The position numbers and the translations under genes are program-made. The notes under the pieces are model-generated. The model was not told where the DNA came from. It made no database searches and worked only from the letters and a program-made list of their open reading frames with translations. DNA of 43,263 nt from Candidatus Manganitrophaceae bacterium (GTDB lineage: Bacteria; Nitrospirota; Nitrospiria; SBBL01; JAADHI01): positions 1 to 43,263 of the forward strand of contig JAADHI010000100.1 in NCBI GenBank assembly GCA_013151935.1, in the 5' to 3' direction. Below, piece after piece: positions 1 to 43,263 of the stretch (its first letter is position 1; each line of letters starts with the position of its first letter).

Positions 1-2593
1 TCTCGTCAATGACCGAAATAATATCCACGATTTTCTTGCTACTCTTGTTCACCGCCAACATGGCTTCTGAGGTTTCCGCCGTGACACGGCCGCCTTTTTC
101 GGCGACTTCGCGGGCCGCAATGGCCAGTTGATTCGCCTGTGCGGCATTGTCGGCATTTTGTTTGACCGTTGACGTCATCTCTTCCATTGATGATGAGGTT
201 TCTTCTAAAGCACTCGCCTGTTCTGCCGTTCTCTGCGACAGATCTTCGTTGCCCTTGCTGATCTCATTTATGCCGTTAGTCACCAAGTCAGAACCTTCGG
301 AAACAGATATTAGGGTCTCGCTGAGTTGCGTGATTGCTTTATTGAGACTCTCTTTCATCTCATTAAAAGAACCTTGATATTCACCCTTCATCGGAGTGCG
401 TAAATCTCCTTCTGAAAGAAAGCTTAAAACCTCCTGCGCTTCTGTAATAGGTGCTTCTACCGCAGCCAACATACTGTTAATGCCCTCTGCCAAGGTCTTT
501 AAAAATCCGTCAAAAACAGAGGCGTCAATGCGCTCACTCAACACACCGGCCGAAGCAGATGTAATCAATCGTTCGACTTCATTCTGGGCTTGTTTCTGGG
601 AGGTGACGTCCTGCCATTCCACGACGTTACCCACATAGTTTCCGTCCTTATCCATAATGGCCGAAACATTCAGATCTAAGGTCGCAGATCCAACCGCAAT
701 CTCGGTGCGATAAGGCAGGTTATTTGGGTTATCTAAAAGACGACGCTGCATTGAGGGATCTTTGTGAAAACCGTCAATGCTCGAACCGACAATTCCCTTC
801 ACCGTAAAACCTGAAAAAACCTTTCTAATTTCAAATTCTAGTTTTGACAAGGTTGTTTCCGAGGCCTGATTCATGTAGACAATCTCATAATTACGATCGC
901 AGACCATGATGTTTGTATTAGCATTATCAAGTGAAGATTTGAGACGTGCCATCTCGACTTCGGCCTGACGTTTTGCCGTCACATCTTCCCATTCAAGGGT
1001 GTTTCCCAGATAGTCGCCCGAATCTGAAATAATCGCGGAAACATTCAAATCCAATATGGCTGGTCCAACCTGGATGTCTGCACGATAGGGCATATTTTTG
1101 GGATCACCCAAAATCACCCTTTGTTTTGAAGGATCCTGATGAAAACGATCAATGACCGAACCCACAATCGTATCTACGGTAAAATCGTGAAAAACTTTTT
1201 TGATTTCCGGTGCAAGACGCGTCAGGGTCTTTTCTGAGGCCTTGTTCATGTAAATAATTTCTAAATCACGATTGCAAATCAGGACGTTTCCATTTGAGTT
1301 ATCAAGCGAGGATTTGAGACGTGCCATCTTGACTCCGGCCTGCCGCTTTTCTGTTACATCTTCCCATTCAAGGGTATTCCCCACATAGTCGCCCGAATCT
1401 GAAATAATCGCGGAAACATTCAAATCCAAAATAGCAGGTCCTACTTGAATATCCGCACGATAGGGCATGTTATTCGGATTATCTAAAATCGCCCTTTGTT
1501 TTGAAGGATCCTGATGAAAACGATCAATGACCGAACCCACAATCGTATCCACGCTAAAATCGTGAAAAACTTTTTTGATTTCCGGTGCAAGACGCGTCAG
1601 AGTCTTCTCTGAGGCCTTGTTCATATAAATGATTTCTAAATCACGATTGCAAATCAGGACGTTTCCATTTGAGTTATCAAGCGAGGATTTCAAACGCGCC
1701 ATCTCGATGGCAGCACGTCGTTTTTCACTCACCTCCTCCCATTCAAGTGTGTTGCCTATATATTCCCCCGTCTCTGAAATATTGGCTGTGACTTTTAGCT
1801 CCAACTTCAAGGGGCCGATTTCAATATCGGCACTGTAGGGCAGGTTTGCGGGATCAGATAAAATTTTTCGCTGTTTGGCGGGTATTTGGTGAAAGTCATC
1901 AATATTGGTTCCCACAATATTGTCGACAGAAAAACCCGGAAAAGCCTCCGCGATTTCAGACTCCACTGCACTCAAAGTCTTGATCGAAGCCTTATTGACA
2001 TAAGTAATATTTAAGTCTCGATCACAAATAATGACATGGGCAGCAATATTATCGAGTGCCGCCTGTGCGATATTGGTCCCAGTGTTTTTCTTTTTCTCGC
2101 CCTTTTTCCCGCTTGGAGACATGTTTGTTTCCTCTTTTTTTGTTTGTATTTTTTTGATTTTCCCCTGAGCCTTAACATTTTTTTGTTTCTGGCTCGCGCC
2201 CTCTAACATGACTGTTTTAATCGTATCAAGCGCATCAACCCATGCTTTTTTGACTTTGTCTGTCCAAGCATCTGCGGCAAATTCAGCCAGCACAGCCAAC
2301 AAATTTTCATTCACGGCATCATAATGTCCAGCTTCTGCACCGTAGCTTAGATGACGTTTACCCATTGCGCGCAAGGCCTTTACCAAGACCTCCGGTCGTC
2401 TCAAATTTTCAACAACCAGGACCAAGGACGCCAAGAGCATCTTTTGTTGTTTTTTTGGGCTTGTCCCACTAAACAGGGCTTCGACTTGCGGATATTTTTC
2501 AAAAAGCCGTTCGTAAAATCGTGCAACAAGCGCGTCTCCCTGCGGTGCAACAAGTGCAAAACTGTCTTCTAAGACTTTGACATTAAGTGCCAT
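1..2593 (-). CDS. Methyl-accepting chemotaxis protein with N-terminal globin domain and four tandem PAS domains; C-terminus truncated by window start
   Basis: Open minus-strand frame from ATG at 2593 (SD AAAGGAG upstream) to the window edge. N-terminus MALNVKVLEDSFALVAPQGDALVARFYERLFEKYPQVEALFSG...MGKRHLSYGAEAGHYDAV... is globin-like. Four 125-codon PAS units (exact 375-bp period) follow, then MCP signalling sequence (SQRTAEQASALEETSSSMEEMTSTVKQNADNA). Not in the ORF track because it has no stop in the window. Confidence 0.9.
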   Translation of the reverse strand, partial: MALNVKVLEDSFALVAPQGDALVARFYERLFEKYPQVEALFSGTSPKKQQKMLLASLVLVVENLRRPEVLVKALRAMGKRHLSYGAEAGHYDAVNENLLAVLAEFAADAWTDKVKKAWVDALDTIKTVMLEGASQKQKNVKAQGKIKKIQTKKEETNMSPSGKKGEKKKNTGTNIAQAALDNIAAHVIICDRDLNITYVNKASIKTLSAVESEIAEAFPGFSVDNIVGTNIDDFHQIPAKQRKILSDPANLPYSADIEIGPLKLELKVTANISETGEYIGNTLEWEEVSEKRRAAIEMARLKSSLDNSNGNVLICNRDLEIIYMNKASEKTLTRLAPEIKKVFHDFSVDTIVGSVIDRFHQDPSKQRAILDNPNNMPYRADIQVGPAILDLNVSAIISDSGDYVGNTLEWEDVTEKRQAGVKMARLKSSLDNSNGNVLICNRDLEIIYMNKASEKTLTRLAPEIKKVFHDFTVDTIVGSVIDRFHQDPSKQRVILGDPKNMPYRADIQVGPAILDLNVSAIISDSGDYLGNTLEWEDVTAKRQAEVEMARLKSSLDNANTNIMVCDRNYEIVYMNQASETTLSKLEFEIRKVFSGFTVKGIVGSSIDGFHKDPSMQRRLLDNPNNLPYRTEIAVGSATLDLNVSAIMDKDGNYVGNVVEWQDVTSQKQAQNEVERLITSASAGVLSERIDASVFDGFLKTLAEGINSMLAAVEAPITEAQEVLSFLSEGDLRTPMKGEYQGSFNEMKESLNKAITQLSETLISVSEGSDLVTNGINEISKGNEDLSQRTAEQASALEETSSSMEEMTSTVKQNADNAAQANQLAIAAREVAEKGGRVTAETSEAMLAVNKSSKKIVDIISVIDE

Positions 2594-2670
2594 GATTCTC
2601 TTTTCTCCTTTTTCTTTGGAACTTTAAAAACGTAAAACGTGACAAGATCCGCCCCATCTCATCTTATTCA

Positions 2671-3186
2671 TCACTGCTCAGTCTCTGGAACATCAAATTC
2701 TTCAGTACCTGAAACAGAAAGCACACGGTCGATATCCAAAAAAGCCACCAGTTTTTCACCATAACTGCCGATGCCGTTGATAAAACCCACATCCACCATA
2801 CTGCCAAATTCTGGCGCAGGTTGGATGTCTTTTGCGGCAATATTCATGACATCTGATACCGCATCAACAATGATACCCATGATGCGGCCTTTGACTTCGA
2901 CGACGATAATCACGGTTTTTTTGTCGTATTCCTGTTGTTCCATGCCAAACTTCATACGCAAATCCACAATAGGAACAATGGTTCCTCGCAAATTGAGTAC
3001 CCCTTTGACATAGTTCGGCGTATTTGGAATACGGGTCACCCCGGTATATCCCTTAATTTCCTGAACCCTGAGAATCTCCACCCCATATTGTTCCTCTCCA
3101 AGTGCAAAGGTGAGATATTGATCCCCATCGGACGCGAAACCCATCTGGTCATCCTGTGACTTTACTGATTCTGTTGCGATAGACAC
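2671..3186 (-). CDS. cheW: Chemotaxis coupling protein CheW
   Basis: YLTFALGEEQYGVEILRVQEIKGYTGVTRIPNTPNYVKGVLNLRGTIVPIVDLRMKFG is CheW-typical. Start refined to GTG at 3186 (SD AAAGGAGG 4 nt upstream) rather than the ORF-track ATG at 3267. Confidence 0.93.
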   Translation of the reverse strand: MSIATESVKSQDDQMGFASDGDQYLTFALGEEQYGVEILRVQEIKGYTGVTRIPNTPNYVKGVLNLRGTIVPIVDLRMKFGMEQQEYDKKTVIIVVEVKGRIMGIIVDAVSDVMNIAAKDIQPAPEFGSMVDVGFINGIGSYGEKLVAFLDIDRVLSVSGTEEFDVPETEQ

Positions 3187-3279
3187 TGTGCCTCCTTTCA
3201 TCTTCTCCAAAAGCGAAGAATATTCCCTTTTTTGACCCCGTTTCTGCCGCCCTTTGTGGCAAAACACAAAGGCCTCAAA

Positions 3280-5172
3280 TTACCCCACAAACATCTGCTC
3301 TTCATGCCCCGCAAAGGAACGAATGGCACGCACATCTATAATAAAAGCGACGTGTCCATCCCCCAATATTGTCGCCCCGGCAATGCCATTCACCTTTTTA
3401 AAATTGGTTTCCATACTCTTGATCACAACCTGTTGCTGGCCGAGCAATTCATCGACTAAAACAGCCACACGTCCCCCATCTGACTCAATGACAGACAAAA
3501 CGCCCTTGGTGGGATCGGTGACATCAGATTCTGTACCAAAGAGTTCAGCCAGTCGCACAATAGGCAGATATTCTCCACGCATATTGACCAGCTCGCCTCG
3601 TTCCATAATGGTTTTGATCTCATTTTCTTTGGGTCGCATGGATTCCACGATAGAGGTAATCGGCAAAATGTAAACTTCCTTACCGACCTTCACCACCATG
3701 CCCTCAATAATCGCAAGCGTCAGCGGTAGACGAATGATAAAACGACTTCCGACCCCTTCTTCAGATTCGATCTCTACCATGCCCCCCATGGATTGCACAT
3801 TCTTTTTGACAACATCCATACCGACACCGCGACCTGAGATATCACTGACTTTTTTTGCGGTCGAAAAACCCGCTGCAAAAATGAGATTCCAAACCTCTGC
3901 ATCAGAAATATTCTCTGGAATAGACATGCCCTGCTCGGCAGCCTTGGCAAGAATACGTTCTCGATTTAAACCCGCACCGTTGTCTCTCACTTCAATAACG
4001 ACATTTCCCCCCTGATGAGAAGCCTCTAAAATGATGGTGCCCATGGGGTCTTTTCCTGCGGCCTTGCGATCTTCGGGGGATTCAATTCCGTGATCGAAAC
4101 TGTTTCGTAAGAGATGAGTCAGTGGATCAGAAAGTTTTTCAATAAACCCTTTGTCAATTTCGGTTTCCTCTCCAATCATCACCAATTCAAGTTCTTTCTT
4201 AAATGCCTTTTTCATGTCACGAACAAGTCTGGGAAAACGGCTAAACACCATACGAATCGGCACCATGCGAATGGCCATCACACTTTCCTGTAAATCTCGG
4301 GTATTGCGCTCCAACTGAACAAGACCATTTTCTAATTTTTCAAAAATTTCAGGATCAAGATGGGATGCCGTCTGCGCCAACATGGCCTGAGTGATGACGA
4401 TTTCTCCAACTTGATTAAAAAGCTGATCAACTTTTTCGACACCAATGCGAATAGAGGTTGCTTCTGCTTGTGCTTTCGCGGCTTTTTCTGGGCGTATTTT
4501 TTTAATCGGGGTTTTGGCCACCCCAGAAGTCGAAATCGTTTCTTCTGCCTTTTCAGCTGACGAACCCGACACACTTTCTTCGTCATCAAAAAAGCCAAAA
4601 CCAGGATCTTTCTCAGCTTCGACTTCCGAATGCGATTCAGGATCACTGTCCTCAATGGGAGGATCATCATCAAAAAAGCCGAAACCTAAGTCTTTCTCTT
4701 CCTCATCGACCACTTCAGACACTTTTTTGGTTTTTTCTGTAGGTTTTGTCTTTGTTTTTTTAGGACTTTCTTCTGTTTTCAAGACATCACCCGAAACCAC
4801 CTTAAGACGTTCGATAATGTCGATGGAAGAAGTCATATCGATTTCACCTTCCTCCTTATATGCCTCTAATATTTCCTTTAAGACATCTCCCCCTTCCAAG
4901 AAAATATCGACCATTTCACTTTTGAGCGCTAATTCTGATTTTCTAACTTTATCGAGTACAGTTTCAAAAGCATGTGCGACCTTGGTAAGTTTATCGAAAC
5001 CAAATGTCCCCGCACCGCCCTTGATGGAGTGTACGGCGCGAAAGATTGCATTTAACTCCTCAGAGTCGGGTGACAACACATCCAAGTTAAGGAGTAACCC
5101 TTCCATTGCAACAAGATGCTCAGCCGTCTCTTCATAAAAAACATCAAAAAATTGGCTTTTATCAAAATCCAT
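3280..5172 (-). CDS. cheA: Chemotaxis histidine kinase CheA (Hpt, dimerization, HATPase, CheW-like domains; no evident P2)
   Basis: N-terminal Hpt (FRAVHSIKGGAGTFGFDKL), LVRNSFDHGIE-type N box (LLRNSFDHGIESPEDRKAAGK), GRGVGMDVVKKN, C-terminal CheW-like domain. Confidence 0.95.
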   Translation of the reverse strand: MDFDKSQFFDVFYEETAEHLVAMEGLLLNLDVLSPDSEELNAIFRAVHSIKGGAGTFGFDKLTKVAHAFETVLDKVRKSELALKSEMVDIFLEGGDVLKEILEAYKEEGEIDMTSSIDIIERLKVVSGDVLKTEESPKKTKTKPTEKTKKVSEVVDEEEKDLGFGFFDDDPPIEDSDPESHSEVEAEKDPGFGFFDDEESVSGSSAEKAEETISTSGVAKTPIKKIRPEKAAKAQAEATSIRIGVEKVDQLFNQVGEIVITQAMLAQTASHLDPEIFEKLENGLVQLERNTRDLQESVMAIRMVPIRMVFSRFPRLVRDMKKAFKKELELVMIGEETEIDKGFIEKLSDPLTHLLRNSFDHGIESPEDRKAAGKDPMGTIILEASHQGGNVVIEVRDNGAGLNRERILAKAAEQGMSIPENISDAEVWNLIFAAGFSTAKKVSDISGRGVGMDVVKKNVQSMGGMVEIESEEGVGSRFIIRLPLTLAIIEGMVVKVGKEVYILPITSIVESMRPKENEIKTIMERGELVNMRGEYLPIVRLAELFGTESDVTDPTKGVLSVIESDGGRVAVLVDELLGQQQVVIKSMETNFKKVNGIAGATILGDGHVAFIIDVRAIRSFAGHEEQMFVG

Positions 5173-5202
5173 AACGTCTCCTTATTCTTCCTCGATTTAC
5201 CT

Positions 5203-5568
5203 TCAGCCAATCACTTTTTTGACAACCAATAACAATTTAGCCGGATCAAAAGGCTTAACCAGCCAACCTGTCGCACCCACCGCTTTTCCTTGGCTTTTCA
5301 TGGTGTCACTTGATTCCGTCGTCAACATCAAAATAGGGGTTTTTTTATATTGCGGCGAACCACGCAAGGCCCGAATCAAAGATAAACCATCCATATTTGG
5401 CATGTTCTGATCCGTCAAAACGAGATTGAAGGGTTTTGTTTTTGACTTGATCAGGGCATCCTGACCATCCACCGCCTCAACTACGTCGTAGCCCGCACCT
5501 TTCAAGGTAAAAACAACCATCTGCCGCATTGATTTAGAATCATCAACGGCCAAAACAGATTTTCCCAT
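5203..5568 (-). CDS. cheY: Single-domain response regulator CheY
   Basis: MGKSVLAVDDSKSMRQMVVFTLKGAGYDVVEAVDGQDAL...LVLTDQNMPNMDG...LTTES...KPF; start refined to ATG at 5568 with SD AGGAGG. Confidence 0.93.
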   Translation of the reverse strand: MGKSVLAVDDSKSMRQMVVFTLKGAGYDVVEAVDGQDALIKSKTKPFNLVLTDQNMPNMDGLSLIRALRGSPQYKKTPILMLTTESSDTMKSQGKAVGATGWLVKPFDPAKLLLVVKKVIG

Positions 5569-5645
5569 GGAACCTTCCTCCTTCTTGTAAAATGCGGGCA
5601 AACATTTTGCCCCACAGCCACGTGTCTATGGTCAGCACAATTTCA

Positions 5646-6917
5646 CTAAAATAACTCGATATCCCCAGCACCCACATTCTCTTGAGCCACTTTTGTGTTG
5701 CTGGCTTGCTCCGTAGTCGCACTCACGGTTTGATAAGAATCGTCTTCGATTTGATTCTCCGTATAAACATCTGATTTTTCGATGATGCACACTCCTCCGC
5801 CACTCACAATCGCTTCTATTTTTTCCATACGCAGGAGTACACCATCAAGTAGTTGTCGGACCAAATCTTCAAATTGAAGCGCCGTAATCGCACTGCCCAC
5901 GTTGTTTGTAATCTGGGCACTTATTGTTGAAACCGAATCAACCCCTTCAATCATTTTTTGATGGAGCGCGCTTAAACCCTTCATCATTTGTTCGGTTTCC
6001 CGTTTTGCCTGAAGCACAAAGTTCATGTCTTTTGAAGCCAAGTCATTTGTGGATTTTTCAGCCCGTTCGATGGCCTCTCTAATCTCTTGCACATGCTTCA
6101 CAATACCCATGCCAAAAGCCTTGGAATGATTTGAAAGCTGTCGGACTTCTGCTGCCACAACAGCAAAGCCCCGCCCTGCCGTGCCTGCCCGGGCTGCCTC
6201 AATCGTGGCATTGATTGCCAGCACTTTAGTTTGCTCAGCGATGGAATCAACACCACCCACATCCCGGAGTATGTTCTTAACCAGATCTGTTACATCTTCC
6301 AGTTTTTCAACAAGCCGCATACTGTGTTTGCTGGTATGCACAATGTTTCCAACAAGTTCTGCCATCAACTTTTCCGTCTCCATCGCAAACCGTTCAAAAT
6401 CAATGGACTCATCTGCGCCCTCTTCCTCCACGCTGGAATCAGATGTAATGTCTCCAATAAGATCTCGCTGTGCCCGTGTTCCAGCCTCCAGTGCCGTAAA
6501 ATTCTGATTGAGTTTTTCAATGGCATCTTCTAATAGACCATTCACTTGTTGTACTTCTCTCCTAATGGCGACAAACTGAAGATCCATATCTTTTTTTCGT
6601 TCTTCTGAAATTGCTCCGGGCTGAAGGGTAGAATCTTCTACTTTGTTTTCATCAGCCGCAGCCATATCTCGGGTGGTTTCCATTTCAAAAGAAGTATCTG
6701 AGCGCTCTTCCAAAACAAGTGGATCCTCAGATGATGCAACTTCCTGAGACACCACAGCAGTGTAAATTTTGAGATAAGACTTCGACAAAAGTCCCCAATT
6801 GATAGAAACTACGGCCAAAACCCAAAAGGACTCCGAACTTACGTCAAACCAATACAGGGCAAGAAATCCCAAACCACTTGAAGTCCATGCCTTCAGAAAA
6901 TAAGCACTCATAAACAA
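5646..6917 (-). CDS. MCP-like membrane protein with short N-terminal TM region and atypical C-terminus
   Basis: Hydrophobic N-terminus; hairpin-tip-like segment [36 protein letters not shown]-terminal [12 protein letters not shown] and terminal GDIELF. Confidence 0.85.
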
Positions 6918-6997
6918 TCACCTGACCTACACCAACGCGCTTAAAACAACACGTATTTTTTCAAAAAAGAGTCTAAGCATCTCATCAAACAAACATA

Positions 6998-7040
6998 AAT
7001 ACCTATTTGGCATTATTATGCCTGTACTTGTTGAGGTATT
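6998..7040. repeat. Nested inverted repeat in the predicted leader of the chemotaxis operon
   Basis: AATACCT (6998-7004) pairs with AGGTATT (7034-7040); inner GGCAT/ATGCC. Confidence 0.5.
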
Positions 7041-7097
7041 GTTATTGACGTTTTATTTGGAAGTGCGTTCTAAGCACAAAATCCCCCGATGCTCTTC

Positions 7098-7125
7098 TTA
7101 TCGGTCTCTCGTTTCCAATTCTTTA
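7098..7125 (-). promoter_or_regulatory. Candidate sigma-28 (FliA) promoter for the chemotaxis operon
   Basis: Minus strand TAAAG-AATTGGAAACGAGAG-ACCGATAA: close to TAAA-N15-GCCGATAA, with one extra spacer base and an A at the first -10 position. Confidence 0.65.
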
Positions 7126-7210
7126 GCCTTGCATTTTTATTTTTTAAGATCACAGCCTCACCATTGAAATTTATCAATATTATCCATAGATAATTAGTTT
7201 GAATGACTTT

Positions 7211-7957
7211 TTATTGCGATAAAATCCCTTTTAATTTCATGATGGCTTTGCTGTGGAGCTGACAAATTCGTGATTCTGAAACACTTAAAACCGCCCCGAT
7301 TTCCTTCAAAGTCAATTCTTCGTGATAATAAAGTGAAACCACAATTTGCTCTTTTTTACTGAGGGCTTCGATGGCTTGAATCAGATGGTTTTTTTCGTCC
7401 AGCGAGAGCACAGAAAGCAAAGGGTCTTCCCCATTCGGATCGGCCATGGCTTCTATCAAGCGCCACTCAACCCCCTCTTTAACCCCCAAGTCATCCAGGC
7501 TTAAAAGTGTCACGCCACGTGCCTGATAAAGAAATTCATCAAAGGTTTCTTGATCCATCTCCAGGGCTGCGACAAGCTCTTCCTCTGTTGGAGGACGCCC
7601 CGCTTTTTTGATAAAATCATCAGAGGCTTTACGAAGTTTTTTGCTTTTGTCATGCACCGAACGCGGCACCCAATCTTGCGTCCGGATCTCATCAAGCATG
7701 GCCCCTCGAATTCTAAATTCTGCATAGGTTTTAAAACGGGTATTGATTTTAGGATCATAACGATCCAGAGCATTCATGAGCCCAATGACACCCGAATGGA
7801 TCAAATCATCAATATCCAATGAAGAAGGCAGGCGAAAAACCAAACGCTGTGCAATCATGCGAATCATGGGTGCAAAATCTTCAAGAAGCGCATCCATTTC
7901 CGTTTGTCCCGGAGCGGGATTGGGTTGGTAAACCTGGGCTTCTTTACTTGTCTTCAT
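7211..7957 (-). CDS. fliA: Flagellar sigma factor sigma-28 FliA
   Basis: LPSSLDIDDLIHSGVIGLMNALDRYDPKINTRFKTYAEFRIRGAMLDEIRTQDWVPRSV and C-terminal region-4 HTH (LTLKEIGAVLSVSESRICQLHSKAIMKLK). Confidence 0.95.
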   Translation of the reverse strand: MKTSKEAQVYQPNPAPGQTEMDALLEDFAPMIRMIAQRLVFRLPSSLDIDDLIHSGVIGLMNALDRYDPKINTRFKTYAEFRIRGAMLDEIRTQDWVPRSVHDKSKKLRKASDDFIKKAGRPPTEEELVAALEMDQETFDEFLYQARGVTLLSLDDLGVKEGVEWRLIEAMADPNGEDPLLSVLSLDEKNHLIQAIEALSKKEQIVVSLYYHEELTLKEIGAVLSVSESRICQLHSKAIMKLKGILSQ

Positions 7958-8041
7958 GCGGGTGTTTCCATTGTTTTATTTAAAACCCCAATCGCGTCAA
8001 ACCTGAAAAATGACGTTATTTCTGTGACGGCTCAACATCAT

Positions 8042-8965
8042 TTACTCAGCGTCCTTCATGTTATCGGGATCTCCCAATAAGCGTTTCCAAAGAAACTGGA
8101 CATTGCCTTTGGGCATGGTGTTGATCGGCCAAGCCAAAATTTCTGCTGCAAGTTCTAAAAAACGCAGACTCGACTTTGCCCTGGGGTAAAGATCCACAAC
8201 AGACCGCTGTTCGATTACAGCCATACGCAGATAGTCGTCTTGCGGAATAAATCCACAATATTCAATGGCAATATCCAAAAATTGATCGGAAACCAAGGTC
8301 AGTTTTCGATAAACATCCTTGGCTTCCCGTAGACTCCGAGCCATATTGACCAAGAGCTTGAAACGTTTTTCCCCATGACGTTTTGATAATATTTTCATAA
8401 TGGCGTAGGCGTCAGTCACCGAAGTGGGATCGGCGGTCGCAATGACTAAAATCTCCTGTGCGACGGTATTAAAATAAAGAACGTTGGATGAGATACCCGC
8501 TGCCGTATCAATTAGAAAAACATCCACTGCTTTCTCCAGTCGATCCAGCTCTGACAAAAAAACCAATTTTTGTTCAGGACTTAAATGCGTCAGGTCTTCT
8601 GATCCTGAACTGGTCGGAAGAATCTTGATGCCCAAAGGTCCTTCGACCATGACTTCTGGAAGTGTCTTTTCACCCAAGAGAACGTGTTCAATCGTGTATT
8701 TCGGAATAATGCCGAAGAGCACATCGACGTTTCCCAAACCCAGATCGGCATCTAAAATAACAACCGACTTGCCCAGACTTGCCAATGCGACAGCGAGATT
8801 GGCAACGACATTTGTTTTTCCAACACCGCCCTTACCACTTGTGACGGCAATTACCTTTGGAATGCTTACCGCCTCGGGCGGCGTTTCGGCAATCTCTGTT
8901 TCACCACTGCCATTGACTGTTCCGGTCTGTCCCATCTGATTTTCCCTCTCTCTACGCTGCTTCAA
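8042..8965 (-). CDS. flhG: MinD/ParA-like flagellar number regulator FlhG (FleN)
   Basis: IAVTSGKGGVGKTNVVANLAVALASLGKSVVILDADLGLGNVDVLFG; position next to flhF and fliA. Confidence 0.93.
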   Translation of the reverse strand: MKQRRERENQMGQTGTVNGSGETEIAETPPEAVSIPKVIAVTSGKGGVGKTNVVANLAVALASLGKSVVILDADLGLGNVDVLFGIIPKYTIEHVLLGEKTLPEVMVEGPLGIKILPTSSGSEDLTHLSPEQKLVFLSELDRLEKAVDVFLIDTAAGISSNVLYFNTVAQEILVIATADPTSVTDAYAIMKILSKRHGEKRFKLLVNMARSLREAKDVYRKLTLVSDQFLDIAIEYCGFIPQDDYLRMAVIEQRSVVDLYPRAKSSLRFLELAAEILAWPINTMPKGNVQFLWKRLLGDPDNMKDAE

Positions 8966-8989
8966 TGTAATATGCCAAGTGGTAATTTT

Positions 8990-10234
8990 TTATCCAGAAC
9001 GACTTAAGAGCAAGTCGGTAAAACCTTTTGGTGTTGCCAATTCAAGATCATCAGGAATACGCCGTCCTGTCGTGAGATAAGAAAGCGGTTTTCGTTTTCG
9101 GCCCATCGTTGAAAACAAGGGCCCATACGTTTTGGTTTCATCAATTTTGGTAAACAACAACGAATAAATAGGAATAATCGAAAACTGATCAATCATATCG
9201 GAAAGATCACTTCCCTTTGTATTGGCCGAAAGCACAAGGTGTGTCTCTAAAGGAAAACCCACCGACATCAGTTGTTTGAGTAAGACGATTTCTTTGGATT
9301 TCAAATGGCTACGTCCAGCGGTATCCAAGAGAATAAGTTCCCCCTTTTTTCGACCGGAGACAAATTGTTTTAAGCGGTTCCAAGACGTAATTTTAAGTGC
9401 TGGAATGTGGTAGCGGTCTGCATGTTGTATTAAAATATCCCCACGGCCACTTTCCGTTTCATCCAGCGAAACGAGGGTCACAGCTTGTTTTCTTTGTAGA
9501 CGCGTGACACCCAATTTTGCAGCCGTTGTTGTTTTCCCCACACCGGTCGGCCCAATGAGCGCCACGACTTTTGGGCCCTTAAGGGTGGTGTCATCCCGCA
9601 ATGCAAAAGGCCCAGTCACCTGTGTCAAACGCTGGATCACATCATAAATCGAGTGTTGCACCCGTTCAGGTTTCCAAACATCCTCCTGAGAGAGACTTTC
9701 TTCGACGGCCTGCACGAGATGCTGTGCAGTTTCCGTATCCACGCCACTCAAGATCAGTTGCTCAAACAAAGCGCCCAAGGTGCTATTTTTTGAGAAAAGT
9801 GGGTCCTGCCGACGCATCTCGGTCATGGACTTCAACATAATTTTCATTTCGAGCCAGGTTTCATGCATCTCTGCAATGGGCACAGTTTTCTGGTTCGTCT
9901 CAGGGAGGGTTAGAGGTTCCGCCGTGTTTGCACTGATGTCTGCGACCGCATCCTTGATACTTTGAAGCTCTTTGTAGATATCGCCTTGCACGGCCACTTC
10001 CAAAGCCCGTTCAAAAACAGGGGTCTTTTTAACTGGAGGCCTCACAGCCGTTTCTGCCACCTCAATCGCTGCCGTCACTTCAATGATCGGCATTGTTAAA
10101 AAACCGCCACCACGTACTTTTCGTCTTCGACTGACCTCCCGTGTCGAAAGAATGACGGCATCCGGCCCTAAAACGGACTTAATCTCCTGTAAAACTTCTG
10201 TCATCTGTTGACCTTCAAACTTTCTAATCTTCAT
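8990..10234 (-). CDS. flhF: Flagellar SRP-family GTPase FlhF
   Basis: N-terminal MKIRKFEGQQMTEVLQEIKSVLGPDAVILSTREV; GPTGVGKTTTAAKLG; DTAGRS; FTKIDET. Confidence 0.94.
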   Translation of the reverse strand: MKIRKFEGQQMTEVLQEIKSVLGPDAVILSTREVSRRRKVRGGGFLTMPIIEVTAAIEVAETAVRPPVKKTPVFERALEVAVQGDIYKELQSIKDAVADISANTAEPLTLPETNQKTVPIAEMHETWLEMKIMLKSMTEMRRQDPLFSKNSTLGALFEQLILSGVDTETAQHLVQAVEESLSQEDVWKPERVQHSIYDVIQRLTQVTGPFALRDDTTLKGPKVVALIGPTGVGKTTTAAKLGVTRLQRKQAVTLVSLDETESGRGDILIQHADRYHIPALKITSWNRLKQFVSGRKKGELILLDTAGRSHLKSKEIVLLKQLMSVGFPLETHLVLSANTKGSDLSDMIDQFSIIPIYSLLFTKIDETKTYGPLFSTMGRKRKPLSYLTTGRRIPDDLELATPKGFTDLLLSRSG

Positions 10235-12329
10235 AGGTCACATCCACTGTTTCTATCGATTGCAACTGGGCCTGTGTCGCAATCTCCCCGGACGAAAGCA
10301 CCACCAGGTTTGGGATAAAACGCTCCGCCAGTTTTCTGAGGTGTAAACGCAGCATGGGTGAGCACATCAAAACAGGGTGATGGCCTTTCATTGCCACAGC
10401 TTCAGAAGCACGGCGGATTTGCATCATTATTTTTTGCGCAAAAAGAGGATCAAGCGTCAATGACCCGCCCTGTTCATCTTTTTGAATCGCTTCGGACATC
10501 ATCCGGTCTAAACGGGGATTCACGCTAATGACATATAGCTTGCCATCGGGATCTTCATATTGTTTTGTAATCGTTCGGGAAAGGGCCTGCCGGCAATGCT
10601 CAGTGAGTAGACCCGTCTCTTTGCTCATGGGTGCGATATCAGCCAAGGTTTCCAATATGGTGCGCAAATCACGAATCGCCACCCGTTCTTTTAAGAGATT
10701 GCCCAAGACTTTCACGACACTGCCAAGTGGCAGGAGAGTGGGCACTAACTCTTCAACCACTTTTGGATTATCGTTTGCAAATCGATCCAGTAGATGCTGG
10801 ACTTCTTGCCGTCCAATTAACTCCGCCGCATGACTGCGAATGGTTTCGGTCAAATGGGTTGCAATCACCGAAGGCACATCCACAACGGTAAACCCTTCCA
10901 CCTTTGCGCGATCCTTTTCTTGTTCTGTCACCCACAAGGCCTTCAATCCAAAACAAGGTTCCTGTGTCGGAATACCCTCAATGCCATGTTCTTCCATGCC
11001 ACTGGGATTCATCGCCAAAAAGTGACGGGGCAAGACCTCACCACGACTCACCTCAATACCCTTGACCAGGATGAGATATTCATTGGGTTTAATTTGTAGG
11101 TTGTCTCGGATGTGAATGGGTGGCACAACAAAACCCAATTCAAGTGCAAGCTGTCTGCGAATCGCCGTAATGCGTTTGAGTAATTCCCCATTCTGTGCCT
11201 GATCAACCAAAGGAATCAGACCGTAACCGACATTGAGTTCCATCAAATCCAGAGGCACAATCCATTCATCCTTATTGGGTGCTGTGTCTGAATCAGGTTC
11301 AGGAGACACCGGTTTAGCCGCTGCGGCCTCTTTTGCCCTTTGTGCCGAATAACCCACAAAAGCAATACCCGCCGCAAGGAGGAAAAAAGCCATATGCGGC
11401 AAACCCGGGATCATCCCAAAAATAAAAACAATCGTCGCCGCGCCCATGAGTGCTCTGGGGTGGGTCAACATTTGCAATGTCACATCTGTCCCTAAATTGG
11501 ATTCGGAAGCTGCGCGCGTCACAACAATGCCTGAAGCCGTCGAAATAATAAGTGCCGGAATTTGCCCCACCAAACCATCCCCAATACTTAAAAGGGTGTA
11601 GTTCTGCGCAGCGGTTGCAATACTCATATTTTTCTGCAAGACGCCAATGACAAATCCACCGATGACATTCACTAAAATGATGAGGATGGCGGCAATCGCA
11701 TCTCCTCGCACAAACTTACTGGCACCATCCATTGCCCCGTAGAAATCCGCTTCTTTGGCAATGTCTTCTCGACGTTGTTTGGCTTCTTTTTCATTGATCA
11801 TGCCCGCGTTCAGATCGGCATCAATGCTCATCTGTTTTCCCGGCATGGCATCCAACATAAAACGTGCGGCAACCTCTGCAATTCGCCCTGCACCTTTTGT
11901 AATCACTACAAAGTTAATGACAACGAGAATGACAAATACCACGAGACCCACAGCATAATTCCCCCCAATCATGAGGCTGCCAAAGGTCTCAATGACTTTT
12001 CCAGCCGCGCCAACACCGTTGTTCCCATTCAACAAAATTGAGCGCGTGGTGGCGATATTCAAGGCAAGACGAAAGAGGGTGATAATCAGTAAAATCGAAG
12101 GAAATGCCGAAAACTCCACAGGCTTAACGGTGTGCAAAGCAACAAACAAAATGACCAAGGCCGAACTGATGCTAAAGGCCAATAACAAATCCAGAAAAAT
12201 CGTGGGCGTCGGCAAAATCATTAACAGCAGAATACCGACCACACCAAAAGTCATGACAATATCGCCGTTTTTCCCAGTTCCATCTAAAGGCGAATTTTGA
12301 GATGCGTTCTGGGTTAATGTCTGCGCCAT
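10224..12329 (-). CDS. flhA: Flagellar export apparatus protein FlhA
   Basis: LLLAFSISSALVILFVALHTVKPVEFSAFPSILLIITLFRLALNIATTRSIL; RFMLDAMPGKQMSIDADLNAGMI; overlaps flhF by 11 bp. Confidence 0.97.
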   Translation of the reverse strand: MAQTLTQNASQNSPLDGTGKNGDIVMTFGVVGILLLMILPTPTIFLDLLLAFSISSALVILFVALHTVKPVEFSAFPSILLIITLFRLALNIATTRSILLNGNNGVGAAGKVIETFGSLMIGGNYAVGLVVFVILVVINFVVITKGAGRIAEVAARFMLDAMPGKQMSIDADLNAGMINEKEAKQRREDIAKEADFYGAMDGASKFVRGDAIAAILIILVNVIGGFVIGVLQKNMSIATAAQNYTLLSIGDGLVGQIPALIISTASGIVVTRAASESNLGTDVTLQMLTHPRALMGAATIVFIFGMIPGLPHMAFFLLAAGIAFVGYSAQRAKEAAAAKPVSPEPDSDTAPNKDEWIVPLDLMELNVGYGLIPLVDQAQNGELLKRITAIRRQLALELGFVVPPIHIRDNLQIKPNEYLILVKGIEVSRGEVLPRHFLAMNPSGMEEHGIEGIPTQEPCFGLKALWVTEQEKDRAKVEGFTVVDVPSVIATHLTETIRSHAAELIGRQEVQHLLDRFANDNPKVVEELVPTLLPLGSVVKVLGNLLKERVAIRDLRTILETLADIAPMSKETGLLTEHCRQALSRTITKQYEDPDGKLYVISVNPRLDRMMSEAIQKDEQGGSLTLDPLFAQKIMMQIRRASEAVAMKGHHPVLMCSPMLRLHLRKLAERFIPNLVVLSSGEIATQAQLQSIETVDVTYED

Positions 12330-12335
12330 GGTCTT

Positions 12336-13400
12336 TTAAGCCCTTTTCCCCTTCAATTTATAAATATAAGACAGGATTTCAGCGACTGCCCGATAGATAC
12401 TGGCAGGAATGAATTGACCCACTTCGACGGTCTTGAAAAGGGATCGCGCCACAGGTTTATTTTCAATGATGGGAATGCCGTGTTCACGCGCCACGGCTCT
12501 TATTTTTTCTGCAACATAGCCTGAACCTTTTGCCAGCACTTTCGGTGCAGCCATCGTCTCCGCTTTGTAACTGAGTGCAATGGCCAAATGTGTCGGGTTG
12601 GTAATAACCAAATCTGCATTCGGCACATCAGCCATCATGCGATTTCTCGCCATTTCACGTTGCAAATTTCGGATACGCGATTTCACTTGAGGCGTGCCTT
12701 CCGTCTGCTTGTTTTCATCCTTAATTTCTTGTTTACTCATGCGAAGTTTTTTCTCAAATGACCACCACTGAAAGGCATAATCAGCCCCACCAATGACCGC
12801 TACCACAGCCCCGCAACGCAGGACTAAACTTGAAATCATATCTCCTGACAAACCGAGAATGGCCCCAGGGGTCATGTGACTTAATTCAAGCATTTCTGGC
12901 AATCGGCTTACGAATGCGAAATAGGCAACAGCGCCGATGACAAGAAATTTAAAAAATGTTTTTGAACCGTTCATGAGAGATTCAATGGAAAACATCCGCG
13001 CAAAACCCGAGAGGGGATTGATGCGGCTCCAATCAGGCATCAAGGCGTGTGTTGTAAAAAGAACGCCATGTTGCACCACAACAGAAACCCCACCCACAAA
13101 GGCAATCAACAACAAAATAGGCAGAGACATCACAAGGATTTTGATCATGAGATCACGCATAAAGGGGGTAAACTGCGCCTGTGTCATGACATCAGGAGTC
13201 AAGGTAGAAAAACCCTGCGCCATAGATGTTTTTAGTCCAAGCATCAAGTCCAAACCCAGATTTTTAAAAATCAAAACGGCAAACAGAATAAGAAGCGCCG
13301 AACTCAATTCACGACTGGTCACCACCTGCCCTTTTTGTCGCGCCTCCTCTCGACGTTTTGGGGTGGCTTTTTCAGTTTTTTCTTGGTCGTCTGCTGGCAT
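12336..13400 (-). CDS. flhB: Flagellar export apparatus protein FlhB
   Basis: EKTEKATPKRREEARQKGQVVTSRE; autocleavage motif NPTH in VITNPTHLAIALSYK. Confidence 0.97.
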   Translation of the reverse strand: MPADDQEKTEKATPKRREEARQKGQVVTSRELSSALLILFAVLIFKNLGLDLMLGLKTSMAQGFSTLTPDVMTQAQFTPFMRDLMIKILVMSLPILLLIAFVGGVSVVVQHGVLFTTHALMPDWSRINPLSGFARMFSIESLMNGSKTFFKFLVIGAVAYFAFVSRLPEMLELSHMTPGAILGLSGDMISSLVLRCGAVVAVIGGADYAFQWWSFEKKLRMSKQEIKDENKQTEGTPQVKSRIRNLQREMARNRMMADVPNADLVITNPTHLAIALSYKAETMAAPKVLAKGSGYVAEKIRAVAREHGIPIIENKPVARSLFKTVEVGQFIPASIYRAVAEILSYIYKLKGKRA

Positions 13401-13413
13401 CTTTGATTACTTT

Positions 13414-14199
13414 CTAAGGACTCATCCCAACTAATAACTGATTAAAAACCGTTCTAAGTCCTGAAACCTCTTGCGTTAAAATACCTGTCAGTATCGGCAG
13501 TGAAAAACCCAACATCACCAAGCCAAGTGTAATCGTCACCGGAAAACTAAAAAGCAGTACATTGAGTTGAGGAATAACCCGGGAGAAAATACCGATGGTG
13601 ACATTCGCCATGAGAAGGGCTACGATAATTGGAATCGCAACTTTAAGCCCCAGCAAAAACATTTGCCCCGCAAGCTTCATGAGGTATTCGATCAAAGGCC
13701 CGGAAGGATAAAATCCAGCAAAAGGAATCAATTCAAAACTCTTTACCATGCTCTCCAAAACAATGAAGTGACCATTTAAGACCAGAAAAATCAGCATCGC
13801 CACAAGACCCTGTAAACGTGCAATCAGAGAAGCCTGTTTATTGGAGATGGGATCAAAAAGGTTTGCGCTTCCCAAACCCATTTGTATGCCCACAATCTCG
13901 GAACCCATCTCGATCGCACTAAAAAGTAAATTTGCAGCCATGCCAATAATGAGTCCGATTAAAACTTCTCCAAGTAATGCAATCGTTAAAGAAACCAGAT
14001 TTAGCTCACCCGGTGGTTCTAAGCTAAGGGTTTGGAACAAAACAAAACTCATCGAAAGCACTAACATCATCTTTACCATCACAGGTACGCCTGAGCCACC
14101 CATCAAAGGCGTCGCCGCTAAAAATGCAGCCACCCTAAAAAGGATGAAGAGGAAAACCATCTGATTTTCTAAGATACCCTCAACTAAGGGAATGTTCAT
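13414..14199 (-). CDS. fliR: Flagellar export apparatus protein FliR
   Basis: Multi-TM protein, FRVAAFLAATPLMGGSGVPVMVKMMLVLSMSF; conserved position between flhB and fliQ. Confidence 0.93.
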   Translation of the reverse strand: MNIPLVEGILENQMVFLFILFRVAAFLAATPLMGGSGVPVMVKMMLVLSMSFVLFQTLSLEPPGELNLVSLTIALLGEVLIGLIIGMAANLLFSAIEMGSEIVGIQMGLGSANLFDPISNKQASLIARLQGLVAMLIFLVLNGHFIVLESMVKSFELIPFAGFYPSGPLIEYLMKLAGQMFLLGLKVAIPIIVALLMANVTIGIFSRVIPQLNVLLFSFPVTITLGLVMLGFSLPILTGILTQEVSGLRTVFNQLLVGMSP

Positions 14200-14218
14200 G
14201 ACTTAAACCTTCTCTAAT

Positions 14219-14488
14219 TCATCCGGTGTAAGTTGGAAAATTCATCAAAATATCACTGGTAAAACCAACAATGACCGACAACATCCAAGGAAAGAAAAAT
14301 GCCAAGGCCAGTCCCGCCACCAAAATTTTTGGCAAGAAAGTCAGGGTCGCTTCATTGATCTGAGTCACCGCTTGAAAAAGACTCACCACCAAACCAATGG
14401 CAAGACTTGAAACCAGTACGGGCGCAGACAAAAGCACCGAAATTTCAATCGTCCGTTGCACAATTTGCGTCACAAACTCAGGGGTCAT
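14219..14488 (-). CDS. fliQ: Flagellar export apparatus protein FliQ
   Basis: 89 aa, two TM helices, SLFQAVTQINEATLTFLPKILV. Confidence 0.95.
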   Translation of the reverse strand: MTPEFVTQIVQRTIEISVLLSAPVLVSSLAIGLVVSLFQAVTQINEATLTFLPKILVAGLALAFFFPWMLSVIVGFTSDILMNFPTYTG

Positions 14489-14533
14489 TGTTTAAAATCC
14501 TCAAAATGAGAAACCGATGATCCATTATTTGGA

Positions 14534-14612
14534 CCAAGAGCCGGAAACCAGGGGCCGGGAATCAGCACACAGATTTTCAATCCAGTTTCCAGCCCTTGGC
14601 ATCCGATTCCCG
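14534..14612. repeat. Interleaved inverted repeats between fliP and fliQ
   Basis: Arms CCAAGAGCCGGAAACCAGG (14534-14552) / CCAGTTTCCAGCCCTTGG (14582-14599), and CGGGAATC (14556-14563) / GATTCCCG (14605-14612). Confidence 0.7.
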
Positions 14613-14618
14613 CCCAAT

Positions 14619-15422
14619 TCATGCAAATCCCTTCACCAAAGAACCCACGACCAAGTACCAGCCATCGGCCAAAACAAACAGAATCAGTTTAAAAGGAAGT
14701 GAAATCATGACCGGTGGTAACATCATCATTCCCATGGACATGAGAATGCTCGCCACCACGATGTCAATCACAAGAAAAGGCAAATAAACCAGAAATCCAA
14801 TTTGAAATGCCGTCCTTAGCTCACTGATCATAAAAGCAGGAATAATCGTAAAAATGGGCAGATCCGATGGGTTTTTGGGTTGAGGCAATTTCGCAAGCTT
14901 GACAAAAAGGGAAAGGTCTTTTTCTCGTACCTGTCTCAACATAAAATTTCTTACCGGAGACATCGCAAGATCCAAAGCATCTTCTTGTGAAATTTTTTCA
15001 TCCAAATAAGGCTGTAAGGCCTCGGTATTGACTTGTTGCCAAACAGGTGCCATGACAAGAAAAGTCAGAAAAAGGGCAAGTCCAATTAAGACTTGATTCG
15101 GAGGTGATTGTTGTGTGCCAAAGGCTTGTCGCATAAAAGAAAGCACCACAATGATCCGCGTAAATGAACTCATCATGATGAAAATTGCGGGTGCAAGAGA
15201 TAAAACGGTGAGCAGAATGAGAATTTGAATCGCAACGGAAAAGCGCTCACTCGAACCTGCACCCAAACTCACCGTCACCGATGGCGCTTCAGTTGCGGGC
15301 GTCTGAGCTAACGAAACATGAGGCAATAAAAAAAACAAAAAGAGTGTGGCAATTAAGGCACTCAAAACAAGAATAAATAAGCGCCACGAAACACGTCTTT
15401 TTTCTACCAAAGCATGATTCAT
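14619..15422 (-). CDS. fliP: Flagellar export apparatus protein FliP with N-terminal signal sequence
   Basis: LAPAIFIMMSSFTRIIVVLSFMRQAFGTQQSPPNQVLIGLALFLTFLVMAPVW. Confidence 0.97.
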   Translation of the reverse strand: MNHALVEKRRVSWRLFILVLSALIATLFLFFLLPHVSLAQTPATEAPSVTVSLGAGSSERFSVAIQILILLTVLSLAPAIFIMMSSFTRIIVVLSFMRQAFGTQQSPPNQVLIGLALFLTFLVMAPVWQQVNTEALQPYLDEKISQEDALDLAMSPVRNFMLRQVREKDLSLFVKLAKLPQPKNPSDLPIFTIIPAFMISELRTAFQIGFLVYLPFLVIDIVVASILMSMGMMMLPPVMISLPFKLILFVLADGWYLVVGSLVKGFA

Positions 15423-15733
15423 GATGGATCCAAGTCTTTCACTTCGTCTGAAAGGTTTGTTTCAAAAGGGGCATGTTCTAAACGGGTCAGCAGTGAAATG
15501 TGATGAGGCGTGACACCCAACACAAGATATTGTTCGCCCACAGAAATGATGGAGACTTCCTTTTTCGGACCGAGATACGCCGTGGACAGCACCTTAACCA
15601 AAGGGGCCGTCTTCCATCGACTAAAACGAGAACGCGAAAACCGCCTCAATCCGAAAGCAATGGCCAAAATGAGCGCCAACACGAATAAAAGCGATGAAAG
15701 CATTTTGACTAAACTTGCAAAAGGGTCATCCAT
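15419..15733 (-). CDS. fliO: Flagellar biosynthesis protein FliO
   Basis: Small single-TM protein, VLSTAYLGPKKEVSIISVGEQYLVLGVTPHHISLLTRL; overlaps fliP by 4 bp. Confidence 0.88.
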   Translation of the reverse strand: MDDPFASLVKMLSSLLFVLALILAIAFGLRRFSRSRFSRWKTAPLVKVLSTAYLGPKKEVSIISVGEQYLVLGVTPHHISLLTRLEHAPFETNLSDEVKDLDPS

Positions 15734-15802
15734 TTTTCCACAGTGCCTTTTTTGAGACCTTTAAATTGAGATCGGATTAAAATTACTTCGATCCTCTACG
15801 TT

Positions 15803-16333
15803 TCATTTGCCATTCAAGTTTTGAATTCGGTCAGCCGTGCTGACAATGTCGGTTAAACGCACGCCAAATTTTTCATTCACAACCACAACCTCCCCACGCG
15901 CAACCAACTTGTCGCCAATAAGGACGTCCATTGGCTCCCCCGCCATCTTTTCCAATTCGACCACAGAACCCTGCCCCAATTGCAGGAGCTCTTTAATCAA
16001 CATCCGCGTCTCCCCCAAAGTCACGGTAATTTGAAGCGGCACATCCAGAATAAAATCCAGATTTCCAAGCGGCTCACCTGTCTGCTGTGGTGCAAGCGTG
16101 GAAAGTGGCGCAGGTTCAGCATCAGGCATGGGTTTTTCTTCTGCTGGAGGTGCGACATCGGCAGCGGCGGCGGCCATGGCATCGTCTATCGCGGCTTGTT
16201 CAGCATCGCTCGGTGGCGCAGGAGCAGCACCTGGCATCTCTTTTTCAATGGTTTGCCCTGCTTCCGCCATGGCCTCAGCCATGGCACGGGCCATATCGTC
16301 TTCTTCTTCCGGAGCGCCTGGATCATCTGCCAT
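15803..16333 (-). CDS. fliN: Flagellar motor switch protein FliN with acidic/Ala/Pro-rich N-terminal extension
   Basis: SpoA domain: LDFILDVPLQITVTLGETRMLIKELLQLGQGSVVELEKMAGEPMDVLIGDKLVARGEVVVVNEKFGVRLTDI. Confidence 0.95.
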   Translation of the reverse strand: MADDPGAPEEEDDMARAMAEAMAEAGQTIEKEMPGAAPAPPSDAEQAAIDDAMAAAAADVAPPAEEKPMPDAEPAPLSTLAPQQTGEPLGNLDFILDVPLQITVTLGETRMLIKELLQLGQGSVVELEKMAGEPMDVLIGDKLVARGEVVVVNEKFGVRLTDIVSTADRIQNLNGK

Positions 16334-16398
16334 TTCTTACCTCCCGCTTTCTAAGGGAAATTTAGATCGGGGATCTGTTCCCCTCAACTGAGCGTCCA

Positions 16399-17379
16399 TC
16401 ATCTTTTACGGTCTTTACTGATCGAGGTGATTTGAAAAGCCACATTGCCACGATGAAGTCCCGCACGGCCATGGAATACGGTTTTCCCTTCTATTTTTAA
16501 GTCAAGGTCTTCCCTTACCGTACGATTCAGCATAATGACATCCCCCACAGAGAGCTTTGTCAGTTCTCTCACCGTAAGCTCTGCCTTTCCAATTTCAGCA
16601 ACGGCATTCAAATTACACTCCGTCATTTGTTCAGCAAAACGTGTTGCCCAAACCTTATTTTCTTCGTCCTGATCACTCTGAAAACTGCCATAAAGCTTTT
16701 CACGGATGGGCTCAATCGTGGGGTAAGGCATGCCAATAAATATATCGCCCCCTTCTCCATCAATTTCAATCTTGAATAATGTGGTCACCACAACTTCGGT
16801 GGGTGTCACTACGGCTGCAAACTGAGGATTGATCTCGGTACGGATATGTGTAATTTCAACTTTAAAAATAGGTTTCCATGAGGTTTCCAAATCACTCAGA
16901 ATTTTATCCACCACTTTTTGGATAATACGGCTTTCAATTGAGGTAAAATCTCGTCCTTCAATTTTCACGTAGGTCTGACCCGATCCCCCAAAATAAAGAT
17001 CGACCAAACGGTAGACAAACTTGGTATCCAAAATAATCAGAACAGCTCCTCTTAAAGGATCCATCTTGACGATGTTGATACTGCTCGGCAGCGGAATTTT
17101 CCGCATCAGTTCCCCAAACTTCGGCACATCAATGGAGACAGGAATGACCTCAATCTCCTTTTTCAAAAAAGTCGTCATTGAGATCTGAAACAAACGTGCA
17201 AAACGCTCGTTAATGATTTCAAGACTGGGCATGCGCCCCCGAATAATGCGTTCCTGATTGGTGAGATCATAATTATTGGCCCCCTCTTGTGTCCCTTCAC
17301 CCTCAGTTTCAACTTCTCCTGAAGTGACCCCTTGTAGAAGCGCTTCGACTTCGTCTTGTGAGAGAATTTTTTCTGCCAT
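16399..17379 (-). CDS. fliM: Flagellar motor switch protein FliM
   Basis: N-terminal CheY-binding peptide ILSQDEVEALLQG; RIIRGRMPSLEIINERFARLFQISMTTFLKKEIEV. Confidence 0.97.
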   Translation of the reverse strand: MAEKILSQDEVEALLQGVTSGEVETEGEGTQEGANNYDLTNQERIIRGRMPSLEIINERFARLFQISMTTFLKKEIEVIPVSIDVPKFGELMRKIPLPSSINIVKMDPLRGAVLIILDTKFVYRLVDLYFGGSGQTYVKIEGRDFTSIESRIIQKVVDKILSDLETSWKPIFKVEITHIRTEINPQFAAVVTPTEVVVTTLFKIEIDGEGGDIFIGMPYPTIEPIREKLYGSFQSDQDEENKVWATRFAEQMTECNLNAVAEIGKAELTVRELTKLSVGDVIMLNRTVREDLDLKIEGKTVFHGRAGLHRGNVAFQITSISKDRKR

Positions 17380-17404
17380 GACATTTTCCCTGCTGTCGTT
17401 AAAA

Positions 17405-17896
17405 TTACTGCGTCACAAAATCTGTAAAATATGCCATCTTGACTTTGTTACTGCGAAAAATGGCATTCACGCGTTGTAAGATTTCGTCGCGCAGCTCCAT
17501 CTTTCCCTCCACGGTGCGAATCGCGGCAAAATCTTTGCTGCTTAAAAGCAGAATCAAGGTGTCGCGAATCTGGGGCAGGTTATTATTGAGATCCTCGGCA
17601 TGTTTACTGCGAACCAAATCCAGTTTGACGGTGATCTTCAGATAACGGACTTTTGTAATATCAGCCAAATTAACGATAAAAGGTTCAAGCTCATAAATAC
17701 CCCCATCATCCTGAGGACCATCCCCTCCAGGTTCGGCATCGGCCACCCGTTCAACAGCGGCACCTTCTTCGCCTTCTTCACTTGGAGCCGCTCTTGGGGC
17801 CTCCGCGACAGGAGCAGGCGCCTGGCCTTTCATAAAAAAGAAGACCCCTCCCCCAATACCCAACCCAACGACAAGTCCGATAATAATCATCTTCAT
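17405..17896 (-). CDS. fliL: Flagellar basal body-associated protein FliL
   Basis: N-terminal TM then YELEPFIVNLADITKVRYLKITVKLDL...PQIRDTLILLLSSKDFAAIRTVEGKMELRDEILQRVNAIF. Confidence 0.93.
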   Translation of the reverse strand: MKMIIIGLVVGLGIGGGVFFFMKGQAPAPVAEAPRAAPSEEGEEGAAVERVADAEPGGDGPQDDGGIYELEPFIVNLADITKVRYLKITVKLDLVRSKHAEDLNNNLPQIRDTLILLLSSKDFAAIRTVEGKMELRDEILQRVNAIFRSNKVKMAYFTDFVTQ

Positions 17897-17968
17897 AATC
17901 TGTCCTTTTTATAGGGATTCATTCCCATTTTGGCTCCCACAAAATACGTCTGATCTCGAATGAAAAAT

Positions 17969-17997
17969 GCAGGGTCAAAACACGATAAAAACCCTGC
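17969..17997 (-). terminator. Terminator- or attenuator-like hairpin in the predicted fliL leader
   Basis: Perfect 7-bp stem GCAGGGT (17969-17975) / ACCCTGC (17991-17997), followed on the minus strand by a short T run (GCATTTTTC). Confidence 0.4.
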
Positions 17998-18023
17998 TCT
18001 TCTCCTTGCCGCAGTCTTGTTTA

Positions 18024-18038
18024 GCAATCTTTATGCCG
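18024..18038 (-). promoter_or_regulatory. Candidate sigma-54 (RpoN) promoter upstream of fliL operon
   Basis: Minus strand CGGCATAAAGATTGC(T): GG and GC doublets at canonical -24/-12 spacing. Confidence 0.6.
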
Positions 18039-18179
18039 TTTTAAGTCTGTTCAGATGAAAGAGAAAAGGAGGGTTTTAAGCTTGTCTCTGGCAGAGACCA
18101 AGGTAAAGAAAGGATTTTTTCGTCAAGTGAAACGCTTGAAATGTCATGATATTGACAGCGAAAAAAGTCTCCTTAGACG

Positions 18180-18205
18180 AAAAAAAGGGGCAACGCGCCA
18201 TCCCC
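18180..18205 (-). terminator. Candidate intrinsic terminator after flgE
   Basis: Minus strand GGGG-ATGGCGCGTTG-CCCC-TTTTTTT downstream of the flgE stop. Confidence 0.5.
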
Positions 18206-18251
18206 TCACAAGCACGCTACCCCCTATTTCATCAAACTTGTCTTTTTGTGT

Positions 18252-19523
18252 TTATCTGATAAGATTCACCAATTCTTGAAGGAGCTCATCTGTCGTCGTG
18301 ATGGAACGTGAGTTGGCTTGAAAGCCCCGCTGGTATTCGATCATTTTAATAAACTGCTGTGCCAGATCAACGTTGGAAAGTTCTAAGGAATTTGAAAGCA
18401 CACGGCCCATGCCGCCAGAATTTGGATCCCCTAAGATCGGCTGACCGGAATCATTTGACAAAACATACGCGTTGTCTCCCACCTTACTTAAACCCTGGTC
18501 ATTATTAAACCGGGCCAAACGCACTTGAGCCAGTGAACGACTCTGTCCATTTGTAAAAAGACCCGTGACAATACCGTTTTTGTCGATAGAAACCGACGAA
18601 AGAGAACCCGCTGCAAAACCGTCTTGCGTTTGTGTGAGTACCGCAGATGAAGAACCAAACTGCGTCAGGCCGTCAAGACCCGTGCCCCCCGAACCAGTCG
18701 GCGATCCAAAATCAAAAGTAACCGCTTGATTTAGTGTCGCCCCCCCCGAAAAATTAAAAGTGCCTGAAACAGAACTGACGGAGGTCAAGGTGCCATTCGT
18801 CCCAAAAACAAGTGTCCCTGTTCCCGCCACAACAGCAGAACCCGTACTCGAATCCGCCGCACTGACAACGGCATTGTAATCCCACTGGTTTGCCGTTGAA
18901 GACTTTGTGAAATAGACATTGACAAGATTTCCATTTCCCAAAGCATCATATATGGTAATACTTGTTGAAAAATTAGAGGTTGCCGAAGGGGTCGCAAGAT
19001 TGAACGCACCCGGTGTCACAGCCCGAGAATCTAAATTGGCATCAACAGCAATATTTGCAGTCGGTGCCGGCGTCGAGTTTGTCGTGGAGAGATCGATATT
19101 TCCAGTGGGCTGACCCGTCACGCTCCCCGTTATCGTTGCCTGTCTGCCCTGTAAAAGCAGACCTTCTGAATTTTCAACCAAGCCGTTTTTACTCACGTTA
19201 AATGACCCATTTCGTGTGTAAAATTCGGCACCTGCGGCATCCCTCAGAACAAAAAATCCCTCCCCTTCAACGGCCAAATCCAGTTCACTGCCTGTCGGCT
19301 CAAAAGAACCCTGATCAAAGTTGGTGCGAATGTCATTCACCAAGACCCCGCGACCCACCTGAGCACGACTTGATCCACTACTGACTAAATCGGCAAAAGA
19401 AACTCGGCTGTCCTTAAATCCCGTGGTGTTTAAATTTGCAATATTATTACTGATGACAGAAAGACCAGTGCCAAAAGCATTGAGTCCACTCACGCCTGCA
19501 AAAAGTGATGTTAAAATTGCCAT
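18252..19523 (-). CDS. flgE: Flagellar hook protein FlgE
   Basis: N-terminal LFAGVSGLNAFGTGLSVISNNIANLNTTGFKDSRVSFADL; C-terminal SNVDLAQQFIKMIEYQRGFQANSRSITTTDELLQELVNL; SD AAAGGAGG. Confidence 0.96.
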   Translation of the reverse strand: MAILTSLFAGVSGLNAFGTGLSVISNNIANLNTTGFKDSRVSFADLVSSGSSRAQVGRGVLVNDIRTNFDQGSFEPTGSELDLAVEGEGFFVLRDAAGAEFYTRNGSFNVSKNGLVENSEGLLLQGRQATITGSVTGQPTGNIDLSTTNSTPAPTANIAVDANLDSRAVTPGAFNLATPSATSNFSTSITIYDALGNGNLVNVYFTKSSTANQWDYNAVVSAADSSTGSAVVAGTGTLVFGTNGTLTSVSSVSGTFNFSGGATLNQAVTFDFGSPTGSGGTGLDGLTQFGSSSAVLTQTQDGFAAGSLSSVSIDKNGIVTGLFTNGQSRSLAQVRLARFNNDQGLSKVGDNAYVLSNDSGQPILGDPNSGGMGRVLSNSLELSNVDLAQQFIKMIEYQRGFQANSRSITTTDELLQELVNLIR

Positions 19524-19579
19524 ATTTTTGACCTCCTTTAGGAACCTCTAAATAAGTCTGTAAAATCCCAGTCCACAGA

Positions 19580-20191
19580 TTACCTGACCGAAATCACATC
19601 GCTTGCTGGAATATTTCCACCGTTGACCGTGACAAAAGGCGCCCCGTTTTCAAAAAGCACCCCACTCACAATACCCGAACTAAAGGTTTCGCTTGAAACC
19701 GGCCCCCCTGCCTGGTCTCTCGCCGAAATATTAAAGCTGTAATCTCCCGCAGGTAATGGATTGCCATTTGCGTCCCGACCATCCCAGGAAGCCCTTTGAA
19801 TCCCTGCCTGCTGCGCTCCCGGGTTGAACGTCCTCACCACATCGCCAATGCCATCCACAATTTGAATCACAACCTCTTGTGCATCACCACCCAGCTGATA
19901 CGAAAAATCGGAAGCACTGCCTTCTACTAAGGAAAAAAGGCCCCCTTCAACTTGAACTTCTTTACCAATTAAAGAAGTCGCGCCAAAATTATTCAGCAAA
20001 ATATTGCCTTCAACCAATTTAGAGAGCTGGGCATTCATCTCCGAGGTCTGTTCCAATTGCGTAAACTGAGCCAGTTCAGCGACAAATTGCGTACTGTCCG
20101 TGGGATCAAGTGGATCCTGATATTGCAATTGTGTTGTCAATAACTGAAGAAAAACATCTTTACCCAAAGCTTCTGGTCCGACATCTGCCAT
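19580..20191 (-). CDS. flgD: Flagellar hook assembly scaffold FlgD
   Basis: FLQLLTTQLQYQDPLDPTDSTQFVAELAQFTQLEQTSEMN; FlgD Ig-like/Tudor segment (SWDGRDANGNPLPAGDYSFNISA). Confidence 0.95.
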   Translation of the reverse strand: MADVGPEALGKDVFLQLLTTQLQYQDPLDPTDSTQFVAELAQFTQLEQTSEMNAQLSKLVEGNILLNNFGATSLIGKEVQVEGGLFSLVEGSASDFSYQLGGDAQEVVIQIVDGIGDVVRTFNPGAQQAGIQRASWDGRDANGNPLPAGDYSFNISARDQAGGPVSSETFSSGIVSGVLFENGAPFVTVNGGNIPASDVISVR

Positions 20192-20227
20192 TTCTACTCC
20201 CCTCCTTAATGATCACTCCACATAACA

Positions 20228-21664
20228 CTAGACATAGAGACTCAAACCACCGTCTTCTGATTGTAATTCAGATTGAGGAGGCTGGATTGAATCCCTTGCA
20301 TCGGCTTCTTCCAAAAACACATCTGATTTCGTAAAATCCTGTGTATCTTCTGCATCACGCGCAAACCCTTTTCTATCTCCTAAATCGACTGAAAATTGCT
20401 CCATTTCTAAACCTTGCTCTTTCAGCGCCTCTTGCAAAAAATGCTGATTTCGCTCCAATAATTCTTTCACCATAGGGTCAGAAGTCACCATATGGGCGAT
20501 CAATCCTCCTTCTTTCAGGCTGACATCAATTTGAATCCTACCGAGATTTTTTGGCTCCAAAAGAAAACGAATGGGCTCATCCTGACCGGATCGCCAAGCG
20601 CGTAATTGCTGTGCGACCTGCCTTAAGACGGCCCCTTCATCTGGGATGACACGGCCCGCATTCATCAGCGCACGAAAATCGGTCGCCGTTTTTTGCATCG
20701 CAGAAGAACCTTCGTTTGAAGGTAAATTAGAAGGCTGAAAGGCAGTATTTCCTAAAAAAGTACCGCCTTGGCCCATGCCCCCATGAGCTTTGCCTCCGGC
20801 TGCTCCGTCTTCTATGCCCATTGATTTGGAAAGCGCAAATCCCTGAAGATTTTCGATAATTGATGTACTGTTTCCAGGCGTCACAGCCGGTTTTAAATCA
20901 ACAGGAAGTCCTTGTTTTTCTGAAGACTGCTGTGTAGACGGATGTGCAGCCATTTCAGCCTGTTTTTCCAATCGTTTTTCGGCCGATAGAGTTTTTAAGA
21001 CTGCCGTCGTTTCCTCAGCACCCTCTCCCATCGCAGCTTCATTTTCTTTCACAAGCTTCATTTTTGCTTTTTCCAAGCTGAATAAACCCTCAGAAGCTTC
21101 ACTGTTATCAGGGGAGGATTTAGAGACGTCAAGACTCTCTTTCAGTGGAGCAAGATCAGTTTCTGCTTCCCCCTCTAAGAAAGAAGTATTCGCATTTGGC
21201 CCAAGCGTCGCAGCATTCTGTTTTTGATCAGATAAGTCGGTCGTACTGCTTTTTGTGGGCTGTGCTGAATCAGCGCGCTGGCTTTCTTTGGTCGATTTCA
21301 CCGCCTCCTCACCGACGTCTTCTCTAAAAGAAGAGGCCTCGGCTTCACTCGATTCATCCATTTTATTCTCTACTTCTGTCGTGCTCTGGGCCGCCGCCAT
21401 ATCCTGCCGTTCCAAAGAACGCACGCTTTTCTCTTTCTCAAGTTCTTCCAGTTTACGCGTTCTGTTGTCTTTTACGTCTGTCCTTGCCCTCGAAATCGGC
21501 TCAGATGCAGGAGTCTTAAAAACAGCTTCAATGCCTTTAAAAACTTCTGAAAACCCTTCGGTTTTTCCTTGGGCAGAAACTAATTTATTGACATTTAGAA
21601 ACGCACCCAAGCCTTCCAGATTTGTTTTCTCGCTCACCCTCAAATGATGCATCCCGCGAATCAC
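20228..21664 (-). CDS. fliK: Flagellar hook-length control protein FliK
   Basis: C-terminal domain EPIRFLLEPKNLGRIQIDVSLKEGGLIAHMVTSDPMVKELLERNQHFLQEALKEQGLEMEQFSVDLG; position before flgD. Confidence 0.9.
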   Translation of the reverse strand: MIRGMHHLRVSEKTNLEGLGAFLNVNKLVSAQGKTEGFSEVFKGIEAVFKTPASEPISRARTDVKDNRTRKLEELEKEKSVRSLERQDMAAAQSTTEVENKMDESSEAEASSFREDVGEEAVKSTKESQRADSAQPTKSSTTDLSDQKQNAATLGPNANTSFLEGEAETDLAPLKESLDVSKSSPDNSEASEGLFSLEKAKMKLVKENEAAMGEGAEETTAVLKTLSAEKRLEKQAEMAAHPSTQQSSEKQGLPVDLKPAVTPGNSTSIIENLQGFALSKSMGIEDGAAGGKAHGGMGQGGTFLGNTAFQPSNLPSNEGSSAMQKTATDFRALMNAGRVIPDEGAVLRQVAQQLRAWRSGQDEPIRFLLEPKNLGRIQIDVSLKEGGLIAHMVTSDPMVKELLERNQHFLQEALKEQGLEMEQFSVDLGDRKGFARDAEDTQDFTKSDVFLEEADARDSIQPPQSELQSEDGGLSLYV

Positions 21665-21701
21665 CCTTTCGTCAAAAATTGATTTGTTTCCCTTCGATAT
21701 A

Positions 21702-21716
21702 GCAAAAGCAATACCA
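21702..21716 (-). promoter_or_regulatory. Candidate sigma-54 promoter for fliK-flgD-flgE
   Basis: Minus strand TGGTATTGCTTTTGC(T): GG/GC doublets with correct spacing; about 38 nt upstream of the fliK start. TGGT instead of TGGC. Confidence 0.5.
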
Positions 21717-21919
21717 AAAAAATTAAGGGGATAATGCTCCCCTTTTTAGGGTTTTAAAGCTTTTTCAGAACAAAATATCAGACAAATAGTCTATTTTTAC
21801 CCACAACTGGGCAAAGACTGCCTGAGCGACAAAAACTTGACACCCTGAAACTTTCCCATTAAGCTTTTTTTAGAGATTAAGACATGGAGAAACACACCGT
21901 TTTTTAAAATGAGTCACAA

Positions 21920-23464
21920 ATGAGCCCACAAATACGCGAACCGAGCCTGCAACACTTCCAAAAAGCGCTGGGACTCATCCAAAATGGTCTTTTACTTCAA
22001 GATAAATCGGGGTGTCCGCTTTATATCAACCAAGCCCTCTGTCACATTTTTGGCGCAGCAGAGGAAGATATTCTGAACGAAGGCCTCACACGCCTTTTTC
22101 CTGCGGACAGCATTAAGACAATAAAGGACAAGATTTTGCCCGAAACTCTTCGGTTTGGCGTGGGAAAAGCAGAACTGGATGGGATCAACCAAGAAGGAGA
22201 ACGTTTTCCGCTCTCCATTTCAACAATGACGGTAGAAGACGATGAGGACGATACGGTGGGTTTTGTTTCCGTCTGTAAAGACCTCTCTGAAGAACGGGAA
22301 TTTCAGCGGCGTAAACTGCATTCAGAAAAATTGGCAGCCGTTGGAGAAATGCTGGCAGGCGTCGCACATGAACTGAATAACCCCTTAACCAGTGTTGTGG
22401 GTTTTTCAGAACTACTGCTCAGAAAACGCGTCAGTCCTGAAATCAAACGGCAACTGCGCCGCATCTCTTCGGAAGCCATCCGCACCTCTAAAATTGTGCA
22501 AAACTTGCTTTCAGTGGTGCGCTCCCATAAACCAGAACGGATATTGGTCGGGGTCAATGGCGTGATTCAAAACGTGCTGGAACTTAAAAGTCGCCAACTG
22601 CACTTTGATAATATTCGACTCGTTCGACGACTTTCCGATGACCAAACCCTGCCCAAAGTGGTCGGAGACTATCAACAATTACTCGAGGTTTTTCTCAATC
22701 TGATCAATAACGCACATCAGGCCATGTCTGCAGATCGTGGAAAAGGCACACTCACCATTACAACAACATCCAATGACGGTGCAGTGATTATCCGTATCAG
22801 CGACACAGGCCCCGGAATCGAAAAAAAGATCCAAAGTAAACTCTTTCAACCCTTTTTTACAACAAAACCCGATGGCTCCGGTCTTGGCCTCAACATCAGC
22901 CAAAAAATCATTAGAGAACATGGCGGCAATGTAACTTTTGAAAATGGGCGAGACCGTGGTACAAGTTTTATCATCTGTCTGCCTGTCGCCTCCGATGCCT
23001 TTGAGCCTTTCTCAGCCCCCGAAATACCAAAACCTCGGTCTTCAAGATCCCTTAAAATCATGGTACTCGACGATGAAGAAGTCATCTTGGATTTGCAGTA
23101 TCACCTCTTAAAGCAGCTCGGACACGAACCGCATCTTTTTAGTTCAGCCAGCGAAGCACTGCCTGTACTTAATGAACAGCATTTTGACCTTATCCTGGCC
23201 GATATTAAGATGCCGCGTATCAACGGCTTCAAATTCTACAAACATCTGGAGAGACAACACCCCCAGATGACGCAACGACTGATCTTCATCACGGGCGACA
23301 GCCTAAACCAAAAAAACAACCATTTCTTCTCAGAACATCAAATTCATGTGCTCTATAAACCTTTTGTCCTGAAACAACTCGAGGCCATCATAGAAAACAC
23401 ACTTGAGAAACAAAGCGACCCAAACAGCGAATCCGCCCATGAGACAAAAGGAATTCCTCAATGA
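21920..23464 (+). CDS. Hybrid sensor histidine kinase (PAS-HisKA-HATPase-REC)
   Basis: PAS-like N-terminus; H box AGVAHELNNPLTSVVGFSELLL; ISDTGPGIEKKIQSKLFQPFFTTKPDGSGLGLNIS; C-terminal receiver with VLDDEE and LILADIKMPRING. Confidence 0.93.
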   Translation: MSPQIREPSLQHFQKALGLIQNGLLLQDKSGCPLYINQALCHIFGAAEEDILNEGLTRLFPADSIKTIKDKILPETLRFGVGKAELDGINQEGERFPLSISTMTVEDDEDDTVGFVSVCKDLSEEREFQRRKLHSEKLAAVGEMLAGVAHELNNPLTSVVGFSELLLRKRVSPEIKRQLRRISSEAIRTSKIVQNLLSVVRSHKPERILVGVNGVIQNVLELKSRQLHFDNIRLVRRLSDDQTLPKVVGDYQQLLEVFLNLINNAHQAMSADRGKGTLTITTTSNDGAVIIRISDTGPGIEKKIQSKLFQPFFTTKPDGSGLGLNISQKIIREHGGNVTFENGRDRGTSFIICLPVASDAFEPFSAPEIPKPRSSRSLKIMVLDDEEVILDLQYHLLKQLGHEPHLFSSASEALPVLNEQHFDLILADIKMPRINGFKFYKHLERQHPQMTQRLIFITGDSLNQKNNHFFSEHQIHVLYKPFVLKQLEAIIENTLEKQSDPNSESAHETKGIPQ

Positions 23465-24900
23465 ATCGTAACACACGCATTCTCGTGATTGAAGATGACG
23501 ATGGCGTCCGTGAAACCCTCATTACTTTATTAGGAGAAGCGGGTTATACCGTGGAAGCCGCCGCAGATGGGCCGCCTGCCATTGCCTTAGCCAAACGCTC
23601 CCCTTTTCATCTCTATATGATTGATCTGCGTCTTCCCAGCATTTCGGGTATCGAAATCATGGCCCAGATCAAAAAAATCAACGCAGAAGCAGTCTGTATC
23701 GTGCTCACCGCCTACGCCACAATTGAGCTCTCCGTTCAAGCCATGCGGGCAGGTGCTTTTGACTTTATTTCAAAACCCTTTCAAATTGATGTGGTCTTAA
23801 ACCTGGTCAAAAATGCCATTGAATTCAATCGTCTTAAACGTGAAAATCTCTCACTCAAAAAAATAGTGCGGGATAAATATCGTTTTGAAAATATGGTGGG
23901 CTCATCCCAAGAAATGAATCGGGTCTATGAACTGATCGAACGTGTCTCAGACAGCGATAGCACCATCCTCATTCAAGGAGAAAGTGGCACGGGCAAAGAA
24001 ATTGTCGCAAAAACCATCCATTACAACAGCACAAGACGCGACAAACCCCTTATTCCCATTAACTGTGGTGCCATTCCTGAAGCTTTGATCGAAAGTGAAC
24101 TCTTTGGTCATGAAAAAGGTGCTTTTACAGGTGCAACAAACTCAAGAACAGGACGTTTTGAACTGGCACATGGCGGCACAATTTTTTTGGATGAAATTGG
24201 AGAACTACCCGTTTCATTGCAAGTCAAGTTGCTGCGTGTCCTGCAAGAACAGTCCTTTGAGCGTGTGGGCGGTGTAAAATCAATACAGGTCGATGTGCGC
24301 ATCGTCGCTGCCACAAATCAAGACCTGGAAAAAGCCATTGCTGAAAAGCGTTTTAGAGAAGACCTTTATTATCGACTCAATGTCATCCCCATCAATATTC
24401 CACCTTTACGAAAACGCAAGGACGACATTCCCTTACTCGTGGACCATTTCATTGATAAATTCAACCAGAAAAAAAACAAAAAAGTGACTGGAATCACCTC
24501 GGAAGCCATTGCCCTCCTCCTAAAATATTACTGGCCGGGCAATATCCGAGAGCTTGAAAACCTCGTCGAACGCATGATGGTTTTGATGAAGGATGAGAAC
24601 ATGATCACGACGGATGACGTGCCAGAAAAGCTCATCATGTCTCGTAGAAAAACCCTCCCCTTTCATTTTGAGCTACCGGAGGAAGGGATTGTTTTCGCCG
24701 AAACGGTCTCGGCCTTCGAGAATCAAATTCTTGACCTCTCTCTTTCCAGGGCCAATGGGGTTAAAAATCGTGCAGCACAGCTTCTACACATGAATCGCAC
24801 GACACTTGTTGAAAAACTTAAAAAACGCCGGATTACTGCCGCAGCCAAACAAGCCCTTTCCCAACAATTTTATAGAGAAGAAGAGGGAGAAACACTCTGA
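23461..24900 (+). CDS. Sigma-54-dependent response regulator (REC-AAA-HTH), FleQ/FlrA-like C-terminal HTH
   Basis: REC with VIEDDDG, YMIDLRLPSISG, LTAYA and KPF; GESGTGKE; ELFGHEKGAFTGAT; HTH AAQLLHMNRTTLVEKLKKR; 4-bp overlap with the upstream kinase. Confidence 0.92.
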   Translation: MNRNTRILVIEDDDGVRETLITLLGEAGYTVEAAADGPPAIALAKRSPFHLYMIDLRLPSISGIEIMAQIKKINAEAVCIVLTAYATIELSVQAMRAGAFDFISKPFQIDVVLNLVKNAIEFNRLKRENLSLKKIVRDKYRFENMVGSSQEMNRVYELIERVSDSDSTILIQGESGTGKEIVAKTIHYNSTRRDKPLIPINCGAIPEALIESELFGHEKGAFTGATNSRTGRFELAHGGTIFLDEIGELPVSLQVKLLRVLQEQSFERVGGVKSIQVDVRIVAATNQDLEKAIAEKRFREDLYYRLNVIPINIPPLRKRKDDIPLLVDHFIDKFNQKKNKKVTGITSEAIALLLKYYWPGNIRELENLVERMMVLMKDENMITTDDVPEKLIMSRRKTLPFHFELPEEGIVFAETVSAFENQILDLSLSRANGVKNRAAQLLHMNRTTLVEKLKKRRITAAAKQALSQQFYREEEGETL

Positions 24901-24991
24901 GTAAATCATAACCCCCCCCGCACAAACAAATACCACCTCCAGCCAGAACGATGCCAACACGCCTCTATTTTTAAGGGTGCGACTTGACTTG

Positions 24992-25015
24992 TCTCGTCAA
25001 AGCTTTGACGAGACT
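24992..25015. repeat. 24-bp perfect palindrome, candidate enhancer/operator or hairpin
   Basis: GTCTCGTCAAAG|CTTTGACGAGAC; about 110-130 bp upstream of the sigma-54-like element at 25123-25137. Confidence 0.75.
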
Positions 25016-25122
25016 TTCCAAACACCTTAAGACATTCTCAAAAAAAATCCTCCAGTCATCATCTGTGCACCTTTCTTAAGGGTCTCCCGCATAAATCTGC
25101 CTCAAATACGAAATGAATATCC

Positions 25123-25138
25123 TGGCATTATTATTGCT
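25123..25138 (+). promoter_or_regulatory. Candidate sigma-54 promoter of the TPR-flrBC-like-flgB... operon
   Basis: TGGCATTATTATTGCT matches TGGCAC-N5-TTGCW with exact GG/GC spacing. Confidence 0.72.
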
Positions 25139-25189
25139 TAGTCATAGGAACGAAAAGAACAAAAACACAGGGTCAGATAGGACGGATTT

Positions 25190-27286
25190 ATGCAGGTTTT
25201 AATAAAATATAGGGATAAGAATTTTATGATCATTCTGTTCTTATTCACAGCATTTCTTTGCCTGCAATGGGGACAGCCCCCTGGATTACACGCAAATATT
25301 CAACATGGGACGCTCGCCCCTCAAGGGAACTTCATTCCCGAAGATCCAGCCTTTGATCCCGTTCGCCAAGCCTACAAAGCCTTTAACTTCACAAAGGCGG
25401 TACGGGAAACCGAACGTTTAAATCGACGTCATAAAACACCTGAAATTTCAGAAAATGCGGCCTTTCTTATGGGAGATCTCTATATTACCATGGCCGAAAA
25501 AGGCCGACCCTTACTTTTTCGAAAGGCCTTAGACGCATATCGGGAAGCCTATTTTAGATATCCAGAATCAGAACGCACACCATCCGTCTTGATGACCATC
25601 GGCATGATTTTTTTGAGAGAAGCACTCTATTACGAAGCACTGGCCACTTTTGACCGCATTATAAAAAAATATCAAAACACCCCTTTTGTTATTCCAGCTC
25701 AAATCAATAAAGGAGATGTTTTTTTACAATGGGGAAAATACGACAAAGCCATCCTAGCCTTTGATAAAGTTAATCCGGCTATTTTATCTCCACAGGAATC
25801 TACTTTTTTACTGCTTAATTACGCCGAAACCTATTACCTGAAAAAAGAATATGTCACGGCTTATGGATACTACAAACTCATTTCACCTCAAAATCCTCTG
25901 TTGCAAGTCTCAAAAAAATCCCTCTACCAATATGGCATCTCTGCTTATAAAACAGAGGCCTACACAAAATCACGCGAACTATTATTCATCCTGCACAACA
26001 AATACCCGAAGTCCACGTACTCTCTCTTGGCCCTTGCCCGTATTGGCGATTCACTCCGTCTTCAAGGGAAGATCACGCGGGCAAAAAAAACCTACAAACA
26101 AGTCTATGCCGCAACAGGAAAAAAATACCATCACCAAAGTGCAAGCCTGATCGCCGCCATTGGAGAACTCCACATCGCAGGCTGCGAAACAATCTCTCCT
26201 AAATTTACAAGTAACTGTTTTAAAGGACGGGCCTTAAATACGGAAGCAGGAGGTCTGGCTTATGAAAAGGTGAAAACCTCAGCCTCAATATTGCTCCGCC
26301 ACAAAAAAAATCGTCCCGACTTCATTGCCCAACTTATTTTTGAAACAGCAGAAGCCTTAGAAAAACACGCATTATTTACGGAATCGCTCAAAATAAAACA
26401 ACGCTTGATCAAACAAGAGGTTTCGAAACTTCTGAAAAAAGATATTAAAAAATCCCTACCGCATACCGTGATTTCCTCGGTCAATCAATTGTTTGCAAAG
26501 AATCAATACCTCGAAGCCTTGAAGGTCTACTATAGCGACCAAGCCTACTTTTCTCCCAAGGTTCTCAAGGGAAGAACAGGATTGAATCTGGGCATTGCTT
26601 TTACGCAATCAGGACTCCATAAGGAAGCAATCGATTTGCTTCTTCCTTTTACCCAGAGACAACAAAATGCACAAAAAGAAAAAGCACAAACCTATTTAAT
26701 AAGAACCTATTTCAAGCAAAAAAAATACACGAGCGCGGAAAAACAAAAACAAATATTTATTAAACACTACCCCAATAGCAAAATCATTCCAGAGCTAGAA
26801 AGACGCTCTGCCGAAGCCTCTCTAAACGAGGGAAAAACAAAGCTCGCCATCAAAAAACTAAAAAGTTGGCTTTCAAGTTACGCAAAATCTAGCGAACAAG
26901 CCCTTGTTTTAATTCACTTAGGCGATGCCTATGTAAAAAGTGGTGATTTAGATCAGGCTTTAGAAAGTTATCTCAAGATAAAAGAGCCTCAACGAAAAAA
27001 AACACCAGGGCTTTATCTCAGAATTGCCGATACTTTTTTTAAACTCAAAATCTATAAAAGAAGCATTTCCTTTTATGCAAAAACCATCGAAGCCAGTGAG
27101 GGGAATGAAGCCGTTACTTGGGCCAATTTCCAGGTGGCACAGAGCTACGAAAAACTCGGGATACATGATAAAGGACTTCCTATTTACAGCCGTTTAGAAA
27201 CCGGAGCGGGAGGCCTCATCCGGGCACTTTCAGAACAAAAGGCGGTAGAACTTGTATCCAAAACTGAGAAAAATATAAGTCCTTAA
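25190..27286 (+). CDS. TPR-repeat protein with N-terminal signal sequence, flagellar-cluster associated
   Basis: Hydrophobic N-terminus (MIILFLFTAFLCLQW); repeated TPR-like segments (e.g. YYEALATFDRIIKKYQNTPFVIPAQINKGDVFLQWGKYDKAILAFDKV; ALVLIHLGDAYVKSGDLDQALESYLKI). Confidence 0.85.
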   Translation: MQVLIKYRDKNFMIILFLFTAFLCLQWGQPPGLHANIQHGTLAPQGNFIPEDPAFDPVRQAYKAFNFTKAVRETERLNRRHKTPEISENAAFLMGDLYITMAEKGRPLLFRKALDAYREAYFRYPESERTPSVLMTIGMIFLREALYYEALATFDRIIKKYQNTPFVIPAQINKGDVFLQWGKYDKAILAFDKVNPAILSPQESTFLLLNYAETYYLKKEYVTAYGYYKLISPQNPLLQVSKKSLYQYGISAYKTEAYTKSRELLFILHNKYPKSTYSLLALARIGDSLRLQGKITRAKKTYKQVYAATGKKYHHQSASLIAAIGELHIAGCETISPKFTSNCFKGRALNTEAGGLAYEKVKTSASILLRHKKNRPDFIAQLIFETAEALEKHALFTESLKIKQRLIKQEVSKLLKKDIKKSLPHTVISSVNQLFAKNQYLEALKVYYSDQAYFSPKVLKGRTGLNLGIAFTQSGLHKEAIDLLLPFTQRQQNAQKEKAQTYLIRTYFKQKKYTSAEKQKQIFIKHYPNSKIIPELERRSAEASLNEGKTKLAIKKLKSWLSSYAKSSEQALVLIHLGDAYVKSGDLDQALESYLKIKEPQRKKTPGLYLRIADTFFKLKIYKRSISFYAKTIEASEGNEAVTWANFQVAQSYEKLGIHDKGLPIYSRLETGAGGLIRALSEQKAVELVSKTEKNISP

Positions 27287-27305
27287 ATCACAGGAAGGAA
27301 CATTA

Positions 27306-28181
27306 ATGGCTGTCGAAGAAACATCCCTTAAAATTTTAAAAGATGCCTTTCACCAATTTAATACCACTTCTTCCGAGTTAGAAAAAAGCTATCGCCTACT
27401 CAAAGAAGAAGTCATTGATCTTAAAAAAGAACTTCAAAAAACACAAGATGAAAAAGAAGTCCTTCGAGAACAAGCGGAGCGAAATCATCGCTTAGCCGCC
27501 GTGGGAGAAATGTCGGCAAAGATGGCACACGAACTGAGAAACCCCCTAGGGAGCATTGAGCTTTTTGCAAGTTTGCTCCAAAAAGAAGTCGAAAAACACA
27601 CCCGAAACCCAGAAAAAATCGCTTGGGCGAAACACCTCTTGAATGCGGTTAAAAATATGGATCACAGCATCACCAACTTGCTGTTTTTCACCCGAAAACC
27701 TCAAGCCATTTTGAAATCCGTCGATTTAGGCCAGATCATTTCTGAACTCATCGGTTTTACCCAATACCTCTTCCGAGAACACCATGTCGAAGTTTTTCAA
27801 AAAATTGACCCAGAACTCACAGACATCTTCTGTGATGAAGATCTGATCAAACAAGTCCTGATTAATTTAATTTTGAACGCCATGGATGCCATGCCACAAG
27901 GTGGCGCACTTAAAATAACAGCCCACAGTACACACGATATGCCAGAAGAAGTCTTAATCACCATCTCTGACACCGGCCTTGGCATCCCAGAAGACGCACT
28001 GCCACTTATATTCGATCCATTTTTTAGTACAAAAACCACCGGGGCAGGTCTTGGACTCGCCATCGCTCAAAATGCCGTCACCGCCCATCAAGGTGTGATT
28101 TATGTCAACAACCGCAAAGATCGAGGTGTGACCTTTACCATCCGGCTACCAAAACACAAGGAGGGCCGTCATGCAGTTTAA
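27306..28181 (+). CDS. flrB: Soluble FlrB/FleS-like sensor histidine kinase
   Basis: Coiled-coil N-terminus; AAVGEMSAKMAHELRNPLGSIELFASLLQ; TISDTGLGIPEDALPLIFDPFFSTKTTGAGLGLAIAQN; paired with an FlrC-like regulator immediately upstream of flgB. Confidence 0.82.
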   Translation: MAVEETSLKILKDAFHQFNTTSSELEKSYRLLKEEVIDLKKELQKTQDEKEVLREQAERNHRLAAVGEMSAKMAHELRNPLGSIELFASLLQKEVEKHTRNPEKIAWAKHLLNAVKNMDHSITNLLFFTRKPQAILKSVDLGQIISELIGFTQYLFREHHVEVFQKIDPELTDIFCDEDLIKQVLINLILNAMDAMPQGGALKITAHSTHDMPEEVLITISDTGLGIPEDALPLIFDPFFSTKTTGAGLGLAIAQNAVTAHQGVIYVNNRKDRGVTFTIRLPKHKEGRHAV

Positions 28182-29559
28182 TAAACAAAACAAAAGAGCC
28201 CCGATTCTCATCGTCGATGACGAACCGGAAATGCGCTTTGCCTTAACCGCAACACTCGAAGAAGAAGGCTATCGCGTGCTTAGCGCCCCAAACGGAGAAG
28301 CGGCCTTAAAAATTTGCATGGCCCGATCCAACAAAGACCCCTTTTCTGCACTGATCACCGATATGAAAATGCCTGGCATGAGTGGCATTGACCTCATTCA
28401 ACAAATCAAAAAAAGATGGGCGGACATGCCCATCATATTGATGTCGGCCTTTGGCTCTGTTGAAAGTGCTGTCGATGCCATGAAATTAGGCATCTTTGAT
28501 TACATGGTCAAACCTTTTTCACAAAAAACCCTACGCGACACACTTTATGAAGCCCTTCATAAAAAACCCACAGAGGGAAAAATCAGACGTTCTGGAAACA
28601 AACAACTCGTCACAGAAGATCTCGGGATGAAAAAGATGCTGAAAATGGCCGAAGTCGTTGCGGCAAGTCAGGCCACCGTGCTCATTCAGGCAGAAAGTGG
28701 GACGGGGAAAGAATTGCTCGCACGATTTATTCATGATCACAGTCCACGTGCCCATCGACCCTTTGTTGCCATCAACTGCGCCGCGGTACCGGAATCCCTC
28801 TTAGAAAGTGAACTTTTTGGTTATGAAAAAGGGGCCTTTACCGGAGCCGCAACAAAAAAAGCAGGACGTTTCGAACTCGCACAGATGGGAACCCTGCTTT
28901 TGGATGAGGTGAGTGAAATGCAGTTCTCCCTGCAAGCCAAGCTGCTGCGCGTTTTACAGGAGCGCGAAGTGGATGTGCTGGGTGGAAAAGGCACACTTTC
29001 GGTGGATATCCGTGTCATCGCCACAACAAATCGCCCTCTGCTCGAAGAAGTCAAAGCCGGACGCTTTAGAGAAGATCTCTACTATCGACTCAATGTCTTT
29101 CCGCTTCGCATTCCACCGCTTCGGGATCGCATCGCAGACATCCCCGCGCTCGTGCAACACTTTATTCTCTCCGGCGCTGAAAAAAATGGAAAACGGGTCA
29201 ATGCAATCTCAAAAGAAGCGCTCGCGATTTTAATGTCTATGCCTTGGCCTGGCAATGTGCGAGAGCTTGAAAATATAATCGAACGTGCCGTCTTATTGGC
29301 AGAATCTGAACAGATCGACAAAGATCATCTGCTTTTTCCTGAAAATGAACCCATACGACAGGAATCCGCCCCCATAACGATCACGACGGTTTGGGAAGCA
29401 GAACGCAAGCTCATCCTCGAAACACTCACACAGGTTTCTGGAAACAGAACACACGCCGCGCGGATGTTGGGCATTAGTATTCGCACCCTACGTAATAAAT
29501 TGCGGGAATACCATAAGCTCGACCCGGACTGCGAAACGGCCAACACAGAAAGTAAATAA
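28171..29559 (+). CDS. flrC: FlrC/FleR-like sigma-54-dependent response regulator
   Basis: REC (IVDDEP, LITDMKMPGMSG), AESGTGKELLARFIH, GAFTGAATKKAGRFELA, C-terminal Fis-type HTH (NRTHAARMLGISIRTLRNKLREY). Confidence 0.85.
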   Translation: MQFNKQNKRAPILIVDDEPEMRFALTATLEEEGYRVLSAPNGEAALKICMARSNKDPFSALITDMKMPGMSGIDLIQQIKKRWADMPIILMSAFGSVESAVDAMKLGIFDYMVKPFSQKTLRDTLYEALHKKPTEGKIRRSGNKQLVTEDLGMKKMLKMAEVVAASQATVLIQAESGTGKELLARFIHDHSPRAHRPFVAINCAAVPESLLESELFGYEKGAFTGAATKKAGRFELAQMGTLLLDEVSEMQFSLQAKLLRVLQEREVDVLGGKGTLSVDIRVIATTNRPLLEEVKAGRFREDLYYRLNVFPLRIPPLRDRIADIPALVQHFILSGAEKNGKRVNAISKEALAILMSMPWPGNVRELENIIERAVLLAESEQIDKDHLLFPENEPIRQESAPITITTVWEAERKLILETLTQVSGNRTHAARMLGISIRTLRNKLREYHKLDPDCETANTESK

Positions 29560-29589
29560 TCGCAGCTATTTTTAGGAAAGGATCTGATC

Positions 29590-30003
29590 ATGATCGACAA
29601 ATTATTTGGAAAATCACTTGAAAGACTGGAACAAGCCTTAGATGTAAGAAATACACGACACGGGGTCATTATGAGCAACATCACCAACCAGGATACCCCA
29701 GGATATAAAGCCAAAGAAATTGATTTTAAAAAAGCGCTCGCTGATGCAGATAGCGGAGCAGGTGGACTCAAGGTCGCACAAACCAATGCCAAGCACATGT
29801 CTACGCACAATGGGGCATCAAGCATTTCACCCGAAGTCCGTCTTTCCGCCACAAATGGCGCAAAACGGCTCGACGGCAATACCGTCAACACAGAAAAAGA
29901 AATGACACGTCTGGCAGAAAACACCTTTATGTATCAAGCCACCGCAGAATTTATCGCCAGAAAATTTGCCGGACTTAAGAATGTCATTAGCGAGGGAAGG
30001 TAA
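29590..30003 (+). CDS. flgB: Flagellar basal body rod protein FlgB
   Basis: NTRHGVIMSNITNQDTPGYKAKEIDFKKAL; C-terminal LAENTFMYQATAEFIARKFAGLKNVISEG. Confidence 0.95.
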   Translation: MIDKLFGKSLERLEQALDVRNTRHGVIMSNITNQDTPGYKAKEIDFKKALADADSGAGGLKVAQTNAKHMSTHNGASSISPEVRLSATNGAKRLDGNTVNTEKEMTRLAENTFMYQATAEFIARKFAGLKNVISEGR

Positions 30004-30009
30004 AAGACA

Positions 30010-30055
30010 AATCCCCCTCAGTCCCCCTTTGTTAAAGGGGGAAGCATTTTTAAAA
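30010..30055. repeat. REP-like palindromic element between flgB and flgC
   Basis: ATCCCCCTCAGTCCCCCTTTGTTAAAGGGGGAAGCATTTTT; CCCCCTTT (30023-30030) pairs with AAAGGGGG (30034-30041). Confidence 0.7.
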
Positions 30056-30113
30056 TAAGACAAGGCATTTTAATCATTATGAATGGAAACACCGTTTCGG
30101 AGGTAATAACGAT

Positions 30114-30548
30114 ATGAATATTTCACAGGCTTTTGCAATCCCGGCATCTGGGCTTGATGCACAGCGAGAACGACTCAATATCATCTCAAGCAACTTGGCA
30201 AATGTCGATTCAACCCAGACCCCGGAGGGCGGTCCCTATCGGCGGCGCGATGTTGTTTTTAGCACAAGCCCCGCTGAGGGGAGTTTTGCGAGTGCACTTG
30301 CACAAGAGAGAAACACATTAAAACAAGTCAAAGTCTCTCAAATCGTCTATGACCAACGCCCTTTCAAAGAAGTGTTTGAACCCAGCCATCCCGATGCAAA
30401 TACCGAAGGCTACGTGCTCTACCCCAATGTCAATGCCATGGAAGAAATGGTCAATATGATTTCAGCCCTACGTTCATATGAGGCCAATGTCACAATGCTA
30501 AATTCGGTAAAAAGTATGGCTTTAAAGGCCCTTGAAATTGGACGCTAA
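30114..30548 (+). CDS. flgC: Flagellar basal body rod protein FlgC
   Basis: SGLDAQRERLNIISSNLANVDSTQTPEGGPYRRRDVVF; YPNVNAMEEMVNMISALRSYEANVTMLNSVKSMALKALEIGR. Confidence 0.96.
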   Translation: MNISQAFAIPASGLDAQRERLNIISSNLANVDSTQTPEGGPYRRRDVVFSTSPAEGSFASALAQERNTLKQVKVSQIVYDQRPFKEVFEPSHPDANTEGYVLYPNVNAMEEMVNMISALRSYEANVTMLNSVKSMALKALEIGR

Positions 30549-30598
30549 AGAGATCTATCCCGGCCTAAAACCCATCAGGAGACAACAAATGAGGATAA

Positions 30599-30895
30599 AT
30601 GATGGACATTAAAATTGGACAAAAACTCGCGACAGACTTGGCAACAAGGGGCCTTATCCCCTCTGAAAAAATAGCCAAACCTTTTAGCGAATCACTCAAA
30701 GAATCGCTCAATGAAGTCAATCAACTTAAAAAAATAGCAAAAGGATCAATCACCGATCTGGCAACAGGAAAGGACCAGGTGCTTCACCAAACAATGATTG
30801 CTGTTGAAAAAGCCGACGTTTCTTTCAAGCTCATGATGCAAGTCAGAAACAAAATCCTTTCTGCCTACGAGGAAATCAACCGGATGCAACTCTAA
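30599..30895 (+). CDS. fliE: Flagellar hook-basal body protein FliE
   Basis: 98 aa; HQTMIAVEKADVSFKLMMQVRNKILSAYEEINRMQL; position between flgC and fliF. Confidence 0.95.
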   Translation: MMDIKIGQKLATDLATRGLIPSEKIAKPFSESLKESLNEVNQLKKIAKGSITDLATGKDQVLHQTMIAVEKADVSFKLMMQVRNKILSAYEEINRMQL

Positions 30896-30947
30896 ATCTA
30901 AATTGGAACAAAGTGGAGCCCTCCCCGCCAACACATAAGGACGATAT

Positions 30948-32540
30948 ATGGCAGCGCTTTTTGAACGACTTACAGGAAACCTACAAGAACTCAGTCTGGG
31001 GAAAAAGCTCCTCCTTGCTTTTATTTTTGCAGGAGGATTGGCCTCACTGGCCGTTCTGTGGCTTTGGATTCAAAAACCTGATTTTCGCATTCTCTACACC
31101 AACCTTTCTTCGGAAGATGCCGGACTTGTCATCGCAAAATTTCAGACACTCAATGTCCCTTATGAATTTTCAAACGACGGTGCATCTTTGATGGTCCCCG
31201 CGGAACGTGTGCATGAACTAAGACTCTTACTCGCGGGTGAAGGTCTGCCACAGGGCGGCGATGTCGGTTTTGAAATCTTTGACGAAAGCTCATTTGGAGC
31301 GACCGAATTTGCACAAAAGCTCAACTATCGCCGCGCCCTTCAAGGCGAACTCGCCCGCACCATTGCTCAAATTTCTGAAATCAGCAATGCACGTGTACAC
31401 CTCGTCATGCCAGAACCCAGTCTTTTCAGCGAACAAGAAAAATTAACAAGCGCAGCCGTTGTCGTCAATCTAAAACCGGGACGTGTTCTTTCAGATGCCC
31501 AGGTTCAAGGTATCACTCACCTCGTTTCCGGGAGTGTTGAGGGTTTAAAACCCGATGCCGTCACCATTGTCGATAGTCGGGGGAAGATTAGAACAACAGG
31601 TGCTGAAGGTTCATCCGCTATTCAAATGAGTGGCTCACAATTGGAATTCCAAAAAAACTTAGAAGAAAAGCTTCAGCAAAAAATTCAATCCATGCTCGCG
31701 CAAGTCGTGGGCCCAGACAAAGCCCTCGTTCGCGTTTCAAGTATTCTGGATCTCAGACAAGTCGAACTGACAGAAGAGAAGTTTGACCCTGAAACCCAAG
31801 TGGTGCGCAGCGAGCAACGCTCTCAGGGAAATTCAAACGGCACGTCTTCATCCGGTCCTCCAGGGGGTGTCCCTGGGGTTGCCTCAAATGTCCCCCCTGG
31901 AGGACAAGCACAAAGTGGTGCGGGCGCAAGCAACCAAAACAATACCCAAAATTCGAGTGAAGTCATTAACTATGAAATCAGTAAAACCGTAAGCCGTGTG
32001 ATTGAACCCTTTGGCACGATTAAACGACTCTCGGTTGCGGCCTTAATTGACGGCACCTATGAAGCCATCACAAACGACGAGGGAGTCACCACACAAGAAT
32101 ATGTGCCCAGAGGTGAAGAAGAAATGGCGACCCTTACATCCATCGTCAAAAAAGCCATGGGGTTTTCACTTGATCGTAAGGACGAACTCGAAGTTGTTAA
32201 TGTCCCCTTCAAAAGTGCACAAACCTTGGATCCGAATGATATTCCAGAAGTATCACTCATCGAAAAAGTGACGGATTGGTTGCCCCTTGTACGTCAAATC
32301 ATCGGGCCGCTGCTCATACTCCTAGTCCTTGCTGTCATCATTCGGCCCATATTAAAAGTGGTTATGGCACCCCTGCCCAAACCCGTTGCTCTGCCTGAAG
32401 GACTCACAGGCCCTGGCAATGTCTCACAAATAGAAGAGCCTGTAGAACAAGGCCCCACAAAAGAAGAAGTCATTAAACTTGCAGGAGAAAATCCGATGGC
32501 GGCGACACAAGCTGTAAAAAAATGGATTAACGAGGGCTAA
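30948..32540 (+). CDS. fliF: Flagellar MS-ring protein FliF
   Basis: FRILYTNLSSEDAGLVIAKFQTLNVPYEFSNDGASLMVPAERVHELRLLLAGEGLPQGGDVGFEIFD. Confidence 0.97.
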   Translation: MAALFERLTGNLQELSLGKKLLLAFIFAGGLASLAVLWLWIQKPDFRILYTNLSSEDAGLVIAKFQTLNVPYEFSNDGASLMVPAERVHELRLLLAGEGLPQGGDVGFEIFDESSFGATEFAQKLNYRRALQGELARTIAQISEISNARVHLVMPEPSLFSEQEKLTSAAVVVNLKPGRVLSDAQVQGITHLVSGSVEGLKPDAVTIVDSRGKIRTTGAEGSSAIQMSGSQLEFQKNLEEKLQQKIQSMLAQVVGPDKALVRVSSILDLRQVELTEEKFDPETQVVRSEQRSQGNSNGTSSSGPPGGVPGVASNVPPGGQAQSGAGASNQNNTQNSSEVINYEISKTVSRVIEPFGTIKRLSVAALIDGTYEAITNDEGVTTQEYVPRGEEEMATLTSIVKKAMGFSLDRKDELEVVNVPFKSAQTLDPNDIPEVSLIEKVTDWLPLVRQIIGPLLILLVLAVIIRPILKVVMAPLPKPVALPEGLTGPGNVSQIEEPVEQGPTKEEVIKLAGENPMAATQAVKKWINEG

Positions 32541-32546
32541 AGCAAG

Positions 32547-33554
32547 ATGGCAAATGGCTATTACAAAGCAGCAATATTTGTTGCATCACTCGGAGAAGAT
32601 GCCGCTTCAGAAATTATGAAAGCGCTTGACCCCAAAGAACTGCAAAAGCTAGGGGCAAAAATCACCGAGCTTTCAGACATCCCGCAAAAAGACCTGGACG
32701 AAGTTTATGTAGAATTTGTCGAGAGCACAGCAGAAGTGGGCGGAATGAATGTCGAAGGAAAAGCATATATTCAAAAAGTACTCACAAAGGCCTTGGGTGA
32801 CGAACAAGCAGGACGGGTCATCGACAACTTGGTTGATGAAGACGAAGGGGGCTTAGAAACCCTCAAATGGATGGATGCCAAGTCCGTCGCAAGTCTCATC
32901 AAAGGAGAGCATCCACAAACGGTCTCCCTTATCCTTAGTCACCTCGACACGATACAAGCGAGTGAAGTCTTGCCCCATTTGCCCGAAGCCTTGAGGAGTG
33001 ATGTCATGATCCGAATCGCGACTTTGGAGGACATCCCCCCCGGCGTTATGCAGGAAATTGGCGCAGCCCTGCAAGTCGAATTGAATCAAGAGGACAACAA
33101 AAATGGCAGCAGTAAAAAAGTAAAAGGGGTTAAAATGGTTGCCGAAATACTCAACCAAATTGATCAAAGCACCGAACAGACCATCATGACCTCTATTACG
33201 GAACACCAAGCCGATCTTGCGGAAAAAATACGCGCACTCATGTTCGTCTTTGATGACTTAGTCGAAGTTGACAATCGCGGGATGCAAGAGATCTTAAAAG
33301 AAGTCAATAAAGACGAGCTTACCTTGGCGCTTCGGGCTGCGAAACAAGAGATTAAGGATAAATTTTTTTCCAATATGTCTGATCGTGCCTCCCAGCTTTT
33401 GAAGGAAGATATGGAAGCCAAAGGGCCAGTCAAGGTTTCCGAGGTTGAAAAAGCACAACAGGGTATCTTAAAAATTGCAAAACGCCTCTCCGATGCCGGA
33501 ACCATCAGTATCGGCGGAAAAGGCGGAGGAGGTGGCACTGAAGCTCTCGTCTAA
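32547..33554 (+). CDS. fliG: Flagellar motor switch protein FliG
   Basis: KAAIFVASLGEDAASEIMKALDPKELQKLGAKI; KGEHPQTVSLILSHLDTIQASEVLPHLPE; MFVFDDLVEVDNRGMQEILKEV. Confidence 0.97.
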   Translation: MANGYYKAAIFVASLGEDAASEIMKALDPKELQKLGAKITELSDIPQKDLDEVYVEFVESTAEVGGMNVEGKAYIQKVLTKALGDEQAGRVIDNLVDEDEGGLETLKWMDAKSVASLIKGEHPQTVSLILSHLDTIQASEVLPHLPEALRSDVMIRIATLEDIPPGVMQEIGAALQVELNQEDNKNGSSKKVKGVKMVAEILNQIDQSTEQTIMTSITEHQADLAEKIRALMFVFDDLVEVDNRGMQEILKEVNKDELTLALRAAKQEIKDKFFSNMSDRASQLLKEDMEAKGPVKVSEVEKAQQGILKIAKRLSDAGTISIGGKGGGGGTEALV

Positions 33555-33558
33555 TATC

Positions 33559-34161
33559 ATGAAATCAGATGACCTTAAACCACAGGAAGTCGCCTCTTTT
33601 TTTATGAAAGAAGTTTCCCAGAGGACTGCGGGTGGTGGCATTGATGGACCTAAGGATCCAGAAACGGAACGAAGGGCTTATGAAAAAGGATTTGCTGTGG
33701 GGGAAGAAGCAGGTCACATCCTAGGACTGAGGAAACTGGATTCGACAGAAAAAATTTTAGTGAACCTCATCGAAGCAGTCAATCACTTAAAAACCGAGAT
33801 TTTGGAAGAAACAAAAGAAGATATTTTCACGATTGCCCTGGCCATTGCGGAACGCATTATTGGACAAACAATTCACGAAAACCCAGAGATTATTCAATCG
33901 AATATACAAAAGGCGATCAAAAAAATTGGGAAAACCGAAAAGCTTGTGATTCGGCTTCATACCGAAGATCTCGAAATTTTAACCCGAGATGCAGATGATG
34001 TCATACACACCCAAAATAAAAATATTGCATTCCGATTTGAAGCCGATACGAGTCTTTCACCAGGAGACTATATCGTAGAAGGCGAAGAACGCATGATAGA
34101 TGGTCGTCAGAAAAACCAACTTAAAATTATTGAAACACTCTTGAGAACACAGGAAAAATGA
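33559..34161 (+). CDS. fliH: Flagellar assembly protein FliH
   Basis: EDIFTIALAIAERIIGQTIHENPEIIQSNIQKAIKKI...LEADTSLSPGDYIVEG-type C-terminus; start refined to ATG at 33559, just after the fliG stop. Confidence 0.87.
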   Translation: MKSDDLKPQEVASFFMKEVSQRTAGGGIDGPKDPETERRAYEKGFAVGEEAGHILGLRKLDSTEKILVNLIEAVNHLKTEILEETKEDIFTIALAIAERIIGQTIHENPEIIQSNIQKAIKKIGKTEKLVIRLHTEDLEILTRDADDVIHTQNKNIAFRFEADTSLSPGDYIVEGEERMIDGRQKNQLKIIETLLRTQEK

Positions 34162-35483
34162 ATCCTTCTCTAAACAAAACCCTTGAAACCATTCAGCGAA
34201 GCGACCCCATGCCCGCACTGGGAAAAATTTCAGAAGCCATCGGTTTGTTGCTCGAAGGTTACGCGCCGCATTCCACAATTGGAGAGGTCTGCAAAATTGC
34301 CTCAACAAAAACCGATCAAATCCTTTTTGCTGAAGTGGTCGGTTTTCGTGGCGACAAGGTCCTCATGATGCCCCTGGGCGAGACGCGTGGCATCGGCCCC
34401 GGATCTCCGGTTGTGATTCGTGGAACTCAGGCTTCAGCACAAATTGGGAACACGCTGCTGGGTAGGGTCATTGATGGTCTAGGAAACCCAATTGATGATA
34501 AAGGTGATCTCAACACCACACACGAGCGCCCTCTCTACGCCTCACCACTCAACCCTCTGATGCGAAAACGGATTCAAAAACCCATCGATTTAGGAATTCG
34601 CGCCATTAACGGACTGCTCACCTGTGGTCTGGGACAACGTGTGGGCATCTTCGCAGGCAGCGGCGTCGGAAAAAGTGTGCTCTTGGGCATGATTGCGAGA
34701 TACACCACTGCGGATGTCAATGTCATTGCCTTAATCGGAGAACGTGGTCGGGAAGTCAAAGAGTTTATCGAAAAAGAACTCAAGGAAGAAGGACTCAAAC
34801 GCTCCGTCGTCATCGTCGTCACCTCAGACCAACCTCCTTTAATTCGTCGTCGTGGTGCTTTTTTGGCCATCACCATTGCAGAGTACTTTCGAGAACAAGA
34901 CAAACAAGTCTTATTTATGATGGATTCACTCACACGTCTGGCCCACGCCCAACGTGAAATTGGGCTGGCGATTGGAGAGCCTCCGACAACAAAGGGTTAT
35001 ACACCCTCCGTTTTCACCCTGCTGCCTAATTTTTTGGAACGCGCCGGGACTTCATCCAGTGACGGCAGCATCACAGGTCTTTACACCGTGCTTGTAGAAG
35101 GGGATGATTTAAACGATCCCATTCCAGATGCGGTGCGCTCTATTTTAGATGGACACATTGTCTTGTCTCGCTCACTTGCAGCCAGTAACCATTATCCCGC
35201 CATTGATGTGCTCAACAGTGCAAGCCGGGTCATGATCGACTTGGTCAATGAAAAGCATCAATCAGAAGCCCATCAACTTTCAGACCTTATCTCAACCTAT
35301 AGAAAAGCCGAAGACCTCATCAATATCGGGGCCTACAAGCCTGGCAGCAATGCTAAAATTGATCAAAGCATTGCCTTATGGCAAAAGATTGAAAGCTTTC
35401 TCAAACAAAATACAAAAGAGTCGGCAAACTTAAAAGAAAGTATCGCCGCATTGCATCACCTCATTGCAGCGCCACCCCAATAA
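34158..35483 (+). CDS. fliI: Flagellum-specific ATPase FliI
   Basis: GQRVGIFAGSGVGKSVLLGMIARYT; VIALIGERGREVKEFIE; MMDSLTRLAHAQREIGLAIGEPPTTKGYTPSVF. Confidence 0.97.
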   Translation: MNPSLNKTLETIQRSDPMPALGKISEAIGLLLEGYAPHSTIGEVCKIASTKTDQILFAEVVGFRGDKVLMMPLGETRGIGPGSPVVIRGTQASAQIGNTLLGRVIDGLGNPIDDKGDLNTTHERPLYASPLNPLMRKRIQKPIDLGIRAINGLLTCGLGQRVGIFAGSGVGKSVLLGMIARYTTADVNVIALIGERGREVKEFIEKELKEEGLKRSVVIVVTSDQPPLIRRRGAFLAITIAEYFREQDKQVLFMMDSLTRLAHAQREIGLAIGEPPTTKGYTPSVFTLLPNFLERAGTSSSDGSITGLYTVLVEGDDLNDPIPDAVRSILDGHIVLSRSLAASNHYPAIDVLNSASRVMIDLVNEKHQSEAHQLSDLISTYRKAEDLINIGAYKPGSNAKIDQSIALWQKIESFLKQNTKESANLKESIAALHHLIAAPPQ

Positions 35484-35509
35484 AACGCTAAGGAGGTCAG
35501 GGAAAGAAA

Positions 35510-35953
35510 ATGGCAAAATACCAAAGCCACTTAGAAGCACTCATCAAGGTCAGAACATATCGAGAAGAAGTGGTTTATCGAGAGCTACTGGAACAGGAAA
35601 ATCTGCTCACACTTGAAAAAACAGCGCTTCATGACTTGATTGAATCCACTAATGCCGCGGTAGATCGGCTCAGTCAATATCAGAAAAAAGGCGGGAGTCC
35701 AACAGAGATTCAGACACATTACGATTTTATCAAAAGCCAAGGTTTACAAATCAAGACACAAGAGGAAAAAATCGCCCTGCAAGACGAAGCTGTAGAACGG
35801 AAACGCCTGGAACTTAATGAGGTCGTTCAAGAAAAGAAAATTGTGGAAAAATTGGAAGCACGGCAAAAAGCGGCCTATGTAGAAAAATTGAAGAAACAAG
35901 AAACCTTCTTACTCGACGAAATTGCCAGCCAGCGAAAGATGAGGACAACATAA
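35510..35953 (+). CDS. fliJ: Flagellar export chaperone FliJ
   Basis: 147-aa coiled-coil protein immediately after fliI. Confidence 0.85.
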   Translation: MAKYQSHLEALIKVRTYREEVVYRELLEQENLLTLEKTALHDLIESTNAAVDRLSQYQKKGGSPTEIQTHYDFIKSQGLQIKTQEEKIALQDEAVERKRLELNEVVQEKKIVEKLEARQKAAYVEKLKKQETFLLDEIASQRKMRTT

Positions 35954-35955
35954 CA

Positions 35956-36498
35956 ATGACTTCAGAGCCGACGATCTGCACAGAAAATAAGGGATCAAGA
36001 TACGCACTCATCTTCCAGACCCTCCCTTTGATTTCTGTGATTACCCTCGTCTTTTCCCTCTTTATACTGGGACAAGCACAGTTGAGCTCAGCAGAAACCC
36101 CGAAGGCCTTGCTTGAAGCTCTACAACAGAGAAATACCGAAATCGACACACGCGAAGCAAAAATCCTAGAGCGAGAAGGTCAGCTTGATCTGTTAGAAAA
36201 AGAAATACGCGGAATGTTGGATGAATACATCAAACTCAAAGAGATCGTTGACCAGAAAACATCCGAAGAAACCCTTGCAAAGCAGAAAAAAAGAGAGGCT
36301 CGCGTCAATCGCCTCTCCAAAATATACCAATCAATGGACGCAAAAATCGCCGCACAACGGATAAAAAGAATGAAAAGATCAACTGCACTCAGTCTTTTAA
36401 GAAAAATAAAAGAAAAACAAGCCGCAAAAATTCTCAGCAATATGAGCGCAACAGCGGCCACACAATTTAGCGAAGCCTTTATCAGAGCAGATAAATAA
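35956..36498 (+). CDS. MotE-like protein (MgtE N-terminal-like domain after coiled coil)
   Basis: N-terminal TM, coiled coil, then LSKIYQSMDAKIAAQRIKRMKRSTALSLLRKIKEKQAAKILSNMSATAATQFSEAF, after fliJ. Confidence 0.8.
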   Translation: MTSEPTICTENKGSRYALIFQTLPLISVITLVFSLFILGQAQLSSAETPKALLEALQQRNTEIDTREAKILEREGQLDLLEKEIRGMLDEYIKLKEIVDQKTSEETLAKQKKREARVNRLSKIYQSMDAKIAAQRIKRMKRSTALSLLRKIKEKQAAKILSNMSATAATQFSEAFIRADK

Positions 36499-36616
36499 TT
36501 TTCCGGAACAACTTGTTTATGTCCAATTTTAAGTTTTAGCAACACGAACATTGCGGTTTCTGGCTCAAACGGAGAAGTTTTTACAATTCAAAAAAAACAC
36601 ACACTGTGGTAAAGTG

Positions 36617-36641
36617 GTGCCTCTCATTCTGTAAGAGGCAC
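36617..36641 (+). promoter_or_regulatory. Hairpin directly upstream of a small ORF start codon
   Basis: GTGCCTCT (36617-36624) / AGAGGCAC (36634-36641), perfect 8-bp stem; the purine-rich AGAGG lies in the right arm just before ATG 36644. Confidence 0.6.
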
Positions 36642-36643
36642 AC

Positions 36644-36796
36644 ATGATCACCCGTCTAATTGGATTTTCAACGGCGATACTTTTGGCACTTTCCGCACTG
36701 GATTATTACGACTTTATTCAGATAACAGCAACACCGCTCAAACAACTTGTTGATGCCATTATCGGCTTAGCAGAGACCTTCAAAGAAAAAATATAA
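36644..36796 (+). CDS. Small 50-aa putative single-TM protein
   Basis: MITRLIGFSTAILLALSALDYYDFIQITATPLKQLVDAIIGLAETFKEKI*; below the ORF-track cutoff; fits the gap between motE-like and hldD. Confidence 0.45.
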   Translation: MITRLIGFSTAILLALSALDYYDFIQITATPLKQLVDAIIGLAETFKEKI

Positions 36797-36835
36797 GCCT
36801 TTAACACTGTAGGTACACGCTTAAAGTGTATATTC

Positions 36836-37783
36836 CTAGGTCTGATTCAGCCACGCCATATAAGCTCCGACTCCTTCTTCAACGGACTTGAAGGCTGTTT
36901 TATACCCAGCCTTTCGCAGTTGGCTCACATCCGCTTCGGTAAAACTTTGGTAGGCCCCACGTAATTTTTCGGGGAAGGGGATGTATTCAAGTTTACCTCG
37001 TTTATGCCAGGCAAGCACCGCTTTCGCAACATCATTAAAGGTCTGGCTTTTTCCAGTGCCAAGATTAAAAATCCCCGACGTTTCAGGATGTTTCATAAAC
37101 CAGAGATTCACTGCAACAACATCATTCACAGAAATAAAATCCCGACGCTGCTCACCATCACCGTAAGCATCACAGCCCTCAAAAAGCTTGACGACGCCAT
37201 CAGATAAGAGCTGATTATTGAGATGATATGCCACACTGGCCATGCCGCCCTTGTGCGCTTCCCTCGGCCCGTAAACATTGAAATATCGAAATCCGGCAAT
37301 CTGGCTTGTTGCATTGGGTAGAACCCGTCTCACATGTTGATCAAAAAGGAATTTCGAATAACCGTAAACATTTAAGGGCGATTCATATTTTCGTTCTTCC
37401 CGAAAGGTCTTTCCTCCCCCATATACGGCTGCGGAGGACGCATAAATGAAAGGAATTTGACGCCCAAGGCTGTAAGACAGCAGAGATTTTGAATATTCGT
37501 AGTTGTTTTGCAGCATGTAACGCCCATCCCACTCTACGGTAGATGAGCACGCGCCTTGATGGAATATAACCTCAATCGCTTCGTCAAAGGCCTGATTCGC
37601 ATCAATCCGCGTCAGAAAATCTTCCTTGTCGATGAAATCAAGAAAATCGAGATCAACCAGGTTTCTAAATTTATGGCCATTTTTTAGGTTGTCGACGATG
37701 AGGATATCGGTGTGGCCGAGATCGTTTAGACCTTTTACAATGTTACTGCCGATAAAACCGGCACCGCCTGTTACGATGATCAT
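36836..37783 (-). CDS. hldD: ADP-L-glycero-D-manno-heptose-6-epimerase
   Basis: [88 protein letters not shown]. Confidence 0.95.
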
Positions 37784-37976
37784 AAGTTATTCCTTCTTCC
37801 TAAGTGTTCAAGCGCTTTGGGAGTCACCTAAAAACGCTCTGAATCTCACCAAAAATTTAGGGGAAGCTTAGCAAAAATACGCATACAAGGTCAGCAAAAA
37901 ACGACCTTTAAGTTGACTCAAATCGAGAGATTGACTACAGTACATCAATTTTCATATCCCATGCAAAAACAATCCT

Positions 37977-38942
37977 TTGAAGAGGGTATTTTCCTTGAAT
38001 GACTTAAATGTATCGGTCATTATCATTAACTATAATTCAAGCGCCTATACCCTGAAATGTGTTCAATCCATCATAAAACACACCTCCAGTCAGCTTAGCT
38101 ATCAAATTGTTATTGTGGACAACAATTCAGAAAAACAGGACTTTGATCGTTTGAAGGCTTTGTCTGAAAACCCAAAAGTAAAAGTTCTTCGCAGTAAATT
38201 TAATCTGGGATTTTCCGGTGGACACATGCTCGGCGTTCAGTTCACAGAAGCACCCTATTATTTTTTTCTCAATAACGACTGCCTTCTACTTAATGACTGC
38301 CTATCAATACTCTATTCTTTTTGTGAACAAAATAAGACGGTTGCATTGTGCGCCCCTCAACTTTTTTCAGACAAAATGAATAAAGTTTGCTCCTTCGACC
38401 ACTTTCCAACACTGACAACAAAGTTTTTTGGAACTGGTGCAATGAGACTTTTCTCGAAAAAAAACTACCCACACAAAAAACAGACTTATGATGAACCCTT
38501 AAAAGTGGACACTGTCAGTGGAAGCACCTTATTTGTGAGAGCAAATTCCTTTTTTGAAGTTGGAGGTTTTGATACAAATTACTTTCTCTATTCCGAAGAA
38601 GAAGACCTCGCCTTACGCCTCTCAAAAAAACACGATGACACTTTTCTCATCCCAGAAGCACAGACACAACACTTTGGAGGCGGAAGCACAAAAAAAACAT
38701 TAGAAATAGAAAAAGAATTTTACATTTCTTTTCTCTATTTCTACCGTAAAAATTACGGGATCTTAAGTACACAAGTTTTAAAAATTTATTTATTTTTAAA
38801 ACTATCTAGAAAATGCTTTAAACACTCAAAGTACAAAAAACTTGCATTTTTTGTGTTATTTGGTGCCTGTTTATCGAATAGTTTAAGACACAAACAAAAA
38901 GGAAGGACTTACGAGGAATATAGATCTCAGTCCTTACTTTAA
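37977..38942 (+). CDS. Family 2 glycosyltransferase
   Basis: VSVIIINYNSSAYTLKCVQSIIKHTSS...IVIVDNNS; LNNDC; GGFDTNYFLYSEEEDLALRL. Start is a TTG (37977 or the one about 18 nt downstream). Confidence 0.9.
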   Translation: MKRVFSLNDLNVSVIIINYNSSAYTLKCVQSIIKHTSSQLSYQIVIVDNNSEKQDFDRLKALSENPKVKVLRSKFNLGFSGGHMLGVQFTEAPYYFFLNNDCLLLNDCLSILYSFCEQNKTVALCAPQLFSDKMNKVCSFDHFPTLTTKFFGTGAMRLFSKKNYPHKKQTYDEPLKVDTVSGSTLFVRANSFFEVGGFDTNYFLYSEEEDLALRLSKKHDDTFLIPEAQTQHFGGGSTKKTLEIEKEFYISFLYFYRKNYGILSTQVLKIYLFLKLSRKCFKHSKYKKLAFFVLFGACLSNSLRHKQKGRTYEEYRSQSLL

Positions 38943-39000
38943 AAGAAGTTTGGAAGAATAAGCATTCACGATTTAAATTGAGTAAACCTCTCTCGCAAAA

Positions 39001-40038
39001 ATGGCCGCACCGCAAACCTTACAAATACTCCCAATGAACTGTTTCCTTTGCAGAAAACAGGGAAGACAAATTTACCAAAATGCTCAGGATTATTTTTTTG
39101 GTTCAAAGGGAGAATGGTTTATGAAACATTGTACTGACTGTGACCTATATTGGCTTGATCCTCAACCTTCTCCTGAAACGCTAATAAAAGCATATGAGAA
39201 TTACTACACACATGAACCCCCTTCACTGAAAAAGCCAAAGGGAATAAAAAAGCTCAAAAAACAATTTCGACTAACACTCTTAAATGCACTTTGCGGGTAC
39301 ACAATCAAAGGAGTCCATCAAAAGTACGCTAAGATCCTTTCTTATCTACCTATTTTAAAAACATATGCATTAAAAAGCTTTGGCTGGCTAGAGGGGCCAC
39401 ACGACACAGGGAAGCTGCTCGACTACGGCTGTGGAAATGGCTCATTTTTAAAACAAATGCAAGAACTCGGATGGGATGTTTCAGGAATTGAATTTGATCA
39501 AAAATCAGTAGATGCGGCCCAAAACTATTTTAGTATCCCCGTTTTTATAGAGGACAGCCAAGACGCAATATTCCCCAAAAACTCTTATGACGCGGTGGCA
39601 ATGAACCATGTCATTGAACACCTGAAAGACCCTCTCAAAACCCTTCAATCTTGTCACCGCATTTTATGCAAGGGGGGACAGATTGTTGTTACGACACCAA
39701 ACGCAAACGCCTTGGGCCATCGAATATTTAAACAGGCATGGAGAGGCCTGGAGTTTCCACGTCACCTGTTCGTCTTTACGCCAAAATCCATCCGTCTTCT
39801 CATTGAAAAAGCCGGGTTTGAAGTATCAGAAGTTAGGACATTAAGCCGCTCAGCCCGATGGATGTGGATTATGAGCCGACAAGCAAAAAAGAAACAATGG
39901 CCTGTCCCTCACAATTACAAGGAAAAAAATATTCGAACAAAACTCACAGCGCGATTCTTTCAAGAAATTGAAGCCCTTTTTTCTTATTTTATGCCTCTTG
40001 GAGAAGAGCTGTTGATTATTGCAAAAAAATATAAATGA
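39001..40038 (+). CDS. SAM-dependent methyltransferase with N-terminal CxxC motifs
   Basis: CFLCRKQ...CTDCDLYWLDPQP; LLDYGCGNGSFLKQMQELGWDVSGIEFD; AMNHVIEHLKDPLKTLQSCHRILCKGGQIVVTTPN. Start may be ATG 39034. Confidence 0.88.
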   Translation: MAAPQTLQILPMNCFLCRKQGRQIYQNAQDYFFGSKGEWFMKHCTDCDLYWLDPQPSPETLIKAYENYYTHEPPSLKKPKGIKKLKKQFRLTLLNALCGYTIKGVHQKYAKILSYLPILKTYALKSFGWLEGPHDTGKLLDYGCGNGSFLKQMQELGWDVSGIEFDQKSVDAAQNYFSIPVFIEDSQDAIFPKNSYDAVAMNHVIEHLKDPLKTLQSCHRILCKGGQIVVTTPNANALGHRIFKQAWRGLEFPRHLFVFTPKSIRLLIEKAGFEVSEVRTLSRSARWMWIMSRQAKKKQWPVPHNYKEKNIRTKLTARFFQEIEALFSYFMPLGEELLIIAKKYK

Positions 40039-40062
40039 GCAACACTTAACTGACCAAAAACC

Positions 40063-41061
40063 ATGAAAATTCTATTTATTACGACAGATGTTGAAGACTA
40101 CCTTTCCGACGCACTACTCCATGGTCTACGTCAACTATTTGCTCAGGATGTCATCGATTTTCCAAAAAAACATTGTATGTATAAGACCTTTCCAAGTTCA
40201 CAACAAATATATGGGAATGGATTTACCTTATACCGAACACTAGAGGACATTCCGCTGGATCGGACACAAACCTTTGAACAAGTAAAGAAGGGTATTTTTG
40301 ATTTAATCGTGTTTTCAGATATTTACAGGCAATACGGTTACCTCACACAACTGCTCCCTTACTTAAAAAAGGAAAACACCATTGTCTGTGATGGTGAAGA
40401 TACATCAGCAATTTTCCCTTATCGCAGTTCTTTCTACAAAAACCCCTACTATGCCACCCTACCGAAACCCCATAAAAAATTTTTGTACTATAAGCGCGAG
40501 TGGACACAAAAAACGATCCAAAAACGCTGGTTCAATCTACTTCCCTCCACACCCTTTGAAAAAATATTAACACCTGAAAACCTAAGACCTATTTCGTTTT
40601 CAATCCCAAAAGAAAAAATCATGAGTCATTTGCCTAACAAGAAGAATTTATTTCCTAAGCACATTGTGGATCAAGAAATATCTGAAAAAATAAATGGGAA
40701 CTTAAAGTACCCTTTTAAGAATGAGTCTGACTATTATGCGGACTTACAAAGTTCTAGGTTTGGCATTACGACAAAACGGGGCGGATGGGACTGCTTGAGG
40801 CATTACGAAATTGCTGCAAATGGCGCTGTAATCTGCTTCAAAGACCTCGATAAAAAGCCCAAAACATGTGCACCTCATGGTTTAAATCACGAGAATTCTA
40901 TTGCCTATCGCGACTACAAAGATTTAATTGGAAAAATAAATCTTCTTTCTGATAAAAAATACAAACATCTTCAGGAAAAGTCAATGCAATGGATTTTGCA
41001 AAATACGACAGTCTCAAAAGCGAAACAATTGATACGAGATTTTGACGCACTACAACACTAG
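40063..41061 (+). CDS. Putative CgeB/exostosin-like glycosyltransferase-associated protein
   Basis: SSRFGITTKRGGWDCLRHYEIAANGAVICFKDLDKKP-type C-terminal segment; located among GT2 and methyltransferase genes. Confidence 0.6.
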   Translation: MKILFITTDVEDYLSDALLHGLRQLFAQDVIDFPKKHCMYKTFPSSQQIYGNGFTLYRTLEDIPLDRTQTFEQVKKGIFDLIVFSDIYRQYGYLTQLLPYLKKENTIVCDGEDTSAIFPYRSSFYKNPYYATLPKPHKKFLYYKREWTQKTIQKRWFNLLPSTPFEKILTPENLRPISFSIPKEKIMSHLPNKKNLFPKHIVDQEISEKINGNLKYPFKNESDYYADLQSSRFGITTKRGGWDCLRHYEIAANGAVICFKDLDKKPKTCAPHGLNHENSIAYRDYKDLIGKINLLSDKKYKHLQEKSMQWILQNTTVSKAKQLIRDFDALQH

Positions 41062-41120
41062 AAAAAAGGCTAAAAATCATAAAAAGAATCTGAGTTAATT
41101 TTTGCCTGAGAATCAAATAC

Positions 41121-41636
41121 ATGAGAATACTAAATTTGGGCTGCGGCCAAAGTAAACAAGAAGGTGAAATTGGAATCGACATTCTGCCGGGAAAGCGTGT
41201 CGACCTTGTCGCAGACTTGGATGGAAACCTTCTCCCATTCCAAGACAATTCCATCGACATCATTCGTTCAAATCATTGCCTTGAACATTTAAGCAACACA
41301 CTAAAGGTCATGGAGGAAATCCATCGTATTTTAAAACCAAATGGGATCGCTGAAATTACGGTACCACACGTGAGTAACATCGGTTTTTTTAAGGATCCAA
41401 CACACAAACGACCTTTCACCTATGAAACATTTGATTATTTCGTCAGAGGCAAAAAACCCATTGCATATACGAATATTGACTTTGAATACCTAGAAAGGTC
41501 TCTCGTATTCGGTTCAGGTTTTCGCGGTAAAATTGGAAAGCTCCTCTTCAAAATTTCAGCTAGAAAGTATGAAAAATATTACACTTGGAGATATCCATGT
41601 TACGAGATTTTTGTCAAACTCAAAGCCTTAAAATAG
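41121..41636 (+). CDS. SAM-dependent methyltransferase
   Basis: MRILNLGCGQSKQEGEIGIDILPGKRVDLVADLDGNLLPFQDNSIDIIRSNHCLEHLSNTLKVMEEIHRILKPNG. Confidence 0.85.
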   Translation: MRILNLGCGQSKQEGEIGIDILPGKRVDLVADLDGNLLPFQDNSIDIIRSNHCLEHLSNTLKVMEEIHRILKPNGIAEITVPHVSNIGFFKDPTHKRPFTYETFDYFVRGKKPIAYTNIDFEYLERSLVFGSGFRGKIGKLLFKISARKYEKYYTWRYPCYEIFVKLKALK

Positions 41637-41701
41637 TTTAATGACAAGCTTAAACACCAGGAAGCTCATTGCGATCCACATCAAACAGGCCCTTTCTGTA
41701 A

Positions 41702-42595
41702 ATGATAAATAACTCAATTTCAATTGTGCTTCCCAACTACAACGGGAAAGAATTACTGGAAGAAAATTTACCCTCCCTCTATCAAGCCCTGAAAAACTTC
41801 GACTTCCCATATAAAATCATTGTTGTCGATGATTGTTCCACAGATGATAGCGTCCCTTTTTTAAGGTCGAAATACCCAGAGGTTGCCATCCTGCAAAATA
41901 AAGTCAATGCAGGTTTCTCCGAAACCTGCAACAAAGGGATCCAATACGCCCAAAGCGATTTAATTTGTGTTTCCAATACAGATGTAACGTTCCACAAAGA
42001 CTACTTCATTCATGCAAAAAATTATTTTAAAAATCCAAAAGTCTTTGCAGTCAAAGGAGATATCATCAATTATGCGGGACAAAAAGACCAAGTTATTAAC
42101 GTCGACAAAACGGCCCGACTCTATTACAAAAGAGGCCTTTTAAGATTTAAAACCCATGATAATTTCGATCAAAAACCCTATGACCTAGAGTATGTGGGAT
42201 TAGGGTGTTGTTTTATCGCTAACACGGCCTACTTGCAGAAATTGGGAGGGTTTGACACCATATTTTCGCCATACTACTGGGAAGACTCGGATCTTGCCTT
42301 GACTGCCATTGAACAAGGCTATGAACTTATCTATGAACCAAAATCCATTGTTTATCATAAAACAAGCTCAACAATGGATAAAACGCAGTCCAGTTTAAAA
42401 CGAAAGATCATCTCAAATCGAAATAAATTTCTTTTTTGTTGGAAACACCTTAAAGGAAGAAAACGATGGATCAATCATGTTTCCGTGATCGTTATTTCAC
42501 TCTTAACCCGTTTTCTTGTATTAGACTGGAAATTTTATTACACGCTCACCCTGGCGATCATGAGAACAAATAGATTTCGAAGATTGAATTCTTAA
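41702..42595 (+). CDS. Family 2 glycosyltransferase
   Basis: ISIVLPNYNGKELLEENLPSLYQAL...IIVVDDCSTDDS; GGFDTIFSPYYWEDSDLALTA. Confidence 0.92.
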   Translation: MINNSISIVLPNYNGKELLEENLPSLYQALKNFDFPYKIIVVDDCSTDDSVPFLRSKYPEVAILQNKVNAGFSETCNKGIQYAQSDLICVSNTDVTFHKDYFIHAKNYFKNPKVFAVKGDIINYAGQKDQVINVDKTARLYYKRGLLRFKTHDNFDQKPYDLEYVGLGCCFIANTAYLQKLGGFDTIFSPYYWEDSDLALTAIEQGYELIYEPKSIVYHKTSSTMDKTQSSLKRKIISNRNKFLFCWKHLKGRKRWINHVSVIVISLLTRFLVLDWKFYYTLTLAIMRTNRFRRLNS

Positions 42596-42625
42596 ATGAC
42601 GCTATCGTCTAAAAAGCAAGTATAT

Positions 42626-43263
42626 TTATTCAGTTCCATGATTCTTCCACCGACGAACCAAAACCTTACTGTATTTTACAAAAACATGCACAAACGATAG
42701 CACTGACGCAAGCAAACCCGCAAAGCCATCCAAAAAACCTTTTTTCAAAAAAAACATCCGAAAAAAGATCCAAAAACCATGAGTGAATGGGGAAAAGATA
42801 GACACCTTTTTCCCCCGTTTTATAATCTCCGTTGCGCTAATTTCAGAAAACTTATCCAAGGTTTTAATATGGGAAGAAACCGTGTCAAAAGAATAATGTA
42901 AAATATCCCCTCGTAGTCGTCCAATTTTTTCGGAATCAACCATGACCTTATCATGCGGGTTTGTGCCGCCCCAACTTGCCTGACCTTTATTAAACAATCT
43001 CACTTTCATATCTGGATACCAGCAATGATTCAGCCAGCGATAGATATAATAGGTCTTTCGCGCCATTTTATAGGCATCATCTCTCCCAAGCCCTGCTTTG
43101 ATCGCAAGAATTGATGCCCTTAATTCATCCGATAGGCGCTCATCACAATCCAGACTCAAAATCCAGTCGTGTGTGGCCTTGCTGACCGCTAGATTTTTTT
43201 GCTCGATATGACCTAAAAATTTTTGATTATAAATTTGAGCGCTGTATTTTGAGGCGATTTTAA
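42626..43263 (-). CDS. Family 2 glycosyltransferase of the LPS core WaaE/KdtX type; N-terminus truncated by window end
   Basis: Frame remains open upstream of the listed start at 43159 (..GHIEQKNLAVSKATHDWILSLDCDERLSDELRASI..); MKVRLFNKGQASWGGTNPHDKV. Confidence 0.85.
   Translation of the reverse strand, partial: KIASKYSAQIYNQKFLGHIEQKNLAVSKATHDWILSLDCDERLSDELRASILAIKAGLGRDDAYKMARKTYYIYRWLNHCWYPDMKVRLFNKGQASWGGTNPHDKVMVDSEKIGRLRGDILHYSFDTVSSHIKTLDKFSEISATEIIKRGKKVSIFSPFTHGFWIFFRMFFLKKGFLDGFAGLLASVLSFVHVFVKYSKVLVRRWKNHGTE

Follow-up and report, generated by a model that had tools for sequence, protein, structure and literature searches.

An F-type globin joined to predicted Aer2-type PAS-heme domains in a chemoreceptor family of Nitrospiria

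Introduction

The class Nitrospiria includes the nitrite-oxidising Nitrospira, for which positioning with respect to oxygen is ecologically central. Experimental tests of Nitrospira aerotaxis receptors were not found in the literature searched. In the stretch of DNA analyzed here (the window, 43,263 nucleotides from Candidatus Manganitrophaceae), a chemoreceptor encoded next to cheW, cheA and cheY begins with a globin-like domain. The locus raises the question of which kind of globin this is, and whether it is the input of the receptor or an accessory to a receptor that senses oxygen through its other domains.

Several of the components are already known, namely the HemAT globin-coupled MCPs, the Aer2 receptors, HGbRL as an F-type putative sensor, and the combination of PAS, globin and MCP domains in one protein. 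The F-type assignment of the globin, the PAS-heme identity, the CheW fusion and the internal start described below were not found in the literature searched, which was open-access only, and earlier notice elsewhere is possible.

Receptor gene and chemotaxis operon

The receptor open reading frame is on the minus strand, starts with an ATG at 2593 and runs past the contig end. Base 1 of the window is base 1 of the contig (C154), and the receptor C-terminus is missing because the contig ends within the gene, leaving 864 readable amino acids. By comparison with relatives, in which it is intact, a full MCP domain is expected. Pfam domains bore out the initial annotation of one protein that combines a globin, four PAS repeats and an MCP module, with the globin at the N-terminus and the signalling domain at the C-terminus (Table 1). 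The four PAS repeats span aa 174-673, and HAMP is placed between the last PAS and the MCP domain, as in Aer2-type PAS-heme receptors. No membrane segment was found in the window protein.

Table 1. Features of the receptor gene and the adjoining chemotaxis genes in the window.
Feature	Coordinates	Strand	Evidence
F-type globin domain, aa 1-132 (Y27 B10, F41 CD1, Q49 E7, H81 F8, Y91 G5)	2198..2593	-	Pfam PF00042, PDB matches, AF2 model, Foldseek, conserved residues
Lys-rich low-complexity linker, aa 133-173	2075..2197	-	Translation; length and composition vary among relatives
Shine-Dalgarno-like AGAGG, 8 nt 5' of internal ATG	2131..2135	-	Equivalent site in 30/30 receptor fusions
Met158 codon (ATG, in frame), candidate start of a globin-less receptor	2120..2122	-	Sequence
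PAS1, predicted Aer2-type PAS-heme (His235, Trp285)	1700..2074	-	Heme-ligand residues aligned
PAS2, predicted Aer2-type PAS-heme (His360, Trp410)	1325..1699	-	phmmer, AF2, Foldseek
PAS3, predicted Aer2-type PAS-heme (His485, Trp535)	950..1324	-	Heme-ligand residues; 91% DNA identity to PAS2
PAS4, predicted Aer2-type PAS-heme (His610, Trp660), adjoins HAMP	575..949	-	Heme-ligand residues
HAMP domain (PF18947 HAMP_2), aa 695-757	323..511	-	Pfam E=2.4e-16
N-terminal start of MCP signalling domain, aa 822-864, cut by contig end	2..130	-	Pfam profile 2-44 of 172
cheW	2671..3267	-	PF01584 5.8e-40; directly upstream of globin receptor in nearly all complete relative neighborhoods read
cheA	3280..5172	-	Hpt, H-kinase_dim, HATPase_c, CheW domains
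cheY	5203..5601	-	Sequence; synteny
Short MCP-domain protein, conserved beside cheY	5646..6917	-	PF00015 3.4e-23; synteny

The cheW, cheA and cheY neighbors lie just upstream of the receptor on the same strand, as had been claimed. The position of the receptor directly after cheW recurs in four families, and the usual order upstream is the short MCP gene, cheY, cheA and then cheW. In the window and in two relatives (L027 and L112) the locus adjoins fliA-flhG-flhF, and flhA too if the sequence reaches that far. In the genome to which the window belongs, MCP domains occur at only four places and there are three CheR genes. The short protein encoded at 5646-6917 begins with hydrophobic segments and has a degenerate MCP domain; its counterpart in L112 is just a 155-aa C-terminal-like version.

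The N-terminal globin

The first ~132 residues had been annotated as a VHb/flavohemoglobin-type globin distinct from the protoglobin type of GCS and HemAT, and the profile comparison of PF00042 with PF11563 upheld both statements. The Globin profile PF00042 matched with E=8.7e-15 (55.7 bits, cut-off 22), whereas Protoglobin PF11563 reached 3.9e-4 (20.9 bits, under its cut-off of 25) and the truncated Bac_globin profile reached 0.028 (15.0 bits, cut-off 21). Assignment to the protoglobins or to the truncated globins is ruled out by these scores. A few relatives narrowly pass the protoglobin profile (25.6-29.1 bits), with PF00042 scores far above it. The PDB sequence matches were HGbRL (3wfw, 8e-16), HGbI (3ubc, 8.5e-14), VHb (1vhb, 9e-14) and flavohemoglobin (1e-13).

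Structure prediction gave a globin fold with a pocket that carries H81. The AlphaFold2 model (pLDDT 93.3, pTM 0.86) contains helices A/B, C, E, F, G and H and lacks a D helix; its top Foldseek match was HGbI (3s1i, rmsd 1.4, TM 0.85), with flavohemoglobin and VHb as runners-up and neuroglobins close after them. Tyr27 B10, Phe41 CD1, Gln49 E7, His81 F8 and Tyr91 G5 are invariant in an alignment of 14 genes, in agreement with the B10 and F8 residues proposed at the outset. For E7 the proposal had been Q49 or Q50. It is Q49 that stands, because this residue is invariant and falls in the same alignment column as the E7 Gln in HGbI, and Q50 was dropped since position 50 varies among the 14 genes. 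The characters of the F family are thus present, namely a 3/3 fold without a D helix, Tyr B10, Gln E7 and His F8, with PF00042 as the best profile rather than protoglobin or truncated globin. These results confirm that aa 1-132 form an F-type (flavohemoglobin/VHb-like) globin.

HGbRL of Methylacidiphilum, in which an F-type globin is fused to a Roadblock/LC7 domain as a putative sensor (PMC4476040), is the closest globin by sequence, HGbI is the closest by fold, and HGbRL provides a precedent for an F-type putative sensor. HGbRL differs from the window receptor in output, and the monomer model of the window globin is not site-swapped in the manner of HGbRL, as it has separate E and F helices and superposes with an rmsd of ~20 A. 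Lys E10 is the heme-binding residue in closed HGbRL and is shared by most relatives of the window globin; at this position (aa 52, 2438-2440) the window has Met, and the other 13 aligned globins have Lys.

Non-heme globin sensor domains exist (PMC4476040), and a globin without heme could act as a protein-protein module like Bacillus RsbR. The F8 His, B10 Tyr, E7 Gln and CD1 Phe are invariant in the 14 genes, and we regard this explanation as very improbable. A second alternative is an enzyme resembling NO dioxygenase that protects the receptor rather than sensing for it. The F-family globins include NO dioxygenases, and the pair of B10 Tyr and E7 Gln is the one found in flavohemoglobins; however, no FAD/NAD reductase domain follows the globin, where PAS, HAMP and MCP domains are found instead, so that the protein is no flavohemoglobin. 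The His-Tyr-Glu relay of flavohemoglobins is also incomplete, in that H81 and Y91 are kept but the position of the proximal Glu is occupied by A133 (Ala or Val in 14/14 genes). An enzymatic role of this kind is considered unlikely.

The PAS domains

With a single PAS repeat as query, the PDB gave no matches other than the Aer2 proteins of P. aeruginosa and V. cholerae (3vol, 4hi4 and 6ceq, 5e-21 to 6e-16), with PAS2 matching 3vol in phmmer at E=5e-21. The AF2 model of PAS2 (pLDDT 86) found the same three structures in Foldseek (4hi4 1.2e-12, 3vol 8e-12, 6ceq 4e-11), and the next structure followed at 6e-6. The 29 Aer2-type repeats come from 13 genes out of the set of 14, and every one keeps the heme-ligand His (E-eta) and Trp (I-beta); the remaining gene, L029, has ordinary PAS domains only and is outside this count. 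The alignment columns were taken from the 3vol comparison, and the His and Trp presumably correspond to H234 and W283 in the numbering of Aer2. The NCBIfam model for the aerotaxis transducer Aer2 (NF041847) scored 729 bits over aa 349-864, to be read against a cut-off of 1200 that applies to full-length proteins, as the window protein is cut by the contig end. Judged by these residues and matches, all four PAS domains are predicted to be Aer2-type heme PAS domains. A reading as FAD-type PAS domains is disfavored, as the Aer2 heme ligands are present.

The receptor could hold up to five hemes, because the four PAS domains carry the heme-ligand His and Trp in addition to the globin. PAS2 and PAS3 share 91% DNA identity (950-1699), and a recent tandem duplication follows from this, though it could also be an assembly artefact.

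O2 sensing is reported for Aer2 proteins that carry one, two or three PAS-hemes (PMC13401364). As is predicted for the window receptor, the Aer2 proteins of Pseudomonas aeruginosa, Vibrio cholerae (dual-PAS), V. vulnificus (tri-PAS) and Leptospira have tandem PAS-heme domains with an E-eta His and an I-beta Trp, followed by HAMP and then the MCP domain, and most Aer2 receptors are soluble (PMC13401364), as the window receptor is predicted to be. The window receptor differs in its additional N-terminal F-type globin and its four PAS repeats, in that no poly-HAMP array was recognized ahead of the PAS domains, and in the place of its gene, which lies within the core Nitrospirota flagellar/che cluster. 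Four predicted PAS-hemes and a globin would extend the known series of one to three PAS-hemes. The Aer2-type PAS domains are probably the main O2 sensors of the receptor. With two unrelated heme folds in one receptor, cooperation between globin and PAS-heme over different O2 ranges becomes testable.

The globin-receptor fusion family

The fusion family comprises at least 30 receptor genes in the class Nitrospiria. The close relatives of the window receptor are Nitrospirota MAGs, and globins of the window type occur in frames of 773-1113 aa in several families of Nitrospiria. The chemotaxis-fused globins group in a single clade (support 98/97), separate from the stand-alone Nitrospirota globins. 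Within this clade the partners are Aer2-PAS receptors, 4HB-MCPs, a Tll0287-like receptor and CheW. The fused globin is carried by transmembrane 4HB receptors in L029-L031 and L114, while L111 and L112 are natural globin-less receptors. A CheW fusion was found once (L097, the same gene as L113:7248-8414 of G466 C265, minus strand); there a globin of the clade is joined to CheW in a protein of 330 aa counted from the globin start.

At L115:1-2860 (minus strand), a globin is followed by a transmembrane receptor with a Tll0287-like domain, a CIGCH c-heme motif and PAS domains. Judged by these motifs, this receptor potentially combines b-heme and c-heme. In G215, G275, G336 and G382, which belong to another family, F-type globins matching at around 1e-25 occur in frames of 314-323 aa, and these frames therefore hold ~180 residues beyond the globin.

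Relatives beyond Nitrospirota were searched for in one genome-contig scan with close-match patterns and in plasmid records. The scan returned two congeners and nothing else. The plasmid search gave globins or flavohemoglobins alone among the 40 matches listed, none of which was named as an MCP; the two examined were stand-alone globins. The architecture had been called unusual; it is unusual, but it is not unique, as it recurs across Nitrospiria. In genome G039, which we take to be N. defluvii, PF01152 matches are restricted to frames of 163-196 aa, and the globin receptor is F-type. Sharma et al. 2018 listed PAS+Bac_globin+MCPsignal proteins for seven genomes, e.g. Corallococcus coralloides (Cc_4972) and Nitrospira defluvii (PMC6194562). 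These combine the same PAS, globin and MCP domain classes in one protein as the window receptor, but the globin was named Bac_globin (T-type) there and is F-type here. The N. defluvii entry on that list may be an orthologue of the window receptor.

HemAT and other protoglobin globin-coupled MCPs also have a heme globin at the MCP N-terminus. The window globin is F-type (PF00042) rather than protoglobin, and a flexible linker and PAS domains intervene before the MCP domain. Chemoreceptor globins are thus not confined to protoglobins. The receptor could nevertheless work as HemAT does, with the globin sensing O2 in line as the main input and the PAS domains serving as relay or FAD/redox modules; the combination of N-terminal globin and MCP output is that of HemAT (PMC13401364), and the heme pocket is intact. 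Such an in-line relay is unlikely because the linker is long, of low complexity and variable among relatives (9-36 aa up to the internal Met), and because two transmembrane segments lie between the globin and HAMP in the sister genes L029, L030, L031, L114 and L115. The Aer2 heme ligands in the PAS repeats also argue against it, as does G005, a member of the window's family in which the receptor in the corresponding place of the operon has no globin (L112). For the reasons of linker and membrane segments, it is doubtful that the globin feeds the four PAS domains, as initially described. The globin is most likely a tethered accessory module and not an in-line input, a role suggested by the flexible linker, the two membrane segments in sister receptors, the attachment to CheW and the lack of a reductase.

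The linker and its internal start

An in-frame start preceded by a Shine-Dalgarno (SD) sequence is found in the linker of all 30 receptor fusions (29 ATG, 1 TTG). The anti-SD energy at this start is -5.8 kcal/mol or lower in 30/30 receptor genes, compared with 24.5% of same-size windows elsewhere. When the CheW fusion is added to give 31 fusion genes, the mean is -8.9 kcal/mol, similar to that of true starts (same-size control windows, -4.0), and 27/31 (87%) are at about -8 kcal/mol or stronger (5.9% of control windows). Additionally, AAGGAG is unchanged in 14 related genes while the residues that it encodes vary (Q/E, E/A/D), and of 100 conserved codons 11 are invariant, including 3 of the 4 at the SD site (Fisher p=0.004).

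Through the linker start, a globin-less receptor is probably produced as well. This would resemble CheA(L)/CheA(S) of E. coli, where a second in-frame start gives an N-terminally shortened chemotaxis protein (PMC11005335), with the difference that the E. coli case is a kinase with experiments behind it and the present one is a receptor known from its sequence. It is quite possible, at somewhat short of an even chance, that the SD and start are a mere relic of fusion, with a single full-length protein in which the globin is obligatory. The linker Met of L115 aligns with the natural start of its unfused homologue L111, so that the internal start may simply mark where a free-standing receptor once began, and some fusions may be recent, as globins are joined to several receptor types. 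The synonymous tests are modest; gene by gene the shuffle test of the SD is weak (window p=0.44, most 0.05-0.3) in a purine-rich linker, and this keeps the relic explanation alive. Against it, the fused globins are one clade across four families, and the start and SD are kept in 30/30 receptor genes despite diverged linker residues, with conservation at the codon level; it is this spread that favors a functional internal start. The CheW fusion L097 has a linker Met but no SD (-1.7 kcal/mol), which also speaks against a relic.

Proposed function of the receptor

Taken with its operon, the protein is probably the cytoplasmic aerotaxis (gas-taxis) receptor of a motile member of the Nitrospirota, of the same kind as Vibrio/Pseudomonas Aer2 but with an F-type hemoglobin in front, in which the PAS-hemes would be the in-line O2 sensors and the globin a tethered accessory. 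The sequences establish the identity of the domains, the heme-ligand residues, the family, its synteny and the conserved start signal in the linker; heme loading, the choice of ligand, the direction of the response, the accessory role and the use of the internal start are inferred. Each Aer2-type PAS domain would hold a b-type heme through the E-eta His and bind O2 with the help of the I-beta Trp. PAS4, which lies beside HAMP, would relay its change in conformation to the MCP tip, thereby controlling CheA through CheW, while PAS1-3 may adjust affinity or gain, as the tri-PAS Aer2 from Vibrio vulnificus suggests by analogy. The globin heme is expected to bind O2, and possibly NO or CO, in the distal pocket formed by Tyr B10 and Gln E7. 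Tethered at the chemosensory array, the globin could serve as an extra sensor, an O2 buffer or an NO trap, and the conserved SD and start behind it would allow the globin-less receptor to be made alongside the full-length form.

For the family as a whole, we tentatively suggest that the F-type globin entered Nitrospirota arrays in a single recruitment, as an accessory cassette, that it then moved among receptors (Aer2-PAS, 4HB and c-heme Tll0287) and onto CheW, and that it is included or omitted by way of the internal start. The arrays would then be mixed, and the ratio of the two forms would set the sensitivity to O2 (or NO); this may be so, although we hold it with limited confidence. Receptor composition may be tunable through the internal start, as the fusion family suggests.

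Elsewhere in the genome to which the window belongs (L123:5219-6478, contig C75, minus strand), a protoglobin is followed by an apparent histidine kinase, and a classical globin sensor is therefore present in the same genome too.
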